From the NCBI GenBank assembly GCA_938023075.1, contig CALHDG010000131.1, positions 1-64,000 of the forward strand: a stretch of DNA of 64,000 nt. The letters run 5' to 3'. This stretch comes from an uncultured Chitinophagales bacterium (GTDB lineage Bacteria; Bacteroidota; Bacteroidia; Chitinophagales; JAHDHT01). This document shows, piece after piece, positions 1 through 64,000 of the stretch; the first letter of the stretch is position 1, and the number at the start of each line of letters is the position of its first letter. Made by a program: the position numbers and the translations under genes. Under the pieces are notes generated by a model. The model was not told the DNA's origin, did not search any database, and saw only the letters and a list, made by a program, of their open reading frames with translations.

Positions 1-559
1 GTTCGAGATGTTTCAAAAAATACATCCACTTGTCATAATGACTTTTTAGTTCATCTTTCTTTTTATTAAAGGCGGGCATTTGAAGAAAAACGTAATTCAA
101 TTTGTCAAAAAACAATTCACAATCCTGATCTTTCAGTTGAGCTTCCCGTCTTACTTTAGCTTTTTCCTTTTCTTCGTCGTAGAAAAAGTCTAAAATGGCA
201 ACATAATAAATCGGGTCTAATCTAAAATCCCAATCTCCTTTTTCAGCTTGTTCTTTAATTGGAAAAGTGGTGTAAAACAAGGACCGGTCTTTGAAATATT
301 TGATTTTAGCTTTTTGCATTTCAACAACAAATCTTTCGTTAGTTGCACTGATGCAATGAATGTCAAAAATGGCTTTTCTGTCTAAGGCTACATCGCTTTG
401 CTTTTCTACATTTCTGAAGGTTAGTTCTTTTATAGTGTGTTTTTGTGGCAACAGTTGATTTAAAAAATCCACCAATAGGTCTTTGTTGGCTTCTTCGCCA
501 AATAATTTTTTGAAACCAAAATCAGTGTAAGGATTAATAAATCGTGTTTTATCGGACAT
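1..559 (-). CDS. Rpn/PD-(D/E)XK nuclease family protein (partial, runs off left edge)
   Basis: The reading frame is open from the ATG at 559 to the window edge, about 186 codons, so the C-terminus is missing. The start reads MSDKTRFINPYTDFGFKKLF, followed by GEEANKDLLVDFLNQLLP and, further on, AIFDIHCISATNERFVVEMQ. This is the typical N-terminus of the Bacteroidota Rpn family (recombination-promoting nuclease, 'PD-(D/E)XK nuclease family transposase'). In this fold the D in FDIHC and the E-x-Q in VVEMQ are the expected nuclease residues. These proteins are usually about 280-310 residues and lie in accessory regions. Family membership is confident. A role in recombination or DNA cleavage is inferred from the family only. 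Confidence 0.85.
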   Translation of the reverse strand, partial: MSDKTRFINPYTDFGFKKLFGEEANKDLLVDFLNQLLPQKHTIKELTFRNVEKQSDVALDRKAIFDIHCISATNERFVVEMQKAKIKYFKDRSLFYTTFPIKEQAEKGDWDFRLDPIYYVAILDFFYDEEKEKAKVRREAQLKDQDCELFFDKLNYVFLQMPAFNKKKDELKSHYDKWMYFLKHLE

Positions 560-796
560 AAAAAGATATTGTCTTTAATTCAAAGATAAATATTTTAGAG
601 TTTAGTTTTGAAAACTGAAAGGATTTTATTCGGAGCAATGATTTTTGGTTTTGGAATGAGGGCTCACATTTATATATCCATAACAATTCCGAATATTTAC
701 TATATAAATGTTACAAAGCACAGTTATTCTCAATTCATTTAATTTTAAAAATCAGTGAATCATTTTTACTTCAATAAGATTTTTACAAAGCTGTGT

Positions 797-1021
797 TCAA
801 TTAGCAGCACCTAACAATAATCCACCTGCTATTAACATTGGAATGACCAATGCTTTAGCCAAAAGAGAATTGCCCCATTGCCAAAAACCGAATGCTGCCC
901 TTAAATAGATTAGCCCAAAAAGTATAAAAAAAATTGAAGATACAATTTCGGCTTTTCGCCAATCGCTTGATGCTTTTAAAATATTTATGTTTTGGGTTTT
1001 AATGATTTTTGATTTTAAATA
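797..1021 (-). pseudogene. Remnant of a small two-helix membrane protein gene
   Basis: A 74-codon open frame ends with TGA at 797-799 and is closed upstream by a stop at 1022-1024. It has no ATG. The translation contains DWRKAEIVSSIFFILFGLIY followed by FGFWQWG and LVIPMLIAGGLLLGAAN, that is, two hydrophobic segments with a tryptophan-rich link. This resembles the N-terminal part of small Bacteroidota membrane proteins of unknown function that are usually longer. The missing start and abrupt end suggest a degraded gene, but a non-ATG start cannot be excluded. Confidence 0.4.
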
Positions 1022-1029
1022 TTAACAAG

Positions 1030-1250
1030 CTTAAGTTTCGGTAGTAAAATAATTGCTGTTCCAATGGAACCTGTTCCATTGTGTCAACAAAAGCAAGGCA
1101 ACTTTACTACAACAAGTGAACAGGCTCACTTGGATGATTTTATGCTTTATATGTTGAATTAAGTTTACTTAACCTTATGTAGTACTTCAATTTCCATAAA
1201 TAATTTATATTCAAGTTATTATGAAGTGAATAATACTGCCGAAACTTAAG
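1030..1250. repeat. Inverted repeat pair, 17-bp arms about 190 bp apart
   Basis: The left arm CTTAAGTTTCGGTAGTA (1030-1046) and right arm TACTGCCGAAACTTAAG (1234-1250) are inverted copies with one mismatch. Inside lies a perfect 8-bp hairpin, CAATGGAA/TTCCATTG with loop CCTG (1062-1081). No gene is seen between the arms. The shape is that of a small non-autonomous element, but only this one copy was seen in the window. Confidence 0.5.
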
Positions 1251-1313
1251 TTAACAAGTTTACAAAAGTGTTGACACTTTTCTATTTTCGAGTACCATCT
1301 GTTTTTCTTTCAA

Positions 1314-1456
1314 CGAAGAACAAAAGTTTGCAACCTAGCCCCGATTGCAGCGGTTATGCTGCCTGAAGCGCAGGCTTTTGTTGTGTAGCCGCAGCATTTG
1401 AGCGGAAAGCGGGACTACCGTATTTGTAAAGCCTTAATGTTTTGCTTCAAAAAAAT
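1314..1456 (+). repeat. Dispersed structured repeat, family I, copy A
   Basis: This is one of eight copies of an element of about 140 bp. On the plus strand it has TAGCCCCGAT, then GCAGCGGTTATGCTGC, a variable loop, GCAGCATTTGAGCGG, AAGCGGGAC and a final TTTTGCTTCAAAAAAA. CCCCG-type and TGCTGC/GCAGCA segments can pair to form two nested helices. The copy starts 53 bp beyond the pdxA stop codon, and the strand transcribed with pdxA carries the complement, which begins with a T-run. Strand '+' here means only the orientation of the TAGCCCC form. Confidence 0.8.
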
Positions 1457-1508
1457 AACATCAACTATTTTCTTTTTTAAAATGAACAATACTGAAAGTT
1501 GAGCAAAG

Positions 1509-2579
1509 CTATTCTTCTATGGTTGCTTCTTTAATATTGGCTTTTTTAATGGGATCATTATGTATTTCGGCATACACGGCTCTTTTATGTGCAATATCAA
1601 CAGCCATGTATATAGCTTGAATGAAAGATTCTGTTTTAGCAATACCTTTCCCAACTATTTCATAAGCTGGCCCATGGTCGGGCGAAGTGCGCACGTAATC
1701 CATGCCGGCAGTGAAATTCACTCCTCCCGATTCGCTATTTGAAATTAATTTAAAGGGGGCTAAACCTTGATCGTGATACATGGCTAACAAGCCATCAAAC
1801 TTTAAATAATTACCCGATCCGAAAATGCCATCAGCTGGAAATGGACCGTAAGCAATCATTTTTTCTTTCTTCATTTCTTCTATTGCCGGATTGATAATGT
1901 TAATTTCTTCATTACCAATTATTCCATTATCACCGGCGTGCGGATTTAAACTAAGGATAGCAATTTTGGGTTTATCTATACCAAAATCATATTTTAAACT
2001 TTGGTTTAACAATTTTGCTTTACGAAAGATGCCTTCAATAGTTAAACTCTCAGCTACATTCGCTACCGGAATATGTACGGTGGCTAAGGCAACAGTTAAC
2101 CGTTCACAAACCATCATCATTAAATTGTCTTTGGCTTCTAAGCGGCTCGCAAGCAATTCCGTATGTCCTTCAAAGCGCTCGGTTGTTAATTGAAAAGCCG
2201 ATTTGTTAACCGGTAAGGTCACTAAAGCATCTATCTTTTTTTCTTTTAAATCCGAAATAGCATTCTCAATGGATTTTAACGCAAACTGATCTAAATTAGG
2301 ATCATGTTTGCCCATGGCAATGTTAATTTCATCATTCCAAATACGAATGATGTTCAAAGTTTTTTCTCTTACCCGATTTACTTCTTGTACGGTTTGATAA
2401 TTGAGTTGCTCATTCTGCAACACTTTTTTATAGTAAGCTAATATATTGGGTGAAGCGTATAAAATTGGAATGCAATGATTAAATAGCCTTTTATCGCTAA
2501 ATGCTTTAATAATTAATTCAGCACCAATACCATTAATATCGCCAATGGTTAAACCAATTTTTAATTTATCTTTTTTCAT
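1509..2579 (-). CDS. pdxA: 4-hydroxythreonine-4-phosphate dehydrogenase PdxA
   Basis: PdxA oxidises 4-phosphohydroxy-L-threonine with NAD, giving the ketone that PdxJ condenses in cytoplasmic pyridoxal-phosphate synthesis. The 356-residue protein has the family length. The three metal-binding histidines are visible as TVHIP (H169), NPHAGDNG (H214) and MYHDQGLAP (H269), with the 45/55 spacing I expect for PdxA. EGHTELLA (H139) and GVNFTAGMDYVRTSPDHG near the C-terminus are also typical. The start overlaps the stop of the upstream aminopeptidase gene (ATGA), so the two are probably translationally coupled. A PdxA2-type (4-phosphoerythronate) activity cannot be excluded from sequence alone. Confidence 0.95.
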   Translation of the reverse strand: MKKDKLKIGLTIGDINGIGAELIIKAFSDKRLFNHCIPILYASPNILAYYKKVLQNEQLNYQTVQEVNRVREKTLNIIRIWNDEINIAMGKHDPNLDQFALKSIENAISDLKEKKIDALVTLPVNKSAFQLTTERFEGHTELLASRLEAKDNLMMMVCERLTVALATVHIPVANVAESLTIEGIFRKAKLLNQSLKYDFGIDKPKIAILSLNPHAGDNGIIGNEEINIINPAIEEMKKEKMIAYGPFPADGIFGSGNYLKFDGLLAMYHDQGLAPFKLISNSESGGVNFTAGMDYVRTSPDHGPAYEIVGKGIAKTESFIQAIYMAVDIAHKRAVYAEIHNDPIKKANIKEATIEE

Positions 2580-4018
2580 CCTTTACTTAATGTTTTAGCA
2601 ATTTCATATAACAATCTAACACCAATACCTGTGCCATTTTTTGGGCGATAACTTTGGGCAGCATAACCCCATGCTGACGGTGCAACATCAAAATGCATCC
2701 AAGGATAATCAACAAAGTGTTCTAAAAATTTCCCAGCAGTAATGGCTCCGGCAAAATTGCCTCCAGTATTTTTAATGTCGGCAATATCAGATTTTATGGC
2801 ATCTGCATATTCCTCCCAAAAAGGTAATTCTGCTAAGCGTTCGTGTACTTTGTCTCCACAGTTTTTCATCATAGCTTTAGTTTCCTCATCGGCATTACCC
2901 ATACAAACTATACCTTGTTGACCAATAGCCCGCAAAGCCGAGCCGGTTAAGGTAGCCGCATCAATTACCAGCATCGGTTTATATTTTTTGGCGTAACTTA
3001 AAGCATCAGCTAAAATCATTCTACCTTCTGCATCCGTATTTAAAACTTCAACGGTGGAGCCACTATGCATTTTAATTACATCGCCTGGTGCATAGGCATT
3101 TCCACCGGGGCGGTTATCCGTTGCCGGTATTAAGGTTATAACGTGTAGCGGCAATTTATTTTTTGCAATAGCATAGGTAGCTGCTCCAACGGCGGCGGCA
3201 CCGCCCATATCACACTTCATATGATCCATACCACCTTTGGTTTGCTTTAAACTTAAGCCACCAGTATCATACACAACACCTTTTCCAACCAAAACAAGAG
3301 GTTGTTTATTTATTCTTTTTGCCGGCTTCCACTCTAAAATAGTAAAGGTGGGTGGGTCGACACTGCCTTTGTTAACAGCAAGCAAGCCACCCATTTTTAA
3401 CGATTCAATTTTCTTTTTGTTAAAAACTTCTACTTTTAAACCGGCTTTTTTAGCCATCGTTTTCAACTCGGTGCTTAGCTGTGGAGCGGTTAAATAACTA
3501 AGTGGTTCATTTACCAAATCTCTGGCTATATTCACTGCATCAACTAAAATATTTAATTCGTTGAGTTTAGCAGCACTTAAACAGTTATCTGCAATTTTTA
3601 GTTGTTTTAAAATATCGGGTTTTAGGTTTTGTTTATTCTTGTATTTTAAAAACTGATAAGCGGACAATGTGAATCCTTCAGCAAAACTGAACGTATAGGT
3701 TTCGTTCATCGTAAGATTGTTTAAACTACAGGTTTCAACTTTTGCACCATTTAATTTTTTAAAAACCTGATGCCCCAATTTTCTAACCGACTCTAAATCT
3801 TTAAAATCATTTTCGGAGGAAGAAAACAATACAAAAACTTGATGAACGCCCACTTCATTTAAATAAACAATGTTGTTTTTTTCTGTAAGATTTTTTTTAA
3901 GATAATTTTCCTTTTCCTTAGAGAGTTTTAAGGTTTTTATTTGGCTAAAGGAAGTGGCAAAAATAATAGTATTCTCGTTTGTATTGATTTTTTTTACCCT
4001 GCTGGTTTTAATTGCCAT
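2576..4018 (-). CDS. pepA: Leucyl aminopeptidase (M17 family)
   Basis: This is a cytosolic metallo-aminopeptidase that removes N-terminal amino acids from peptides. The catalytic core is complete: VGKGVVYDTGGLSLK with the metal-binding Lys and Asp (about K246 and D251), MKCDMGGAAAVGA (K258) and NTDAEGRMILADAL carrying the Asp/Glu ligands and catalytic Arg. An in-frame ATG at 4054 would add 12 residues. A good -7 box (TATTTTTG, complement at 4043-4050) overlaps that extension, so I chose the ATG at 4018, giving 480 residues beginning MAIKTSR. It overlaps pdxA by 4 bp, so the two form an operon. Confidence 0.93.
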   Translation of the reverse strand: MAIKTSRVKKINTNENTIIFATSFSQIKTLKLSKEKENYLKKNLTEKNNIVYLNEVGVHQVFVLFSSSENDFKDLESVRKLGHQVFKKLNGAKVETCSLNNLTMNETYTFSFAEGFTLSAYQFLKYKNKQNLKPDILKQLKIADNCLSAAKLNELNILVDAVNIARDLVNEPLSYLTAPQLSTELKTMAKKAGLKVEVFNKKKIESLKMGGLLAVNKGSVDPPTFTILEWKPAKRINKQPLVLVGKGVVYDTGGLSLKQTKGGMDHMKCDMGGAAAVGAATYAIAKNKLPLHVITLIPATDNRPGGNAYAPGDVIKMHSGSTVEVLNTDAEGRMILADALSYAKKYKPMLVIDAATLTGSALRAIGQQGIVCMGNADEETKAMMKNCGDKVHERLAELPFWEEYADAIKSDIADIKNTGGNFAGAITAGKFLEHFVDYPWMHFDVAPSAWGYAAQSYRPKNGTGIGVRLLYEIAKTLSKG

Positions 4019-4042
4019 ATTTATTTTACACTTGTTCCGCTG

Positions 4043-4050
4043 CAAAAATA
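4043..4050 (-). promoter_or_regulatory. Putative -7 promoter box for pepA-pdxA
   Basis: The minus strand reads TATTTTTG, which fits the Bacteroidota sigma-A -7 consensus TAnnTTTG, 25 bp before the chosen ATG. No clear -33 TTTG was found at the usual spacing, so the assignment is moderate. Confidence 0.45.
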
Positions 4051-4154
4051 ACAATCATTTTGATTTAAAAGATAATTATTATTTATGATAGAATGGTATT
4101 GGTTGATTTGGTGAATATGGCGAGTACAATTAATGATATAATATTAACGATTTT

Positions 4155-5879
4155 CTATTGCTCCAATGGATACTTCACTTCACCCCCTACAATAGTATAC
4201 AGAATCTGAGTATCTAATATATCATCATCTTCACATAATAATATATTATTAGATAGCACCGTAATATCTGCCAGTTTCCCGACCGTTAAAGTACCTTTTT
4301 GGTTTTCTTCAAATGCGGCATAGGCATTTCCGGCGGTTAAGGAGTATAGAGCTTCTTGTCTGCTCATCCGTTGTTTTGGATAAAAAGCTTTGCGGTTTCC
4401 TTTGCTTTTACGGGTTACCGAAGCATAAAAATTTTCTAAGGGATTAACCGATTCAACCGGTGTATCTGTACCATTGGCAATAGCTACGTCGTTGTTTAAC
4501 AAAGTTCGCCAAACATAGGAGGTTTGTTCGGCACGCTTCGCTCCCAGTCGTTTGGGTACAAAAGGGGCATCGGAAGTACAATGTACGGCTTGCATCGAAG
4601 CAATCACTTTTAAATCTCTGAAACGAATAATATCATCGGGATGGATGTGTTGTGCATGTTCAATTCGCCAGCGGAAGTTGGTTTTTTCAGGATTAGCATT
4701 AAAGACCCGTTCAAAAATATTGAGGGTTTCCCGGTTTGCCCGATCACCAATGGCATGAACGCAATGTTGCAAATTATATTTCGCCGCTAAATCCGCTACC
4801 TTATTTAAGGTGTCTAAACCAGTAACATTGTGTCCATAAAAATCTGGTTTATCAGTATAGGGTTCTAATAGCCAAGCTCCAAACGAACCCAAAGCTCCAT
4901 CCATATACGATTTAATTGCTCTACAGGTAAAGTGGTAATCACCTTTATCAATTACCGGATAGTTTTTTAAGCCACTTTCCAAATTCGATTGACTACCACT
5001 TATCATTGCCCAAAGCCGGATATCCAATTCACCAGCTTTGGCTAATTGTTCAAAATGTCGCAGCTCTTCAAAAGTAGCACCGGCATCTTGAAAAGAAGTG
5101 ATACCATTTTGTAAACAGGCGGTTTGTGCATTTTCTATTTGTTGTTTAAGCTGTTGTTTTTGTTCATTGAAGGATAAGTTATTCAGATGTGCATTGTATA
5201 GGCTACTAATTAAATCCATAGCCGTTTCCTCAAAAATGCCTATGGCTTTGCCTTCTTTATCTCTTATAATAGTACCACCGTTTGGGTTTGGTGTATTGTT
5301 GGTAATGTTTGCTAAGTCCATGGCTTTTTTGTTCGCTATCAAGGCATGTCCGCTAGCGTGTTTTAGTATTACTGGATTATTCGGGGCTATTTCACTGAGT
5401 AAGATATGCGGGGGCCAACCATTTATTGAATTGTCAACTTCGCTTTCCCATTTCTCCTGATGCCAGCCTCTGCCTTCTATCCATTCGCCTGCCTCAGTTT
5501 CGGCAACTTTTTGTTGAACCATATCCAACACATCCTGCCAACTTTTGGTATTGATAAAGTTTAGATGAATTAAACTGTTACCTAAACCTAAAAAGTGCCC
5601 GTGTCCTTCAATAAAGCCCGGCATGGCAAAGGCACCTTTTAAATCAATTATTTGGGTATGATCGCCAATATGAGTTTTGATCAAATCATTATCACCGGTT
5701 TTCAGAATTCTGTTGTCTTTTATCGCAACTGCATCAACCATACTAAACTTTTGATCGACTGTAGCAATTTCACCATTAATCAAAATCATATCAGCTACTT
5801 CAACTGTTTTTTCGATGGGGCGATTTCCACAACCCATTAAACAACATAGTACAACATAAAAAACTCCTCTGCTTAGCAT
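4155..5879 (-). CDS. Amidohydrolase family lipoprotein (YtcJ-like)
   Basis: The 574-residue protein starts with a lipoprotein signal (hydrophobic stretch ending LMGCGN, Cys at about 17), so it should be anchored in a membrane facing the periplasm or outside. The rest is an amidohydrolase-3 (YtcJ-type) metal-dependent hydrolase: PGFIEGHGHFLG holds the first His pair, then IKSYMDGALGS, HAIGDRAN and RIEHAQHI, and finally NGTDTPVESVNPLENF with the catalytic Asp. The substrate is unknown; family members are usually annotated as predicted metal-dependent amidases. It is a single gene in the same direction as pepA, 136 bp upstream of it. Confidence 0.88.
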   Translation of the reverse strand: MLSRGVFYVVLCCLMGCGNRPIEKTVEVADMILINGEIATVDQKFSMVDAVAIKDNRILKTGDNDLIKTHIGDHTQIIDLKGAFAMPGFIEGHGHFLGLGNSLIHLNFINTKSWQDVLDMVQQKVAETEAGEWIEGRGWHQEKWESEVDNSINGWPPHILLSEIAPNNPVILKHASGHALIANKKAMDLANITNNTPNPNGGTIIRDKEGKAIGIFEETAMDLISSLYNAHLNNLSFNEQKQQLKQQIENAQTACLQNGITSFQDAGATFEELRHFEQLAKAGELDIRLWAMISGSQSNLESGLKNYPVIDKGDYHFTCRAIKSYMDGALGSFGAWLLEPYTDKPDFYGHNVTGLDTLNKVADLAAKYNLQHCVHAIGDRANRETLNIFERVFNANPEKTNFRWRIEHAQHIHPDDIIRFRDLKVIASMQAVHCTSDAPFVPKRLGAKRAEQTSYVWRTLLNNDVAIANGTDTPVESVNPLENFYASVTRKSKGNRKAFYPKQRMSRQEALYSLTAGNAYAAFEENQKGTLTVGKLADITVLSNNILLCEDDDILDTQILYTIVGGEVKYPLEQ

Positions 5880-5974
5880 AGCTTTCTTTTCAACAAAAAT
5901 AATAATTGCTGGTTGAATATGACTATAGAATGCTACAAATTAAATGTTGATAAGATTTAGTTGGTTTTTTCTAT

Positions 5975-6270
5975 TTATATAAATGTAATAAACGAATTGA
6001 ATGCAGCACATCTATCACTTTTCAATAGTGCTTCATAATCTTGTTTTGTAATATGACTTTCAAAGCTACTGACATCGCCTTTGCTTTTATTATAAGATTT
6101 ACCTACAGTTTTCAGTAAATCACTTAATGTTTTGGAAGGATGAAAAAGGTTAATCTCAGGATCGTCATTAATATTATAAGCAGTCTGCTCCACAATGAAG
6201 TTTTGATTCAATCGCGCATCAATTTTTGAAATACAGTAGTTAGCCCCCACAACCAAGCTTCAATTTCCAT
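5975..6270 (-). pseudogene. DUF4276-like gene remnant with frameshift
   Basis: Reading from the ATG at 6270 gives MEIEAWLWG, then the frame fails at a run of five G's (about 6243-6247). The next frame continues ANYCISKIDARLNQNFIVEQ and on to DPEINLFHPSKTLSDLL, YNKSKGD and AFNSFITFI. The EIEAW start, the DPE-x-HPSK-x-L block and the YxKxKGD segment are what I recognise from the C-terminal half of DUF4276 proteins. The N-terminal half of about 110 residues is missing. The remnant sits directly behind the terminator of the large secreted-protein gene. Family assignment is moderate. Confidence 0.45.
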
Positions 6271-6286
6271 ATGATAAAAGAAAAAA

Positions 6287-6316
6287 GCCACCAACAAAAA
6301 ATGCAAGTGGCTTAAA
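6287..6316 (-). terminator. Rho-independent terminator of the IPTL-CTERM gene
   Basis: On the minus strand AAGCCAC and GGTGGCTT flank a loop of about 15 nt and are followed by a T-rich tract. This lies about 30 bp beyond the stop codon at 6347, as expected for a terminator. Confidence 0.6.
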
Positions 6317-6346
6317 ATTTTTCTTAAAATATAAACAGTTGACCAA

Positions 6347-9300
6347 CTAAATTTGCCGAACTATTCTTGTTGTACTTAATAACTGTATAGCCCCAAAACT
6401 CATCAACAACAAAGCCAAAATCATCAAACCCCATTGCGACAAAGTGGGTACTTCGGGATTAACCTCAAAGTTGGCTCCATCGGCTACGCCATCTCCATTT
6501 ACGGTAAAGTTGAGGGGTCCTACTGGTCCGGTATTGCCACCGGCATCGGCATAACAATCGGGTAAAGGCAACATGAGCATCGCCGAATAATTACCACAAG
6601 CAAATGGACCGCCGGATAAAGTATAGTTTCCACTTGCATCGGTGGTGGCATTACCAATAATAGTTTCTGAGCCATCATCATTTATAATAGAAACAACAAC
6701 GGTAATGCCGGTTAAATCACATTCAAAAGGCGCAATCACCTGTCCGGCAATGTCATCTTCACAAACAGGTGGATCGCCACAATTTGCCGGATCATCCATA
6801 CTAACCGTAACTTCATCCACACATTGTATACCATTTTCGCATTCAACCACTGCATAATAAGTAATGGTAGTGGTCGGATTTACGGTAGCTACACTTCCAG
6901 AAAAGACGGTACTTCCCATAGGATCATTTAAATTGGTAATCCAATAAACAAAAGCACAAGCTGAAGGAACGGCAACATCTGGCGTGAACGTTGTGCAAGC
7001 CATATAAGAGCCACCAGCTGTAAATTGCCCGTCGGTTAATGCCGGATCAAAAGCACCGAAAGTGCCATCTCCACTTTCTATTCCCGAAGTTGCGAAATCT
7101 GCACCACCATCAGCCTGACAATCGATACAATTAATGGTAACCGAACCATCTTCACACATAATAATTTGCCCGCTAACCATTTCATTTGGGGCACTGCAAC
7201 AGTGAATGACTTGATCAAATTCAACAACCATACAATTTTGTCCATTTACAGTAGCATCAAAATAAGAAACGGTGCCACCGTCACCGGGGTCTAAGTCATC
7301 CCAAAAAAGAGCAATCAGATCATTAGGTGTGTTCGTATCTGGAATGGGGTCTTCACCAAGATCCGTAAATCCTTGCCCAAAAGTAACATAGCCGTTTGAC
7401 CCAATATAAAAATCGGTGTAAGTATTGCCCCAAAAATCAAAATTAAACCCTAAAGGAAATGGACCGTCAGAATCATCATCGGTTAAAACCACCACAGTTG
7501 GAGTGCCATTAGGGGTGGCAGTGCATGAGCTTGCTGTATTACTAGTTATAGTATAAGTTCCTAAAAATTCGCCGGGTATAACTTCTTCTAAAACCGCAGA
7601 CAATTCAAAATCGTCGCCTGGGCAAATCACTCCATCATCAACGGCAGTTACGGCGAGCGGATCGCAACTGCAATCAAATTCAATTTCACGATTAACTACA
7701 CAACTGGCATCATCTAAACCTTCAAAAGTAATATTTGCTATACCATTAGAAAATGGACCGATAGTAACTAATCCTGTTGTTGTAATATCAGGAAAAGCTC
7801 CTCCATTTACACTATAACCAGATGGATTATCGCCAATATCATTTACTTGCACCTCTACATAAAAATTATCGGCATCACCAAGTTGACAAGTTGGGGAGAG
7901 TGAGAAGTCAGGTCCGCAACAAGGTTGATAATCACCTGAAACATTGATGTCGAAAGAGCAACCTGCACCAGCCACACCATCAATATATACAAAATAGGTT
8001 TCGCCAGGAGTAGGGGTTAATAAATTTAAGGTGAAGGTGGTTCCGGTTGTATAGGCACTGGTACAATCTTCTTCATTGTAAGGTCCGCCGCATTGCCCAG
8101 ATAAAATGTGCGTTTGTAAACCAGGTGTGAAGTCGTCACATATTCCTTCTACAATATCTACAGTAACGGTTCCACCTCCAGCAGCTACAAAGCTAAACCA
8201 TACGGTATTTTCTAATGAGCCAATACAAGAGGTTAACGGATCAGACGGTTCAGTAAATGAAGAAGCATTAGTAGCACTAATAGGTTCTCCGCAAAGTGGT
8301 ATAGCATCTACACACAAATCATTAGCAGGTGGCGGTGGTGGCTCTACCAAACATAGCTCAAATTCACCGGCAGCATCTTGAAACATTTGTAATATTACTG
8401 TTGAACCAGGTGGTAAACCAGTGATGGTTTCGCCATTTACAAAGGTATTACAATATAATTCAGCACCACCACAAGCATCATATATTGCGGCGTGAGCACT
8501 ACTACCTGAAGTTACCGTGGTAAATATTTGAATGTTACCAGTTGGTGGAACAATTAGATTATAGTAAGCATCAGCTGCCGCTCCGGTATTGCAACTGGGT
8601 ACAAGCTCTAAAAAATTGGAGGTATTTAAAACGGTGGTTGTATTGATGCCACAATCTGCCAAACTACCTGCCGCAATTGCCGCTGCATTAATACATTCAT
8701 TATTTGTAGATGGTGGAGGCGGAACAGCTACACATAAATTGAACTCACCTGAGGTAGTTTGCCATAACTGTAAAATTAGATCGGTTCCTGGAGTAAGACC
8801 TCCAATAATATCACCATCAACAAAAGTATTGCAAAATATCTCTGCACCGCCACAAGCATCATAAATAGCCGCGTGAACACTTCCACCAGAAATAGCTGGC
8901 GCGAATATTTGGATACTACCAGATGCGGGCACGGTAAAACTATAAAACAGATCGGCAGCAGGCGTATCACAACTTGGAGTCACATCTACTGTATTGGTAA
9001 TATTATTTACATAAAATTCATTAGTTGGACAATCGCCAAAAGCTTCAATAGTTAAGGGCAATGTACCAGAACAATCATCATTTACTGTTGGCACTAAACA
9101 AGTACCATCATCGGTAGTGGCGCATGCATTGTAATTGGTGGCTGCCGGATTGGTACAACCTTCCGTTAAAATAGGGGAAGCATCGCAAGGACCGACAGTT
9201 AATGTAGGTCCGGCAGGCATAACCGGTCCTCCAGTAGGGCTATCATCGCAGTCACCAATTCCATCATCATCTGTATCATTAGAAATATATAAAATACAAC

Positions 9301-9634
9301 CATCTTGAGCAGCACAACCATTTATCGAACCATCTTCGGTAATGGTAACAATATATTCTGCTCCATTCCAACCGTCGCCAAAAGTGTCGCATCCTAATAT
9401 AACTAAATTACCATCGGGTATACAAACTGTTACCACATCGGTTACTAAAAACGGACCTAAGCCAGATAAATAACCACCGGCAATATAATCCCACTGTATT
9501 TCACTTGGAAAGGTACCGTCATCGGTAAATTGTATGGTTACTTCTGTTTCACCGGCAGGGCATTGAGCGTTTATATTATTTGATTGAATAGCAGCAAATA
9601 CTATTGCCCCTATATAGAATAATACTTTTTTCAT
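6347..9634 (-). CDS. Large secreted multidomain protein with IPTL-CTERM-like sorting tail
   Basis: The 1095-residue protein has an N-terminal signal peptide ending near INAQ. Two near-identical blocks of about 125 residues (about 180-300 and 305-430) and a third, more distant one follow; each contains HAAIYDACGGAE- or WFSF-type strands resembling PPC/adhesion beta-sandwiches. A nidogen-like block follows (LGFNFDFWGNTYTDFYIGSN, then DLIALFWDDLD). The C-terminus is VPTLSQWGLMILALLLMSFG plus a final basic stretch ending RIVRQI. This matches the IPTL-CTERM layout (motif, one transmembrane helix, basic end), not a T9SS tail. Function is probably cell-surface adhesion or matrix. It lies 20 bp behind the small secreted-protein gene, in one operon. 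Confidence 0.8.
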   Translation of the reverse strand: MKKVLFYIGAIVFAAIQSNNINAQCPAGETEVTIQFTDDGTFPSEIQWDYIAGGYLSGLGPFLVTDVVTVCIPDGNLVILGCDTFGDGWNGAEYIVTITEDGSINGCAAQDGCILYISNDTDDDGIGDCDDSPTGGPVMPAGPTLTVGPCDASPILTEGCTNPAATNYNACATTDDGTCLVPTVNDDCSGTLPLTIEAFGDCPTNEFYVNNITNTVDVTPSCDTPAADLFYSFTVPASGSIQIFAPAISGGSVHAAIYDACGGAEIFCNTFVDGDIIGGLTPGTDLILQLWQTTSGEFNLCVAVPPPPSTNNECINAAAIAAGSLADCGINTTTVLNTSNFLELVPSCNTGAAADAYYNLIVPPTGNIQIFTTVTSGSSAHAAIYDACGGAELYCNTFVNGETITGLPPGSTVILQMFQDAAGEFELCLVEPPPPPANDLCVDAIPLCGEPISATNASSFTEPSDPLTSCIGSLENTVWFSFVAAGGGTVTVDIVEGICDDFTPGLQTHILSGQCGGPYNEEDCTSAYTTGTTFTLNLLTPTPGETYFVYIDGVAGAGCSFDINVSGDYQPCCGPDFSLSPTCQLGDADNFYVEVQVNDIGDNPSGYSVNGGAFPDITTTGLVTIGPFSNGIANITFEGLDDASCVVNREIEFDCSCDPLAVTAVDDGVICPGDDFELSAVLEEVIPGEFLGTYTITSNTASSCTATPNGTPTVVVLTDDDSDGPFPLGFNFDFWGNTYTDFYIGSNGYVTFGQGFTDLGEDPIPDTNTPNDLIALFWDDLDPGDGGTVSYFDATVNGQNCMVVEFDQVIHCCSAPNEMVSGQIIMCEDGSVTINCIDCQADGGADFATSGIESGDGTFGAFDPALTDGQFTAGGSYMACTTFTPDVAVPSACAFVYWITNLNDPMGSTVFSGSVATVNPTTTITYYAVVECENGIQCVDEVTVSMDDPANCGDPPVCEDDIAGQVIAPFECDLTGITVVVSIINDDGSETIIGNATTDASGNYTLSGGPFACGNYSAMLMLPLPDCYADAGGNTGPVGPLNFTVNGDGVADGANFEVNPEVPTLSQWGLMILALLLMSFGAIQLLSTTRIVRQI

Positions 9635-9654
9635 AAGATAAAAAGATTTTGCGT

Positions 9655-10032
9655 TTAGAAACGTTTGTTAAATAAGTTCACTTTTCGGGCACCTTGCTGA
9701 AATCGCATAATTTCGAATTGTTTGATTTCATTTGATTTTAGAAAGTTAGATAAATCTGTTTTTGAATTGCCCTCAGGTAAATACATCACAAAAGTGGAAG
9801 TGTTGGTTTCTTGCCTGAAATGTAAAACGGTTTCATTTTTGGTTAGTACGTGTTGCAAACGGTCATTCACCTCAGCAAACTTTACCTGAAAAATACTGAC
9901 AGAAGCTGCTTGTTGAACTTTTGCCGAACGTTTAGTTTTGTCTTCTTTTTTTATATCCTGGGCAAAACTGTTAGCATTTATCCCAATAATAAAAAGAAAA
10001 GAAGTAATGAATAGTAAGTATAAATTTCTCAT
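9655..10032 (-). CDS. Small secreted protein of unknown function
   Basis: The 125-residue protein starts with a clear signal peptide (MRNLYLLFITSFLFIIGINA, cleavage probably after SFAQ). The mature part is small, basic and has no cysteines, ending ARKVNLFNKRF. I do not recognise a family. The gene is 20 bp upstream of the 1095-residue IPTL-CTERM protein and in the same direction, so the two are probably cotranscribed and this may be a partner or regulator of that surface protein (inference from position only). Confidence 0.65.
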   Translation of the reverse strand: MRNLYLLFITSFLFIIGINANSFAQDIKKEDKTKRSAKVQQAASVSIFQVKFAEVNDRLQHVLTKNETVLHFRQETNTSTFVMYLPEGNSKTDLSNFLKSNEIKQFEIMRFQQGARKVNLFNKRF

Positions 10033-10094
10033 AGAAAATAATTACAATTTGAAATAAGGTACAATATATATATAATACCCTTTATTTCCAATTT

Positions 10095-11501
10095 CTAATG
10101 AGTTGTATTAATCATGTGAAGTACTTTCTTTATTTTTTTATGAATACCAAAACGATCATCAATACGAAAACCTACCACCCACACAATTCTTTTTTTATCA
10201 TCTTCTAAAATCCAAACCTTTTCTTTTTCTATTTTAGATAACTTATGATCAGTAAAAAAGTCACTGAGTTTTTTCTTTTTCCGTTTCATACCAAATGGGT
10301 AAAAGAAGTCACCTTTTTGCCAACGCCTTAGCCTAAGCGGAAAAGCCAACTTATTGTAATGCAATTTTGCTTGTTGCTCATTAGTTGGTAAATAATTTTT
10401 AAAACTTTCCTGATCGAATTCTTTAGTAAAACGATCAACTTTAATGGTTATTTCGAGGTTAGGTAAAACTACTTTTTCTTGCTTAATATCAATTAGATGT
10501 AAGGTTTTATTGGGGTTACTTTGTTTAGCGAGAATTAAAAATTTCCGGTCTTTTATTAGTTGATGAGTAGGCGACAAAAACTGTTTACCCGGCTCGCTAT
10601 TAAAACTGTCGATTATTTGACTAACCTGATCAGCATTATAACCAAAGTCTTTTAAATACTCATACAAAATAGTAGCATAGCCTTTGGTCTTTTTTATTTT
10701 TAAAATGGGCAGATAAATCTCCGCTCCTTTTTGTTGCACCCATCTTTTAAAATGATATTGTAAGCCATCTTTATAAATATGTTCCGTCTCTCTAAGGTAT
10801 CGGGTGTTTTTTTGAAGATTGTGAAGCAACTGCGGATTGATGTTTTTCAAAACCGGAATCACTTCTAAACGTATTTTATTACGCTCATATTTAACGGATT
10901 GATTGCTGGCATCTTCACGCCATTTCAACTGGTTTGCTGTAGCATATTCAATTATTTGCTCTTTACTAAAGGGTAATAGTGGTCTAACAATTTTTCCATT
11001 TTTTGGTAAGATGCCTCTTAAGCCTTTTAAGCCGGTTCCTTTGGTTAAGTTTAACAAAATGGTTTCTAAATTATCATCTTGATGATGTGCGGTAGCGATA
11101 AAATCAAATCCATTTACTATTCTAATTTCTTCAAACCAAGTATAGCGCAAATCTCTCGCTGCCATTTGAATAGACACTTTATTTTGCTTGGCATAGGCTG
11201 CTGTATCAAAATTAGTAGTATAAAACGCCACTCGGTATTGTTTCGCTAAATCTTCTACAAACTGTTGATCTTGGTTTGAAACCGCTCCCCTCAAATTAAA
11301 ATTTACGTGCGCAACGGCTACTGTATATTCTGCTTCGGTTAAGAGCTGCAAAAGCACTACCGAATCTACCCCACCACTAAGCGCAAGTAGTAATTTACTA
11401 CCTTGGTTAAAAATATTTTCGGTTTGTATAAATGCTTGTAATTGTTTTTGCACCACTGTAAATTTGGGTTTAAAGGTAGGCTTAAATTTTAAATATTTCA
11501 C
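10095..11501 (-). CDS. tilS: tRNA(Ile)-lysidine synthetase TilS
   Basis: TilS converts the wobble cytidine of tRNA-Ile(CAU) to lysidine using ATP, which is essential for reading AUA. The 468-residue protein has the PP-loop SGGVDS (residues 42-47), the N-type ATPase core with ATAHHQDDNLETILLNLTKG and GLKGLRGI, and RNKIRLEVIPVL, all TilS hallmarks. A C-terminal substrate-binding region with RLRRWQKGDFFYPFGM and KKKLSDFF follows. The gene is monocistronic here. The upstream region carries the palindromes that precede the divergent ATPase gene. Confidence 0.95.
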   Translation of the reverse strand: MKYLKFKPTFKPKFTVVQKQLQAFIQTENIFNQGSKLLLALSGGVDSVVLLQLLTEAEYTVAVAHVNFNLRGAVSNQDQQFVEDLAKQYRVAFYTTNFDTAAYAKQNKVSIQMAARDLRYTWFEEIRIVNGFDFIATAHHQDDNLETILLNLTKGTGLKGLRGILPKNGKIVRPLLPFSKEQIIEYATANQLKWREDASNQSVKYERNKIRLEVIPVLKNINPQLLHNLQKNTRYLRETEHIYKDGLQYHFKRWVQQKGAEIYLPILKIKKTKGYATILYEYLKDFGYNADQVSQIIDSFNSEPGKQFLSPTHQLIKDRKFLILAKQSNPNKTLHLIDIKQEKVVLPNLEITIKVDRFTKEFDQESFKNYLPTNEQQAKLHYNKLAFPLRLRRWQKGDFFYPFGMKRKKKKLSDFFTDHKLSKIEKEKVWILEDDKKRIVWVVGFRIDDRFGIHKKIKKVLHMINTTH

Positions 11502-11554
11502 ACCACAAATTCATGTTTAATGAGCTTGCTTGTTAAAGCCAAAAGAAAATATAA

Positions 11555-11592
11555 CTGGAGTTATCTACCTATAAAAACCTAGATAACTCCAG
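11555..11592. promoter_or_regulatory. Perfect palindrome 1 upstream of the DUF234-type ATPase
   Basis: CTGGAGTTATCTA (11555-11567) and TAGATAACTCCAG (11580-11592) are perfect 13-bp inverted arms around a 12-bp centre. The same arms recur 87 bp downstream. It is a candidate operator for tilS, the ATPase gene or both. Confidence 0.7.
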
Positions 11593-11642
11593 CTATAATA
11601 ATTTCATAAATATAATAAAATATAAAAAATTAATAGCATATC

Positions 11643-11678
11643 TGGAGTTATCTACCTATATTTGTATAGATAACTCCA
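11643..11678. promoter_or_regulatory. Perfect palindrome 2 overlapping the leader of the ATPase gene
   Basis: TGGAGTTATCTA (11643-11654) and TAGATAACTCCA (11667-11678) are perfect 12-bp arms with a 12-bp centre that differs from copy 1 while the arms are identical. It ends 14 bp before the ATG at 11693. It could be an operator or, if transcribed, a hairpin that blocks the start region. Confidence 0.7.
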
Positions 11679-11692
11679 AGTTTAATTGTATA

Positions 11693-13129
11693 ATGAACAA
11701 TATAGTAATTGGTAGAAATGATGAAATAGCCATCTTTAAAAAGCTATTACAGTCTCGAAAAGCAGAATTTTTGGCAGTTTATGGAAGAAGAAGGGTAGGT
11801 AAAACCTTTTTGATTAAACAGGTCTTTCAAAAAAATATGATCTTTCAGTTTTCTGGAGCTTATGAGGTAGAAATGCCGATTCAGTTAGATAATTTTTATA
11901 GAGCCTTTACCGAACAAACTAAGGGTAAAACGAAATTACCAGCACCCAACAATTGGTTTGAAGCTTTTCATATGCTGGCTGTATATGCCCAAAAAGCCAG
12001 TAAGCGCAAAACCAAAGCGGTTATTTTTTTAGACGAATTACCTTGGTTAGACACTCCAAAATCAAGGTTTGTAAGTGCCTTAGGTTTTTTTTGGAATTCG
12101 CATATTGTAGATTTGAGCAACGTAATTTTAGTAATTTGTGGTTCAGCATCTAGCTGGATCAATAAAAAAATATTTCGGAACAGAGGTGGTTTACACAATC
12201 GGGTAACTGAACGAATAAACCTAAAACCTTTTAGTTTAGCAGAAACCGAAGCCCTATGCAAACATAAAAAATTGCGATTAACCCGTTATCAAATTACTCA
12301 AATTTATATGGCTTTTGGTGGTATTCCATTTTATTTAGATGAATTGACGACAGGCAAAAGTGCCATTCAAATAATTGATGAAGTTTGTTTTAGTAAGCAC
12401 GGTTTGTTAAAAACAGAATATCATGAACTATATCACTCATTGTTTAAAAATGCCGATAATCATATAAAAATAGTAGAAGCTTTAGCATCTAAACCTTATG
12501 GGCTTACTAAAACTGAACTGTCCAAAATTACAAAGCTGCCATTATCCGGTAGTTTACTTAGGCCTTTAGAAGAGTTAGAAGCTTGCCAATTTATATCTTA
12601 TCATCACCCTGTTTTTAATATGAAAAGAAATGGGATTTACCGGCTTATCGATTTATATACTCTATTTTATTTAAAATTTATAAAGCGAGCTAAGCAAAAT
12701 ATTTCTTTTGAAAATATTTCAACAAGCCATGCATATAAAGTTTGGTCGGGCTATGCTTTCGAAAACGTTTGCATGTTACATATTGCCCAAATAAAAAAGG
12801 CTTTGGGTATTTCGGGTATTAGTGCTGCAGCCTTATCGTGGAAATTTTTGGGCAACCAATATTACAAAGGCACACAAATAGATTTAGTAATTGACCGGGC
12901 AGATAACGTTATTAATTTATGTGAGATTAAATTTCACAACAAAGAATTTACAATTAATAAAGCCTATTTTACAAACACCTTACGCCACAAAAGATGGGCT
13001 TTTTTAGATCAAGCTAAAACAAAGAAAGCAATATATACGGTTTTGATCAGTACCTTTGGTGCGGTTAAAAATAAATATTACTTCGGTGAAATACAGCGCG
13101 AGGTTTTGTTGGATGATTTGTTTGAGTAG
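11693..13129 (+). CDS. AAA-type ATP-binding protein with DUF234-like C-terminus
   Basis: The 478-residue protein begins with an archaeal-type ATPase domain: Walker A GRRRVGKTF (residues 31-39), Walker B AVIFLDELPWLD (108-119) and the sensor region ICGSASSWI, followed by GGLHNRVTERINLKPFS. The C-terminal part (about 300-478) looks like DUF234, a nuclease-like domain, with the acidic/lysine segment LCEIKFHNKEF near residue 410. Members of this family are widespread orphan genes in accessory regions; their role is not established. It is a single gene behind two long palindromes, suggesting dedicated regulation. G+C is as low as in its neighbours. Confidence 0.85.
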   Translation: MNNIVIGRNDEIAIFKKLLQSRKAEFLAVYGRRRVGKTFLIKQVFQKNMIFQFSGAYEVEMPIQLDNFYRAFTEQTKGKTKLPAPNNWFEAFHMLAVYAQKASKRKTKAVIFLDELPWLDTPKSRFVSALGFFWNSHIVDLSNVILVICGSASSWINKKIFRNRGGLHNRVTERINLKPFSLAETEALCKHKKLRLTRYQITQIYMAFGGIPFYLDELTTGKSAIQIIDEVCFSKHGLLKTEYHELYHSLFKNADNHIKIVEALASKPYGLTKTELSKITKLPLSGSLLRPLEELEACQFISYHHPVFNMKRNGIYRLIDLYTLFYLKFIKRAKQNISFENISTSHAYKVWSGYAFENVCMLHIAQIKKALGISGISAAALSWKFLGNQYYKGTQIDLVIDRADNVINLCEIKFHNKEFTINKAYFTNTLRHKRWAFLDQAKTKKAIYTVLISTFGAVKNKYYFGEIQREVLLDDLFE

Positions 13130-13204
13130 TTTCATTTAAACTTGTTGTTGGTTAATGAAATAACAAAAGTGGTGGACAATTCAAAATTGGTTTTTGCAGG
13201 AAAA

Positions 13205-13351
13205 CTAACTGCCAAACCTGTTGATTAGAAGCGTCAACAGTTCAATGTTATCTAAATCCTTTTTCTTATTGGTTTTGACAAGTTCTTCAAGTAAGTTACA
13301 GCATTCATAGTATTGTTTTATTGTTCTAATTATTTTGAATTGTTTTACCAT
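13205..13351 (-). pseudogene. Truncated HigA-type antitoxin remnant
   Basis: The 48-residue frame starting at the ATG 13351 reads MVKQFKIIRTIKQYYECCNL, then LEELVKTNKKK, and ends DNIELLTLLINRFGS. This matches the N-terminal helix pair of Bacteroidota HigA-like antitoxins (pattern 'I+xExQYxxYxxxLExL...DEIELLTLLIExYE') but lacks the whole HTH domain that should follow. Upstream on the same strand an open frame ending GISREKVHELFLW overlaps the ATG by a few bases, which may be the end of a second broken gene. The remainder of this gap (13130-13851) shows no intact gene. Confidence 0.5.
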
Positions 13352-13423
13352 AGGAATAATTCATGCACTTTCTCTCTTGAAATACCTTTCTTTCTCAATC
13401 GACCAACTGATGCACCCAATCTG

Positions 13424-13768
13424 CGGCAAGTCTTTTTAACTTGCTAACAAACATATTGAAATTTGAATCTATAACAATACACTTGGAAAGAAAAACATCA
13501 ACTATAAAAATTATTAGTTTTGGAAGCAACACATGCATCTTATATAAATTGAAGGAAGTGTGATTGAACAAAGTTATTGTACATTCATCATAATCTGGTA
13601 AAAGCAGGTTGGGTTTTAGAAGCCCATGAATTTTATTATTGATATTCCAGGAATTATGTCGGCTTGAATAGTCTATTGAAGAATCCCTTAATTTATGACG
13701 GTGCTTCGTTTTAGCGTGCAAGTCAAAAAGACTTGAGGTTTCGATGCCACAAGTTAAAAAGACTTGCG
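13424..13768. repeat. Segment bounded by inverted GCAAGTnnnTTTAACTTGC-type repeats
   Basis: CAAGTCTTTTTAACTTGC (about 13424-13442) recurs inverted as CAAGTTAAAAAGACTTGC near 13751-13768, with a third related palindrome CAAGTCAAAAAGACTTG near 13720. Each unit is itself nearly palindromic. The enclosed DNA has only a 108-codon frame without recognisable homology, which I do not accept as a gene. Confidence 0.45.
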
Positions 13769-13851
13769 AGAGATGTGAGAAAAATTGGACAGAAAGGTAA
13801 ATCTTAATAGTAATTCCACCTATTCTTTAGGAGAGATAGCATTGAGTAGGG

Positions 13852-14916
13852 TTAAAAATAAACATAACCATCCATTAACTTCCGCACCGTTCTAATTGTA
13901 CCGGCTTTTACAACATCAAAAGTATCGGCTTTGCCTTCCACTTCAATTTCTATGGGTATTTGGCCCGATGGGTGTTCCACAATTATTTTTTCAACGTTAG
14001 AAGCACTTACTGTAGCGATTTCTGCCGCAACGGTTCCTGCTGCTTTGCAGGCGGTCGCAATGCTAACAGCACCACTAACTGCATGGGTTGGGTGCAATGC
14101 CTTTGGTGTAAAATACTGCGATTTGATATGCCCGCCAGCTCTTGGTTTAGAAAGCAATATAATTTTCGGCAGAACGCTTTGGCTTACGTCCCCTAAACCA
14201 GCTAATCTTCCAGCCTCTAATCTTACAGCTTCCATTTTAGCCATTATCTCAGGATGTTGTTCAAAATAATCTGGCATTTCTGTACCGTCTAAATCAAAAT
14301 CTGTTGCCCTTGTTTGTATCGTTAAATTTCCAGCATCCACCATAGAAACATTAACGCCCTGAATATTCATTTTTCGATTACCCAATGGAAACAACTTACC
14401 TGTTGCGCCACCAGCTACTTTAAACAAATTTAATAAAACAGGAGCGCCTGTCCCGGCAACTCCATCAATTGCAGTTTCGCCATTAACATAGTTTAAAACT
14501 CCATTCGGCGTGTCTATTATTATTTCAATTTTTGTATCAGTATTAAAGTTATAAACCGAAATGCTTGTTTTGGGATGTGTGGCTTTTACCCAAGCCCGTT
14601 CAATTGCCAGGTGACCAACGCCAGCCATCATATTACCACAGGTTGGTTTGGTATCAACCAAGGCTTCTTTTATAAAAACTTGGGCAAACAAATAATCCAC
14701 GTCAATTCCTGCTCTATTGGATGGCTGTACCATTACTACTTTGCTGGTTACAAATGCCGCTCCACCCAAGCCGTCAATTTGCTTTTCATCGGGCGAACCC
14801 ATCATGCGTAATAATATTTGGTCTCTTTCTGTAATGTTTTCAGGCAAGTCGCGTAAATCTAAAAAGGGACCTTTAGAAGTGCCGGAACGAAGGTATAAGC
14901 ATTTCATTTTTTGCAT
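13852..14916 (-). CDS. PrpF-family isomerase (aconitate / 4-oxalomesaconate type)
   Basis: PrpF-family enzymes move a double bond in tricarboxylate or related acids (2-methylaconitate, aconitate, 4-oxalomesaconate). The 354-residue protein has the family start (LYLRSGTSKGPFLD, about residues 7-20), IDGLGGAAFVTSKV with the conserved Lys, KPTCGNMMAGVGHLAIERA with the catalytic Cys93, and the mirror-image second half with HAVSGAVSIATACKAAGTVA. The ORF can start at residue 1 or at M4. It is monocistronic, but the TctABC-type transporter and TcuA-like dehydrogenase 5-10 kb away handle the same class of substrate, so an aconitate/tricarballylate role is plausible (inference). Confidence 0.85.
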   Translation of the reverse strand: MQKMKCLYLRSGTSKGPFLDLRDLPENITERDQILLRMMGSPDEKQIDGLGGAAFVTSKVVMVQPSNRAGIDVDYLFAQVFIKEALVDTKPTCGNMMAGVGHLAIERAWVKATHPKTSISVYNFNTDTKIEIIIDTPNGVLNYVNGETAIDGVAGTGAPVLLNLFKVAGGATGKLFPLGNRKMNIQGVNVSMVDAGNLTIQTRATDFDLDGTEMPDYFEQHPEIMAKMEAVRLEAGRLAGLGDVSQSVLPKIILLSKPRAGGHIKSQYFTPKALHPTHAVSGAVSIATACKAAGTVAAEIATVSASNVEKIIVEHPSGQIPIEIEVEGKADTFDVVKAGTIRTVRKLMDGYVYF

Positions 14917-15071
14917 TGGAAACTAAAATTACATTGCTCAATAGATATAATCAATTTTTTAAATCAATTTTTACAAAGGTAACAATTTAATAAGGAGCCA
15001 ACTTAGCTTGAATAATTACGTTTAAGTATCCATTCGTTTTACTTATCTTTAAAACTTAATTCATCTGCTTT

Positions 15072-15822
15072 ATGATTAAACCAAAAATATTTGTATCCTA
15101 CTCCAGAAAAGATGTTGAGTATTTAAACGAATTTATCGTTCATCTTTCGGGTTTAGAAAGAAATGACAAAATTGAATTGTGGACTGACCAAGAAATTGTA
15201 GCCAGCACCGTTTGGGAAAAGGAGTTAAAAAATCGCTTAGAATCGGCAGATATAATTATATTTTTAGTTAGTCCTGATTTTATCGCCTCTGATTATATTT
15301 ATGATGTAGAAATAAGCAAAGCCATTGAACGCCACAACAAGGGTGAAGTAGCTATTGTGCCAGTTATTATCCGACCTTGTGATTATTCATCGACACCTTT
15401 AACTAAATTTCAAGCCTTGCCAAAAAATGCTGAACCCATATCGAGTTGGAAACTTAGGGATGAAGCATGGATGGATGTGGTAAATGGTTTGAAAAGAACG
15501 ATAGACGCAATTGGAGCTCCTTCTCATCAATCGAATACCCATGCTGAAAGCACGAATAAGGTAAATGAATCTAATAATAACATAGATGCGATTAAAATGC
15601 AAATTGCTAATGGTAACATTGAACAAGCCATTAATGATTTAATAGCCTTAACTAACTAAAGGAAAAGATCATTACAATACAATAATTATGCAATCCGGCA
15701 AATACAACAGAACTAAAAAAGACAATGCTATGGGTATATTAAGCCTTGGTGATTACAAGCAGTCCATTGCGCAAATTGAAAATGCTTTGTTGTCGGTTTT
15801 GGATGAGTTGGGTTTGGATTGA
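15072..15822 (+). pseudogene. TIR-domain effector with C-terminal EAD11-like domain, split by a 4-bp duplication
   Basis: The first frame (15072-15659, 195 codons) encodes a TIR domain: KIFVSYSRKDVEYL at the N-terminus, LWTDQEI (36-42), FLVSPDFIASDYIYDVE with the candidate catalytic Glu80, then PVIIRPCDY. It ends IANGNIEQAINDLIALTN. Removing one CTAA unit of the CTAACTAA tract near 15650 joins it to a downstream frame ending at 15822, which reads MQSGKYNRTKKDNAMGILSL and on to IENALLSVLDELGLD. The joined 75-residue tail matches the EAD11 effector-associated domain pattern. TIR-EAD proteins are thought to be NAD-consuming immune effectors. As sequenced the gene is split; it may be dead or phase-variable. 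Confidence 0.8.
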
Positions 15823-15827
15823 GCTTT

Positions 15828-16462
15828 GAGGTGACATCTTTCCTGAAAAAGGTGTCATCTCTAAAATTGGTTTACCGACTACCCCGACCCTTTGCGTTGC
15901 AAAGTGCCACCCCTTCTTGTTAGAAGGGGAATTAGTTCGGAGGGCTTTGTTGCGGAGGTGACAGCTTTCCTGAAAAAGGTGTCATCTCTAAAATTGGTTT
16001 ACCGACTACCCCGACCCTTTGCTTCGCAAAGCGCCACCCCTTCTTGTTAGAAGGGGAATTAGTTCGGAGGGCTTTGTTGCGGAGGTGACAGCTTTCCTGA
16101 AAAAGGAGTCATTTCTAAATTTGGTTTATCGACTAGCCCGACCCTTTGCTTTGCAAAGCGCCACCCCTTCTTGTTAGAAGGGGAATTCGTTCGGAGGGCT
16201 TTGGTGCTGAGGTGACAGCTTTCTTGAAAAAGGTGTCATCTCTAAAATTGGTTTACCGACTACCCCGACCCTTTGCGTTGCAAAGTGCCACCCCTTCTTG
16301 TTAGAAGGGGAATTAGTTCGGAAGGCTTTGTTGCGGAGGTGACAGCTTTCCTGAAAAAGGTGTCATCTCTAAAATTGGTTTACCGACTACCCCGACCCTT
16401 TGCTTCGCAAAGCGCCACCCCTTCTTGTTAGAAGGGGAATTAGTTCGGAAGGCTTTGGTGTT
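15828..16462. repeat. Tandem array, five copies of a 127-bp unit
   Basis: The unit start GAGGTGACA recurs at 15828, 15955, 16082, 16209 and 16336, exactly 127 bp apart, and the array ends at the stop codon of the membrane protein gene (16461). Each unit holds three possible hairpins: GAGGTGACA/TGTCATCTC, CTTTGC-TTC-GCAAAG and CCCCTTC/GAAGGGG. Copies differ mainly at CTTTGCGTTGCAAAG versus CTTTGCTTCGCAAAG, where the arms are kept. The TACCCCGACCC...AAGGGGAATTAGT core is shared with single copies near 41.7 and 59.1 kb. Confidence 0.95.
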
Positions 16463-17984
16463 ACTTTGCCCAGGGCTTTTGGTGCATAAACCAAGTTGTC
16501 AACAAACCAATAAAAGCACCAACAAAAGGAATGGGATAGAGTTTGGCATCATTACTAAGCCTTAACTTTTTTTCACCTTGTATGTATCTATCTAACTCAA
16601 AATTGAACCCCGGCAATTGGGCAGTTAAGTTGTTATGCAAACCCAGTACATCCGTAAATAAAACAGCCAGCAAAACCAACACCATACTTAGTGAAACATA
16701 ATAAATAGCGTTGGCTTTTTTACGGACTAAGGCAAAACCAATACTTAGTATTGTAGCAACAGCAAAAGCCCCATACAAATGCAGATAAGATAAACTTTTC
16801 ATCATTTCACTGAAAAAGGACTCCGTTTCAGCGTTGGAAAAAGTAGTATATACAAACAAGCCTAAAACCGTCAACAAGGCACCAATCGCTATTTCTTCTA
16901 CTTTAAAATAACGGAGCATTGCCATGAACAAGCTAAAAAACAACACTAAGGGTAACAACATTTTGGCATTCTTATACCAAATACCTGCTTTTAAATACAA
17001 CTGTGCATGTTGGGTGCTCCAGGCAATATCTTCTAACGTAAACAAATAAGGATAATGTTTAAACAAGATGCCTTGAATAGTAGCTGTATCAGCCTCTGGT
17101 TCGGTGTTGCCCAAATAGCGTTGTTTTATTGCCACAGGCAGCTGATTAACTAAACTATCTCCTTTTAAGTTACCTCGCTCAGCCAGCCAGCTAATTTTAT
17201 TTTTATATCCCTTAATCCAATTAGAATTGTTAATTTTTTCTTCAAGCAATTGCCATTCAATATTTTTTTTACTAAGATTAAATGTAATCCAAGCTGACAG
17301 ATACGACCGATATGACGGATTCGGGAGATACGACCCAGATGACAGATCCGAAAGATCTGACCGATACAACCGACCGAAGATATCCGACCAATTCGTCCGA
17401 GGTGATAGACTATCCAAAATATACCGATTGTTTAATAGTGTATCTTCTTTTAAAACAAGTTGTTTAAACCTTTCTTGCTCGGTATTAAAGTCAAGTTCTT
17501 CATTAATATTAAAAGTATAACCATACATATAAAAATTATTCGCTTTTAAAGTGTCCATATCTGCTTGTGCCATTAAATTTTTACTTTTACAAATGGTACC
17601 TAAGCGGTAAGCCGTAGTATTTAACAATAAAATGAATGCTATACCAATAAAATAAATCAATAATGAAACTAAGAAAGCCGGCAAATGGTAAGCCTGTTGT
17701 TGGGTTTTGTATTGAGTAAACATCCAATACAAAATAAAAAGCACCGCAATTGCAAAACAAAAAAGAAAGCTATCATCATAATTTAAAAACAGTTGTTGTA
17801 AGGGGGGTACAGTCAGGTTGTTGGTAGCGGTAATTCCATAGCCAATTAAAAACGAGATTACGCCAATCAATACAGCATAAATTAATACATAATGCCCCTT
17901 CGTTTGCCAAACCGCCGGGTAGTTTTTCAACAAATAGCGGTCTATCTTTCGCAGTAAGAGTATGTCAATTAGCTTTTGCTTCAT
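16461..17984 (-). CDS. Multispanning membrane protein, partner of the ABC ATPase
   Basis: About ten hydrophobic segments are visible. Four are in the N-terminal half (e.g. YVLIYAVLIGVISFLIGYGI, then a Phe-rich helix before FILYWMFTQY). A long soluble loop of about 180 residues follows, and then a C-terminal cluster from MLLPLVLFFSLFMAMLRYF onward. This layout fits an ABC exporter permease with a large extracytoplasmic domain, but I recognise no named family. An upstream ATG at 18047 would overlap the ATPase gene by 83 bp; the ATG at 17984 (MKQKLIDILLLRK) gives a 20-bp overlap and I prefer it. The 3' end abuts the 127-bp tandem array. Confidence 0.75.
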   Translation of the reverse strand: MKQKLIDILLLRKIDRYLLKNYPAVWQTKGHYVLIYAVLIGVISFLIGYGITATNNLTVPPLQQLFLNYDDSFLFCFAIAVLFILYWMFTQYKTQQQAYHLPAFLVSLLIYFIGIAFILLLNTTAYRLGTICKSKNLMAQADMDTLKANNFYMYGYTFNINEELDFNTEQERFKQLVLKEDTLLNNRYILDSLSPRTNWSDIFGRLYRSDLSDLSSGSYLPNPSYRSYLSAWITFNLSKKNIEWQLLEEKINNSNWIKGYKNKISWLAERGNLKGDSLVNQLPVAIKQRYLGNTEPEADTATIQGILFKHYPYLFTLEDIAWSTQHAQLYLKAGIWYKNAKMLLPLVLFFSLFMAMLRYFKVEEIAIGALLTVLGLFVYTTFSNAETESFFSEMMKSLSYLHLYGAFAVATILSIGFALVRKKANAIYYVSLSMVLVLLAVLFTDVLGLHNNLTAQLPGFNFELDRYIQGEKKLRLSNDAKLYPIPFVGAFIGLLTTWFMHQKPWAK

Positions 17985-19203
17985 TGTAAAATTTGGTTTT
18001 AATGGAATTTGTGGTGTCTCTAAAATAGTATATTTCAGCTGTTGCATGGCTTAACAAAGCCTTTAATAGTTGTTGTTTTTGGGTGCTTTTGGGGGTTTTA
18101 ATCAGGTATGCCAGTTTGTTTCTGGTTAGGGTAGTAATGGCAATATTGTTTAACAAGGTGCTTAATTCATGTTCCGTTAAGTTGCAGTTTAGTTCAAACC
18201 AGTTGTAGCTATTGTTTTCGTTTAACTTGTTCATCACTTCTACCTGTCCATCTTTTATAAACAACCATTGGTTGGCAATGGCTTCGGTTTCGTGCAGGTG
18301 TTGTGTAGAGAGGATAATGCTTAAAGGGTAAGGATGCCGGTTGTCGGCAAAGGCTCTTAAATCTTCTAACACGCGCAATTGCGTATTTACATCCAAATGG
18401 GCGAGCGGTTCATCAATAATTAACAGTTGCGGTCGCCAAACCAATGCCTTTGCCAAAGAAAAACGCAACTTAAAACCGCCGGAGAGTTGTTTCCAGTTTT
18501 TGTTGATATGGGTGGTTAAACCCAAACGGTCAATAATGTAATTGACCCGTACATCGTTTATCCTTCCGGTAGAATCGTGTATAGCGGCTTCATAATGTAA
18601 GTGATCTTTTAAATTGCCGCTCCATTTGGGTAATTCCTGCGGTATATAGGCAATTTGCCGTTTTATGGTTCCCCAATAATTTAGGGTAAACTTTCCATTA
18701 TGAAATTGAGGATAGCGGAGTTTGCCTTTGCCAATTGCCAAATCGCCTGCCAGCATCCGCAACAAAGTGCTTTTGCCGGTGGCATTTTCGCCCACTACTA
18801 CAGTAATTTGCCGGTGTTTCAAAGTTAATGCTGGTAAATACAGTTCAAAGCCGGTACTGCGGTATTTTTTGTAGATGGCTTTAGCTTCTACAACATTTTC
18901 TATAGTGTCTGTAGCATCTTTGTTGGGTATTAGTTTCAGTAAGGCTTCTATACTCGCGGTTATTTTTTTTGCCAAAGCATCTCGCTCTTCAAACTGTTTA
19001 TCATTTGGCTTTTCTAATGTTTTTAAGCTGCTGTATCTTCTCATCGCTTCCATCAAGCTGCTGATATCCATCTTGTGCGGATCATCTTGGGTAAAGTTTT
19101 GATGCAGATCCAAAAAATATTTGTAGGCTTGGTCAATACGATTATTGCCCAAGTATTCTCTTACGGCTCGCTTTGTTTTGGCTATATGGTTTTCTTCAGT
19201 CAA
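17965..19203 (-). CDS. ABC transporter ATP-binding protein with N-terminal EAD11-like helical domain
   Basis: Residues about 10-93 form a helical domain (REYLGNNRIDQAYKYFLDL, then MEAMRRYSSLKTL, then KKITASIEALLKLIPN) that precedes an ordinary ABC ATPase: Walker A VGENATGKSTLLRML (about 137-151), Q-loop region YIPQELPKW, signature LSGGFKLRFSLAKAL and Walker B LLIIDEPLAHLD, then STQHLHE with the switch His. An N-terminal extension of this size is unusual for a stand-alone ABC ATPase. Its spacing of conserved hydrophobic, RY and LL positions resembles the EAD11-like tail of the nearby TIR protein (inference). It forms an operon with the overlapping membrane protein downstream. Confidence 0.85.
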   Translation of the reverse strand: MTEENHIAKTKRAVREYLGNNRIDQAYKYFLDLHQNFTQDDPHKMDISSLMEAMRRYSSLKTLEKPNDKQFEERDALAKKITASIEALLKLIPNKDATDTIENVVEAKAIYKKYRSTGFELYLPALTLKHRQITVVVGENATGKSTLLRMLAGDLAIGKGKLRYPQFHNGKFTLNYWGTIKRQIAYIPQELPKWSGNLKDHLHYEAAIHDSTGRINDVRVNYIIDRLGLTTHINKNWKQLSGGFKLRFSLAKALVWRPQLLIIDEPLAHLDVNTQLRVLEDLRAFADNRHPYPLSIILSTQHLHETEAIANQWLFIKDGQVEVMNKLNENNSYNWFELNCNLTEHELSTLLNNIAITTLTRNKLAYLIKTPKSTQKQQLLKALLSHATAEIYYFRDTTNSIKTKFYNEAKAN

Positions 19204-19352
19204 GTTTATTTGTTTTTGCTTTGGCTAAAAATAATAATTTGTTTTTATGTAATCTAAAGTTTTGATACTTCGCGATGTTTTTTACTTCAACCTACATCAG
19301 CATAAACCATACTTTTTTTCAATCTAACAGCTTCTGAGCCAGCTGCTTCATC

Positions 19353-21308
19353 TTAATTAAAAAACACCCCTTGCGGCAATTCTAAATTTAAAAAACTACT
19401 AAACATTAGCAACAAAATTACGCCGGCTGCGGTTAGCAAAGCAGTTTGTAGCCAACCTGTCTTGGCTTTTAAGGTGAAAAAGCTCACGAAGAAAATAATG
19501 ATGGCGGGCACAAAACCAATAAGCATACTTAAAAGATACAAGCCACCAATCCACAGCAAAGGTTCGTACCAAGTAGCTTTAAAAGTACCTTCAGCAACGG
19601 CTTGTTCCGCATCAAAAACTGAGGGACTGCTGGTTTGTCTGCTTAAAAAAATGTACAACAAATACAAGCCAAATGGGATAGCCGTAATACCAATCACCAT
19701 AGGGAAAACACCGCCTAGAAACGATTGCTGCCAAGCATCAAATACCGCAATACCTACAAAAATAACCACCGCCACAGCAAACAACAATTGCGGAAGCATG
19801 TTGATGTTGGCTTTGGTTTCGGCTGCCATCAATTCGGCATTTTCATCTACCGTTCCTTTTCTACTAAAATAAACAGAGAGGAGCGTTAAGGCAAGAATAA
19901 TGAGTACACCAGGTCGCAAAAACATTTGCCAGCCGTAAAATTGTACCGACATATTTAAATAACTTTCTGCCTGGGTTGCCAACACAAAACCAATTAAAAA
20001 AGCAGGACGTGACCAACCGAAGCGTTTCATAAAAATACCGACCACACCAAAAAGCATCAGCATCCACAAGTCAGCCATATCTTTAGTTGCCTGAAAAGCA
20101 GCAAAGCTGATGACCATAATCATAAAGGGTGCTAATAAGCTAAATTTTATTTCGGTGAGTTTTGATATTGGGCCTGCAAGCAATAAGCTCAAACCCGCTC
20201 CTAAAACATTGGCAATTGCCAAACTCCAGATAATGGTGTAGGTCAAATCAATATCGCTGGTTACCATAGAGGGGCCTGCTTCAATACCAATTAATACCAT
20301 GCCGCCCAAAAAAACCGCCATAGAACCCGAACCCGGAATACCAAACAACAGCGTGGGCATGAGCGCGCCTCCTTCTTTGGCATTGTTGGCACTTTCTGGT
20401 GCAATTACACCACGTATGTCGCCTTTGCCAAATTTACTTTTGTCTTTACTGGTTTGTACAACGTGTCCGTAAGCAATCCAATCAACTACCGAGCCACCCA
20501 TACCGGGAATGGCGCCCACTATTGTTCCAATACCGGCGCAACGCAATGCCAACCACTTGTTTTTTATCATATCTTTTACGCCACTCAACCAGCCATCTTT
20601 ACCCAATTTAGCTCCTTGGGCAATGGCACTTTCTTTTCTAAACAATTCAGAAATTTCGGGAAAGGCAAATATGGATAAGGCAATCACCACCAAAGGAATG
20701 CCATCATATAAATATTCAATTCCGAAAATCATGCGAAACTCTCCAGTTGCCGGAGCCGACCCAATGCTACCCACCAAAATACCAAAAGCACATGCTACAA
20801 TACCTTTAAAAACCGAGTTGCCCGACAGCGAACCCACCATAGACAATCCGAAAATAGCGAGCATAAACAATTCTGCCGACCCAAAAATTAAAATAACCGG
20901 ACGGGCGATCTGCACAAAAAAAGTGAGGATAATTGCACCAAATAAACCACCCAACAAGCTACTGGAAAAAGCTGCACCCAAAGCCCGCGATGCCTGCCCT
21001 TGCTTTGCCAAAGCAAAACCATCTAACACGGTTGCCTGACTGCTGCTGCTGCCGGGTATGCCCATCAACACACTGGTAAAGGTTGCTGAAGTAGGAATGA
21101 CCGCCACCAAACCAATTAAGGTTGCTAAAGCCGACACCTCATCCATGCCATAAATAAAAGGCAGCAATAAACTTAAACCCGCAATGCCGCCTAAGCCGGG
21201 AAACACACCAATCATTAAGCCCAAAATCACGCCTAACATTAGAAAAGCGAAATGTTCGGGTGTGAATAAAGTAGTTAGTGCGCCAACAACAAGATCAAAA
21301 ATTTCCAT
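19353..21308 (-). CDS. tctA: Tripartite tricarboxylate transporter, fused TctA-TctB membrane subunit
   Basis: Residues 1 to about 490 are TctA, the large membrane subunit of the TTT family: GLMIGVFPGLGGIAGLSLLL at the N-terminus, VLMGIPGSSSSQATVLDG, GAIPGMGGSVVDWIAYGH and FGIPGSGSMAVFLGGMVL, which are the duplicated glycine/proline motifs of the family. After a linker (about 480-500) a second part of about 150 residues with four hydrophobic helices (from MLPQLLFAVAVVIFVGIAVF) looks like TctB. A single polypeptide thus supplies both membrane subunits. TctC follows upstream with 7 bp between, so they are cotranscribed. The substrate is probably a tricarboxylate such as citrate, aconitate or tricarballylate. 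Confidence 0.92.
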   Translation of the reverse strand: MEIFDLVVGALTTLFTPEHFAFLMLGVILGLMIGVFPGLGGIAGLSLLLPFIYGMDEVSALATLIGLVAVIPTSATFTSVLMGIPGSSSSQATVLDGFALAKQGQASRALGAAFSSSLLGGLFGAIILTFFVQIARPVILIFGSAELFMLAIFGLSMVGSLSGNSVFKGIVACAFGILVGSIGSAPATGEFRMIFGIEYLYDGIPLVVIALSIFAFPEISELFRKESAIAQGAKLGKDGWLSGVKDMIKNKWLALRCAGIGTIVGAIPGMGGSVVDWIAYGHVVQTSKDKSKFGKGDIRGVIAPESANNAKEGGALMPTLLFGIPGSGSMAVFLGGMVLIGIEAGPSMVTSDIDLTYTIIWSLAIANVLGAGLSLLLAGPISKLTEIKFSLLAPFMIMVISFAAFQATKDMADLWMLMLFGVVGIFMKRFGWSRPAFLIGFVLATQAESYLNMSVQFYGWQMFLRPGVLIILALTLLSVYFSRKGTVDENAELMAAETKANINMLPQLLFAVAVVIFVGIAVFDAWQQSFLGGVFPMVIGITAIPFGLYLLYIFLSRQTSSPSVFDAEQAVAEGTFKATWYEPLLWIGGLYLLSMLIGFVPAIIIFFVSFFTLKAKTGWLQTALLTAAGVILLLMFSSFLNLELPQGVFFN

Positions 21309-21315
21309 ACGTGTA

Positions 21316-22461
21316 TTAGATGTTTAAATTGTACTTATCCCGCAAAAACTGCTTACACCATTCTTTTTCAACACTGGCAATGTTGGTCGCAATATCAAAA
21401 ATTTTATAGGCTTTGGTGCCAACTTCTTGGGTATACAAACCAATCGCTTTTTTCTTTTTGGCTTTATAATGTGGGTCTTGTTTCATAGCGGTAAAGGCTT
21501 GTTCATATAAGGCTACAATTTGATTGGGGGTTTGTTTGGGTACCAACACCAATTTCATGCCACCAAAACCGGCTGCCATGGTTGCAAACCAACTATCAAA
21601 CTCAATACCTTCTCCTTTTTTATCGTGCATCATTTCAAATACTTCTCCAAAATGGGGCAGATCAGGAAAGCTGGTATCTCTTATCAATTGACCATTGGCA
21701 TCTAACATGCCCCAACTCCAAAGTGGAATGGCTTCGCCACTAGCTACTAAAGGTGTTACATTTTTTAAGTAAGCAGAAGAGGTTTGGTAATCAATTTTCA
21801 CTTCGCCGCGCTCAAAGGCTAATCGTCCGGCTCCTCTACCCCTAAAACCAAAAACCGTTTTTACATCTAAGCCAAGTAACTCAAACGAAATATTGGGCAC
21901 CAAATCCAACGAAGTTGGCCCCTGACTCGCATAGATCAATGGCGTATTTTTAATGTTCTTTATTTCGGCAGCTGAGTTTATACCTAAGTCTGGCGATACA
22001 TAAACCACCCCACCGTTGGGATAAGCCATTACCGGTTTATAATCGGCATAATTGTATCGCACTCTCGGATCATCTAACAGAAACGGCATTTGCGTACTTC
22101 CTGAAGTTCCTAAAATCATTAAGCCATCGGGTTTTACACGTTCGGCAAATAAATTGGCTCCTTTTATCGAACCGCCTCCCGGTATATTAGTAACCACCAC
22201 CGTAGGATTGCCCGGTAAATATTTGCTTAAAAAGGGTGCATTAAATCTCGCCCAAGTATCTCCACCTCCACCTTCTTTAAATGGTATAATCCACTCAATG
22301 GTTTTACCGGCAAAATAGTTGTTATCAATTTGAGTATCGGTGTTAATAACTCCCTTACTGTCAGCAATGCTGTCCTTTTTGTGAAAAGCGGAAAACAACA
22401 CATAGGCTGCCAAAAACAGCACACTTAAGGTTATTATTTGAAGATACGTTGATTTAATCAT
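21316..22461 (-). CDS. tctC: TctC-type periplasmic solute-binding protein
   Basis: This is the extracytoplasmic receptor of the TTT transporter encoded just downstream. The N-terminus has a hydrophobic signal (IITLSVLFLAAYVLFSAF), then the Bug-type GKTIEWIIPFKEGGGGDTWARF, where the glycine loop meets the substrate carboxylate, and VVVTNIPGGGSIKGA. The open frame reaches an ATG at 22554, but an -7-like box (TATCTTTT, complement at 22481-22488) lies inside that extension and the signal peptide begins at the ATG 22461, so I chose the latter (381 residues). The neighbourhood (TctAB, TcuA-like dehydrogenase) points to tricarballylate, citrate or aconitate uptake. Confidence 0.9.
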   Translation of the reverse strand: MIKSTYLQIITLSVLFLAAYVLFSAFHKKDSIADSKGVINTDTQIDNNYFAGKTIEWIIPFKEGGGGDTWARFNAPFLSKYLPGNPTVVVTNIPGGGSIKGANLFAERVKPDGLMILGTSGSTQMPFLLDDPRVRYNYADYKPVMAYPNGGVVYVSPDLGINSAAEIKNIKNTPLIYASQGPTSLDLVPNISFELLGLDVKTVFGFRGRGAGRLAFERGEVKIDYQTSSAYLKNVTPLVASGEAIPLWSWGMLDANGQLIRDTSFPDLPHFGEVFEMMHDKKGEGIEFDSWFATMAAGFGGMKLVLVPKQTPNQIVALYEQAFTAMKQDPHYKAKKKKAIGLYTQEVGTKAYKIFDIATNIASVEKEWCKQFLRDKYNLNI

Positions 22462-22596
22462 TCTGTTTTTAAATGTACGTAAAAGATAAGAGCTTTCAAA
22501 AAAGATTTGTGCTCTGAGTACTGGATTGATAAAGTGTTCAAAATACTTTAGCACTTTTTGAGACTTCGTTTTACGGGATAATTCTACTGTTTTTTG

Positions 22597-23037
22597 TTAA
22601 TACTTGTAAACCATTATTTTCTCATCGCCTAACATTTTACCCGTGTCTTTAAAGCCAACCTTATTATAAAATTCATTGGCTCCACCTTTTTCTTTTGGCA
22701 CATAGGACAAATAAATTGCTGTTGTGTCAGATACCTTTTCGGCAATCACTTGTTTTATCAATTCTATTGAAGCCCTTCCATAGCCTTTGTTTTGATGATT
22801 TTTATCAATCATAAACCGCCAAACCCAAAACTTATTTTTTACATAATCAAGCGATAGCATTACAAAACCTACTGGTTCATCATCATTATAAATACCACGA
22901 AACCATGCTTTGTTACTATAATGCCCCTGGGCAATTGAAAATGAATTAGGTGCAACTTGGTCTATCTGATCTTCAAACAATTTTAAATCACAAATAGCCA
23001 CTACATTTTCTTTTGTTATTTCTCTAAACTCTATCAT
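22597..23037 (-). CDS. GNAT-family N-acetyltransferase
   Basis: The 146-residue protein is a single GNAT domain: strand/helix start IEFREITKENVVAICDLKLF, WRFMIDKNHQNKGYGRASIE with the acetyl-CoA-binding Q-x-x-G-x-G/A segment, and the C-terminal YLSYVPKEKGGANEFYNKVG followed by F-DTG. Similarity in layout is closest to spermine/spermidine-type acetyltransferases (BltD/PaiA group), which is a weak assignment. It lies between tctC and the TcuA-like gene in the same direction but is separated by 135 bp from one and by a MITE-like element from the other, so it may be independently expressed. Confidence 0.85.
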   Translation of the reverse strand: MIEFREITKENVVAICDLKLFEDQIDQVAPNSFSIAQGHYSNKAWFRGIYNDDEPVGFVMLSLDYVKNKFWVWRFMIDKNHQNKGYGRASIELIKQVIAEKVSDTTAIYLSYVPKEKGGANEFYNKVGFKDTGKMLGDEKIMVYKY

Positions 23038-23084
23038 AGGCTTTTAGCTTTTGTAATCCCGTTTCTCTTGGCTTTTTAAACTTA

Positions 23085-23240
23085 GGAATGAGAAAAAAAT
23101 AAATTTACATTCTGACTTTGCAATTTTCTGATATACTTCGATGAAAAGCCTTGTCTTAGCCCCACTAAGACTGCGTTTTTCGCCTCGTCTATCAAAAATT
23201 TGCTTTATCATAGATGGTAAATTTATTTTCTCATCATTCC
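23085..23240. mobile_element. MITE-like element, family III, copy 1
   Basis: It has terminal inverted repeats: left GGAATGAGAAAAAAATAAAT then TTACATTCTGAC, and right (complement) GGAATGATGAGAAAATAAAT then TTACCATC. The 156-bp element is 80-90% identical to copy 5 near 56.3 kb by eye and shares its ends with three more copies. No transposase. It creates a spurious frame containing RRGEKRSLSGAKTRLF. Confidence 0.8.
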
Positions 23241-23285
23241 TTAAAGAGTAAAGGTAAGATAAATACATACCTTTAAAAAATAAGT

Positions 23286-24770
23286 CTATCCCCTCGCTGC
23301 TGCCTCACCAGCCAACTTACCAAAAACCGCTCCACTGGTTAAGCCCGAACCACCTGGATAGCCATTATAAAACACGCCACCAACCAACTCGCCACAAGCA
23401 AATAAGCCATTTATGGGTTCATCGTTTTTGTTCAAAACGGCTGCTTGTTTATTTACTTTTAACCCACTGTAAGTAAAAGTAATGCCACAGGTTACGGGGT
23501 AAGCTTTAAAAGGTGGTGTATCTAAAGTGTTTGCCCAATTGGTTTTATTTAAAGACAAGCCTTGGGTTGCTTTACCATCCAAAATGGTTGGATCAAATTT
23601 GGTGTTTGTATCAACTGCATTATTGTATTGGCTAATGGTTTGAAGTGCTGCTTGCTGGTTAACACCTTCCAACTGCTTTACTAAATTTTCTAAATTATCG
23701 GCTTGTACAAAATGAGCATCCCAAAAGCGATATTCTTCATACAATAAAGGCTCAACTTTACTATCAAAAATTTGCCAGGCGAAATGATTAGGTTGCTCTA
23801 AAATAGCTTTGCCAAATTGTGCATAGGTGTAATTCCTAAAATTCTTTCCCTCATCAACAAAACGCACACCATTGGCGTTTAACATGATGCCAAGGAAGTA
23901 GCATATTTTTCTATAATTCTTCCGTTGCAAATGAGGAATTTCGAGGTTGCCATAATTCTGCATTTTTAAATCCATTGGTACGGCATGGCAACCTTCGGGA
24001 TTTCCGTGAAAAACAGCCCCCACTTTTAATGCCATTTCAATACCAGCACCGGTGTTTGCTGGGGTACCCCGTACTTTACAAGCACCCCAATTTTCACCCA
24101 TATATTTTTTGCGTAGGTTAGCATTGGATTGAAAACCACCACATCCTAATACAATTGCATCGGCTTCGTAAATTTTTTCTCCTTCGGGAGTTGAGCATTT
24201 TACCCCAACCACACGTTCATTTTCTACTATTAACTCCAGTGCTTCCTGTTCATACAAAATTGTTCCACCTAGTTTTTCCACCTCTTGTAATTCGGCCTCT
24301 ACTAAACCCACCCCTTCACCTTTAGCTTCAAGTGTTAAGCCGCCCCAAAAAATATACTTGCCATTTTTTTCAAACGTTTGACGACTGAAAATTGGTTCGA
24401 ACTTTACATGGTGGCTTGCTAACCAGCGCATGGTTTTGTAACTATTGTTAATGAGTATATGTTGTTGCATGCTTAACGGCTTTCCATTATTAAAGCCAAG
24501 CAAGTCTTGCTCAAATTTTTGTTTGGTATAGGTTCCAAATTCAGTTTTAGCTATTTTTTCATCTGTAGGATTTGTTAGCAATGGATACAGTTCTTCGTTA
24601 TTGTTATACACAAAGCGCATAGCCCCTGCTGTGTATTTACTATTACCCCCAGAAAGGTTTTTATTTGTTTTTTCTAAGATGATTACGGTTGCCCCGTTTT
24701 CGAGCGCTGCCATGCTTGCACATAAAGCCGCATTACCCGAGCCAATGACTATTATTTTTTTTGGATTCAT
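23286..24770 (-). CDS. tcuA: FAD-dependent dehydrogenase, TcuA-like (tricarballylate dehydrogenase family)
   Basis: TcuA oxidises tricarballylate to cis-aconitate using FAD. The 494-residue protein has an N-terminal Rossmann FAD motif (IIVIGSGNAALCASMAALEN, with Glu at the end of strand 2 in VIILEK), then GGNSKYTAGAMRFVY, which is very typical of TcuA. Next come the fumarate-reductase/succinate-dehydrogenase type flavin domain (ADAIVLGCGGFQSN; RGTPANTGAGIEMAL) and the C-terminal GLFACGELVGGVFYNGYPGG with SGLTSGAVFGKLAG. No TcuB partner is seen nearby. With TctAB, TctC and a PrpF-type isomerase within 11 kb, a tricarballylate/aconitate utilisation set is likely. A 3-ketosteroid-type substrate is less likely. 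Confidence 0.85.
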   Translation of the reverse strand: MNPKKIIVIGSGNAALCASMAALENGATVIILEKTNKNLSGGNSKYTAGAMRFVYNNNEELYPLLTNPTDEKIAKTEFGTYTKQKFEQDLLGFNNGKPLSMQQHILINNSYKTMRWLASHHVKFEPIFSRQTFEKNGKYIFWGGLTLEAKGEGVGLVEAELQEVEKLGGTILYEQEALELIVENERVVGVKCSTPEGEKIYEADAIVLGCGGFQSNANLRKKYMGENWGACKVRGTPANTGAGIEMALKVGAVFHGNPEGCHAVPMDLKMQNYGNLEIPHLQRKNYRKICYFLGIMLNANGVRFVDEGKNFRNYTYAQFGKAILEQPNHFAWQIFDSKVEPLLYEEYRFWDAHFVQADNLENLVKQLEGVNQQAALQTISQYNNAVDTNTKFDPTILDGKATQGLSLNKTNWANTLDTPPFKAYPVTCGITFTYSGLKVNKQAAVLNKNDEPINGLFACGELVGGVFYNGYPGGSGLTSGAVFGKLAGEAAARG

Positions 24771-24791
24771 GTTATTGTAAAGTTGAACATT

Positions 24792-24920
24792 AGTAATGCT
24801 ACAAAAATAAATCTACATTTCTGTCTTTGCCATTTTTTCCCGAAACTTCGGGATTGAAAAGCCTCGTCTATCAAAAAATGACTTTGATATAAAAAGTAGA
24901 TTTATTTTCTCCGCATTACT
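24792..24920. mobile_element. MITE-like element, family III, copy 2
   Basis: The left end AGTAATGCTACAAAAATAAA (then TCTACATTTC) and right end (complement) AGTAATGCGGAGAAAATAAA (then TCTAC) are inverted repeats. The internal segment shares the AAAAGCCTCGTCTATCAAAA block with copies 1 and 5. Length is 129 bp. Confidence 0.75.
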
Positions 24921-24922
24921 TA

Positions 24923-24959
24923 AAAAAGGGATTTACTCAAGTTAAGCAAATCCCTTTTT
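24923..24959 (-). terminator. Rho-independent terminator of the TonB-dependent receptor gene
   Basis: AAAAAGGGATTT and AAATCCCTTTTT form a perfect 12-bp stem around a 13-nt loop, directly after the receptor stop codon at 24979. The T-rich arm is on the minus-strand transcript side. Confidence 0.85.
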
Positions 24960-24978
24960 ATTAATAGTAAAATTTTTT

Positions 24979-27708
24979 CTACCAATTATAATTTAGTGCC
25001 AAATTAATAAACCTGCCCTGCGTTCCAAATTGGTTGGTTCTTCTCGAATAAATTACCTCTCCCCGTACATTTGGCGACAACAACATATCCGGATATACAT
25101 CAAATAAATTATTCACCCCAAATGTTACATTAAATTTATCGTTAACATGCCCGGTTAAAGATAAATCGGTTACCATTTTTGCTGAAAATATTTGAGGAGC
25201 TTCAGTTTCGGGATCTATTTCCCTTGCATCTTGCACCTCACCAAAACGGGTTACCCTTGCCAACATGCCAAACTTGCCTACCCGGTAATTACCTGATAAA
25301 ATAATTTTGCTATTGGGCACACCGTTGGTTAAAAAGGTAATATCCCTGCCATCAATAATATTTAAATTTCTTTCTTCAAATTTTTCTGGAACGTTAATAC
25401 CTGTTGTATCTGTATTGTTAAAGTTGGCGGCTAAGCTCAATCCTGCATTGTGATTTTCACCGAAAAAATAATTGTAATCAACCACCACATCTAACCCGCG
25501 GGTTCGTGTATTAATAGCATTGGTAAAAATGTTAATTTCATCATACCCAGCTCCGTCAAATTGGCTAAAATCAGATGCCACAATTCCACCAGAAACCACT
25601 ATACGATCGTCAATGTCAATTTGATAGGCATCTACGGTTACACTTAACTCTTTACTTATTTTTGAGGTAACGCCCACTGCAATATCAAATGATGTTTCGG
25701 GTTCTAAATTTGAAATACCAAAAGCTTCTTGTACCAACGCATCTCTTATAGGTAAAAACGGCGTAACAACAGAGTTACCATCATCGTCAAACGCAATTTG
25801 CGCAAAATTACTATAATGTAGTTGAGCTAAAGAAGGAGCGCGGAATGACCGGTTTACAGAAGCCCGAAGGGACAATTGATCTAAGAATTTATAACGACCA
25901 GCTGCTTTGTAAGAAAAATCGCCACCAAAGTCCGAATAGTTTTCAAATCTTACCGCTGCAGATAATAATAAGGCTTCTGTAATATCACTTTCTACGTCTG
26001 CATAAATACCAATGTTGTTTCTTCTCCATTCCCCATCGGTGCGGTCGCTGTAACCTTCTCTACCCGTTGAGCCAACATCTTTTCCTTGTGAAGCTAAGGG
26101 CCCGGCTACCCAACTTGCCACCTCGCCTTGCGATTGCTGAAAAGATTCAAATCTGGCTTCTGCTCCAAAAGCGATATTGGTATTATTAATTAGTTTTGAA
26201 ACATCTGCATTCATTAAGGTTTGTGTTACATTAAGACTGCCCGTATAAAAACTTGTAGGGGATGCACTACCCAAACTTGGGTTTACGGTATTTCTATTAT
26301 ACAAATCTAAATTATTGCCGCTGTAGCCCATACTAAAATCAATACCCCAATCACCGGCTAAGTCGCCCTTAGCACCCGTCATAACTTGCCAATCTGTTAA
26401 CACTGAAGGCGTTTCAGGGTTAAATCCGTTTGGAAATATATCTAATGCGCTTCTATCTGTTCTGGCTGCTGCTCTTGAAAAAATGCCTCCAATAACTTGT
26501 TTCATGGTAAGGCCTCCAAAGCTGTAAAAATCCCAATCTTCACTCATGGCTTTGCCAGCATTAATAAAAATTCCACCATTTGTGTTTTCTGCTGCTCCAA
26601 GAACGGCTCTATCCCAAGATATTCCATTGATTTCTCTTAAACGATCATCTATTGCTTCGTTTTCTGCATCACTTAAATTTGAATCATCAGGATACCAGCC
26701 GGCACCATGCGTGTAAAAACCTGAACGGTCGTAGGCTTCATTATGATGGAAAAATAAGGTTGTATTTAAAAAGCCATCCTCTCCCCAAGGTGAACCAAAG
26801 TTTACCGAACTTGCGAATGTAGCTCCATCCGTAACCATATCATCACCATAAATCTTTTCACCATCTAAATCCGCATTCCCTCCTAAAGCATCATACTTTG
26901 GCGAAGAAATTCCAGTACCAGTATAGGTTCGAATTGATCCACCACGCTTACTATCATTCAACTGCATATTCATTACGCCAGCAATAGCATCTGAACCATA
27001 TTGAGCGGCTGCACCATCTCGTAAAATCTCTACTCTTTTTACTGCCGCCGAGGGTATCGCATTTATATCATTACCCAATTGGCCTTTACCAACGCCATGG
27101 TTTAAACTAAAAAAGGAAACTTTATGGCGACGTTTTCCATTAACCAACAACAAGGTTTGGTCGGGTGCTAAACCTCTTAAACTAGCAGGATCAATTAATG
27201 GTGCCAAATCATTAATACCAAACTTAACTGCATTAAAGGAAGGAGCCGAATAATGTAAAGCTTGACCAATATCTGCTTGTGCCGTAGCTTGTAATTGTGC
27301 TACTGAAATTACATCAATAGGTACAGGTCTGTCAACATTTGTTCTGGGTTTACCTCTCGACCCAATAACTGTTACGCTTTCTAACTCAACACCATCTGAT
27401 AAGGTAATGTTCATGATGTTTGACGAATCAACAACAACCCGTTGCGTAGCATAACCAATGTAAGATATAACCAAAGTTTGCCCTTCTTCTACATTAATTG
27501 TAAAGTTCCCATCATTATCGGTGGTCGTACCAGTAGTTGTTCCCTCAATAACAACAGTAGCTCCAATTAATGGATTACCTGATAAATCTACTACTTTACC
27601 CGTTACATCTTTAACTTCGTGTGTAGAAGTATTCGCTAAAATTTGTGTTGGATTATTTAGTAAAATTAGGGAAAATACCAGCGTTAAGATTGTAAAGACT
27701 TGTTTCAT
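24979..27708 (-). CDS. TonB-dependent outer-membrane receptor with CarboxypepD_reg-like domain
   Basis: The 909-residue protein starts with a signal peptide (IFSLILLNNPTQILA-type, residues about 8-25). A carboxypeptidase-regulatory-like domain follows (VTGKVVDLSGNPLIGATVVI, then TTTDNDGNFTI and VISYIGYATQ, about 38-110), and then a plug: IDVISVAQL, DPASLRGLAPDQTLLLVNGK with RRH, and EILRDGAAAQYGSDAIAGVM. The remainder is a 22-strand barrel ending in the aromatic GRFINLALNYNW. It is not of the SusC subtype. It imports an unknown large or scarce ligand using TonB energy. Monocistronic, with its own terminator. Confidence 0.93.
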   Translation of the reverse strand: MKQVFTILTLVFSLILLNNPTQILANTSTHEVKDVTGKVVDLSGNPLIGATVVIEGTTTGTTTDNDGNFTINVEEGQTLVISYIGYATQRVVVDSSNIMNITLSDGVELESVTVIGSRGKPRTNVDRPVPIDVISVAQLQATAQADIGQALHYSAPSFNAVKFGINDLAPLIDPASLRGLAPDQTLLLVNGKRRHKVSFFSLNHGVGKGQLGNDINAIPSAAVKRVEILRDGAAAQYGSDAIAGVMNMQLNDSKRGGSIRTYTGTGISSPKYDALGGNADLDGEKIYGDDMVTDGATFASSVNFGSPWGEDGFLNTTLFFHHNEAYDRSGFYTHGAGWYPDDSNLSDAENEAIDDRLREINGISWDRAVLGAAENTNGGIFINAGKAMSEDWDFYSFGGLTMKQVIGGIFSRAAARTDRSALDIFPNGFNPETPSVLTDWQVMTGAKGDLAGDWGIDFSMGYSGNNLDLYNRNTVNPSLGSASPTSFYTGSLNVTQTLMNADVSKLINNTNIAFGAEARFESFQQSQGEVASWVAGPLASQGKDVGSTGREGYSDRTDGEWRRNNIGIYADVESDITEALLLSAAVRFENYSDFGGDFSYKAAGRYKFLDQLSLRASVNRSFRAPSLAQLHYSNFAQIAFDDDGNSVVTPFLPIRDALVQEAFGISNLEPETSFDIAVGVTSKISKELSVTVDAYQIDIDDRIVVSGGIVASDFSQFDGAGYDEINIFTNAINTRTRGLDVVVDYNYFFGENHNAGLSLAANFNNTDTTGINVPEKFEERNLNIIDGRDITFLTNGVPNSKIILSGNYRVGKFGMLARVTRFGEVQDAREIDPETEAPQIFSAKMVTDLSLTGHVNDKFNVTFGVNNLFDVYPDMLLSPNVRGEVIYSRRTNQFGTQGRFINLALNYNW

Positions 27709-27890
27709 AATTATTGATTTATTTATAATTCATATTAAAGATAATAAACAGCAGTTAAAATACAAGGTTTTGAACAAGTTTAAAATCAATTAGGCAGCCG
27801 GGATAACGGTATGGCCGTTTCAATTACAACAAATAAGCCACCAAACTGAAACAAGTTTGATAGTTTTTTTGATGTTACTATGCTTGCATT

Positions 27891-28031
27891 CTACAAATTA
27901 TGTTGATATTGTTCAATATATTTTTTTACCGTTCGACGATGCAGGTCGAGCTCACGAGCAATTTTACGCTGCGAATATCCTTGCCGAAAATAATTGATAA
28001 CGATTTGTTGTACTTTCATGATGTCTACCAT
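27891..28031 (-). pseudogene. IS21-family istA N-terminal fragment
   Basis: From the ATG at 28031 the frame reads MVDIMKVQQIVINYFRQGYS followed by QRKIARELDLHRRTVKKYI and stops after 46 residues (EQYQHNL). This is the helix-turn-helix start of the IS21-type transposase IstA. The remaining 400 or more residues and istB are absent. Confidence 0.75.
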
Positions 28032-28150
28032 TTTTTGCAGCCCAACCAAATACAAAAAACTCGAATTTGGTAGGACAACTTGTTAACAGAATTGGTACAC
28101 TTTTCGGCTGAAATAGTGGTACACTTTTCGAGTGAAATATACAAGTGTAC
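27891..28150 (-). mobile_element. Remnant of the left end of an IS21-family element
   Basis: Upstream of the istA fragment, at about 28085-28150, are two direct copies of GGTACACTTTTCG followed by G/A-CTGAAAT- or AGTGAAAT-type sequence and a further GTGTACGC. Such multiple terminal repeats just before istA are characteristic of IS21-type ends. The 3' side of the element has been lost before 27890. Confidence 0.65.
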
Positions 28151-28182
28151 GCTTTTTAAAAGATGGTGGTAATTTTTTCTGA

Positions 28183-28560
28183 TCAGAACTACAGCGCAGT
28201 AACACCAATTGGAACGTAGTCAAAGTGTCGCTCCTCTGGAGCTTATTTGTTTTGTTACGTATCTGTTACCAAGATTTTACTCCGCTGGAGTTTATTTAGA
28301 TGGTATCAGAACTACAGCGCAGTAACACCGATTGGAACCTAGTCAAAGTGTCGCTCCTCTGGAGCTTAATTGTTTTGTTACGTATCTGCTACCAAGATTT
28401 TACTCCGATGGAGTTTATTTAGATGGTATCAGAACTACAGCGCAGTGACACCAATTGGAACGTAGTCAAAGTGTCGCTCCTCTGGAGCTTAATTGTTTTG
28501 TTACGTATCTGCTACCAAGATTTGACTCCGCTGGAGTTTATTTAGATGGTATCAGAACTG
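28183..28560. repeat. Tandem array, three copies of a 123-bp unit
   Basis: TCAGAACTACAGCGCAG begins at 28183, 28306 and 28429, exactly 123 bp apart, and a fourth unit starts at 28552 (TCAGAACTG) and stops. Each unit contains the short palindromes GCTCC-TCT-GGAGC and ACTCC-GCT-GGAGT. The array fills the gap between the IS21 remnant and the end of gldG. Copies differ at only a few positions, so the expansion looks recent. Confidence 0.95.
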
Positions 28561-28574
28561 TATATTTAAGGTAT

Positions 28575-30296
28575 TTAACGGGCATAACGCCTTCGGCGAA
28601 GGCTATTGTACAACAAGGCGAAAACCAATAAGCCTATTAAAGGCAACACCAAATTTAGCATTTGCCAAAATGTTTTACCATCTTTTATTTTACCTTGATC
28701 TAACAGGCGTAATTTTACTTCGCGGGTACGGCTTTCTATTAAGCCGCTTTGGTCAATTAAATACTCTAAACAGTTTAACAGAAATTGTTGGTTGGCAAAC
28801 GTTTCTTTGGTGCTGCGGAAGTAGCCGGTTGGAAAGGGTTCGCCTTTGCTGCTTCTGTCGTTGGTTATTATATCTCCATCGCCTACTACAATCATTTTGC
28901 CGGGTACACTTTTATCGCGGTTGGTAAAAGCTGCAATGGTATCGGTAACGGCTTGGGTATTTGGTTTTAAGCGGTTTTTAAAAACCGATGGAAATTCGCC
29001 TTCTAACAAAACGGCAATGGGTTGTTTGCCCTTCTTAAATTGAGCTCGGTTGGGCTTTTCTTTTACGGCTCCTAAATGTATACGTATCGGCATATACTGC
29101 AATTTGGTATAAGGCGAAGTGCTTAATAAAATGGTTTTTTGTACGCCTGCTGATTTTACCGTATCAATGGTACTCACAAATTTAGTGGCAATGGCATCTA
29201 AGTTTTTTGAGATGGGATGTTGCTGATCGCCCGAAGTAATTATGGGATAATATAACCATGGAAATAAATCATATTGAGGCGTATCTCCCTGCATACCAAT
29301 CATTAGTGGAATGGGGTTACTCACCAAATCTTGCGCTAAGTTTTTGTTCAGCCGAACGCCATATTTAAATAGCATATCATCCAAATTCAAATCGTACTCT
29401 ACGGACATAAAGGCATCGCGATTTCTAAGACTGTCCAACTCGGCAATCATCGGGTCTAACAACCACAGCACACTGCCACCGTTCATAATAAATTGATCTA
29501 TTTTGTATTTATCGGGTTCATTAAATTTTAAGCGTGGTTTGGCAATCAATAAACACTTAAAGGTTTCGGGTATATATAAATGTTTGTTGATGTCGAATTG
29601 TTCAACCGTATAATAACTACTCATAATATTGAGCATCCATTGTAAGTCATCGGGTTTTAACTCATCGTGCCCTTGCAATAAAGCTACTTTTGGTTTGTAG
29701 GTAGTTTGTAAGGTGTTAATAGCTTGAGCCAATTTATATTCTATTAAAGCAATTGAACCATTTAGGGCTTCTTGTGGCGATTGCCCTATTTTGTTTTCTA
29801 ATAATTGTATAGTAGTTTCTCTGCCTTTATAAAAAACGGATGCTGCTGGGAAAATAATTTGCTCGCTGTAGGCTTCATTGTCTTTTACTTTTAGGTTGGT
29901 TGGTTGAATGCCCTTTTCATATAATTGCTGAATTACATCCCGCTTAGCCCCTTCATTTAAACCTTCCAATGGATTCACAAATTCAAACTCTATATTACTC
30001 CCTCCATACGATTTAAATTCATTCAACATTTCTAAAGCTCCATTCCTTAACCTTTTAAAGCCCGATGGAAAATCTCCATCTAAATAAACTTGAACATAAA
30101 CTATATCATCTAAATTTTTTAATAGGTCTTTGGTGGTTTGGGTTAAGGTAAATCGCTTTTCTTTAGTTAAATCAAATCGCTTAAAATAGCGGTTACCCAA
30201 TAGATTGATGACCACAACAACCAATAAAAATATACCTAAAGTTAAAATTGAATTGACTCTTTTGCTCAACCTTTTTTGCTTGTTTTTCTTTACCAT
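28575..30296 (-). CDS. gldG: Gliding motility ABC transporter component GldG
   Basis: GldG is the extracytoplasmic, membrane-anchored component that works with GldA (ATPase) and GldF (permease); in gliding Bacteroidota these affect motility. The 573-residue protein has an N-terminal transmembrane anchor (ILTLGIFLLVVVVINLLG), then NRYFKRFDLTKEKRFTLTQT, a hallmark of the GldG/ABC-2 auxiliary family. A long periplasmic region follows (LLQGHDELKPDDLQWML; LWLLDPMIAELDSL; VVGDGDIITND), and a C-terminal transmembrane helix ends in a basic tail (LVLPLIGLLVFALLYNSLRR). Its start overlaps the gldF stop by 7 bp. Confidence 0.93.
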   Translation of the reverse strand: MVKKNKQKRLSKRVNSILTLGIFLLVVVVINLLGNRYFKRFDLTKEKRFTLTQTTKDLLKNLDDIVYVQVYLDGDFPSGFKRLRNGALEMLNEFKSYGGSNIEFEFVNPLEGLNEGAKRDVIQQLYEKGIQPTNLKVKDNEAYSEQIIFPAASVFYKGRETTIQLLENKIGQSPQEALNGSIALIEYKLAQAINTLQTTYKPKVALLQGHDELKPDDLQWMLNIMSSYYTVEQFDINKHLYIPETFKCLLIAKPRLKFNEPDKYKIDQFIMNGGSVLWLLDPMIAELDSLRNRDAFMSVEYDLNLDDMLFKYGVRLNKNLAQDLVSNPIPLMIGMQGDTPQYDLFPWLYYPIITSGDQQHPISKNLDAIATKFVSTIDTVKSAGVQKTILLSTSPYTKLQYMPIRIHLGAVKEKPNRAQFKKGKQPIAVLLEGEFPSVFKNRLKPNTQAVTDTIAAFTNRDKSVPGKMIVVGDGDIITNDRSSKGEPFPTGYFRSTKETFANQQFLLNCLEYLIDQSGLIESRTREVKLRLLDQGKIKDGKTFWQMLNLVLPLIGLLVFALLYNSLRRRRYAR

Positions 30297-31021
30297 CTTC
30301 TCTTTTCTAACACTACTTTAGTAAAAAATAAAAAGACCAGAATGAGCGAAATGAAATATAAGATATCGCGTGTATCTACTACACCTCTGCCAATCGATTG
30401 ATAATGGGCATCAATACCTAGTTGCTCCACAAAAGCATCTAATCTGGCATAAAAAACATTAAGGCGACTGATATAATCAAAGCCGGTATATATAAAAAAG
30501 CATAAAAATATAGCCAGCAAAAAAGCTACAATTTGGTTGTTGGTTATGGCAGAAGAAAAAACACCTATTGCTACAAAAGCGCCACCCAAAAATAGCAAAC
30601 CGATGTAACTACCCCAAGTTGCGCCGGTATCAATATTACCCACCGGTGCACCTAATTGATACACCGAATAAAAATACAACAAGGTTGGCAGCAAGGCGAA
30701 AAACACCAAAAATAAAGCTGCCAGAAATTTACCTCCAATGATCTGATTATCGGTAATGGGTTTGGTCGATAAAATTTCTATCGTGCCCGCATTATATTCT
30801 TCTGAAAAAGAACGCATGGTAATTGCTGGGATGAGGAACATAAAAATATAGGGAGCCATATAGAAATAGCTTTCTAACGAAGCATAGCCATATTCTAAAA
30901 TTCCAGTATCAGGAAATGCCCATAAAAACAAACCGGTTGCCAATAAAAAAACACCTACCGCAATATAGCCAATCAGCGAACTGAAAAAATGATTGATTTC
31001 TTTTTTAAAAATATTTAGCAT
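30290..31021 (-). CDS. gldF: Gliding motility ABC transporter permease GldF
   Basis: The 243-residue protein has six hydrophobic helices, starting with INHFFSSLIGYIAVGVFLLA, and the ABC-2 permease segment FLIPAITMRSFSEEYNAGTI followed by EILSTKPITDNQIIGGKFLA. Length and the RSFSEEYNAGTIE block fit GldF well. It sits 17 bp behind gldA and overlaps gldG, so the three genes form one operon. Confidence 0.94.
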   Translation of the reverse strand: MLNIFKKEINHFFSSLIGYIAVGVFLLATGLFLWAFPDTGILEYGYASLESYFYMAPYIFMFLIPAITMRSFSEEYNAGTIEILSTKPITDNQIIGGKFLAALFLVFFALLPTLLYFYSVYQLGAPVGNIDTGATWGSYIGLLFLGGAFVAIGVFSSAITNNQIVAFLLAIFLCFFIYTGFDYISRLNVFYARLDAFVEQLGIDAHYQSIGRGVVDTRDILYFISLILVFLFFTKVVLEKRRW

Positions 31022-31038
31022 AAATAATTAAACCAGAT

Positions 31039-31959
31039 TTAGTTGGGATTAGATTGGGTTAGTTTTTTAAACACATCTTCTAAGCTACTTTCTTTGCGAC
31101 TTAAGCCAATTAAAGTCAGCTCATTTTGTACGGCAAAGTTAAATATTTCGGCACGTAAGTCTCTATCATAAGAGGATTGACATTGGTAAATGTTATGTGT
31201 ATTTTGATGCACCGTATCTATACCTTGTATATTTTTTAATTTGGGTAAGATGTTTTCTTTATCATGCAAAAATTCCACTTCATATATATTTTTAGTGCCT
31301 TTTAATTGAAGGGCATTTACCTTATCATCTGCCACAATTTTTCCTTTGTCAATAATAATCACGCGGTCGCAAACGGCTTCTACCTCTTGCATAATGTGGG
31401 TACTGAAAATAAGGGTTTTGTTTTGCCCTAAATTTTTGATGAGTTGTCTAATTTCTGCCAGTTGATTGGGGTCTAAACCAGTAGTTGGTTCATCTAAAAT
31501 TAACACCTCAGGATTATGCAACAAGGCACTTGCTAAACCAACCCGTTGACGGTAACCTTTACTCAACTGTCCAATTTTCTTTTTTTGTTCAATTTGCAAA
31601 CCCGTTAAGTCAATAATTTCGCTAATCCTATTTTTAATGTTTTTTATATGATGCACTTTCCCTACAAAGCTTAAATATTCTTTTACATACATATCCAAAT
31701 ACAAGGGATTGTGCTCAGGCAGGTAACCAATTTTTTTTCGACTTTCAATAGGTTGTTCACTAACGTTAATATTACAAACATGAGCTAGCCCTTTAGTCTG
31801 CGGAATAAAACCGGTCAAAATTTTCATGGTAGTAGTTTTGCCTGCCCCGTTTGGACCAAGAAAGCCCACAATTTCACCCTCTCCAACGGTAAAGCTAATA
31901 TTATCTACCGCGTGTTGAGTGCCATAGGTTTTTGTTATGTTTTGTATTTGTACCGACAA
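31039..31959 (-). CDS. gldA: Gliding motility ABC transporter ATPase GldA
   Basis: The 306-residue ATPase has Walker A GFLGPNGAGKTTTMKIL (about 33-49), the Q-loop segment GYLPEHNPLYLDMYV, signature LSKGYRQRVGLASALL, Walker B VLILDEPTTGLD and the switch His in STHIMQEVE. The C-terminal about 90 residues contain the GldA-type tail with LSRKESSLEDVFKKLTQ. GYLPEHNPLY is a useful mark of GldA. It is first in the gldA-gldF-gldG operon; a -7-like box (TATTTTTG, complement at 31989-31996) precedes it. Confidence 0.93.
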   Translation of the reverse strand: MSVQIQNITKTYGTQHAVDNISFTVGEGEIVGFLGPNGAGKTTTMKILTGFIPQTKGLAHVCNINVSEQPIESRKKIGYLPEHNPLYLDMYVKEYLSFVGKVHHIKNIKNRISEIIDLTGLQIEQKKKIGQLSKGYRQRVGLASALLHNPEVLILDEPTTGLDPNQLAEIRQLIKNLGQNKTLIFSTHIMQEVEAVCDRVIIIDKGKIVADDKVNALQLKGTKNIYEVEFLHDKENILPKLKNIQGIDTVHQNTHNIYQCQSSYDRDLRAEIFNFAVQNELTLIGLSRKESSLEDVFKKLTQSNPN

Positions 31960-32066
31960 GGTTTGTATTATATAAACTATTAGTTACGCAAAAATAACAA
32001 ATATTGTTAGCTGTTTATTGTTTTGATGCTTAGATAAAAGCGTGGTATCAATTAATCTCTATGAAA

Positions 32067-32190
32067 TGCGGAGAAAATAAAATTATCCATTTGAAGTAGA
32101 TTATTTTTTTCTTGACTAAACTTAAGACGAGGCTTTTCAAAAAAGCCAAGGAGAAACAGAATCTGTACTGATGGTAAATTTATGTTATTA
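32067..32190. mobile_element. MITE-like element, family III, copy 3 (degenerate)
   Basis: ATGCGGAGAAAATAAAATTA at the left and ATGGTAAATTTATGTTATTA at the right correspond to decayed versions of the family ends. The internal GACGAGGCTTTTCAAAAAAG block matches the family. It lies upstream of gldA and the DUF2786-like gene terminus. Confidence 0.55.
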
Positions 32191-32219
32191 GGATTCCTAT
32201 ACAAAATCGCGTGTAAATA

Positions 32220-32648
32220 TTAACCGATCATTTTCTGCACAATATCTTCATCATGATGTTCATGAATTTTATTAATCAAATCACTTGTTATATCCTCAAT
32301 TAATTTTTCCAAATGATCCGAATATTCTAAGTACTCTTTCCAAACCACGTTATTCAAAAAATCTTCCTCTATTTTTACCATGACCGTGGTATATTTTTGC
32401 CGGTGATAGCGAAAGGGTTTCAAACCATATTTTCTGCATATTGCCAACAATAATTTTTTATGCCAATAATCGGGCGTATAAAGTCTGTATTCAACCATAT
32501 TGGGTTGGTCTTCCATTTTTTGGTTAACCCGTTTTTTTGCTAATTCAGCAGCTCTTTTTTCACCCTCGCTAGTTGCCCCTTCAATCAAGGCTTCTATCTT
32601 TTTTATTTTGTCTAATAGCAAGCGCATCTCAACTTCTTTATTTTTCAT
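32220..32648 (-). CDS. DUF2786-like protein
   Basis: The 142-residue protein begins with a charged helical pair (LLLDKIKKIEALIEGATSEG followed by EKRAAELAKKRV) that resembles the DUF2786 helical repeat. The middle segment YRLYTPDYWHKKLLLAICRK and YHRQKYTTVMVKIEEDF are of unknown function. It has no signal or membrane helix. It stands alone between the gldA promoter region and the tRNA gene, in a region of accessory remnants. Function is unknown. Confidence 0.65.
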   Translation of the reverse strand: MKNKEVEMRLLLDKIKKIEALIEGATSEGEKRAAELAKKRVNQKMEDQPNMVEYRLYTPDYWHKKLLLAICRKYGLKPFRYHRQKYTTVMVKIEEDFLNNVVWKEYLEYSDHLEKLIEDITSDLINKIHEHHDEDIVQKMIG

Positions 32649-32883
32649 ACTTGTATAATGTTACAGCGTTTCTTGCTATTTTTAAAATTTAATACACTTT
32701 TTTTTGCAAAATCATTTTGTTCAGTGCTTATCCACTTACCTTCAACTTCCATTCACTTTAGAAAGTCGAGTTGTTTTCTTCATCCGAATTATCATGCTAT
32801 AATAATTTTGTTAACAGAGGGGTATTGACAAGAATATTATTAATCATTTAGCCTAATCAGGTATCACTCAATTTCAAAAAAAG

Positions 32884-32914
32884 GTTTGAGATTAATTTAA
32901 ATGATGTATCTTTG
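32884..32914 (+). promoter_or_regulatory. Promoter of tRNA-Met
   Basis: TTTG at 32884-32887 and TATCTTTG at 32907-32914, with 19 bp between, match the Bacteroidota sigma-A promoter (TTTG-N19-TAnnTTTG). The tRNA starts 21 bp downstream. Confidence 0.75.
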
Positions 32915-32935
32915 CCATCATTTTTTAAATAAACA

Positions 32936-33009
32936 GGCGAGGTAGCTCAGCTGGCTAGAGCGCAGCACTCATAATGCTGAGGTCGAGAGTTCGAGTCTCT
33001 CTCTCGCTA
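32936..33009 (+). tRNA. tRNA-Met (anticodon CAT)
   Basis: The cloverleaf can be folded by eye: acceptor GGCGAGG/TCTCGCT with GU pairs at both ends, D-arm GCTC/GAGC, anticodon arm CAGCA-CTCATAA-TGCTG with CAT at 32970-32972, and T-arm GAGAG-TTCGAGT-CTCTC, discriminator A. The GU closing pair and overall form fit elongator tRNA-Met. A lysidine-modified tRNA-Ile(CAT), the substrate of TilS, cannot be fully excluded. CCA is not encoded. Confidence 0.93.
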
Positions 33010-33018
33010 CGCTTTCAT

Positions 33019-33057
33019 ATCCTAAGTTATTGTAAATCAATCGCTTAGGATTTTTTT
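33019..33057 (+). terminator. Terminator after tRNA-Met
   Basis: ATCCTAAG (33019-33026) pairs with CTTAGGAT (33044-33051), followed by a run of T's to 33057. Confidence 0.8.
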
Positions 33058-33490
33058 ATGGACTAAAATAACCTGCTATATAACTACCATTTAATGTACT
33101 CATCAGAAATGATACTTCTTTGGAATAAGGGCCATAATAACTTGGTTTAAAATCCGGCTTCAAATATGGTTTGCCACCGTAACGTTGTAAAAAATAGCAT
33201 AATTTATTACAAGCAAATTCAGATACGAATTCACCATTTTTAACCAATTGAAAAAGCATATACATTAACAATGCTCTTGCTTCGGTTAACTTAACTTTTT
33301 CTTTTAGCAAGGCTTCACGAATTCTTTTATTCGGTTCATAAATGGTTACTTCGGCATCAACATTTTTTAGACTTTCTGACAGCATTTTTTTTACAATTTC
33401 CCATTTCAAACCTCCATTACCACTTCCTAACGGTGGTATAGCAATTGACTTTATTTTGTACTCTAAAATTACATCTTCAAGTTTCTTAAA
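33056..33490 (-). pseudogene. darG: DarG (macrodomain antitoxin) remnant
   Basis: The frame ending at 33056 can be read back past its only ATG (33409) to about 33490. It reads KKLEDVILEYKIKSIAIPPL, then GSGNGGLKWEIVKKML, then EARALLMYMLFQLVKNGEFV, CYFLQRYGGKPYL and STLNGSYIAGYFSP. PPLGSGNGGLKW is the ADP-ribose-binding loop of DarG-type macrodomains and the following helical part matches the DarG linker. The first about 100 residues of the macrodomain and most of the C-terminal DarT-binding domain are missing. It lies directly behind the DarT remnant and ends at the tRNA-Met terminator. Confidence 0.75.
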
Positions 33491-33839
33491 CGTAATCGTC
33501 TGTTATAAAACTGGTTAACTTGCAAACACAATAAATTATCTTCTCTGGTAAAATTTGTTATACTCCATAGCCTGGTTGAATTTTTAGTAACATCGGAGAT
33601 AGCTTACCAAAATAAAATGGAATGAAGTTTCCTAAAACAATTGATTGTTCAGGTTTATTCTTTGTACGAACTATTACTTCTTTGGTTTCTCTTTTGCTAA
33701 TTAATGATTGTAATCCAATCTCTTTATAATTTGGGTTATTGTTGATGCTATTTCTGTGAGTAATGCCATATTGTAAAATATGAGGTATATTTTTTATATG
33801 CGTTATCCTAAATGCTAATATATTGTCTAATGTAGGCAA
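33486..33839 (-). pseudogene. darT: DarT (DUF4433) ADP-ribosyltransferase toxin remnant
   Basis: The 93-codon frame from 33839 reads AFRITHIKNIPHILQYGITH followed by RNSINNNPNYKEIGL, then VLGNFIPFYFGKLSPMLLKI, which is the N-terminal half of DarT, a toxin that ADP-ribosylates single-stranded DNA. A stop codon follows QPGYGV, but the same frame then continues QILPEKIIYCVCKLTSFITD, still DarT-like, until 33486. The C-terminal half is deleted and the sequence passes straight into DarG. The gene is dead: one in-frame stop plus a deletion. Confidence 0.78.
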
Positions 33840-33983
33840 AATCTAATAATTAGAAATTGCAAAATGCGATTTTGCGGCATGATTACCAAATAGAAGCATA
33901 AGATTTAGGAAATTGATAGCAACCACAAATTTCAAGAACGAATACTTTGCGGCTTATCCACAACTTACTATTTGAAATGTTAT

Positions 33984-34127
33984 TAAACCCGGGCGAGGTT
34001 AAAAGTATAGCCCTGATAGTAGCGGTTATGCCGTTTTGCAGGGCAGGCATTGCAGCATGGCAAACGGCATTTGAGCGGATAGCAGGACCCACCTTTTTGC
34101 GAGTGGCACGGTTTCGCTTCAAAAAAA
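33984..34127 (+). repeat. Dispersed structured repeat, family I, copy B
   Basis: It carries AACCCGGGCGAGGTT, TAGCCCTGATAGTAGCGG, GCCGTTTTGC and its partner GCAAACGGC, ATTTGAGCGGATAGCAGG and a final GTTTCGCTTCAAAAAAA. Relative to copies A and D the outer helix is CCTG/CAGG instead of CCCG/CGGG, and the inner helix is GCCGTTTTGC/GC-AAACGGC: both sides changed together. It lies between the DarT remnant and the SusC-like gene. Confidence 0.8.
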
Positions 34128-34246
34128 CTATGGTGTATCAATTGATCGCTTAAATGTTAATCATCTATTTGTTTTTGTTTCCATTTGTTTTTTCTATATT
34201 CACACAGCAAAATCCTCATTTAAATTTCATAAAATCAATGTAGCAT

Positions 34247-37114
34247 ATGTATGTATTAAAATCGTATATGACTAACTGCTTCCAAAAATTAATTGCTTTT
34301 ATTGTATTGCTTTTTTTTACAATCATAAGCATTGCCCAAACCATTGAAATGCGAACGGTAACTGGCACCATAACTGCTGTAGATGGAGAACCCTTAATTG
34401 GAGCAACCGTAAAAGTAAAAGGAACCAACAGCGGAACCACCACCGATTTTAATGGGCAATATTCTATTAGAATACCGGAGGCGGACAATACGGTTTTCGT
34501 GATATCGTATTTAGGTTACGAAAGTAAAGAGTTATTGATAAGCGATCAAAAGAAAGTGGATATTGAGTTGAAAGAAGCCTCAGAACTATTGGAAGAATTG
34601 GTAGTGATTGGCTATGCAACTAAAAAGAAAACAGATGTAGTTGGGGCAATTGCTTCTATAGGGGTTGAAGAATTTAATCAAGGCGTAATAAGCACACCTG
34701 AAGAATTGTTACAAGCAAAAATGGCAGGGGTTCGGGTTACTTCTTCTAGCGGTGAGCCTGGTGCTGGGGTTAACTTAACTATTCGTGGAGCAGGTTCTAT
34801 TCGAAGTGGCAATAGCCCTTTGTATGTAATTGATGGAATACCGCTAAACAACATTGCTATTACTCCGCCAAGCTGTAATTTATCTGGAAATGATATTCCA
34901 ACAATTGCGGCAAGTAAAAATCCTTTAAGTTTTTTAAATCCAAATGATATTGCCTCTATAGATGTGTTAAAAGATGCTTCGGCAACGGCTATTTATGGTT
35001 CAAGAGGATCTAACGGTGTGGTAATAATTACTACAAAAAAGGGAAAAGCTGGCAAAGCGAATTTAGATTATAATGCCTTCGTTGGTACTTCTTCTGTTGC
35101 CAAAAAAATAGAGGTAGTCGGCTTAGGAAACGGAACCGATTGGCAAGAAGAAATATTAAGGAACGGGGCACTTACTCACAATCATAACATTGCTTATGGG
35201 GGAGGGTCAGAACGAGCCATTTACCGGGCTTCTTTGAGTTATTTTGACCAGGAAGGAATTATTAACAAAAGCCGATTACGTCGTGTTACTGGAAGACTAA
35301 ATACAACTTTGTTTGCTTTGCCAAGCGACCGTTTAAAAATTGATTTAAATTTGTTGAGTAGTCAAGTTTTAGATAATGGCATTCCGCGCTCTGATGTTTC
35401 AGATACCGCAGGGGAACTAATTACAAATACCTTAGCTGCCGATCCGGCACGGTCAATATTTGGTAGTGACGGTGATTACTCGGCGGGACCTACTAATCCG
35501 GTTGGTTTATTAAATGCTTGGAATGACTTAACTACAACTAACCGAACCTTAGGGAATATTACTGCCGGTTTAGATATTGTTGAAGGATTAAAATATCAAT
35601 TTAATTTGGCAATAGACCGGTCTGTTTCATTACGAGAACAAGAGTTACAGCCCAACAACTTAGAAGGAATAAACATTATTAATGGCTCCTATTGTTTTGC
35701 CAATATTGGCGCAAATAATACCTTAGTTGAAAACTTTTTAACCTACCGTACTTTGTTGGCTGACAATCAATTTGAATTTATGTTGGGTCATGCCTATCAA
35801 CGTTTTGAAGTTAACTCTTTCGCTACGGCTTCCAGTAATTATGCCATACCAACCATTAGTGCTTTAGATGATCCGGCAAATCCACAAGACGAGATTATTG
35901 GTTCAAAATCGGGCAGTCACGAAATTAATAAATTAGAATCTGTATTTGGCAGGATAAATTATACCAGGAATGATCAGGTTTTAGTAACGGCTTCTATGCG
36001 CGCAGATGGCTCTTCTAAATTTGGAACGAATAACCGTTGGGGATTTTTTCCAGCTATTTCAGCCGCTTATCGTTTAAATAATATAGTAGATGCTTTTGAT
36101 GATTTAAAAGTTAGAGTTGGTTGGGGACAAACCGGCAACCAGGAAATACCAAACAAGGCTACCCAAGAAACTTTTCAGGTAACGCCAACGGGTATTTCGC
36201 GGGTACGGGAAGCAAACCCCGATTTAAAGTGGGAGGTAAGTAGTCAATTTAACATTGGTGCAGATTTTTCTTTACCTAAAGACCGCTTATATGGAAGTAT
36301 TGATTATTTTAACACAGTAAATACCGATCCTTTATTATTGGTAGATTCTGAACCACCTGCGGTTTCTCAAAAATGGATTAACCTGAACGGAGAGATCAAA
36401 AACCAAGGTGTTGAGTTGTTTCTCGGTACAGCTTTAGTAAATCGATCTGATTTTAATTGGACCATTGATGCCAATGCAACCTATACAACTAATGAAGTTT
36501 CGTTGCCCGATGGACGTGAAATTTTTACCGGCATATTAAGTGGAAGAAGTATAAACGGAACACTTACTCAAGTCATTAAAGATGGAGAAGCGCTTGGCTC
36601 CTTTTATATTTTTGAAGATATGGGCGATGGCAATTCTTCCGAAAGTAGAATAATTAATGGAACGGGTATTCCTAATTTTGTTTATGGCATTAATACCTAT
36701 GTTAATTATAATGCTTTTGATGTGGGTTTAAATTTATCGGGTGTAGCCGGCAACTTGATTTATAATGCAACCGATAATTTCTTGCTCAATTTTGGAGGAA
36801 ATATTTCTGAACGAGTAGCTGATGCAACTAATATTCCGGCAGGTGCTTCCAGTTTCTTTTTAGAAGATGGTCGATTTTTACGGTTGAATAATTTAACCAT
36901 AGGATATACTATTCCAACAAGAAATACCGATTGGCTTAACAAGGCTCGTGTTTTTGTAACTGGACAAAATTTATTTGTGTTGACCCCTTATTCCGGCTAC
37001 GACCCAGAAGTGAATACTCCTTCTGCGGTTAACGGAAATTTGTCTTATGGTATTGATTTTGCTACCTACCCGCGAGCACGCACCTTTTTAATTGGGGTTA
37101 GTTTGGGGTTGTAG
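34247..37114 (+). CDS. SusC/RagA-family TonB-linked outer-membrane protein
   Basis: The 955-residue protein has a signal peptide (IAFIVLLFFTIISIAQ, about residues 16-31), a CarboxypepD_reg-like domain (VTGTITAVDGEPLIGATVKV, then TTTDFNGQYSI), and then the SusC-type plug with LEELVVIGYATKKKTDVVGA, AGVRVTSSSGEPGAGVNLTI, VIDGIPLNN and DVLKDASATAIYGSRGSNGV. The barrel ends RARTFLIGVSLGL. The start could also be the ATG seven codons later (34268). SusC proteins normally pair with a SusD lipoprotein encoded downstream; none is present, so this is an orphan. Substrate is unknown. Confidence 0.93.
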   Translation: MYVLKSYMTNCFQKLIAFIVLLFFTIISIAQTIEMRTVTGTITAVDGEPLIGATVKVKGTNSGTTTDFNGQYSIRIPEADNTVFVISYLGYESKELLISDQKKVDIELKEASELLEELVVIGYATKKKTDVVGAIASIGVEEFNQGVISTPEELLQAKMAGVRVTSSSGEPGAGVNLTIRGAGSIRSGNSPLYVIDGIPLNNIAITPPSCNLSGNDIPTIAASKNPLSFLNPNDIASIDVLKDASATAIYGSRGSNGVVIITTKKGKAGKANLDYNAFVGTSSVAKKIEVVGLGNGTDWQEEILRNGALTHNHNIAYGGGSERAIYRASLSYFDQEGIINKSRLRRVTGRLNTTLFALPSDRLKIDLNLLSSQVLDNGIPRSDVSDTAGELITNTLAADPARSIFGSDGDYSAGPTNPVGLLNAWNDLTTTNRTLGNITAGLDIVEGLKYQFNLAIDRSVSLREQELQPNNLEGINIINGSYCFANIGANNTLVENFLTYRTLLADNQFEFMLGHAYQRFEVNSFATASSNYAIPTISALDDPANPQDEIIGSKSGSHEINKLESVFGRINYTRNDQVLVTASMRADGSSKFGTNNRWGFFPAISAAYRLNNIVDAFDDLKVRVGWGQTGNQEIPNKATQETFQVTPTGISRVREANPDLKWEVSSQFNIGADFSLPKDRLYGSIDYFNTVNTDPLLLVDSEPPAVSQKWINLNGEIKNQGVELFLGTALVNRSDFNWTIDANATYTTNEVSLPDGREIFTGILSGRSINGTLTQVIKDGEALGSFYIFEDMGDGNSSESRIINGTGIPNFVYGINTYVNYNAFDVGLNLSGVAGNLIYNATDNFLLNFGGNISERVADATNIPAGASSFFLEDGRFLRLNNLTIGYTIPTRNTDWLNKARVFVTGQNLFVLTPYSGYDPEVNTPSAVNGNLSYGIDFATYPRARTFLIGVSLGL

Positions 37115-37144
37115 TGTAAACGTTATAACCCTGTGTAAACCAGT

Positions 37145-37161
37145 CAGGTTTCAAAAACCTG
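37145..37161. repeat. Short perfect hairpin after the SusC-like gene
   Basis: CAGGTTT-CAA-AAACCTG forms a 7-bp stem with a 3-nt loop 30 bp after the stop codon. The sequence GTCAGGT also flanks it on both sides as a direct repeat. There is no T-run, so it is not a standard terminator. Confidence 0.45.
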
Positions 37162-37333
37162 TCAGGTCTAGAAAATTTGGTGTATTTCAAAAACAATTAG
37201 CAACCAACACTATGTAGAAATAACTTAACGTATATTTACCCGCACAAAACAAAACCATGCCGGTACAAGAAAATCTTTTAATTGTAAAAAGTAGACTAAC
37301 ATCTAATTCGAATCACCAGAAAAACCAAGGCTG

Positions 37334-38470
37334 TTGAAATTAGTTGCCAAAACATTTGCCGGTTTAGAGCCGGTGTTATCCAACGAATTAAAAGAACTTG
37401 GAGCTACTAAAGTACAGCAAGAAAAACGTGCCGTTTCTTTTGAAGGAGATTTGAACCTTTTGTACAAAGCCAACTATGGTTTGCAAACTGCCTTGCGTAT
37501 TTTAAAGCCTATTGATCAATTTAAGGCAAGACATCCGCAACATATTTATAAGCACGTTTATAACTTTAACTGGTCAAAATATTTAAAGACTTATCAAACC
37601 TTTGCTATTGATAGTACAGTTCACTCTCCTTACTTTACCCACTCAAAGTTTGTTGCCTTAAAAATGAAAGATGCCATCGTTGATCAGTTTAGAGACAAAA
37701 CCGGCAGGCGACCTTCGGTTGATGTAAAAAATCCGGACCTGCGTTTAAACATACGCATTAATGTAGATGAAGTGACGATTATGTTAGATAGTTCGGGCTT
37801 TAGTTTACACAAACGCGGCTACCGGGCAAGTAACCGGCAAGCCCCTATTAACGAAGCCTTAGCAGCCGGTTTAATTTTAACCAGCGGCTGGCAACCAAGT
37901 GCTCCATATGTTGATTTTATGTGTGGGTCTGGTACTTTTTTAATTGAAGCAGCTTGTTTAGCAACGCAAACGCCACCCGGTTTTTTTCGGCAAAACAGGT
38001 ATACCTTCGAGAATTGGACAGACTTTGACGAGTCGCTTTGGAAAACGGTAAAAGCTGAAGCCCAAGCAAACATCAAAGCCCCCCAAAATAAAATTACTGG
38101 TTTCGACATTGATCCGAAAATGATTCAACTAAGTCAACAACATCTAAAAATTACAGCATTTGAAAAAGTGATTCAGTTAAAGCACAGTGCTTTAAAAGAT
38201 AGCAAGCCGGTGGTAAAAGTTGAGCCCGAAACGCAACAAGGCACTATACTCATTAATCCACCGTACGGCATGCGCCTAAAAGCTAAAGATTTGGTGACCC
38301 TGTATAAATCTATTGGCGACACCTTTAAACAAAACTACAAAGGTTACACCGCTTGGGTTTTTTCAGGCAACAAAAATGCGCTAAAGCAATTGGGCTTGCG
38401 CACTTCCAAAAAACTAACATTCTACAACGGAGCGGTTGAATGTAAATTTCACCGCTATGATTTGTATTGA
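37334..38470 (+). CDS. THUMP-domain class I RNA methyltransferase (RlmL N-terminal / Trm14-like)
   Basis: This is a SAM-dependent methyltransferase of rRNA or tRNA bases. The 378-residue protein has an N-terminal THUMP domain (about 45-155), then VDFMCGSGTFLIEAACLA as SAM-binding motif I, FDIDPKMIQ as motif II and the catalytic INPPYGMRL (about residues 308-316). It matches the stand-alone RlmL/YpsC-like methyltransferase, lacking the RlmK half. The start is TTG: residues MKLVAKTFAGLEPVL from that codon match family starts and no in-frame ATG lies close upstream. Neighbours do not suggest an operon. Confidence 0.9.
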   Translation: MKLVAKTFAGLEPVLSNELKELGATKVQQEKRAVSFEGDLNLLYKANYGLQTALRILKPIDQFKARHPQHIYKHVYNFNWSKYLKTYQTFAIDSTVHSPYFTHSKFVALKMKDAIVDQFRDKTGRRPSVDVKNPDLRLNIRINVDEVTIMLDSSGFSLHKRGYRASNRQAPINEALAAGLILTSGWQPSAPYVDFMCGSGTFLIEAACLATQTPPGFFRQNRYTFENWTDFDESLWKTVKAEAQANIKAPQNKITGFDIDPKMIQLSQQHLKITAFEKVIQLKHSALKDSKPVVKVEPETQQGTILINPPYGMRLKAKDLVTLYKSIGDTFKQNYKGYTAWVFSGNKNALKQLGLRTSKKLTFYNGAVECKFHRYDLY

Positions 38471-38585
38471 TAGGCAAGATGTCAGAAGCCAAATGGCAGA
38501 GGAGAGAAGTAAGAGACAAGATGCTAGAAGATACTGACCACAAGTTATAGCCGAAATGTTATATTTAAAGTTTTGAATAGTTTAG

Positions 38586-38726
38586 TTTTTTTGAAGCGAA
38601 ACGGAAGTCTTATGAAGAGAAGGTAGTCTTGCTTTCCGTTCAAATGTTGCTGCTATGCACAAAAGCCAACGCGGCAAGCAACATAACCACTGCAATCAAG
38701 GCTAGGTTGCCAACTTCGCTGCTTCG
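38586..38726 (-). repeat. Dispersed structured repeat, family I, copy C
   Basis: In reverse orientation: TTTTTTTGAAGCGAAACGG at the left end, GCTTTCCGTTCAAATGTTGC in the middle, GCAACATAACCACTGC and ATCAAGGCTAGG at the right. Outer helix CCTTG/CAAG and inner helix GTTGC/GCAAC both differ from copy A while remaining complementary. It begins 115 bp after the methyltransferase stop. The rest of the gap 38471-38828 contains short AGATGCTAGAAG / ACATCTAAGATCTAAG-type degenerate sequence. Confidence 0.8.
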
Positions 38727-38828
38727 TAAAATCCAATATTCAATAAAAATTGAAAACATCTGACATATGGCTTCTAACATCTAAGATCTAAGAAAAAATA
38801 GTATCTTAGTAAAGCAAAACAAAGGCAT

Positions 38829-41648
38829 ATGAAAAAAATCATCTTGGTTATAAGCGTATTATTGAGTTTGTTGATAGGATACGGCTTGCAAAACAAACAA
38901 CATCAAACCGCGCTAAAAAATCGATTAAACAAAACTGCCGGCATTAGCATGGGTATTGGTACACCCGAAGATAAATTTGCCCGCTTTACAGAAACCTATA
39001 CGATGCTGGTAGACCCGGCAACCCAAAAAGTACCACCCTATATGCGGCAACGGGAAATGGCTTTTGCGAAAACGTTACCGGTTGCCAAAACTGCCAAAAA
39101 AGAAATGGACTTTAAAGCGAGAGGACCTTATAATGTAGGTGGCAGAACGCGTGCTTTTGCTATAGATGTGCGTAACGAATCGGTGATGTTTGCCGGCAGT
39201 GTTTCCGGCGGCTTATGGAAAAGCACCAATGGAGGAAAAGCGTGGTACAAAGTAACTGCAGCCACTCAAAATTTAAGTATCACCACCATTGCACAAGACC
39301 CACGCGAAGGGCATCAGGATGAATGGTATTTTGGAACCGGCGAATTATTTGGTGCCTCGCAAGGCGAATCAGGTGCGTTTTATTTTGGCAATGGCATTTT
39401 TAAAAGTACCGATAATGGAGAAACTTGGGAAATCTTACCCAACACAGCTACCAATATAATTAATGAGTTTCAATCGGAATGGCAGGGCATTTGGCGCATT
39501 GCTATTGATGCTTCCAATAAAGTACAAACTGAAATTTACGTAGCTTCGTATGCACGCATACATCGCAGCTTAGATGGTGGCAAAACATGGAGTGTGGTAT
39601 TTGGTACTGGTTTAAATAATCAAGTATCGTATTTTACAGATGTGGCATTAACTTCAACAGGTGTAGTATATGCTGCTTTTAGTAAAGAAAATAATATTGT
39701 TGCTAATGGAAATGGCGCAAGAGGCGGCATTTGGCGATCAAAAACTGGCATGGGAGATTACGTAAATATTCTACCCGAAAATTTTCCGCCATCGTATAAC
39801 CGTATTGCAATAGGTATAGCACCATCCGATGAAAACCAAGTGTATTTTGCAGTTGCTAATGTAGATTCGTTATATGGCAAAAGAGCCTCTACCCCAACGC
39901 AAGGAGATGAATTTAATGCCTTATGGAAATACGTTTATGAAAGTGGCGATGGTAGCGAAGCAGGGGGCAAATGGGCTAACTTAACGGAAAATATTTATCG
40001 GGGACCCGATCAATTTGATGACTTTTATGTGCAAGGCGGTTATGACTTGATGGTTGCCGTAAAACCGGATGACCCCAATACGGTTTTTATTGGCGGTACT
40101 AATATGTTTAGAAGTACCGATGGCTTTAGTACGAAGGACAATATTGACCATGTCGGCGGTTATGGCATTGGCGCAAAATTACCTTTAGTGGGGGAATATC
40201 CAAATCACCATCCCGATTTACACGGAGCCGTTTTTTCTAAAAACAATCCGAAAGTGATGTATTCTTTTCACGATGGCGGTATTAGTAAAACATTGGACTG
40301 TACAGCAGATGAAGTGGAATGGGAAACGCTAAATAACGGATACATCAGTTCGCAGTTTTATACGTTGGCTATTGATAAAGCCGACACGAATAATTTTGTA
40401 ATGGGTGGCTTGCAAGACAATGGCACGTATTTTACTAATCGAGATGATTCGTTAGCTAAATGGACTAAACCTTACGGTGCCGACGGAGGGTATTGTGCCA
40501 TGCCTGACGGTCGAGATTATTTTATTGTCTCTACGCAAAGAGGTAGATTGATTAAAGTTGAAAAAGACCTACACGGTAATCCATTAAACTATCAACGGTT
40601 TGACCCTGCATTAGCACGTTCGGAATTTGCTTTCATTAATGCCTTTACGCTTGACCCCGAAACCAATGATAAATTGTACATGCCCATCGGTAATAAATTG
40701 TGGATTAGAGAAGCCTTGAGCCAAATTCCTATAGAAAATAATTTTGATTCTACTTCGGTAGGTTGGAAAATTTACCCGGATAGTTTAAAAGTAACCGATA
40801 GAATTTTCACGCGGATAACGGCTTCACAAGCCAATCCTTTTTTTAGGGTTTACTTAGGTACCAATACCTCTAATGTATATCGAATTGATAAAATTAACAG
40901 TGCAAAAAACACCTCTTTTAGCAATGTTACTGGTACTAATTTTCCATCGGGAGCCTTTGTAATTGATATTGCCGTTAACCCACACAATGGTAATAAAGTG
41001 ATGGTTGCTTTTTCTAATTTTAATATCTATAGTATTTTTTATTCAGAAGATGCTGGTGAAAGTTGGACTAAGGTTGCTGGCAATTTAGAGCAATTTGCCA
41101 ATGGCAGTGGCAACGGTCCTTCTATACGAGCAATTGATATTTTGCCTAAAACGGATGGAAGCTATCAATATTTTGCGGGCACGACCATTGGGCTGTTTTA
41201 TACAACTGACTTAAACGGAGAAGACACTGAATGGAGTTTAGTCGCTCCACATACTATTGGTAATAATATTATTGCTGCCATCGAAACAAGGGAAGCGGAT
41301 GGATATGTTGCCGTTGCCACGCACGGCAATGGGGTTTTTACTGCCAATACCCCAACTGATGAGCCTTTTGTTTTTGTTGAAGAAGAACCAGAAATTTTTC
41401 AACATCTTAAAGCCTATCCCAATCCAACAAGTGATGTATTTAACTTGTTGTTTTCTTCTGTTATTAGCGAGCCGCTTGCTATTCAAATATATAATGAGTT
41501 AGGTGTTTTGGTGTTGAATAAAACTATTCCTGTTGGTAATCCTTCGCTGCAAGTAACCTTTAATGTTGCAGATTTACCAAAAGGACTGTATTATTATCAA
41601 ATGGAGGTAAATGGATTTAGTAAGGGCGATAGTTTTATGGTGCAATAG
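38829..41648 (+). CDS. BNR/sortilin-type beta-propeller protein with T9SS type A sorting domain
   Basis: The 939-residue protein starts with a signal/anchor helix (KIILVISVLLSLLIGYGLQ). Many Asp-box repeats follow (GLWKSTNGGKAWYK about 137-150, FKSTDNGETWEI, HRSLDGGKTWSVV, YSEDAGESWTKV), forming a VPS10/sortilin-like or exo-sialidase-like propeller. The last about 75 residues are a type A T9SS signal: LKAYPNPTSDVFNLLFSS, IQIYNELGVLVLN and LPKGLYYYQMEVNG. The protein is exported across the outer membrane by T9SS and probably attached to the surface. The enzymatic activity, if any, is unknown. Confidence 0.9.
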   Translation: MKKIILVISVLLSLLIGYGLQNKQHQTALKNRLNKTAGISMGIGTPEDKFARFTETYTMLVDPATQKVPPYMRQREMAFAKTLPVAKTAKKEMDFKARGPYNVGGRTRAFAIDVRNESVMFAGSVSGGLWKSTNGGKAWYKVTAATQNLSITTIAQDPREGHQDEWYFGTGELFGASQGESGAFYFGNGIFKSTDNGETWEILPNTATNIINEFQSEWQGIWRIAIDASNKVQTEIYVASYARIHRSLDGGKTWSVVFGTGLNNQVSYFTDVALTSTGVVYAAFSKENNIVANGNGARGGIWRSKTGMGDYVNILPENFPPSYNRIAIGIAPSDENQVYFAVANVDSLYGKRASTPTQGDEFNALWKYVYESGDGSEAGGKWANLTENIYRGPDQFDDFYVQGGYDLMVAVKPDDPNTVFIGGTNMFRSTDGFSTKDNIDHVGGYGIGAKLPLVGEYPNHHPDLHGAVFSKNNPKVMYSFHDGGISKTLDCTADEVEWETLNNGYISSQFYTLAIDKADTNNFVMGGLQDNGTYFTNRDDSLAKWTKPYGADGGYCAMPDGRDYFIVSTQRGRLIKVEKDLHGNPLNYQRFDPALARSEFAFINAFTLDPETNDKLYMPIGNKLWIREALSQIPIENNFDSTSVGWKIYPDSLKVTDRIFTRITASQANPFFRVYLGTNTSNVYRIDKINSAKNTSFSNVTGTNFPSGAFVIDIAVNPHNGNKVMVAFSNFNIYSIFYSEDAGESWTKVAGNLEQFANGSGNGPSIRAIDILPKTDGSYQYFAGTTIGLFYTTDLNGEDTEWSLVAPHTIGNNIIAAIETREADGYVAVATHGNGVFTANTPTDEPFVFVEEEPEIFQHLKAYPNPTSDVFNLLFSSVISEPLAIQIYNELGVLVLNKTIPVGNPSLQVTFNVADLPKGLYYYQMEVNGFSKGDSFMVQ

Positions 41649-41659
41649 ACTTTTTATAG

Positions 41660-41780
41660 GTTCTACTACGAATTTAATGAGCAGTTTAAACTACCCCGAC
41701 CTTTTTCTTTCGATAAAACTCAGCTAGTGATGAGTTGGTACAGACTCTTCAATATTTGAAGGGGAATTAGTCCGGCAAAG
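41660..41780 (+). repeat. Dispersed repeat, family II, copy near 41.7 kb
   Basis: GGTTCTACTACGAATTTA, AACTACCCCGACCTTTTTCT, then TTCAATATTTGAAGGGGAAT and TAGTCCGGC recur, inverted, at about 59018-59132, and the TACCCCGACC / GAAGGGGAATTAGT parts are those of the 127-bp tandem unit. This copy has an internal 30-bp insert (around 41720-41750) relative to the 59-kb copy. Confidence 0.75.
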
Positions 41781-41837
41781 CTTATATACTTGTACTCTTT
41801 TTATATAAAATTTTCATTGGCGAACAGGAACGTTTAT

Positions 41838-41980
41838 TAAGCCGGCTAAGGTTGGCATACTAGCCCCGATAGTAGCGGTTATGCTGCCTGAAGCGTTGGC
41901 TTTTGTGCGTTGGCGCAGCATTTGAGCGGATAGCGGGGAGCCCCTTTTCAAGTACCTGTAATGTTTCGCTTCTAAATATA
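41838..41980 (+). repeat. Dispersed structured repeat, family I, copy D
   Basis: TAGCCCCGATAGTAGCGG, TTATGCTGCC and GGCGCAGCATTTGAGCGG, ATAGCGGGGAGC and GTTTCGCTTCTAAATATA are present. The outer helix GCCCCG/CGGGG(A) is perfect. It lies between two plus-strand genes, in the opposite orientation to copies A, C, F, G and H with respect to the upstream gene. Confidence 0.8.
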
Positions 41981-42048
41981 ATTGTTTGTGAAAATATTTA
42001 CTAATAAAAACTTTTTGGAACTCCATTTTTTCAACAAGTAAAAAATTT

Positions 42049-42056
42049 TACTTTTG
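42049..42056 (+). promoter_or_regulatory. Putative -7 box of the FKBP lipoprotein gene
   Basis: TACTTTTG fits TAnnTTTG and lies 15 bp before the ATG at 42072, implying a very short leader. No -33 element at standard spacing was found. Confidence 0.35.
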
Positions 42057-42071
42057 TGAAAATTTAAGTCT

Positions 42072-42611
42072 ATGAGAAAAGTGGTTTTACTTGTAATGTG
42101 CACTGTTTGTTATTTAAGTGCTTGTGAATCTTCTAACAACACCACTAATAAAATTGCTAAAGGAAAGATGGCTAATGAAACCGCTGCTAAAGGCGAAATT
42201 GCCAAAAATCTAAATGAAGCTCAATGGGCAATTGATCATCCTAAAATGCTGGCATTTATTAAACAACATAAAATGGATGCCAAATGGTTACCTTCTGGCT
42301 TGTATTATTCAATTGTTCAAACAGGCAGTGGGGCTAAACCAACTATGAACTCAGTAGTGAATGTGAGTTATGAGATGAGTGATTTAAATGGCAATCAAAT
42401 CTGGTCTACCATTCAATCGGATGGAAAGGAAACGCGCAGTTTGAATCAGTTTCCGGCGGGTGTTTCGGAGGGTTTGCAATTGATACAGGCCGGTGGGCGC
42501 ATTCAATTAATTGTTCCATCGGGTTTAGCTTATGGTGACAAAGGTTGGGGCAAGCAGATTGCATCAAACACGAACTTGTTTTATGATATACAATTGAATA
42601 GTGTTGAATAA
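42072..42611 (+). CDS. FKBP-type peptidyl-prolyl isomerase lipoprotein
   Basis: The 179-residue protein has a lipoprotein signal (VVLLVMCTVCYLSACESS, Cys at about 18) and a low-complexity linker. Its C-terminal FKBP domain has VVNVSYEMSDLNGNQIW, FPAGVSEGLQLIQAGGRIQL and VPSGLAYGDKGWGKQI followed by ASNTNLFYDIQL. The PSxLAYG and final FxDIxL patterns are typical FKBP. It is expected to be anchored in the outer or inner membrane and to assist folding of periplasmic or outer-membrane proteins. Some canonical pocket residues are replaced (for example no VHYTG motif), so activity may be weak. Confidence 0.88.
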   Translation: MRKVVLLVMCTVCYLSACESSNNTTNKIAKGKMANETAAKGEIAKNLNEAQWAIDHPKMLAFIKQHKMDAKWLPSGLYYSIVQTGSGAKPTMNSVVNVSYEMSDLNGNQIWSTIQSDGKETRSLNQFPAGVSEGLQLIQAGGRIQLIVPSGLAYGDKGWGKQIASNTNLFYDIQLNSVE

Positions 42612-42675
42612 CGGTGTATATAATTAACTTAATCCGATAGAGATTACGCAATTGTTTGTCGGAAATAATTATGAA

Positions 42676-43530
42676 CTATAACAATAACTCCCAAGCCTCC
42701 ATAACCTTACCCGCAGCAATCAATGTTTTAGCAGCTTGATGTTTTTCAATTTCTGTTCCATTAAAAGGATGCTTAGTCTGATAGGTATGAATAGAAGATT
42801 GATTGGGCAATTGTTCAACACCGGCTAAGGTGGCTAAATCATTTCCGGTAAGGATGGTGCTATTTTTTAGATGGTCGGGTAAAGCATCCCAACCAACTGC
42901 TTGTATATTGACGGGTTGTACAATGGGGAAAATCTGTTCCCCTTGTGCTCTGCAATAAAAAGCGCGCCCCATTCGGGCAACTAAATTGGCTTTTTGTGGA
43001 TCGATCTTACCGGCTTCGTCATAAATGGAAGTGTCAATATGTAGTTTTACGACTTCGCATATAATTAAATTACCGGCACCTCCATGCTCGCCTAAGGCAA
43101 TTATATTGTTTACTTGGCATTCATAACTTGCAATAGATTCAGCTACCCTCGGGGCTTTAACCATATCTCCTGGTATTGGAGTCAACCCGGCTTTATCAAA
43201 TTCACTAACTTGTTCATCATATTCAATGCTGGTTAGTGCCATTTGCCGAACGATATCATAAGAAACAATATTAATAACTAACTCTTTGTTATGTTCAGCA
43301 TTATGTAACGTATGTTTGGTACTATTATCTTTTACTTTACGGTTGGAAGAAAAAACCAAAATAGGTGGGTTAGAAGAAAAACAGTTGAAAAAACTATAAG
43401 GCGCCAAATTGTAAACCCCATTGGGGTTAATACTACTGACAAAGGCTATCGGTCTTGGGGCTACAGTACCTAATAAAATTTGATGTAATTCGGCAGTTGA
43501 AATTTCTGTTGGATTAATAGATTGATGCAT
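42676..43530 (-). CDS. Flavin reductase-like / FMN-binding split-barrel protein
   Basis: The 284-residue protein has the flavin_reduct domain in the first about 200 residues: LHQILLGTVAPRPIAFVSSI, GVYNLAPYSFFNCFSSNPPI with LVFSSN, and ELVINIVS. APRPIAFV and NLAPYSFF are the FMN-phosphate and flavin-contact segments in this family. The C-terminal 80 residues are extra and helical, with the segment LIAAGKVMEAWELLL at the end. Substrate is unknown. It faces the FKBP gene tail to tail and is monocistronic. Confidence 0.88.
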   Translation of the reverse strand: MHQSINPTEISTAELHQILLGTVAPRPIAFVSSINPNGVYNLAPYSFFNCFSSNPPILVFSSNRKVKDNSTKHTLHNAEHNKELVINIVSYDIVRQMALTSIEYDEQVSEFDKAGLTPIPGDMVKAPRVAESIASYECQVNNIIALGEHGGAGNLIICEVVKLHIDTSIYDEAGKIDPQKANLVARMGRAFYCRAQGEQIFPIVQPVNIQAVGWDALPDHLKNSTILTGNDLATLAGVEQLPNQSSIHTYQTKHPFNGTEIEKHQAAKTLIAAGKVMEAWELLL

Positions 43531-44086
43531 AAAAACCTAAAAAATAGTTAGCTGATAAAATTAGTCTATAATCTTTAAATACCTATCATTTAAACTTGAA
43601 AAATTGTTTTGAGTAAATTCAGTAAAAATTTTTTCCATATATAATTCAATGCATTAAATGTCTATTTTTTTATACTAAAGAAATTATAATTAAATACAAT
43701 AAAATTTAATTATAATTCAAAAATAATTGCAAGAAATATATTATCAGTTAACTATAAATTTATATAAAATGCTTAACATTAAATACTATTCGATAAACAT
43801 CGACTTAACAATTGTTTATAAAATTGAACAAACAAATTTAAATATATTGTAATCATAAAATTTTACAAAACCCAACCCAAATTTTAACGTAAACAGAAGC
43901 AGTTATCAAAATAAATACCAATGCACATTTTGCTGAAATTATACAATATTTTTACTCGACATCAAGCCCTGTTTTTCTTACACGAAAATGGACCCTTTGA
44001 TTTTGAAAACCTTTCTTATAATCGAAGCTGTTTAAAAAACAGACTGAACGACAAAACACCCCAAATCAAAACTCAAGAAATTATAA
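43531..44086. other. AT-rich intergenic stretch without recognisable gene
   Basis: The sequence is very AT-rich, with many ATTTAAAT/TAATTATA words. A 132-codon frame (43921-44319) crosses from here into the inverted repeat that follows and looks accidental. No RNA gene was recognised. Confidence 0.5.
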
Positions 44087-44264
44087 TTTATACTAAATTG
44101 ACCATAAAATGTAACACCAATTTCGGTTTAATATTGGCGATCTCTTCGTTAAAAATACTCGCCGTAGCCGCTGGCTATGTCTGCGTTTTTTGCCTTGAGC
44201 TCACCAATTTAATTCCAAAATTTTTGTGTCACTTTTTACAGTCAAATTGGTATTATAACCGTCA
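44087..44264. mobile_element. MITE-like palindromic element, family IV
   Basis: The left half (ATAATTTATACTAAATTGAC, then ATAAAATGTAACACC, TAATATTGGCGA) is an imperfect inverted copy of the right half (complement ATAATACCAATTTGACTGTA, then AAAAGTGACAC, TAAATTGGTGAG). The centre holds CGCCGTAGCC-GCTGGCTATG. Terminal motif ATAATACCAATTTGA is shared with a second element near 46.66-46.76 kb. Confidence 0.65.
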
Positions 44265-44377
44265 ATATGCTAATGGCAATAAGCATATTTTTTCTTGTAA
44301 GATACCACCGCTTTATTGAATTGCTAAATCGATATGCCCAGCCCTCCGATTTTCCTCTGGAAAAAAAGGAGAATTGA

Positions 44378-44413
44378 AAGCGCAGAGGTTTCCCACGGCT
44401 TCTGCGTTTTTTA
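44378..44413 (+). terminator. Orphan Rho-independent terminator (plus strand)
   Basis: CGCAGA and TCTGCG flank a loop of about 17 nt and are followed by TTTTTTATTT. No plus-strand gene ends here; the preceding 60 bp (CAGCCCTCCGATTTTCCTC and GGAAAAAAAGGAG) could form a second hairpin. It may end a small untranslated RNA, or terminate transcription entering from the left. Confidence 0.5.
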
Positions 44414-44460
44414 TTTACATCTAAAATAATTAAATGAATAACAGATAGTTCTTTTGTAGA

Positions 44461-46062
44461 TTATCGTTTAGTTCTATGCATCAGCACTTTTTTCAACATG
44501 TTCTTTTTTAACATAGCCGATGCAGTAATAAAGGCAGCGTGTAGCGCACCACCAATACCAGCAGTTACAATATCTTGCCCGGTTAAATAAAAGTTTTTTA
44601 CAGACGTAACGGCACGCAATTGCCGTTCTTCAAAACGGTCTAAGGTATGGTTTAAACCATAAATTTCACCCGCTTGATAGCTTACAAAATTACGAGTGGA
44701 AAGTGGCGTGCTTAACTCATGAAAATCAACATAACCCTTACATTGTGGTACATAGTCATACAAATAATCCAACAACTGTTCTGAGAGTTTAGCCTTAAAG
44801 GCATCATAATCTTCACCGCGTTTATGCCAACGGGTATCTTCCCAATTTCTAAACCAATCATAATTACTTAAGGTAATAATTTCAATGGTGCTTCTGTTGG
44901 GATAACGCTCATCCCAACTCGGGTCTTTAGCCGATGGAAACGAAATATACACCACCGGAGGTGGAGCATTTTCCGGATCATTTAAATAATTTTTAACATT
45001 GGCATCATGATCATAACCATTTTCAGGATAGATCCAATAATTGGTTTTGGGTAATTGCAAAACACTATTATCCACATGTAAACCGATATACAAACAAACA
45101 TGACAAGCAGAGGCTTTCAAATTATTCGATGCCTTCTTTATAGCAGAAACTTTGTCAGAATTTTTTAATAAGTGTTGAAAAGTAATATGAGCACCGGCAC
45201 TACTCACAATTTTGGAGCACCGTATGGTTTTTCCATCAGCCATCTCCACACCTACTGCTTTGCCTTTTTCTATTAGCACTTTTTTTACTTCGGCATTGGT
45301 ATATACTGCACCACCTGCGGCTTCTATGGTAGGTTCAATGGTATCAAATAATTGGGCTGAGCCACCTACCGGAAAAGCTCCTCCATTCATATAATGGCGT
45401 ACTACCCCACAATGCATTAAAAAGCTGCTTTCGCCCGGAGGCAAACCATAATCGCCATATTGTCCGGTTAACACTGCCAATAATTTTTTATTGTTGGTTA
45501 GCTTTCCAATTGCCTCTTTGGTGCTGATGTTCGCGTGGTTTAAAGCCCCTTTACGCAACCTGCCACCAATAGTTTTACTTAGAAAGGGAGGCATCGCTTT
45601 TTCCATAAAGAAGTTTCTGGCATGTTTAGAAGTTGCTTTCACTAAGTCGCAATAGGCTTCAATAGCACGTCGTTCTTCCGGAAAGGATTCACTTAACGTA
45701 TTGATAAAATTTTCTTTACCGGCAATTAAATTATAATGCTCTTTACCAAAATAAATGCGGTCATAATTGTCATCCATCGCCGCCCATTCCAATCTGTTTT
45801 CTGATAGATAATCAAACATTTGCCGCATAATAGATTGTGGACGATGTACCTCACCAATGTAATGTATCCCCACATCCCACTCGTAGTTTCTGCGTTTAAA
45901 AACGTGGGTAAAGCCCCCGGGCGTATAATGCTTTTCTAACACTAAACATTTGCGCCCCTCTTTTGCTAACAAAGCTGCTAATGCCATGCCACTTATTCCT
46001 GAACCAATTATCAGGCAATCATAATTTTCTGTAGGATGTTCTCGTTTATAGGATTTTGGCAT
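44461..46062 (-). CDS. FAD-dependent oxidoreductase, retinol saturase / CrtISO-like
   Basis: The 533-residue flavoprotein starts with DCLIIGSGISGMALAALLAK followed by EGRKCLVLEKHYTPGGFTH, the Rossmann FAD site and the carotenoid-desaturase-like GG loop. YEWDVGIHYIGEV and GGAFPVGGSAQLFDTIEPTI match the all-trans-retinol 13,14-reductase / carotenoid isomerase group. The C-terminal YLTGQDIVTAGIGGALHAAF closes the FAD domain. The substrate is likely a polyunsaturated isoprenoid or lipid; no carotenoid genes are near, so the exact reaction is open. Monocistronic; family I repeat copy E starts 36 bp upstream of the start codon. Confidence 0.85.
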   Translation of the reverse strand: MPKSYKREHPTENYDCLIIGSGISGMALAALLAKEGRKCLVLEKHYTPGGFTHVFKRRNYEWDVGIHYIGEVHRPQSIMRQMFDYLSENRLEWAAMDDNYDRIYFGKEHYNLIAGKENFINTLSESFPEERRAIEAYCDLVKATSKHARNFFMEKAMPPFLSKTIGGRLRKGALNHANISTKEAIGKLTNNKKLLAVLTGQYGDYGLPPGESSFLMHCGVVRHYMNGGAFPVGGSAQLFDTIEPTIEAAGGAVYTNAEVKKVLIEKGKAVGVEMADGKTIRCSKIVSSAGAHITFQHLLKNSDKVSAIKKASNNLKASACHVCLYIGLHVDNSVLQLPKTNYWIYPENGYDHDANVKNYLNDPENAPPPVVYISFPSAKDPSWDERYPNRSTIEIITLSNYDWFRNWEDTRWHKRGEDYDAFKAKLSEQLLDYLYDYVPQCKGYVDFHELSTPLSTRNFVSYQAGEIYGLNHTLDRFEERQLRAVTSVKNFYLTGQDIVTAGIGGALHAAFITASAMLKKNMLKKVLMHRTKR

Positions 46063-46097
46063 ATGGCAAAATTACAAATTTAATAATTGGTTATTAA

Positions 46098-46233
46098 ATT
46101 TTTTTTAGAAGCGAAACCACCAAACAATTTGGTGAGGAGCTCCCCGCTTTCCACTCAAATGTTGCGCTTGGCTGCAAGGCTTTTCTTCAAGCAACATAAC
46201 CGTTGCAATCGGGGCTAAGCTTCCAACTTCACT
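46098..46233 (-). repeat. Dispersed structured repeat, family I, copy E
   Basis: TTTTTTTTAGAAGCGAAACC, GAGCTCCCCGCTTTCCACTC, AAATGTTGCGC, then CAAGCAACATAACCGTTGC and AATCGGGGCTAAGC. Outer helix CCCCG/CGGGG, inner GTTGC/GCAAC. An extra small palindrome AACAATTTGGTGAGG sits in the 3' part. It lies upstream of the oxidoreductase gene. Confidence 0.8.
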
Positions 46234-46251
46234 CCATTTTAATTCAACGTT

Positions 46252-46575
46252 CAATATTCGTTATTCACTAAATAAGCATCCAAAAAAAATATCGAATATC
46301 GAACACCGAATTTTGAATGTCGAATTTTTCTATTCAACGAACAACACTTAGCTACTAAACAACTCAATGCACTTTAGTACAGATGATCTACTAATGCAAC
46401 TTCACATTTGTTTAAATTCGACGTTCATTATTCGTTAATCAATATTCGTTATTCACTAAATAAGCATCCAAAAAAAATATCGAATATCGAACACCGAATT
46501 TTGAATGTCGAATTTTTCTATTCAACGAACAACACTCAACTACTAAACAACCCGATCTACTTTAATACAGTTGAC
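46252..46575. repeat. 188-bp-period direct repeat of ATTCGTTATTCACTAAATAAGC-type sequence
   Basis: CAATATTCGTTATTCACTAA at 46252 recurs at 46440, and the following about 120 bp (ATCGAATATCGAACACCGAA, then TTTTGAATGTCGAA, TTCAACGAACAACACT, CTACTAAACAAC) are nearly identical. Inside each copy are short self-similar GAATATCGAA/GAATGTCGAA words. No gene is supported here; a 77-codon frame is an accident of the repeat. Confidence 0.85.
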
Positions 46576-46657
46576 TTGCAAATCGAGGCTAAACCTTCAC
46601 TCCTTTTTATAAGCTGTTTAAATAGTAGATTTCCAAGTTAAAAAATATACGGTATTA

Positions 46658-46760
46658 TACCAATTCTTGCTCAAGTGAAGTCAATAGTTTTTATGGTTTT
46701 TTTTTGCTTAAAAGTTTTTATCTTTCGAAGTATAATAAAATCGATCAAATTGGTATTAGT
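46658..46760. mobile_element. Second family IV element (ATAATACCAATTTGA ends)
   Basis: The left end GTATTATACCAATTCTTG and the right end (complement) ACTAATACCAATTTGATCGA form short inverted repeats about 100 bp apart. The TATACCAATT terminal word is shared with the element at 44.1-44.3 kb; the interior is not. From here to 47059 nothing else is recognised. Confidence 0.45.
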
Positions 46761-47059
46761 CCTTTATTAAAGTAGAAAAGTAGTTGACACTTTATATGAA
46801 TGTCATTCAAGATTTGAATTAAAAAACTGCAGTAGCTTTTCAAAACCGGCTGTCGTCATCGCGGAAAATGTGTAGAGTAACGGAACATTTATTCGTGATC
46901 TCGCTTAAGGTTAATTTGATTCCTTTTTTCTTGTTTTTAACATTTAGATTGACTTTTTTTGGTCAACCTATTTAAGGTATTGACAAATAATGAATGTTGA
47001 ATTATTTTTATTGTATAAAAAAATAATATTCATTATAGTGAAAGATACTTAGATAGAAT

Positions 47060-47140
47060 AGTTGCGGTTATCCGAAATCTTGATTGGATAGCGGGGAGCC
47101 CGTTTCTTAATGGTTTCCACAGTTTCGCTTCCACAAAAAA
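47060..47140 (+). repeat. Dispersed structured repeat, family I, copy F (truncated)
   Basis: Only GTTGCGGTTATCCG remains of the 5' part, while the 3' part GGATAGCGGGGAGCCCGTTT and CAGTTTCGCTTCCACAAAAA is well preserved. The central hairpin is deleted. It lies 135 bp beyond the tdk stop, in the same relative orientation as copies A, C, G and H. Confidence 0.6.
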
Positions 47141-47162
47141 TATAGTTGTTTATAGGCTAAGA

Positions 47163-47226
47163 AACGATAAAAAATAAATTTACCATCTGACTTTATCAGC
47201 GTTGATAAATTTATTTTCTCATCGTT
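47163..47226. mobile_element. MITE-like element, family III, copy 4 (internally deleted)
   Basis: AACGATAAAAAATAAATTTA at the left and (complement) AACGATGAGAAAATAAATTT at the right are the family ends with almost nothing between (TCTGACTTTATCAGCGTTGA). At 64 bp it is a near-perfect hairpin. Confidence 0.65.
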
Positions 47227-47274
47227 CATAAGTTAATATTTGTATGTATGTGCAATAACCATTACAATAATTTA

Positions 47275-47850
47275 TCATTTTCCTTTCATCCCTTTATCAA
47301 AACAAAAGCGGCATCGGGGTTCGTAGCTATCGGTTTCACCTAATAAAATGGTTTTATCTTCACTAGTTTTTCTAAAGGAATACGAAGCCAAATTTCCGCA
47401 AACCATGCAAATAGCGTGCAGTTTGGTAATATATTCCGCATCTGCCATAATGGCTGGCATGGGTCCGAAAGGGTTGCCCAAGTAATCCATATCTAAACCC
47501 GCAACAATTACGCGTATTCCCTTCAACGCTAATACCCGACATACCTCTGCTAAACCTTCGTCAAAAAATTGCGCTTCATCTATGGCAATTACTTCTGAGC
47601 GATCAATTAACAGCATAATATTTTGCGAACTACTTACCGGAGTTGACAAAATGCGGTTTTCATCGTGCGATACCACGTCGTTTTCGTGGTAACGGGTATC
47701 TACCTGAGGCTTAAAAATTTGAACTTTTTGGTTAGCATAACGCGCTCGTTTTAACCGTCTTATCAGTTCTTCGGTTTTGCCTGAAAACATAGAGCCGGTT
47801 ATTACCTCTACCCAACCACGCTTTTTAAATAAATTTGGTTCAACAAACAT
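47275..47850 (-). CDS. tdk: Thymidine kinase (type II)
   Basis: The enzyme phosphorylates thymidine to dTMP in the salvage pathway. The 191-residue protein has P-loop [19 protein letters not shown] (about 19-37), the Asp-containing [13 protein letters not shown], and the lasso region [15 protein letters not shown]. It also has two zinc-binding pairs, CMVCGN and CRFCF, around SYEPR. All match bacterial type II Tdk. It diverges from the hypothetical gene at 47913. Confidence 0.96.
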
Positions 47851-47912
47851 GTAACACTTTAAAAATAAATGTCGTAATTTTAAGTTTAAGAAAGTGGAAT
47901 TGTATACCTATT

Positions 47913-48908
47913 ATGAATAACAAGAAACAATTAACAAAAGTATCGGTTTTAATTGACAAACTAAATTATCTGAACGATAACCTTGATTTTAATTTGTTAA
48001 AAATTAATGATCTTGATTTTAACTTACTAAAAAGCTACACTGCTGAATTGTGGCAATTGTTGCAAAATTTGGAAAATGATGGTGCTATACCCTCACAAGA
48101 TCAAACAATTAAAGAACAATTATTTCATCAATTACCTAAAACATCCCCATCAAATATAAAAAGTAGGGTTGAATCATCAGCAACCATATCTAAAAAAAAC
48201 GAGCTAGCAATTCAACAAGCATCTCACAAAAAGGTAGAAGGAACTATTCTATCGAAAAATGAAGGGGCTATAGCAAAGCCTGAGCTTGCCAAAGATGCTA
48301 CTGAAAATATTTTTGATACGGTAAAAGCCATCAAAAAACAACATAAGGTTGAACCAAGCCCTAAAGTTGAGCAACATGCTTTTCAAGCAGAATCTAAGCC
48401 TGTTAAAGAACCGGCTCCAAAATTAAAAGAAGAACCCAAAGTGTTGGTAACTGAAAAACAAGTTGAAGTGAAAGACTTTGATTTTATGCCTTCTAAAGTA
48501 AAGTTACAAAAACCCAAAGGCACAGTAGATTCTTTAGTAAAAGAATTGGAACAGGAAGTTTTGGAACAAGAAGCCCTTGAGCAAGAAGAAGAAAACCCAA
48601 GCAATAGTTTAAACGACCGCTTTAAAACCCAAGAGAATAGTTTGGGAACTGTACTAAAAACTACTAAAACAAATAATCGTAACTTTAAAGAATTAATTGA
48701 TATTAATGATCGGTTTTTGTTTATTCAATCTTTATTTGGTGGCAGTTACTTAGCTTTTGAAGAAGCGATTAAACAAATTAACAAAATAGAAAGTTATTCG
48801 GAAGCCTTAGATTATGTTGATTATAAACTGAAGGGAACTTACGATTGGTCTACTGATTCAACTGAAGTAACCAAGTTTTTAAATATTTTAGAAAGAAGCT
48901 ATAATTGA
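47913..48908 (+). CDS. Hypothetical protein with conserved C-terminal domain (Bacteroidota)
   Basis: The 331-residue cytoplasmic protein has an N-terminal segment with two near-identical decapeptides (NLDFNLLKIND and DLDFNLLKSYT). A long charged low-complexity middle is rich in Lys/Glu/Pro (about 75-255, including EQEVLEQEALEQEEE), and a globular C-terminus follows: FKELIDINDRFLFIQSLFGG, then SYLAFEEAIKQINKIESYSE, ALDYVDYKL and ending FLNILERSY. This tail, DRFLFI...LFxGxxxxFEEAI, recurs in unassigned Bacteroidota proteins, in my recollection. The ORF could start at 47835, but that would overlap tdk; the ATG at 47913 is chosen. It lies 9 bp before msrB. Confidence 0.7.
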   Translation: MNNKKQLTKVSVLIDKLNYLNDNLDFNLLKINDLDFNLLKSYTAELWQLLQNLENDGAIPSQDQTIKEQLFHQLPKTSPSNIKSRVESSATISKKNELAIQQASHKKVEGTILSKNEGAIAKPELAKDATENIFDTVKAIKKQHKVEPSPKVEQHAFQAESKPVKEPAPKLKEEPKVLVTEKQVEVKDFDFMPSKVKLQKPKGTVDSLVKELEQEVLEQEALEQEEENPSNSLNDRFKTQENSLGTVLKTTKTNNRNFKELIDINDRFLFIQSLFGGSYLAFEEAIKQINKIESYSEALDYVDYKLKGTYDWSTDSTEVTKFLNILERSYN

Positions 48909-48917
48909 ATTTTATAA

Positions 48918-49319
48918 ATGAGTGCATTGAAAGTACAAAAGACAGAAGCAGAATGGAAGGCTGAGCTGAATGAAGAAGTTTTTCATATTTTACGCCAAAA
49001 AGGTACCGAGCGGGCTTTTACTGGTGAATACAGTAATCATAATGAAAAAGGAACTTATCATTGCGCAGGTTGTGATGCTTTGTTGTTTGAATCGAACCAA
49101 AAATTTGACTCGCATTGTGGCTGGCCCGCCTTTGATGCACCTGCTGAAGAAACCATTATCCACGAACATCAAGATCGATCTTTTGGCATGGTACGTACTG
49201 AGGTAACTTGCAGCGATTGTGGTGGCCACTTAGGGCACGTATTTACCGATGGACCAACTAAAACGGGTTTGCGTTACTGTATCAATTCTTTGGCATTAAA
49301 ATTTAAACCATCAGCATAA
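48918..49319 (+). CDS. msrB: Peptide-methionine (R)-S-oxide reductase MsrB
   Basis: MsrB reduces the R form of methionine sulfoxide in proteins. The 133-residue protein has TYHCAGCDALLF and VTCSDCGGHLGHVF giving the four zinc cysteines, FDSHCGWPAF with the resolving-position Cys, and the catalytic RYCINSLALKF. All key residues are present. It starts 9 bp after the hypothetical gene, so the two are probably cotranscribed. No MsrA gene is in the window. Confidence 0.95.
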   Translation: MSALKVQKTEAEWKAELNEEVFHILRQKGTERAFTGEYSNHNEKGTYHCAGCDALLFESNQKFDSHCGWPAFDAPAEETIIHEHQDRSFGMVRTEVTCSDCGGHLGHVFTDGPTKTGLRYCINSLALKFKPSA

Positions 49320-49337
49320 TTGTTTGATGGCTTTATG

Positions 49338-50339
49338 CTAATCCATATCAAAAAAATCAATTTCTTTTTTACTTGGTTGTTCAGCTTTTATTGATAAAGT
49401 AAATAAAAAAGTGGTTCCCTTGCCGGGTGTATTGCTAGATTCATACCATATATCGCCTTGATGCATTTTTACTATCTTTTTACAAGTTGCCAAACCAATA
49501 GGTCGGTGCGCCTCGCCCTTATGCATAAAGCGTTGAAAAGGCAAAAATAATTTATCGTGCAGATCCATAGCCAACCCAATACCATTATCGGTTACTTTAA
49601 ACAAAAAAAAGTCGTCATCTACTTTTTCTGAGGAAATATGAACAACCAAATCTTTAGTTGATTGAAACTTTAGTGAATTGGATACCAATTCATTAAACAG
49701 CTTATATATCATTGGAGCATTAACCATAATACTGGGCATTTTTTCGAATGTGAAAGTTGCATTAGTTTCTTTTAAAATATATTTCAATTTTATTTTTAGA
49801 TGATTAAGCAACTTGTTAAAATCAGTAATTTTAAAATTTTGAATGGAATTTCCTACTTGTAAATATTTCAAGAAGTCATTGAAAGTCTCATCTAATTGAA
49901 AGGCACCATCAATAATATAGTTCAAGTAGGTTAAACCATCTCCTTCTAAATTTTCTTTATATTTAACTTTCAATAATTGTGAGAAATTGGCAATTGCTCG
50001 CAAAGGTTCTTTTAAATCGTGAGAGGCAATTTTAGTAAACTGTTCAAGTTCATTATAGGCAAATTTTAGTTCCTCTAATTTTGCATTTTGTTCAATAGAA
50101 TAAGTTTCAATTATTTTTTTTTGGATCAATAATCTCTTGTACGCATCCTCTAAATCTTCAACGGTATTACTACGAAAAGCATTCAGCATATTCCTGTCCG
50201 TTTGTAGTTGAAGTTTTTCGGCTTGCTTTACCTGATGAGCTTGTTTCATTTGTCCACATAAGTCTAACAATACTTCTTTTTGCTTAGAGTCTTTTATAGA
50301 ACTTGAAACTTGCAACATATGGTTTATAAGTTCTTTCAT
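49338..50339 (-). CDS. Cytoplasmic sensor histidine kinase
   Basis: The protein has a coiled-coil N-terminal half (about 1-115, no transmembrane helix or recognisable PAS/GAF). A HisKA domain follows with FTKIASHDLKEPLRAIANFS (phospho-His), and then HATPase with N-box FNELVSNSLKFQ, G1 DNGIGLAM, LPFQRF and G2 GLATCKKIV, GKGTTFLFTL. No response regulator or other sensor is adjacent, so its partner lies elsewhere. The ORF starts at 50381, but the first 14 residues are hydrophobic and unlike the rest; I prefer the ATG at 50339 (333 residues). The C-terminal tail is short, EIDFFDMD. The signal is unknown. Confidence 0.85.
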   Translation of the reverse strand: MKELINHMLQVSSSIKDSKQKEVLLDLCGQMKQAHQVKQAEKLQLQTDRNMLNAFRSNTVEDLEDAYKRLLIQKKIIETYSIEQNAKLEELKFAYNELEQFTKIASHDLKEPLRAIANFSQLLKVKYKENLEGDGLTYLNYIIDGAFQLDETFNDFLKYLQVGNSIQNFKITDFNKLLNHLKIKLKYILKETNATFTFEKMPSIMVNAPMIYKLFNELVSNSLKFQSTKDLVVHISSEKVDDDFFLFKVTDNGIGLAMDLHDKLFLPFQRFMHKGEAHRPIGLATCKKIVKMHQGDIWYESSNTPGKGTTFLFTLSIKAEQPSKKEIDFFDMD

Positions 50340-50381
50340 ATTTTTAATTACTATAGTTATCAAAAACATCAAATTATGCAA

Positions 50382-50702
50382 AAATTAAATACTAAGTAAT
50401 TTTATTTCTGCTTAAATCAAATGTTTTTGCCCTTCTTTAAAACAATAAAACCGACTGATATAATTTAGTATCAACCTAAAAATTATACTGGATAGTCTTT
50501 ATTTTGTTACATAGATAGTTAAATAAAATTATTATATAATATATATTCAACTATACACATGTCTAATAATAGATAAAGCTGATTAAAATATTAACTTCAT
50601 TAGAATGGTGAAATTTTCCTGATTACTACATAAAAAATGCAACTCTGAAGCCAGCAACATATGAATAAATTATCTTAAGATAATTTATTTAAAATTAACT
50701 AT
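50382..50702. other. Intergenic stretch without recognisable feature
   Basis: AT-rich sequence with TATATAATATATATTC-type tracts and a short ATCTTAAGATAA palindrome near 50672-50683. It should contain the promoter of the histidine kinase gene. No gene or RNA is seen. Confidence 0.5.
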
Positions 50703-51743
50703 TTAGGGTGCCGGATTGGGAATTTTATGATGCACCTGCTCAATTTCAGACAATACCTCATCATTCAATTGAATATGAATACTATCTATATTTTCTTTTA
50801 GCTGCTTCAAATTAGTTGCACCAATAATATTACTGGTTAAAAAAGGACGCGTATTTACATATGCCAATGCCATTTGTGCCAAGGTCATCTCATTTTTTTC
50901 GGCAATGGTAAGATATTGCTTGGTTGCTTCAAAACAGTTATCGCTATTATAGCGTTGCATCTGTTTAAATTTGTTCAACCGGTGATTAGCCGTATCTTCC
51001 CCTTTGTGATATTTACCAGATAATAAGCCAAAAGCCATAGGAGAATATGCCAACAAGCCGATGTTTTCTCTTATCGAAACTTCTGCCAAGCCTACTTCGT
51101 AGGTTCTATTTAATAAACTGTAAGGGTTTTGAATACTTACCATTCGGTCTAAACTATTTAAATCTGCAGTTTGTAAATATTTCATAGCGCCCCAAGCCGA
51201 TTCATTCGATAAACCATAATGCCTAATTTTGCCTGAGCGTTTCACTTCATTTAAAATTTGCATGGTTTGCAAAAAGGTATTTTGCCATTCATCTGTTTTA
51301 GGATGTTGATAGCCGCGTTGTCCAAACATATTCATCGGGCGGTCGGGCCAATGCAGTTGATATAAATCGATATAATCAGTTTGTAAACGTTTAAGGCTTC
51401 CATCAACCGCTTCTTTAATCCGGTTTCTGCTAAAGCCTAAATTGCTGCTGATGTATTTTAACCCCTTTGAAGGACCAGCTACTTTGGTGCCAATAATTAC
51501 TTTATCCCGGCACTTTCGGTTAGCCAACCAACTGCCAATATATTGCTCGGTCAATCCATTATTTGCCTCCGTTGACGGTACTGCATACAACTCTGCCGTA
51601 TCAATAAAATTCACCCCGTTTTCCAAGGCATAATCCAACTGTTCGTGGGCTTCGGCTTCTGAATTTTGCTCACCAAAAGTCATGGTACCGAGGCATATTT
51701 TACTTACTTGAATGCCTGTGTTGGATAGTTGAGTATATTCCAT
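50703..51743 (-). CDS. Aldo/keto reductase (Tas-like)
   Basis: The 346-residue NADPH-dependent reductase has GTMTFGEQNSEAEAHEQLDY and FIDTAELYAVP, which carry the catalytic Asp and Tyr of the AKR fold. It also has SLKRLQTDYIDLYQLHWPDR with the catalytic His region, IRHYGLSNESAWG and the C-terminal IIGATNLKQLKENI NADP site. It is closest in layout to Tas/YghZ-type enzymes (NDDxxxG-type substrates unknown). Monocistronic; family I copy G lies upstream, behind the CotH gene. Confidence 0.93.
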   Translation of the reverse strand: MEYTQLSNTGIQVSKICLGTMTFGEQNSEAEAHEQLDYALENGVNFIDTAELYAVPSTEANNGLTEQYIGSWLANRKCRDKVIIGTKVAGPSKGLKYISSNLGFSRNRIKEAVDGSLKRLQTDYIDLYQLHWPDRPMNMFGQRGYQHPKTDEWQNTFLQTMQILNEVKRSGKIRHYGLSNESAWGAMKYLQTADLNSLDRMVSIQNPYSLLNRTYEVGLAEVSIRENIGLLAYSPMAFGLLSGKYHKGEDTANHRLNKFKQMQRYNSDNCFEATKQYLTIAEKNEMTLAQMALAYVNTRPFLTSNIIGATNLKQLKENIDSIHIQLNDEVLSEIEQVHHKIPNPAP

Positions 51744-52048
51744 TCAAATATAATTTAAGATTACGGAGCGTGAATATAGTTATTTAGGTATGGCTTTCTA
51801 TTTTGTGGTTTGTTTTTTTACAATTTAACTAACTGCCAAGGGTTTATCAAAAAAATTATTTGGCAAGTTAGTGTTGAAAGCATACAGGTTTTATGTTGGT
51901 TCAACTTCAACAGGAAGAGATAGTTGCTTACTGTAAGCAATGGATGAATAGCTTAATAATTTAGTTGATGTTTAAGGAGTTCTCTTTTTAGTTTATTGCC
52001 AAACTATTTGGTTGACCAGAAAGATTTTGGTGGGATAGTTGCTTTATA

Positions 52049-52195
52049 AACCCGGGCGAAGTTAGAAGCCTAACCCTGATAGGAGCGGTTATGCCGTTTT
52101 GCAGCGCAAGCATTGTAGCGTAGCAAAAACGGCATTTGAGCGGATAGCAGGCTGCCCGTTTCTACATATTCCTGATCTTTCGTTTCTAAAAAAAT
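52049..52195 (+). repeat. Dispersed structured repeat, family I, copy G
   Basis: AACCCGGGCGAAGTTAGAAG, TAACCCTGATAGGAGCGG, GCCGTTTTGC and GCAAAAACGGC, ATTTGAGCGGATAGCAGG and CTTTCGTTTCTAAAAAAATT. Closest to copy B: same CCTG/CAGG outer helix and GCCGTTTTGC/GCAAAAACGGC inner helix. It lies 45 bp beyond the CotH-gene stop codon. Confidence 0.8.
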
Positions 52196-52239
52196 TAAGG
52201 ATTGATTGACTTGATTTATATTTTTATTTAATAATTAAT

Positions 52240-55200
52240 TTAATCATCCGTATAAATTTGTATTTTTTTGGTTAGATAGCGGTGCTTGTCATCCCAAATA
52301 TGAAGATAGTAAAAACCTGGATTTAAGGAGGATACATTTAATGACATGACTTTTTCATCACGCATTTGCACCTCTTTTATCAAATGTAATTTTGCGGATG
52401 CATCATATAGTTTAAATTGAATATTGGTTTGGTTTGGCTTAAAGTGGTTTAGCTGAATAAACAGCATTTTTTTTGCGGGATTAGGATAGACTTCCCAAGT
52501 TTTAGGTTGGCTTGGTATCTCCTCATTTAGCTTACAACCGCCGCTAGTAAATTGAAGGGCTTCGCTTTGGGTACTGATGTTTTCTGTGTTACACTTTACG
52601 GCAACTTTCCATTCGTAAGTTTGGCAGGCATCTAAATTAAACAGAATAGCGAAATTAACCAACGTTTCAAAAGTATACCATTGTTGGGCATTGGCAGTTT
52701 TGTAATATAAGAGGTAGCTTAGTTCAGGCACAGCATCCCAAGTGATGAAAATTGAACCGGAAGTAGAATTGAGGTTGGATAGATTTTGGGCTATTGGGCA
52801 AGGTGTGCAGCCTGAAGTTTTGAAGTAGAAATTTGAACTGAAATTACTATTTTCATTTTCGCTACATATGGTAAGTATTCCAACTTCATAAGTAGTGCAT
52901 GGTTCTAAGTTACTTAAGGTAATTGTATTGTCGTTTTGTTTGATAAAAAATGGTTCATCGTCTGATAGTTTTTTGTAGCGGATAAAATATGCTGAACCTG
53001 CTGATTTGGCATCCCAAGTTAAGGAGACCTTCTGGGCTTGTAGTTCAAGCGTTTTAATATTGCCGGGAGGTTTGCAAGTGGTTTCTTCTTGAAAATTTAT
53101 TGGAGCAGTTGTTGTACAGGCATTTTGATCGCTTACCGTTACTTGATGAACGCCTTGGCTAAAGCTTTGTAAGGTTGTTCCTCTTTCTCCATTGCTCCAT
53201 TGGTACTGGTAAGGAGCTATGCCACCGGATGCCCAAACCCTAAGTGTATTTTGTTGTGTAACAAGTACGGTTAACTCCTCAGGTTGTTGTAGGTTAAAAA
53301 TTTTTCTTATGCTACAGTCATTATCATCACTGATGCTTAGGCTGTAATTTCCTGCTGCCAAATTAGTTAGTTGTTTCGCTGTGCTACCATCGCTCCATTT
53401 AAATTGGTAAGGAGCTGTGCCTCCACTAATATCAGGAATAATAAAACCATCTGAATTTCCATAACAACTTGGCTCGGCAAGGGTTGCTTCTATCTTAATT
53501 TGATCATCGCAAAATTGATTGGCTTCGCCCGGTGTGTACTTTACTGATTGTACTGCCCAATTAGTAGCATCGTAATTGTTTAATGTAGATGGATTAAATG
53601 CAATTGATTGATCGGTTAGTTCAGCTAAAACAGGCCAGGGCGCAACAGGTGCATAAGTTAAACTATCAATAGTGTTGCCAAAAGGATCGATTAAGCGCAA
53701 GGTTTCTCCCCTATTATTTAGTTTTCCTTTAAAAGTAGCATCGGGTGAAAAACCATATTTTTGAATAAAATGGAGACTATCTGCAGCGATTACAAAATAG
53801 CCTCGTGCTTCAATTCTAGTTGATTTGTTAAGTTGACAATCTACGCCATCATCAAATTCAATATCTTGTAAAAAAATAACTTGATTGCTGGTGTTTTTTA
53901 GCTCTATAAATTCAAAATGTTTGCCTGTAATACTGTCTCCGTTATTTATTTGATCATTTGGTTGAATGTGCAATTCATTAATAACAAGGCTTTCGTAAGG
54001 TTGTGCAGGATATATTTTTTGAGGACACAGATGGCTCCATTTTCTGCCGGTAGAAGTGTTTTTATAAAAGCGGGCTTTTAGCTCAACCGGCTCTTCCAAA
54101 GGTATGGGCTGACTATTGTAAGTTACTGCATTAGGGTTGAGTGCCCCGCCAAACGCTCTGGGGTCATCTCCATTTAACATATACACTACTGTACCAAAAT
54201 CATTCTCGTGGCTTAACTCAATGGTATTATTGCTTACCTTAGCTTTTACGGCTTGTAGGCTAGAGTATCGCTCTAAGTTAATGTATTTTTGTATAAAGGC
54301 ATCCGTACGATTATTTAGAAAATCACCATAAACTCTGTCGAATTCTGCTTGCCAATGGGTATTGACCTCCCAATTTTCAACAGCTTTGTGATTGGGGAAA
54401 GTCTCTCCAAACTCATAATTGTTATTGCCCCAACGAGCAGCTTCTGCTATTAAAGATATTTCAACCTGATTGGCTCGATAGCGATATTTTTCTTTCAAAT
54501 TGTGAGGCGTTAAAATTCCATCATTCTTACACAGGCACTCTACTTTGTCGCCTTGTAAAAATTTAAACTCTTTTGCATTAAATAAATTTTCGGGTACTGC
54601 CCCATGTTTGTTAAACTCGTAACCAATACTTAATACCCCTTTGTTGCCAAGCGAAAAATCTACATCCCACACTACAAATTCAAAAGGTCCGGCACGCTTT
54701 TCAGGTATAGCTCCAAGTAAGGTGTTTTGTTGGTCGTGCCAATCAAAATTACCGATAAATTGATGAAAGGTGATGTAATCTGCTGCACCGTCCACATTAA
54801 TAAAGTCCGCTAATTTTTCATAATTTAGTTTAGAAGTTAAACCATTGCTATAACTAAGTAGCGTTTCATAAAAAGTTGGAGCAGGATCAGGCAAATTCCA
54901 GTACACATCATTTTTTTTAACCTCTATTGAATTCTCTTCCGCATCTGAGAAAATATAAGTTTGAAAAAAGTGTTCATCTGGTCGTTCCATTAAGTGATAA
55001 TGCCCGGCATAGGCTCCATTTAAAAATAGATGAACAAACCTGCCGTGCGGTGCCGGATAACCCATCTCCATAGCAATATCTGCCACAAAACGGTTTCTAA
55101 TAAATTGTGCATTCGCTTCGTTGTTGTACTCTGCATTTAAACCATCTTGGCTGCCGGCTCTTAACAATAAGTTGTCAAATTGATCAACTGGTGGAATGGC

Positions 55201-55845
55201 ATATTCATAATCATCATCAAAAACATCATACTTTAATTTGCCGGCTCCAAATATTTTTCTAAAAATTAAGCGGTAATTTTTTTTAGGATTACTTGGGCTG
55301 CCTCCCCATGTTTTGATGCCACATGGTGAATAAAAGCCTTCTTGGTTTCCTTGAGGAAAAAACATTTCTACCGAAGCTGGTATTTGTTCTAAGTCAATAG
55401 CTTCTCCAACTGATATTTCATTGGGTATAGTTACTGCCATACAAGGAATAACTTGAAAAGCGCTATCTAACAAAGGAATATATGATTGATTTTGAATAAT
55501 ATGATTAGACATATAAGGCGCTGAGCGTATTTCGTTTAGATAAATATAGGAATGAACAGTTTCAGTTGTATCTATTTCATTATATACCAACACCCTTAAT
55601 GTAGTGGTGGTATTAATTAATATAGGACGGCTATATTGCAAACTATTGTTTATAGAAGGCTTGCTCCCATTAATAGTATACTGAATTGTTGCATTTGGTT
55701 CAGTCGCCTCAACAATAACCTGTATGGCTTTATTATAGAAACCTCTTTGATGACTGACTACTGCCTCTACCGCAATTGCTTTATTGTTGTAAAAGATCAA
55801 ACAAAATAGTAGTATTGCAATAATATGTGAAATTCGTTTATCCAT
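52240..55845 (-). CDS. CotH kinase family surface protein with LTD, SprB-like, FN3 and T9SS type A domains
   Basis: The 1201-residue secreted protein has a signal peptide (IIAILLFCLIFYNNKAIA). Next comes a chitobiase-like FN3 block (IQYTINGSKPSINNS), then a CotH spore-coat-kinase-like domain with KNYRLIFRKIFG, LLRAGSQDGLNAEYNN, ERPDEHFFQTYI and VVWDVDFSLGN. An LTD (lamin-tail) domain near 620-740 (LVINELHIQPNDQINNGDS) follows, then SprB-type repeats (GGTAPYQFKWSDGSTA; GGIAPYQYQWSNGER), two fibronectin type III domains and a T9SS tail (WEVYPNPAKKMLFIQLNHF; LNPGFYYLHIWD). CotH domains phosphorylate or bind surface proteins in spores; the role here is unknown. It is likely T9SS-exported and adhesive. 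Confidence 0.9.
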   Translation of the reverse strand: MDKRISHIIAILLFCLIFYNNKAIAVEAVVSHQRGFYNKAIQVIVEATEPNATIQYTINGSKPSINNSLQYSRPILINTTTTLRVLVYNEIDTTETVHSYIYLNEIRSAPYMSNHIIQNQSYIPLLDSAFQVIPCMAVTIPNEISVGEAIDLEQIPASVEMFFPQGNQEGFYSPCGIKTWGGSPSNPKKNYRLIFRKIFGAGKLKYDVFDDDYEYAIPPVDQFDNLLLRAGSQDGLNAEYNNEANAQFIRNRFVADIAMEMGYPAPHGRFVHLFLNGAYAGHYHLMERPDEHFFQTYIFSDAEENSIEVKKNDVYWNLPDPAPTFYETLLSYSNGLTSKLNYEKLADFINVDGAADYITFHQFIGNFDWHDQQNTLLGAIPEKRAGPFEFVVWDVDFSLGNKGVLSIGYEFNKHGAVPENLFNAKEFKFLQGDKVECLCKNDGILTPHNLKEKYRYRANQVEISLIAEAARWGNNNYEFGETFPNHKAVENWEVNTHWQAEFDRVYGDFLNNRTDAFIQKYINLERYSSLQAVKAKVSNNTIELSHENDFGTVVYMLNGDDPRAFGGALNPNAVTYNSQPIPLEEPVELKARFYKNTSTGRKWSHLCPQKIYPAQPYESLVINELHIQPNDQINNGDSITGKHFEFIELKNTSNQVIFLQDIEFDDGVDCQLNKSTRIEARGYFVIAADSLHFIQKYGFSPDATFKGKLNNRGETLRLIDPFGNTIDSLTYAPVAPWPVLAELTDQSIAFNPSTLNNYDATNWAVQSVKYTPGEANQFCDDQIKIEATLAEPSCYGNSDGFIIPDISGGTAPYQFKWSDGSTAKQLTNLAAGNYSLSISDDNDCSIRKIFNLQQPEELTVLVTQQNTLRVWASGGIAPYQYQWSNGERGTTLQSFSQGVHQVTVSDQNACTTTAPINFQEETTCKPPGNIKTLELQAQKVSLTWDAKSAGSAYFIRYKKLSDDEPFFIKQNDNTITLSNLEPCTTYEVGILTICSENENSNFSSNFYFKTSGCTPCPIAQNLSNLNSTSGSIFITWDAVPELSYLLYYKTANAQQWYTFETLVNFAILFNLDACQTYEWKVAVKCNTENISTQSEALQFTSGGCKLNEEIPSQPKTWEVYPNPAKKMLFIQLNHFKPNQTNIQFKLYDASAKLHLIKEVQMRDEKVMSLNVSSLNPGFYYLHIWDDKHRYLTKKIQIYTDD

Positions 55846-56223
55846 AAAATTTTAGTTTAAATTGACTTGCTAAATATTATAGGGATAAAGCCGTGGGATT
55901 GGATGCTGGTGGACTTAAAGCAATAGCACGCTTTACAAATAAAATTTATTTGCGTGGATATTTATAGTTTCAATAAACAAAGGTTTAGTAGGAAGCATCA
56001 AATATAAATATTATTTTCTATGCATAAAATTTTTTGTCGATTTTCTTGAAATATAATTTGAGTTACTTTAATTTTGATGTCACCTAATTTTCAAACACTA
56101 TTACGCGCTCTACCCTAGAGCTAAGTATGAGAGTTAAGCGATCAAGTCATTTAAAATTACTGTTTCATTCATCTTGGTATCCCATAAAATCTTAGTAAAC
56201 TTGTGCAGATGAGATTTTGATAA
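55846..56223. other. Intergenic stretch without recognisable feature
   Basis: It should contain the promoter of the CotH gene. No RNA gene or hairpin stands out before the MITE-like element that follows at 56224. Confidence 0.5.
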
Positions 56224-56377
56224 GGAATGAGAAAAATTAAATTTATATTCTGACTTTACAATTTTTCGATATACTTCGTTGAAAAGCCGCGTCTTAACCC
56301 CACTAAGACTGCGTTTTTCGCCTCGTCTATTAAAAAATTGTTTTATCATAAATGGTAAATTTATTTCTCATCATTCC
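56224..56377. mobile_element. MITE-like element, family III, copy 5
   Basis: Ends GGAATGAGAAAAATTAAATT and (complement) GGAATGATGAGAAATAAATT are inverted repeats; the interior matches copy 1 (AAGACTGCGTTTTTCGCCTC and AAAAGCCGCGTCTTAACCCC). 154 bp. Its reverse strand gives a spurious protein-like frame similar to that of copy 1. Confidence 0.8.
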
Positions 56378-56444
56378 AAAGCAGATATTAATGTTTGATT
56401 AGACCAAAGATTTTTGTCAAAAGATCATCCTGCAAATTAAATAT

Positions 56445-57206
56445 ATGTTAAACGAAAATTTTATTCATCCTACCGCAATTATTGATCAGCATGTGCAATT
56501 GGGCAAAGGAAATTACATTGGTCCCTATTGCGTTATTGCCGGTGATGTGCAATTGGGTAACCACAATCATTTAATAGCTCAAGTTAACATTAATAGTAAG
56601 GTAGTAATTGGTGATGGCAATGTATTTTATAATCAAGTTTCAATTGGCCAACCCGGCGAAATGGGTGCTAAAGGCGACCGTATGGTAGTAAACGGAAAAA
56701 CCAGCATTGGCAACCATAATACCTTAAGAGAAAACGTATGTGTTAATGCCCCTATTTATTATGAAGCCACCATCATACAAAATCATTGTTATTTAATGAA
56801 TGGCAGTTATGTTGCTCACGATGTACATTTAGAAGATAACGTAAATTTAACAGCGGGCGTAAAATTGGCAGGTAGAGTAAAGGTTCAAAGCTATGCCAAC
56901 CTTGGCTTAAATGCTACGGTGCATCAACGTTGCGTAATTGGAGAATCGGCTATGGTGGGCATGTTGGCGGTTGTTACAAAATCAGTGCCGCCATTTGCAG
57001 TTGTTGCCGGCAATCCCTCCCGTATTTTAAAATGTAATGTTATTGGTGCAGAAAGAAGAGGTTATGCTGTTAACGAAGTTGAAGAATTAAACAAGTTTTT
57101 CGAAAATTCATTTGATCCTGATTTTGAAACTCAACATCCTTTCTTAACAAAAATAAAACAGTTTGTATTAGAACAAGATCAAGTATTAACCAAATTTAAA
57201 AATTGA
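56445..57206 (+). CDS. LpxA-like left-handed beta-helix acyltransferase
   Basis: The 253-residue protein is made of hexapeptide repeats (IHPTAIIDQHVQLGKGNYIG; GPYCVIAGDVQLG; and onwards to GRVKVQSYANLGLNATVHQR). It ends with VPPFAVVAGNPSRILKCNVI and a helical tail. NGSYVAHDVHLED keeps the catalytic His of LpxA, and GAERRGY is LpxA-like. The usual LpxA segment RExxTIHRGT is replaced by RENVCVNAP, so this is either a divergent LpxA or a related sugar O-acyltransferase. In this phylum LpxA genes usually sit beside other lpx/fab genes, which are not here; it precedes a flippase gene, so it may act in surface polysaccharide synthesis. Confidence 0.8.
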   Translation: MLNENFIHPTAIIDQHVQLGKGNYIGPYCVIAGDVQLGNHNHLIAQVNINSKVVIGDGNVFYNQVSIGQPGEMGAKGDRMVVNGKTSIGNHNTLRENVCVNAPIYYEATIIQNHCYLMNGSYVAHDVHLEDNVNLTAGVKLAGRVKVQSYANLGLNATVHQRCVIGESAMVGMLAVVTKSVPPFAVVAGNPSRILKCNVIGAERRGYAVNEVEELNKFFENSFDPDFETQHPFLTKIKQFVLEQDQVLTKFKN

Positions 57207-57339
57207 AATCACACATGATAAATTCCAAATTTCAAACTCCAAATCCCAAATTCCAAATCCTAAATTTCAAACTCCAATGATTAGTTACAAAACATAAATT
57301 CTTTTTCTTATTATGATACAATTTAAATCGAACACATAA
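57207..57339. other. Low-complexity spacer of AAATTCCAAATCCCAAATTCC type
   Basis: Near 57220-57280 the words AAATTCCAAATTTCAAACTC and AAATCCCAAATTCCAAATCC repeat with an 8-10 bp rhythm. Similar degenerate spacer text occurs between Bacteroidota genes. Non-coding. Confidence 0.5.
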
Positions 57340-58791
57340 ATGTCGAAAGGCTTTTTTGGCAACCTCTCTTTGTTAATTATCCTCAATGTTTTAATTAAAC
57401 CATTTTGGTTATTTGGTATTGACAGAACGGTACAAAATACAGTTGGTGCCGAAGCCTATGGTGTTTACTTTGCCTTGTTTAATCTTACTTTACTGTTCAA
57501 TATTATTTTAGAGTTGGGCATCAATAATTTCAACAGCCGGGCTATAGCTCAAAATCCCGAAAACCTTCAACAATATTTGCCTAATTTACTAAGCGTTAAA
57601 AGTATAGTATCGGTAATTTATGCCTTTTTATTATTAGGCGTAGGTGTGTATTTAGGTTATGAAGGAGCAGCCTTAAAACTACTCTTTTTATGTATACTTA
57701 ACTTAGTAGCCGTTAGCTTTGTATTGTATTTGCGTTCTAACATAAGTGGCTTACAATTTTTTAGGGTTGATAGTTTTTTCTCGGTAGCCGATAAAAGTTT
57801 AATGATTATTTTGGTAGGTGCTTTACTTTGGGTAATACCTTTAAAAGATGGCTTTACTTTACACGCTTTTGTAGTTGCTCAAATTGTTGCGAACACGGCG
57901 GTTGCCCTAGCCGCTTTTGTTTTTGTAAAAAAACACGTAAAACAATTAAGCTGGAAAATGGATTATCGCCTCATCCAAAGCTTATTAAAAAAAGCTGCTC
58001 CGTTTGCCTTAGTTGGTTTTTTAATGGCAGTTTATTATCGCATTGACGGGGTTATGTTAGAGCGCATGTTGGGCGAAGCAGGCGCACAGCAAAATGGCAT
58101 GTACGCCGCCGCTTTCCGAATTTTAGATGCCGGCAATATGTTTGCTTTTTTGTTTGCCACTATTCTATTGCCCTTGTTTTCAAAAATGATTGCCCAAAAA
58201 GAAAGCGTACATGCCTTATTGAAATTTAGTACCGTGTTGGTGTTTGTATTAGTGTTAACTATGAGCTTGAGTATCTGGAGTTTTAGCCAACCCATTATGG
58301 ATTTATTATATACTGAAAGCACCTTACAGTACGGCTACTTACTTAAAATTTTGACGATCACCAGCATACCCATTGCTATTGTATATGTGTATGGTGCCTT
58401 GCTGGCAGCCAATCATAATTTAAAGCAAATCAATATTATGGCGGGCATTGGCGTTCTTATAAATATTACATTAAACGTATTTCTAATACCCAAATATCAG
58501 GCTATGGGTGCGGCTATTGCCACTTTAAGTACACAAAGTTTGGTGGCTTTGGGTTATGTGTTGCTTACTTTTAAACAAATGAATATACCACTCCGCCTAT
58601 TCAATTGGTTGGGCTTGTTCATCTACCCGGTTTTGTGTTTGGCAATTGCTTATTACTTTCAAAAAATTGAATCGTATTGGTTTGCTGCAATGATCACGTT
58701 GTCTATTATTTTTGTGTTATTAGCCTTTGTTTGCAAACTTTTAAAGATTAGTGATTTGAAGTTATGGTGGACTTATCGAAACCAAGCATAA
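57340..58791 (+). CDS. Oligosaccharide flippase (MOP/Wzx-like)
   Basis: The 483-residue integral membrane protein has about 14 hydrophobic helices (for example FLLLGVGVYLGYEGAALKLL and LLFLCILNLVAVSFVLYL). FGIDRTVQNTVGAEAYGVYF at the N-terminus and ELGINNFNSRAIAQNPENLQ are the polysaccharide-biosynthesis (PF01943-type) signature. Such proteins flip lipid-linked oligosaccharides across the inner membrane. It is close to an LpxA-like acyltransferase upstream and an O-antigen ligase-like gene downstream (convergent), suggesting a small surface-glycan locus. Confidence 0.9.
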   Translation: MSKGFFGNLSLLIILNVLIKPFWLFGIDRTVQNTVGAEAYGVYFALFNLTLLFNIILELGINNFNSRAIAQNPENLQQYLPNLLSVKSIVSVIYAFLLLGVGVYLGYEGAALKLLFLCILNLVAVSFVLYLRSNISGLQFFRVDSFFSVADKSLMIILVGALLWVIPLKDGFTLHAFVVAQIVANTAVALAAFVFVKKHVKQLSWKMDYRLIQSLLKKAAPFALVGFLMAVYYRIDGVMLERMLGEAGAQQNGMYAAAFRILDAGNMFAFLFATILLPLFSKMIAQKESVHALLKFSTVLVFVLVLTMSLSIWSFSQPIMDLLYTESTLQYGYLLKILTITSIPIAIVYVYGALLAANHNLKQINIMAGIGVLINITLNVFLIPKYQAMGAAIATLSTQSLVALGYVLLTFKQMNIPLRLFNWLGLFIYPVLCLAIAYYFQKIESYWFAAMITLSIIFVLLAFVCKLLKISDLKLWWTYRNQA

Positions 58792-58803
58792 TATCATGAT
58801 TGA

Positions 58804-58944
58804 TTTTTTTTTGGAGCGAAACGAAAAATGTATTTAGAAAGGGGCAGCTCGCTTTCCGTTCAAATGCCGCCGCTTGGCTACAAAAGCTATGCTGCACAGC
58901 GGCATAACCACTGCAATCGAGGCTAAACTTCAAACCTCGCTCGG
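58804..58944 (-). repeat. Dispersed structured repeat, family I, copy H
   Basis: TTTTTTTTTGGAGCGAAACG, CAGCTCGCTTTCCGTTCAAA, TGCCGCCGCTTGG, then CACAGCGGCATAACCACTGC and AATCGAGGCTAAAC. Outer helix CTCG/CGAG and inner helix TGCCGC/GCGGCA are both changed relative to copy A but still complementary. It begins 13 bp after the flippase stop codon. Confidence 0.8.
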
Positions 58945-59017
58945 TTTTAGGCGCATTTTTAAATAAATATTTGGAACTACTAACATTTTAATTGGAACAG
59001 TTTTATGTTAATATACA

Positions 59018-59132
59018 AGGCAAGCCGGACTAATTCCCCTTCAAATTTTGAAGGGGTGGGCTTTTTCGAAAGAAAAAGGTCGGGGTAGTTTAAAAACTTA
59101 TAAAGAACTTTTCAATAAATTCGTAATAGAAC
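59018..59132 (-). repeat. Dispersed repeat, family II, copy near 59.1 kb
   Basis: The complement reads GGTTCTATTACGAATTTATT, AACTACCCCGACCTTTTTCT, CCACCCCTTCAAAATTTGAA and GGGGAATTAGTCCGGC, nearly identical to the copy at 41.7 kb. The perfect stem CCCCTTCAAA/TTTGAAGGGG is inside. Between copy H and this element nothing else is seen. Confidence 0.8.
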
Positions 59133-59147
59133 CATTTTTAAAATTTG

Positions 59148-61031
59148 CTAATCAAACCCAAGCTGTCTGCGCATTTCAATAATAGATGGATGTTCACTGT
59201 CCAAATGTTCAACAATAACTCTCGCTTTTTCTTTTTGATTATTATAATAATAGCTAATGGCAAGGGCTTCATTATTTAATACATCAGTAGGGTTTATTTG
59301 CCTTAAGGTTTCAAAATGAGGTATCGCTTTTTCATATTGCGCCAACTCGCCATAAGCAGCCGCAATTTTTTTTAAAGAAGTAACATGATAAGGACTATCT
59401 AACAAAGCCTTTTCTCCAGCCACAGCTGCTTTTACATAATCTTTCGCACTAAAATGCGCAAAGCAATTGTAATATTCCACCGGTGTTTCCGCAGGGTCAA
59501 TATTGTAAAAGGCATGTTTAATGCCTGATGAGATTTCTAATATTTTTGCACGTTTCTCATAATTAAAATAGCTTTTGACAAGGGCACATTTTTGTTCACT
59601 TGCATAGCGCATCGCACCCACAAAAAACAAACCACCTAATAAAAAAAGCATGCCAAAAGATAGTAAACGAGCCTGTACTCCTGTGAAAGATAAAAGAGTT
59701 TTTAACATCGTTTCTTTTTGGGTATAAATGCTAATAACAGCTATTATTGTTGCCACTAAAAAATTAAGTTCGGCTCGTTCTTTCGGGAAATCAAAGAAAG
59801 CAATAACCAAGTAGCCGGTTAAAAAACTCAACATAGTAATCAGTACTTTTTGTTCCGATGAATTGTTAGTATTTTTTATTGCTTTAACGGCAATCAAATA
59901 AATAATCACCAACAAGCCCAAATACAACATCAAACCAATCAACCCGGTTTCAGAAGCAATCCATAAATAATCGTTGTGCGGACGAGAGACTGTTTTATTC
60001 AATTTAGCCATGCGTCCAATGTTTTGTATACCGGTTGATGGGAAAAACACAGCCCAATTGCCGGCACCCAAGCCCAATACCGGTTTTTCTTTAATCAGGT
60101 TAACTGTATTCGACCATAAAACAAATCGTTCTTGTGCGTTTCTAGATTCTATAAAGTTGAAAACATTGTAGCGGCTCAGCATGTCTACGCCACCACGTAA
60201 ACTAAAAATACCAATTATCAATAACAAAATTAAGGGTAAAGCAATAGCAACAGGTGTCCAATTGAACACTGCTTTGTTTCGATCTCTACTAAAAAACCAT
60301 AGCGTTATTGCGGTAAAAAGTGTTACGATAAAGCCAACCATAAATGCCCGGGCAAGCAAACTGATTAAGAGCAATAAAACCAGCAATGCTATTACCGCAT
60401 AAAAATATTTTGACCGGCTGTTGGTTTTTATGTAAGCAATGATCAAAAAAGGTAAATGCAAAAATAACTGAATAACAAACAAGTTTTTATGAGCTGCAAA
60501 ACCTTTTACCGCATACACCATATTATTACTGCCGTCATCTGAAGCTGTGAAAAATTGAAACCAGCCATAACTTGCTAAAGTAAAGGCAGTAAAGCCAAAA
60601 CACGGATACAACCATTTTTCCCAGTTTTCACGTTGGGTAAAGATCGTTTTTATGAAGAAATACGACAGAAAAAATAATAGACCGGTAGAGGCACTAAAGA
60701 CTGCTTCGGCAAAATTAAATGCCCAGCAGATAGAAATTATCTGCCAAAAAACATAAAACCCAAAAACAACATCAATTACCGTAAAAGCAAAGTAATTTTT
60801 TTTAGTAAACACCAAAGCAAGAGCCGTTAAGCCTAAGCAAAAACACAACAGCAAAAATTTAGGTAATAGCGATTGATCGAGTATAGATGAAGAAGTAATA
60901 AAAGGAAGACTTATGCCAGCAAGTAACAACAAAATCAACGTAAAATTTTGTTTAAGCCAAACCATAAAAGATGGTTTATGGCTTTTTGCAACAGACTTGT
61001 TCTTTTTTTTTTGCTTATTTTTTTCTACCAC
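59148..61031 (-). CDS. O-antigen ligase-like (Wzy_C) membrane protein with TPR tail
   Basis: The 627-residue protein has about 12 transmembrane helices in residues 25-450. The Wzy_C-type loop LGLGAGNWAVFFPSTGIQNI with the following RPHNDYLWIASETGLIGLML (H near 335, the likely catalytic loop) marks the O-antigen ligase/polymerase family. Residues about 470-627 form TPR-like helices: KDYVKAAVAGEKALLDSPYH, AAAYGELAQYEKAIPHFETL and INPTDVLNNEALAISYYYNN. It would ligate or polymerise surface glycan in the inner membrane. It converges with the flippase gene. Confidence 0.9.
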   Translation of the reverse strand: MVEKNKQKKKNKSVAKSHKPSFMVWLKQNFTLILLLLAGISLPFITSSSILDQSLLPKFLLLCFCLGLTALALVFTKKNYFAFTVIDVVFGFYVFWQIISICWAFNFAEAVFSASTGLLFFLSYFFIKTIFTQRENWEKWLYPCFGFTAFTLASYGWFQFFTASDDGSNNMVYAVKGFAAHKNLFVIQLFLHLPFLIIAYIKTNSRSKYFYAVIALLVLLLLISLLARAFMVGFIVTLFTAITLWFFSRDRNKAVFNWTPVAIALPLILLLIIGIFSLRGGVDMLSRYNVFNFIESRNAQERFVLWSNTVNLIKEKPVLGLGAGNWAVFFPSTGIQNIGRMAKLNKTVSRPHNDYLWIASETGLIGLMLYLGLLVIIYLIAVKAIKNTNNSSEQKVLITMLSFLTGYLVIAFFDFPKERAELNFLVATIIAVISIYTQKETMLKTLLSFTGVQARLLSFGMLFLLGGLFFVGAMRYASEQKCALVKSYFNYEKRAKILEISSGIKHAFYNIDPAETPVEYYNCFAHFSAKDYVKAAVAGEKALLDSPYHVTSLKKIAAAYGELAQYEKAIPHFETLRQINPTDVLNNEALAISYYYNNQKEKARVIVEHLDSEHPSIIEMRRQLGFD

Positions 61032-61189
61032 AGAAAATTTATAATGCTAAGTAAGCAACTAAATTAGGATAAAACAATCCTATATCAAAACAAAGATTAA
61101 TGTATTTTTAGTTTTAGAGATTCATCATTTAATATGCTTCTATTAAAAGAATTTTAAAAAAATATAACCAATCGGAAACTTTTTAGTCG

Positions 61190-61197
61190 TATCTTTG
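61190..61197 (+). promoter_or_regulatory. -7 box of ssrA
   Basis: TATCTTTG matches TAnnTTTG exactly and lies 65 bp before the mature tmRNA 5' end, so the primary transcript would have a leader removed by processing. An exact -33 TTTG was not found. Confidence 0.6.
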
Positions 61198-61261
61198 TTA
61201 ATAGACATAATACTTAAAAAACATCACTTGTTATTTGACTTATGGGGAAACCATATGTATT

Positions 61262-61630
61262 GGGGCTGACTGGAATTGACAGCATTGCCAATGGTATGTA
61301 AGCACGTCGCGCATGGTAACTTGGCGCGTTAAAATTAATTACACAAATTTTTTTACATGGCGAAAGACAATTCGCTATGGCAGCCTAATTCAAGGAATTA
61401 GATTGCCTTTGCTCCTCTTAGGTTGTGCCATTTAGGCCTTCGACTGAGCATCAACAATAAGTGGCTAGCGAATGGTATGTTTTGGGCCAGCAGCGAAATT
61501 TTACAAAACTAAGGTTTTTGAAATGGCAAGCAGTTAAGCCTTCATTTACCCTACAATTAATTAACCGCTAAACGTGTAGAAAGCATATTATTCCTTTGTC
61601 TGGACGAGGGTTCGAATCCCTCCAGCTCCA
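61262..61630 (+). ncRNA. ssrA: tmRNA (ssrA)
   Basis: The RNA begins GGGGCTGACTGGAATTGACA and ends with the tRNA-like T-arm GAGGGTTCGAATCCCTC and acceptor CAGCTCC-A, which pairs with GGGGCTG (one GU pair). The mRNA-like part is GGC-GAA-AGA-CAA-TTC-GCT-ATG-GCA-GCC-TAA at 61359-61388, giving the proteolysis tag GERQFAMAA. A T-run follows at 61632. The tag fits the Bacteroidota pattern (GE..xA(L/M)AA). tmRNA with SmpB rescues stalled ribosomes and tags the peptide for degradation. Confidence 0.96.
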
Positions 61631-61645
61631 CTTTTTTAAACTAAG

Positions 61646-62761
61646 TCACCGGCAAACATCCTCATCAATCTGTATTTCAAAATTGGCAGACTTCCTTACT
61701 TGAAAATAATTATTTAAGGTTACACTTTCACCGGCAATCAACTTGGTATCTACATAAATTAAAGCTCTCGACTGAATAGTTTGGAGTGCCCTAATTGTTG
61801 TGTTTGATGAAGGAGAACTATTTAATGCCATATTGTTGTTGCACGTTGGCGCAGGTAATGGTGTGTTAACAGGTCCATCGCTAAAATCCAAACCTAGAAA
61901 AAGTGTGTTGTTAGCTGCTTTAGAATCTATGCTGTTTAGATTACCCAGGTCAACAGTTACACCGCCTCCAGTAATTGCACCTCCTCTCGTTATTTGATTA
62001 TTTGAAAAGCTCACATAAAACTTCCCTTCCTCATCTAACGCGATACCGGCTAATTTACTTACCGGACTTATTCTGGAATTTTCTGTTGGCTTTTGTGTAT
62101 CAATATTTGAATAACTGTTTATTCCAAATAAGGTACTAAAATAATTATACGAGATGTATAGCGTTTTTCTATTGTTGTCATAAGCCAAATCTACAAGATT
62201 TCTCGATTCGTAAACAGACCCAAAATAATACGTTTCAATCATAATTATTTTATAGTCAGCTCTTCTACCCCTGCGGTCAACCAAACTTTGTGTAATAATC
62301 CCTCCTGTTTTAGGATTGATTTTAAAAAGTATATCGTGTTTACTGGTTCGTTGAGTTGCATATAAAACTTGCTGGTTCGCATCAAAAGCTAAGCCTTGTA
62401 CAAATTCAATTTTTATGTTACCTGCTTCGCCAGTTCCATTGCCTATTTTTCCAATTGAAGTAAACTTTCCTGTGCTTGCATTAAGCGTGCCTAATTCCTG
62501 GTTATCAACGGCATAAATTAAACCGTTTTTCGAGTCTACCGCTAATGACCGGATAAAAGCTCGTCCGGTACTGCCAACCGGTTTCCAGCTATTTGAACTT
62601 AGCTTATACAGCACTACATTGTTGTTGCCCTGTTTGGCAAGGGTAAAGCCAGTCTTTTCAAACCTCTTTTCCTGCCCAAAAAGGAGGAGCGGAATAAAAC
62701 AAGCAATAAGTAGAATGAGCATAGGAGATTTAGCATTAAATACTTTAGTGGTTAACGTCAT
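61646..62761 (-). CDS. Secreted protein with beta-propeller-like repeats
   Basis: The 371-residue protein has a signal peptide (MLILLIACFIPLLLFGQ, residues 14-30; the true start may be that Met, at 62722). The mature part has strand-turn blocks such as IRSLAVDSKNGLIYAVDNQE, FVQGLAFDANQQVLYATQ, LAYDNNRKTLYISYN and KLAGIALDEEGKFYVSFS, spaced like blades of a propeller. The C-terminus (ALQTIQSRALIYVDTKLIAG, then NNYFQVRKSANFEIQIDEDV and a Cys) resembles the short beta-helix tails seen in many Bacteroidota secreted proteins. Function is unknown. Monocistronic; the stop lies 16 bp from the tmRNA terminus, convergent. Confidence 0.75.
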   Translation of the reverse strand: MTLTTKVFNAKSPMLILLIACFIPLLLFGQEKRFEKTGFTLAKQGNNNVVLYKLSSNSWKPVGSTGRAFIRSLAVDSKNGLIYAVDNQELGTLNASTGKFTSIGKIGNGTGEAGNIKIEFVQGLAFDANQQVLYATQRTSKHDILFKINPKTGGIITQSLVDRRGRRADYKIIMIETYYFGSVYESRNLVDLAYDNNRKTLYISYNYFSTLFGINSYSNIDTQKPTENSRISPVSKLAGIALDEEGKFYVSFSNNQITRGGAITGGGVTVDLGNLNSIDSKAANNTLFLGLDFSDGPVNTPLPAPTCNNNMALNSSPSSNTTIRALQTIQSRALIYVDTKLIAGESVTLNNYFQVRKSANFEIQIDEDVCR

Positions 62762-63130
62762 TGTATTGATTAATATGGTTTAAAATAATTTTGCCTTAGT
62801 AATCGGTTAGTAACTGACTACTTAATTTGTAAAGCAAAATGTTGACTATAACACTTGTATAATATTGCTAATATGTATTGAGGGATGAGTTTGGTTTTGG
62901 GGAAAAATTAAGACTTATGTATAGGTTGGAGCGAGTAATTATAGTGTGAATTTAATAAGGTTTTGATTTACTTTATGAAAATAATCCAGCAAACAAATGT
63001 TAATTGCTGAAATAACATGCAAAGTGTCATTTTTTTATATTTATTTTAAAAATGCCACCATTTTTTTATGAAACAAGCAACAGGCATCAATAAAAAAATG
63101 ATGTGTAAATGCAACATTTGTACAAATCAC
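62762..63130. other. Intergenic stretch without recognisable feature
   Basis: About 370 bp of AT-rich DNA between the propeller-like gene and the gliding-associated gene. It should hold the promoter of the former. Several ATTTTTTTAT runs occur near 63030-63075; no gene or RNA was recognised. Confidence 0.5.
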
Positions 63131-64000
63131 CTATCTAATAATGCTTACCGTACCTTTCCTCAACTCTTCTTCCCCTTCAATTTCTAAAGTATAATAGTAA
63201 GTAGCTTCGGGTAATGCCGCTCCTTTAAAGTCACCATGCCAATTGTTTTGATAATTTCTTGAACTGAACAACAATTGCCCCCAACGATTATAAACATTCA
63301 ATTCATTTTCAGGAAAGCGGTGTATGCCTTCTATCACCCACACATCATTTATTCCATCATTATTTGGTGAAAAGGCAGAAGGCACGAAGTCAACCAAACA
63401 TGCTTTAATGGTTACCGTTACCGAATCTTCAAAAACACATTCATTTTCTGAAATACGTACCGTAAAGGTTTGTGAACTAATAATGTTTGCAGGTTCAGCT
63501 ATCGTTGGTTCTGCAGAAGTAGGATTATCTAACAGATCATCTGGCAACCATTGGTAATTACTACCGCCACTTGCTTGCAATTGAATGTTATCACCCTCGC
63601 AAGCCTCAAAATCATCTATCGCTCCTGCATCTTCTGGAAAAGAATTGACTATAATAGTTACCTGTTCACTACCCGAACAGGCATTATTTTCATCGCTAGC
63701 CTCTACCGTATAAATGGTAGTTTCACTTGGTGTTGCCCTTATGGAAGCACCTGTAGTTGCACTTAAACCGGTTGGTGGCGACCAACTATAATTGAAACCT
63801 CCAGAAGCTTCCAAAGCCTGTGTTTCCCCTTCACAAATAGCAAAAAATGAACTATTTAGCGATACACGAATAGAATCGATAATGCTAATTTGAGTAGATA
63901 ACTGATTTACACAAGTATTATCAACGGTAAACGAAACGGTATACATGGCTTCTTCACTTATAGTCAGTATTGGGTTAGCAATGTTCGCATTACTTAAACC
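63131..64000 (-). CDS. Gliding-motility-associated C-terminal (T9SS type B) domain protein, partial
   Basis: The frame is open to the right edge (290 codons to 64000), so the N-terminus lies outside the window; the internal ATG at 63946 is not the start. Visible are two Ig/PKD-like repeats (FAICEGETQALEASGGFNYS with WSPPTGLSATTG; DDFEACEGDNIQLQASGGSN with YQWLPDDLL). The final 90 residues form the CHU_C/type B sorting domain: FVPSAFSPNNDGINDVWVIE, NVYNRWGQLLFSS and GAALPEATYYYTLEI. The protein would be exported by T9SS and is probably a very large adhesin. Confidence 0.93.
   Translation of the reverse strand, partial: GLSNANIANPILTISEEAMYTVSFTVDNTCVNQLSTQISIIDSIRVSLNSSFFAICEGETQALEASGGFNYSWSPPTGLSATTGASIRATPSETTIYTVEASDENNACSGSEQVTIIVNSFPEDAGAIDDFEACEGDNIQLQASGGSNYQWLPDDLLDNPTSAEPTIAEPANIISSQTFTVRISENECVFEDSVTVTIKACLVDFVPSAFSPNNDGINDVWVIEGIHRFPENELNVYNRWGQLLFSSRNYQNNWHGDFKGAALPEATYYYTLEIEGEEELRKGTVSIIR

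Follow-up and report, generated by a model that had tools for sequence, protein, structure and literature searches.

Autoregulated operators of toxin–antitoxin systems and defence repressors consist of dyads across a promoter, read by a separate regulator or by the antitoxin. Among the described systems closest to the locus analysed here, PDC-S27 is a single-gene candidate phage-defence system of PADLOC that joins an ATPase and a domain of the PD-(D/E)-X-K superfamily in one protein and is counted 3503 times in Archaea and 4562 times in Bacteria; the parts of its description available to us make no mention of cis sites (PMC12988326). Palindromes linked to a gene are known from RAYT/REP systems. 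According to the accessible portion of the source, RAYTs are IS200/IS605-type transposases always accompanied by two flanking REPs, which alternate in orientation and apparently co-evolve with the protein, and REPs usually exceed 100 copies per genome (PMC2817692). For archaeal Orc1/Cdc6, the available excerpts describe AAA+/winged-helix proteins; a genome encodes several paralogues, and each of these has its own origin recognition boxes next to it (PMC3936714, PMC3528665).

The window, i.e., the whole 64,000-nucleotide stretch of DNA from an uncultured Chitinophagales bacterium that was analysed here, contains a gene that matches PDC-S27 over its full length and is preceded by two palindromes. 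Although gene-linked palindromes are reminiscent of RAYT/REP, the window protein is, by Pfam and structure model, an AAA+/winged helix/nuclease protein and not an IS200/IS605-type tyrosine (HUH) transposase. Furthermore, PDC-S27 sites are mostly upstream only, the window gene is not flanked by two, and its palindromes occupy two places in the genome instead of being dispersed in many copies. The likeness to Orc1/Cdc6 lies in the AAA+/winged-helix architecture (model-based in our case) and in the private adjacent sites of the paralogues, whereas PDC-S27 has a nuclease tail, occurs on bacterial chromosomes and plasmids, and has sites overlapping the putative promoter of the gene itself, with no evidence for an origin. 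The PDC-S27 dyads, lying across the putative promoter of a defence-type gene, resemble toxin–antitoxin and defence-repressor operators, but the sole candidate binder in the PDC-S27 cassette is the effector-like protein, and each gene has a different site. Taken singly, operators and AAA+ nucleases are of known kinds. Searches of the open-licence literature found no description of the private-code arrangement of palindromes in PDC-S27/DUF234 ATPases. On comparative sequence grounds, we consider the palindromes to be private self-operators on a horizontally spreading cassette, with the ATPase as their most likely binder (probability roughly 0.6). The data suggest that each enzyme recognises and controls its own gene only.

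The window gene and its palindromes

Table 1. Positions of the palindromes, the putative promoter box and the protein domains in the window.
Feature	Position	Strand	Description
Distal palindrome	11550..11597	.	18-bp arms TATAACTGGAGTTATCTA / TAGATAACTCCAGCTATA, 94%; 13 bp perfect; 12-bp centre
Proximal palindrome	11643..11678	.	Perfect 12-bp arms TGGAGTTATCTA / TAGATAACTCCA; 12-bp centre
TATATTTG, fit to TAnnTTTG	11657..11664	+	In centre of proximal palindrome
PDC-S27 protein, 478 aa	11693..13129	+	ATPase_2/AAA+, winged helix, PD-(D/E)XK-like nuclease
AAA+ ATPase domain, residues 1–220	11693..12352	+	Pfam, structure model, structure matches
Winged helix, residues 250–330	12440..12682	+	Proposed DNA-reading part; model secondary structure, weak co-variation with arms
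Nuclease-like domain, residues 340–478	12710..13126	+	Invariant D397, E411, K413

The gene product matched Pfam ATPase_2 (6.7e-18) and the PADLOC PDC-S27 profile PDLC04984 (609.5 bits; residues 4–477 against 3–473 of the 474 profile positions), and is a candidate phage-defence protein. No match was found in NCBIfam or PHROGs, and a sequence search of the PDB returned nothing meaningful. The sequence-only reading had described the gene as an orphan of DUF234 type. The Pfam DUF234 model (PF03008) did not match the window protein at E ≤ 0.001, although the homologue of Wolbachia phage WO is annotated as ‘archaeal ATPase, fused to C-terminal DUF234 domain’. The gene is no orphan, as the genome holds eight full-length PDC-S27 genes, the other seven being 42–57% identical to that of the window. 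A ninth fragment, a 99% copy on contig C257, proved to be an assembly overlap with C97, and recent duplication in this genome was accordingly rejected. PDC-S27 matches were present in 23 of 149 neighbourhood genomes (this genome counted), with up to ten per genome; the distribution was sporadic and multi-copy, and the genes were also carried by plasmids and a phage. Separately, a 195-aa TIR protein matching PADLOC ThsB (151 bits) was encoded at 15072–15659, 1.9 kb downstream of the ATPase gene.

The AlphaFold model of the full protein (pLDDT 92.6) comprised the AAA+ part, a winged helix, whose approximate limits are our reading of the model secondary structure, and a C-terminal domain. The rest of the model came closest to two archaeal ATPases, 2qen (Z 20.6; rmsd 3.5 over 304) and 2fna (Z 20.0; rmsd 3.0 over 298), followed by plant and animal STAND proteins and Orc/Cdc6 (1w5t: Z 14.4, rmsd 4.3 over 302; 2qby: Z 13.6, rmsd 8.5 over 293). 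The C-terminal part was barely tested in the full-model search and was therefore folded separately (pLDDT 92.8). Its best matches, weak and none below E 1e-3, were AF1548, McrC, the Cas4-like ACE1 and MspJI, all of the PD-(D/E)XK fold class. These best matches point to a PD-(D/E)XK-like nuclease, and its three motif residues (Table 1) were invariant across 33 homologues.

The sequence-only reading had noted two long perfect palindromes, with 13- and 12-bp arms and 14 bp separating the second from the ATG, and this was borne out. The perfect arms lie at 11555–11567 and 11580–11592 (distal) and at 11643–11654 and 11667–11678 (proximal). Their centres differ, as it had also stated, yet the first six bases, cctata, are common to both. 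The dyads are 87 bp apart; because the background was only about 45 palindromes per Mb (score ≥ 12, loop 8–25; 330 kb of the same genome), two palindromes with identical arms at this distance are not a chance occurrence. The whole-genome motif search that it had proposed found the window palindrome nowhere in the 6.1-Mb assembly but at these two places, and its observation that no matching copy follows position 13129 was upheld by a search of the window for exact copies. The 12-mer core CTGGAGTTATCT had three exact copies in the genome, all at the window gene. With one mismatch allowed, it gave 13+10 matches in total, compared with 8+5 for a backwards-pattern control. A dispersed regulon of the window arm was rejected, since the one-mismatch matches elsewhere barely exceeded the control and none was palindromic. 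TAnnTTTG is the Bacteroidota −7 promoter consensus, and the box in the proximal palindrome, which fits it, is the putative −7 box of the window gene.

Palindromes across the PDC-S27 family

The comparison set consisted of 64 PDC-S27 genes, 62 of which had a start codon, and the two with missing 5′ ends were left out of the 62-gene count. L018 and L019 (same loci as L054 and L056) and L042–L046 (fragments or weak homologues) were excluded throughout, and L024, a near-duplicate of L015, was excluded from the 61-gene counts of palindromes against controls and of TAnnTTTG. An inverted repeat with a score ≥ 10 was found within 260 bp upstream in 55 of the 62 genes; the lack of a strong upstream palindrome in the other seven is a point against the self-operator reading. 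Within 160 bp upstream, a palindrome was present in 52 of 61 genes; the background was 2.8% in 941 control intervals drawn from these loci and 3.4% in 1220 dinucleotide shuffles. At a score ≥ 13, the figures were 33 of 61 genes, 0.7% of control intervals and no shuffles.

Dyads of about 48 bp, one to several per gene, lay just upstream of nearly every bacterial PDC-S27 gene examined. The copies at one gene agreed with each other and the arms varied from gene to gene, on a shared half-site frame, TTAT-nn-Y-n-GC-nn-WAWSTA, whose n positions were gene-specific and common to close protein relatives. An arm conserved across orthologues was thus rejected, as the frame alone was conserved. The alignment of orthologue upstream regions for TGGAGTTATCTA, suggested by the sequence-only reading, would have missed the pattern because each gene has its own arm. 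Searched through the whole locus, the half-site of each gene was nearly confined to its own flanks, in alternating orientation; L010 had about five dyads, and unpaired extra half-sites also occurred among relatives. The G-C steps of half-sites, with distances computed by hand from the alignment table, were 30/31 bp apart (about three helical turns), or 23 bp in the compact form of one clade. Dyad-to-dyad spacing was 51.5–54 bp, close to five helical turns, in 14 of 29 cases. In a profile of 65 palindromes, symmetry was absent from the inner six positions, reached 85–98% at positions 9–16 and about 78% at 17–22, and fell to background beyond 25; the shape and not the height of this profile is informative, because the sites were picked for symmetry.

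Of 61 genes, 33 had TAnnTTTG no more than 75 bp upstream, and in 21 it lay inside a palindrome; the proximal dyad often contains a putative −7 promoter box, as at the window gene. Palindromes also preceded homologues in Bacillota (Butyrivibrio plasmid, L153), a Chlamydiota MAG (L020) and viral contigs. No palindrome was found in the three haloarchaeal relatives scanned, which is a point against the self-operator reading. Distant homologues on haloarchaeal plasmids (L161, L163, L164) shared a box, TAAGTCATTATCG..TAATCATTATC, directly before the start codon across genera, and a ParA gene was nearby in two of them. The homologue in Wolbachia phage WO (L158, MN180249.1; 40% identical) was located among head genes; in place of palindromes, a repeat containing CCGCGG lay upstream of it in two direct copies.

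Genome-wide specificity was examined with R1, a covariance model built from 25 in-register palindromes, which matched both window palindromes on both strands (both are in its training set). Searching the 6.1-Mb genome at E ≤ 1, with 150 of 5496 candidates scored, gave 21 places, 7 of them in the training set and one an assembly duplicate. Nineteen were at PDC-S27 genes and covered all eight loci; the other two lay upstream of a DUF4143 ATPase and within a coding frame. Together with the 55 of 62 genes above, this is the reverse of what the sequence-only reading had named as contrary evidence, namely palindromes absent upstream of orthologues and random elsewhere. Across the 149 genomes, R1 at E ≤ 0.001 matched in 17 of the 23 that were ATPase-positive and in 2 of the 126 that were ATPase-negative. 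Its absence from six ATPase-positive genomes is a further point against the self-operator reading. In G019, the match was located away from the weak ATPase homologue. Among 40 further loci searched at E ≤ 0.05, four of which had contributed training sequences, matches were found in 18, and all places but two were upstream of the ATPase. The exceptions were L022:5960 and L017, where the match lay directly past the stop codon of a gene whose 5′ end is missing. Relative to L021, L022 had some 2 kb of additional DNA on the downstream side of the ATPase (L022:4510–6540), and a solo palindrome on the shared frame lay within it, at 5959–6008.

The arms followed the protein among close relatives. In the 15 pairs with at least 60% protein identity, from which the syntenic pairs L028/L029 and L026/L027 had been removed, arm similarity was 0.746, compared with 0.628 overall (reached in 0 of 20000 permutations), and pairs below 60% were at baseline. 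Over the whole set, the link between protein and arm was weak (Mantel r 0.095, 89/2000; L027 and L015 left out), which speaks against the self-operator reading. L005, L057 and L054, from three genomes, had palindromes that were 85–90% identical, with unalignable DNA between and around them. L015 and L024 were 90% identical from −176 to 22 bases beyond the stop codon and, outside this unit, unrelated save for short scattered matches. Given that arms follow the protein even with unrelated flanks, the palindromes and the gene appear to travel together. Divergence between pairs with different arms peaked in the winged helix and around residues 181–210, a weak signal. A scan for co-variation with the arms placed its top windows between residues 191 and 310, the best of which (71/2000) would fail correction for 44 windows. 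A role of the winged helix as the DNA-reading part is only suggested by these patterns.

Proposed self-operators and rival explanations

Under the self-operator reading, the ATPase, an AAA+/winged-helix protein whose model resembles archaeal and STAND ATPases and the DNA-binding initiator Orc1/Cdc6, would bind its own half-sites via its winged helix, either dimerised or in a larger complex. The bound protein would cover the promoter and keep expression low. A change in nucleotide or ligand state, for example at infection, might then free the promoter and deploy the C-terminal nuclease, and the palindromes and gene would be passed on, by inheritance as well as by transfer, as a single cassette of about 1.6 kb. 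In PDC-S27, a defence candidate that is abundant but uncharacterised, a private cis site at nearly every bacterial member examined offers a handle on the DNA that is read and on the restraint of the protein. The dozens of natural protein/site pairs on one frame could also serve as a test bed for protein–DNA specificity.

The sequence-only reading had proposed an operator pair, for a dedicated regulator or for the ATPase itself, and the comparative data favour the latter over the former. Defence islands commonly have operators to which a separate repressor binds, RptR reportedly being an example, and such a regulator, encoded elsewhere and different for every ATPase gene, might act here too. 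However, the site is private to its gene and follows the protein across unrelated flanks, the window arms occur nowhere else in the genome, and the conserved L015/L024 unit contains no regulator gene; a separate regulator would therefore require one dedicated travelling gene per ATPase, which we regard as very unlikely. The leader hairpin that this reading also raised deserves still less credence; as RNA, such hairpins would control translation or the stability of the mRNA. Both window palindromes do fold well as RNA (z −8.5 and −4.2), but the probable promoter is situated within the proximal palindrome, and RNA starting there folds unremarkably (z −0.36). Moreover, the inner triad WST was kept in 46 of 50 half-sites, and 8 of the 11 palindromes with a broken triad kept it in both halves. 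Wobble pairs made up 7 of 47 non-Watson–Crick cells, which is no excess, although this count carries reduced weight because the palindromes were chosen by Watson–Crick symmetry. The unpaired half-sites, and searches that yielded no Rfam match and no terminator-like site, also argue against hairpins. It is just as improbable that the palindrome is a self-mark or incompatibility tag by which the nuclease attacks or spares DNA. The invariant nuclease residues and the private sites in cis would suit this role, but the arms of paralogues were no more different within a genome (0.627, 80 pairs) than between genomes (0.628, 1246 pairs), and orthogonality or exclusion between paralogues, for which this comparison gave no signal, was rejected.

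A further explanation is that the palindromes are cis sites of a small mobile element. By analogy with RAYT/REP, or with an initiator and its origin, the AAA+/nuclease protein might use them as end or recombination sites and move or copy its own gene, autoregulation being secondary. The discrete L015/L024 unit with unrelated flanks, the sporadic multi-copy distribution, and plasmid and phage carriage are consistent with this. Furthermore, at seven loci a palindrome with matching arms lay shortly after the stop codon (L006, L030, L035, L037, L050, L068 and L017, the last with a downstream site only). The arms may be termini of a minimal element, as the sequence-only reading had alternatively suggested; the window gene, unlike these relatives, has no downstream copy, and most relatives have upstream sites only. 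In ATPase-bearing genomes, R1 also found palindromes beside decayed genes of which mostly the C-terminal end was left (L104, L107, L110, L111, L114, L121), beside other decayed ATPase pieces (L109, L118, L119), and alone (L103, L105, L106, L108, L112, L113, L115). The solo palindrome at L105:3001–3048 (G057), between other genes, has the arms found upstream of L065 in the same genome, and at L110:3001–3282 a palindrome is followed by the first ~17 ATPase residues fused in frame to the last ~58. Solo palindromes and decayed genes look like the remains of lost cassettes. Autorepression would require neither the downstream nor the solo palindromes, which, with the relics, leave room for a role in mobility. 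In contrast, this genome holds no near-identical copies, the paralogues being as divergent as noted above; a target-site duplication was not evident by eye at the L015/L024 edges, an empty site was not found, and the protein has no transposase domain. As the primary function, mobility is unlikely.

Upstream repeats of DUF4143 ATPases

The genome of the window also encodes ten DUF4143 ATPases, another AAA+ family (L123–L132). In 6 of the 10 (L123, L124, L129, L130, L131, L132), 11-mer repetition over 200 bp of upstream sequence exceeded all 20 mononucleotide shuffles, and L127 had three 33-bp repeats upstream. The spacings were mostly 23 or 32–33 bp. The repeats took the form of palindrome pairs (L123, L124), 23-bp direct repeats (L129, L130) or 32/33-bp repeats (L127, L131, L132). 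One of these ATPases had been found through R1. Given the private upstream repeats, the private-site rule may be wider than PDC-S27. A bolder interpretation, which we hold to be rather doubtful, is that the PDC-S27 genes are one-gene selfish cassettes. An initiator-like AAA+/winged-helix/nuclease protein on a private, helically phased array would both silence itself and move or copy its cassette, with the site code rewired fast for each paralogue, and the DUF4143 ATPases with their 23- or 32/33-bp repeats would be a second lineage under the same rule.

Promoter-like TAnnTTTG boxes were seen among the DUF4143 upstream repeats. Other palindromes were encountered in G000: a REP-like one, AGACCTGACAGG..CCTGTCAGGTCT, on three sampled contigs (L078:4058, L084:6459, L087:7614), and an imperfect one of about 50 bp, TCGATATTCGATATT.., in three near-unchanged copies (L077:9472, L077:15172, L082:4195), perhaps the end of an element.
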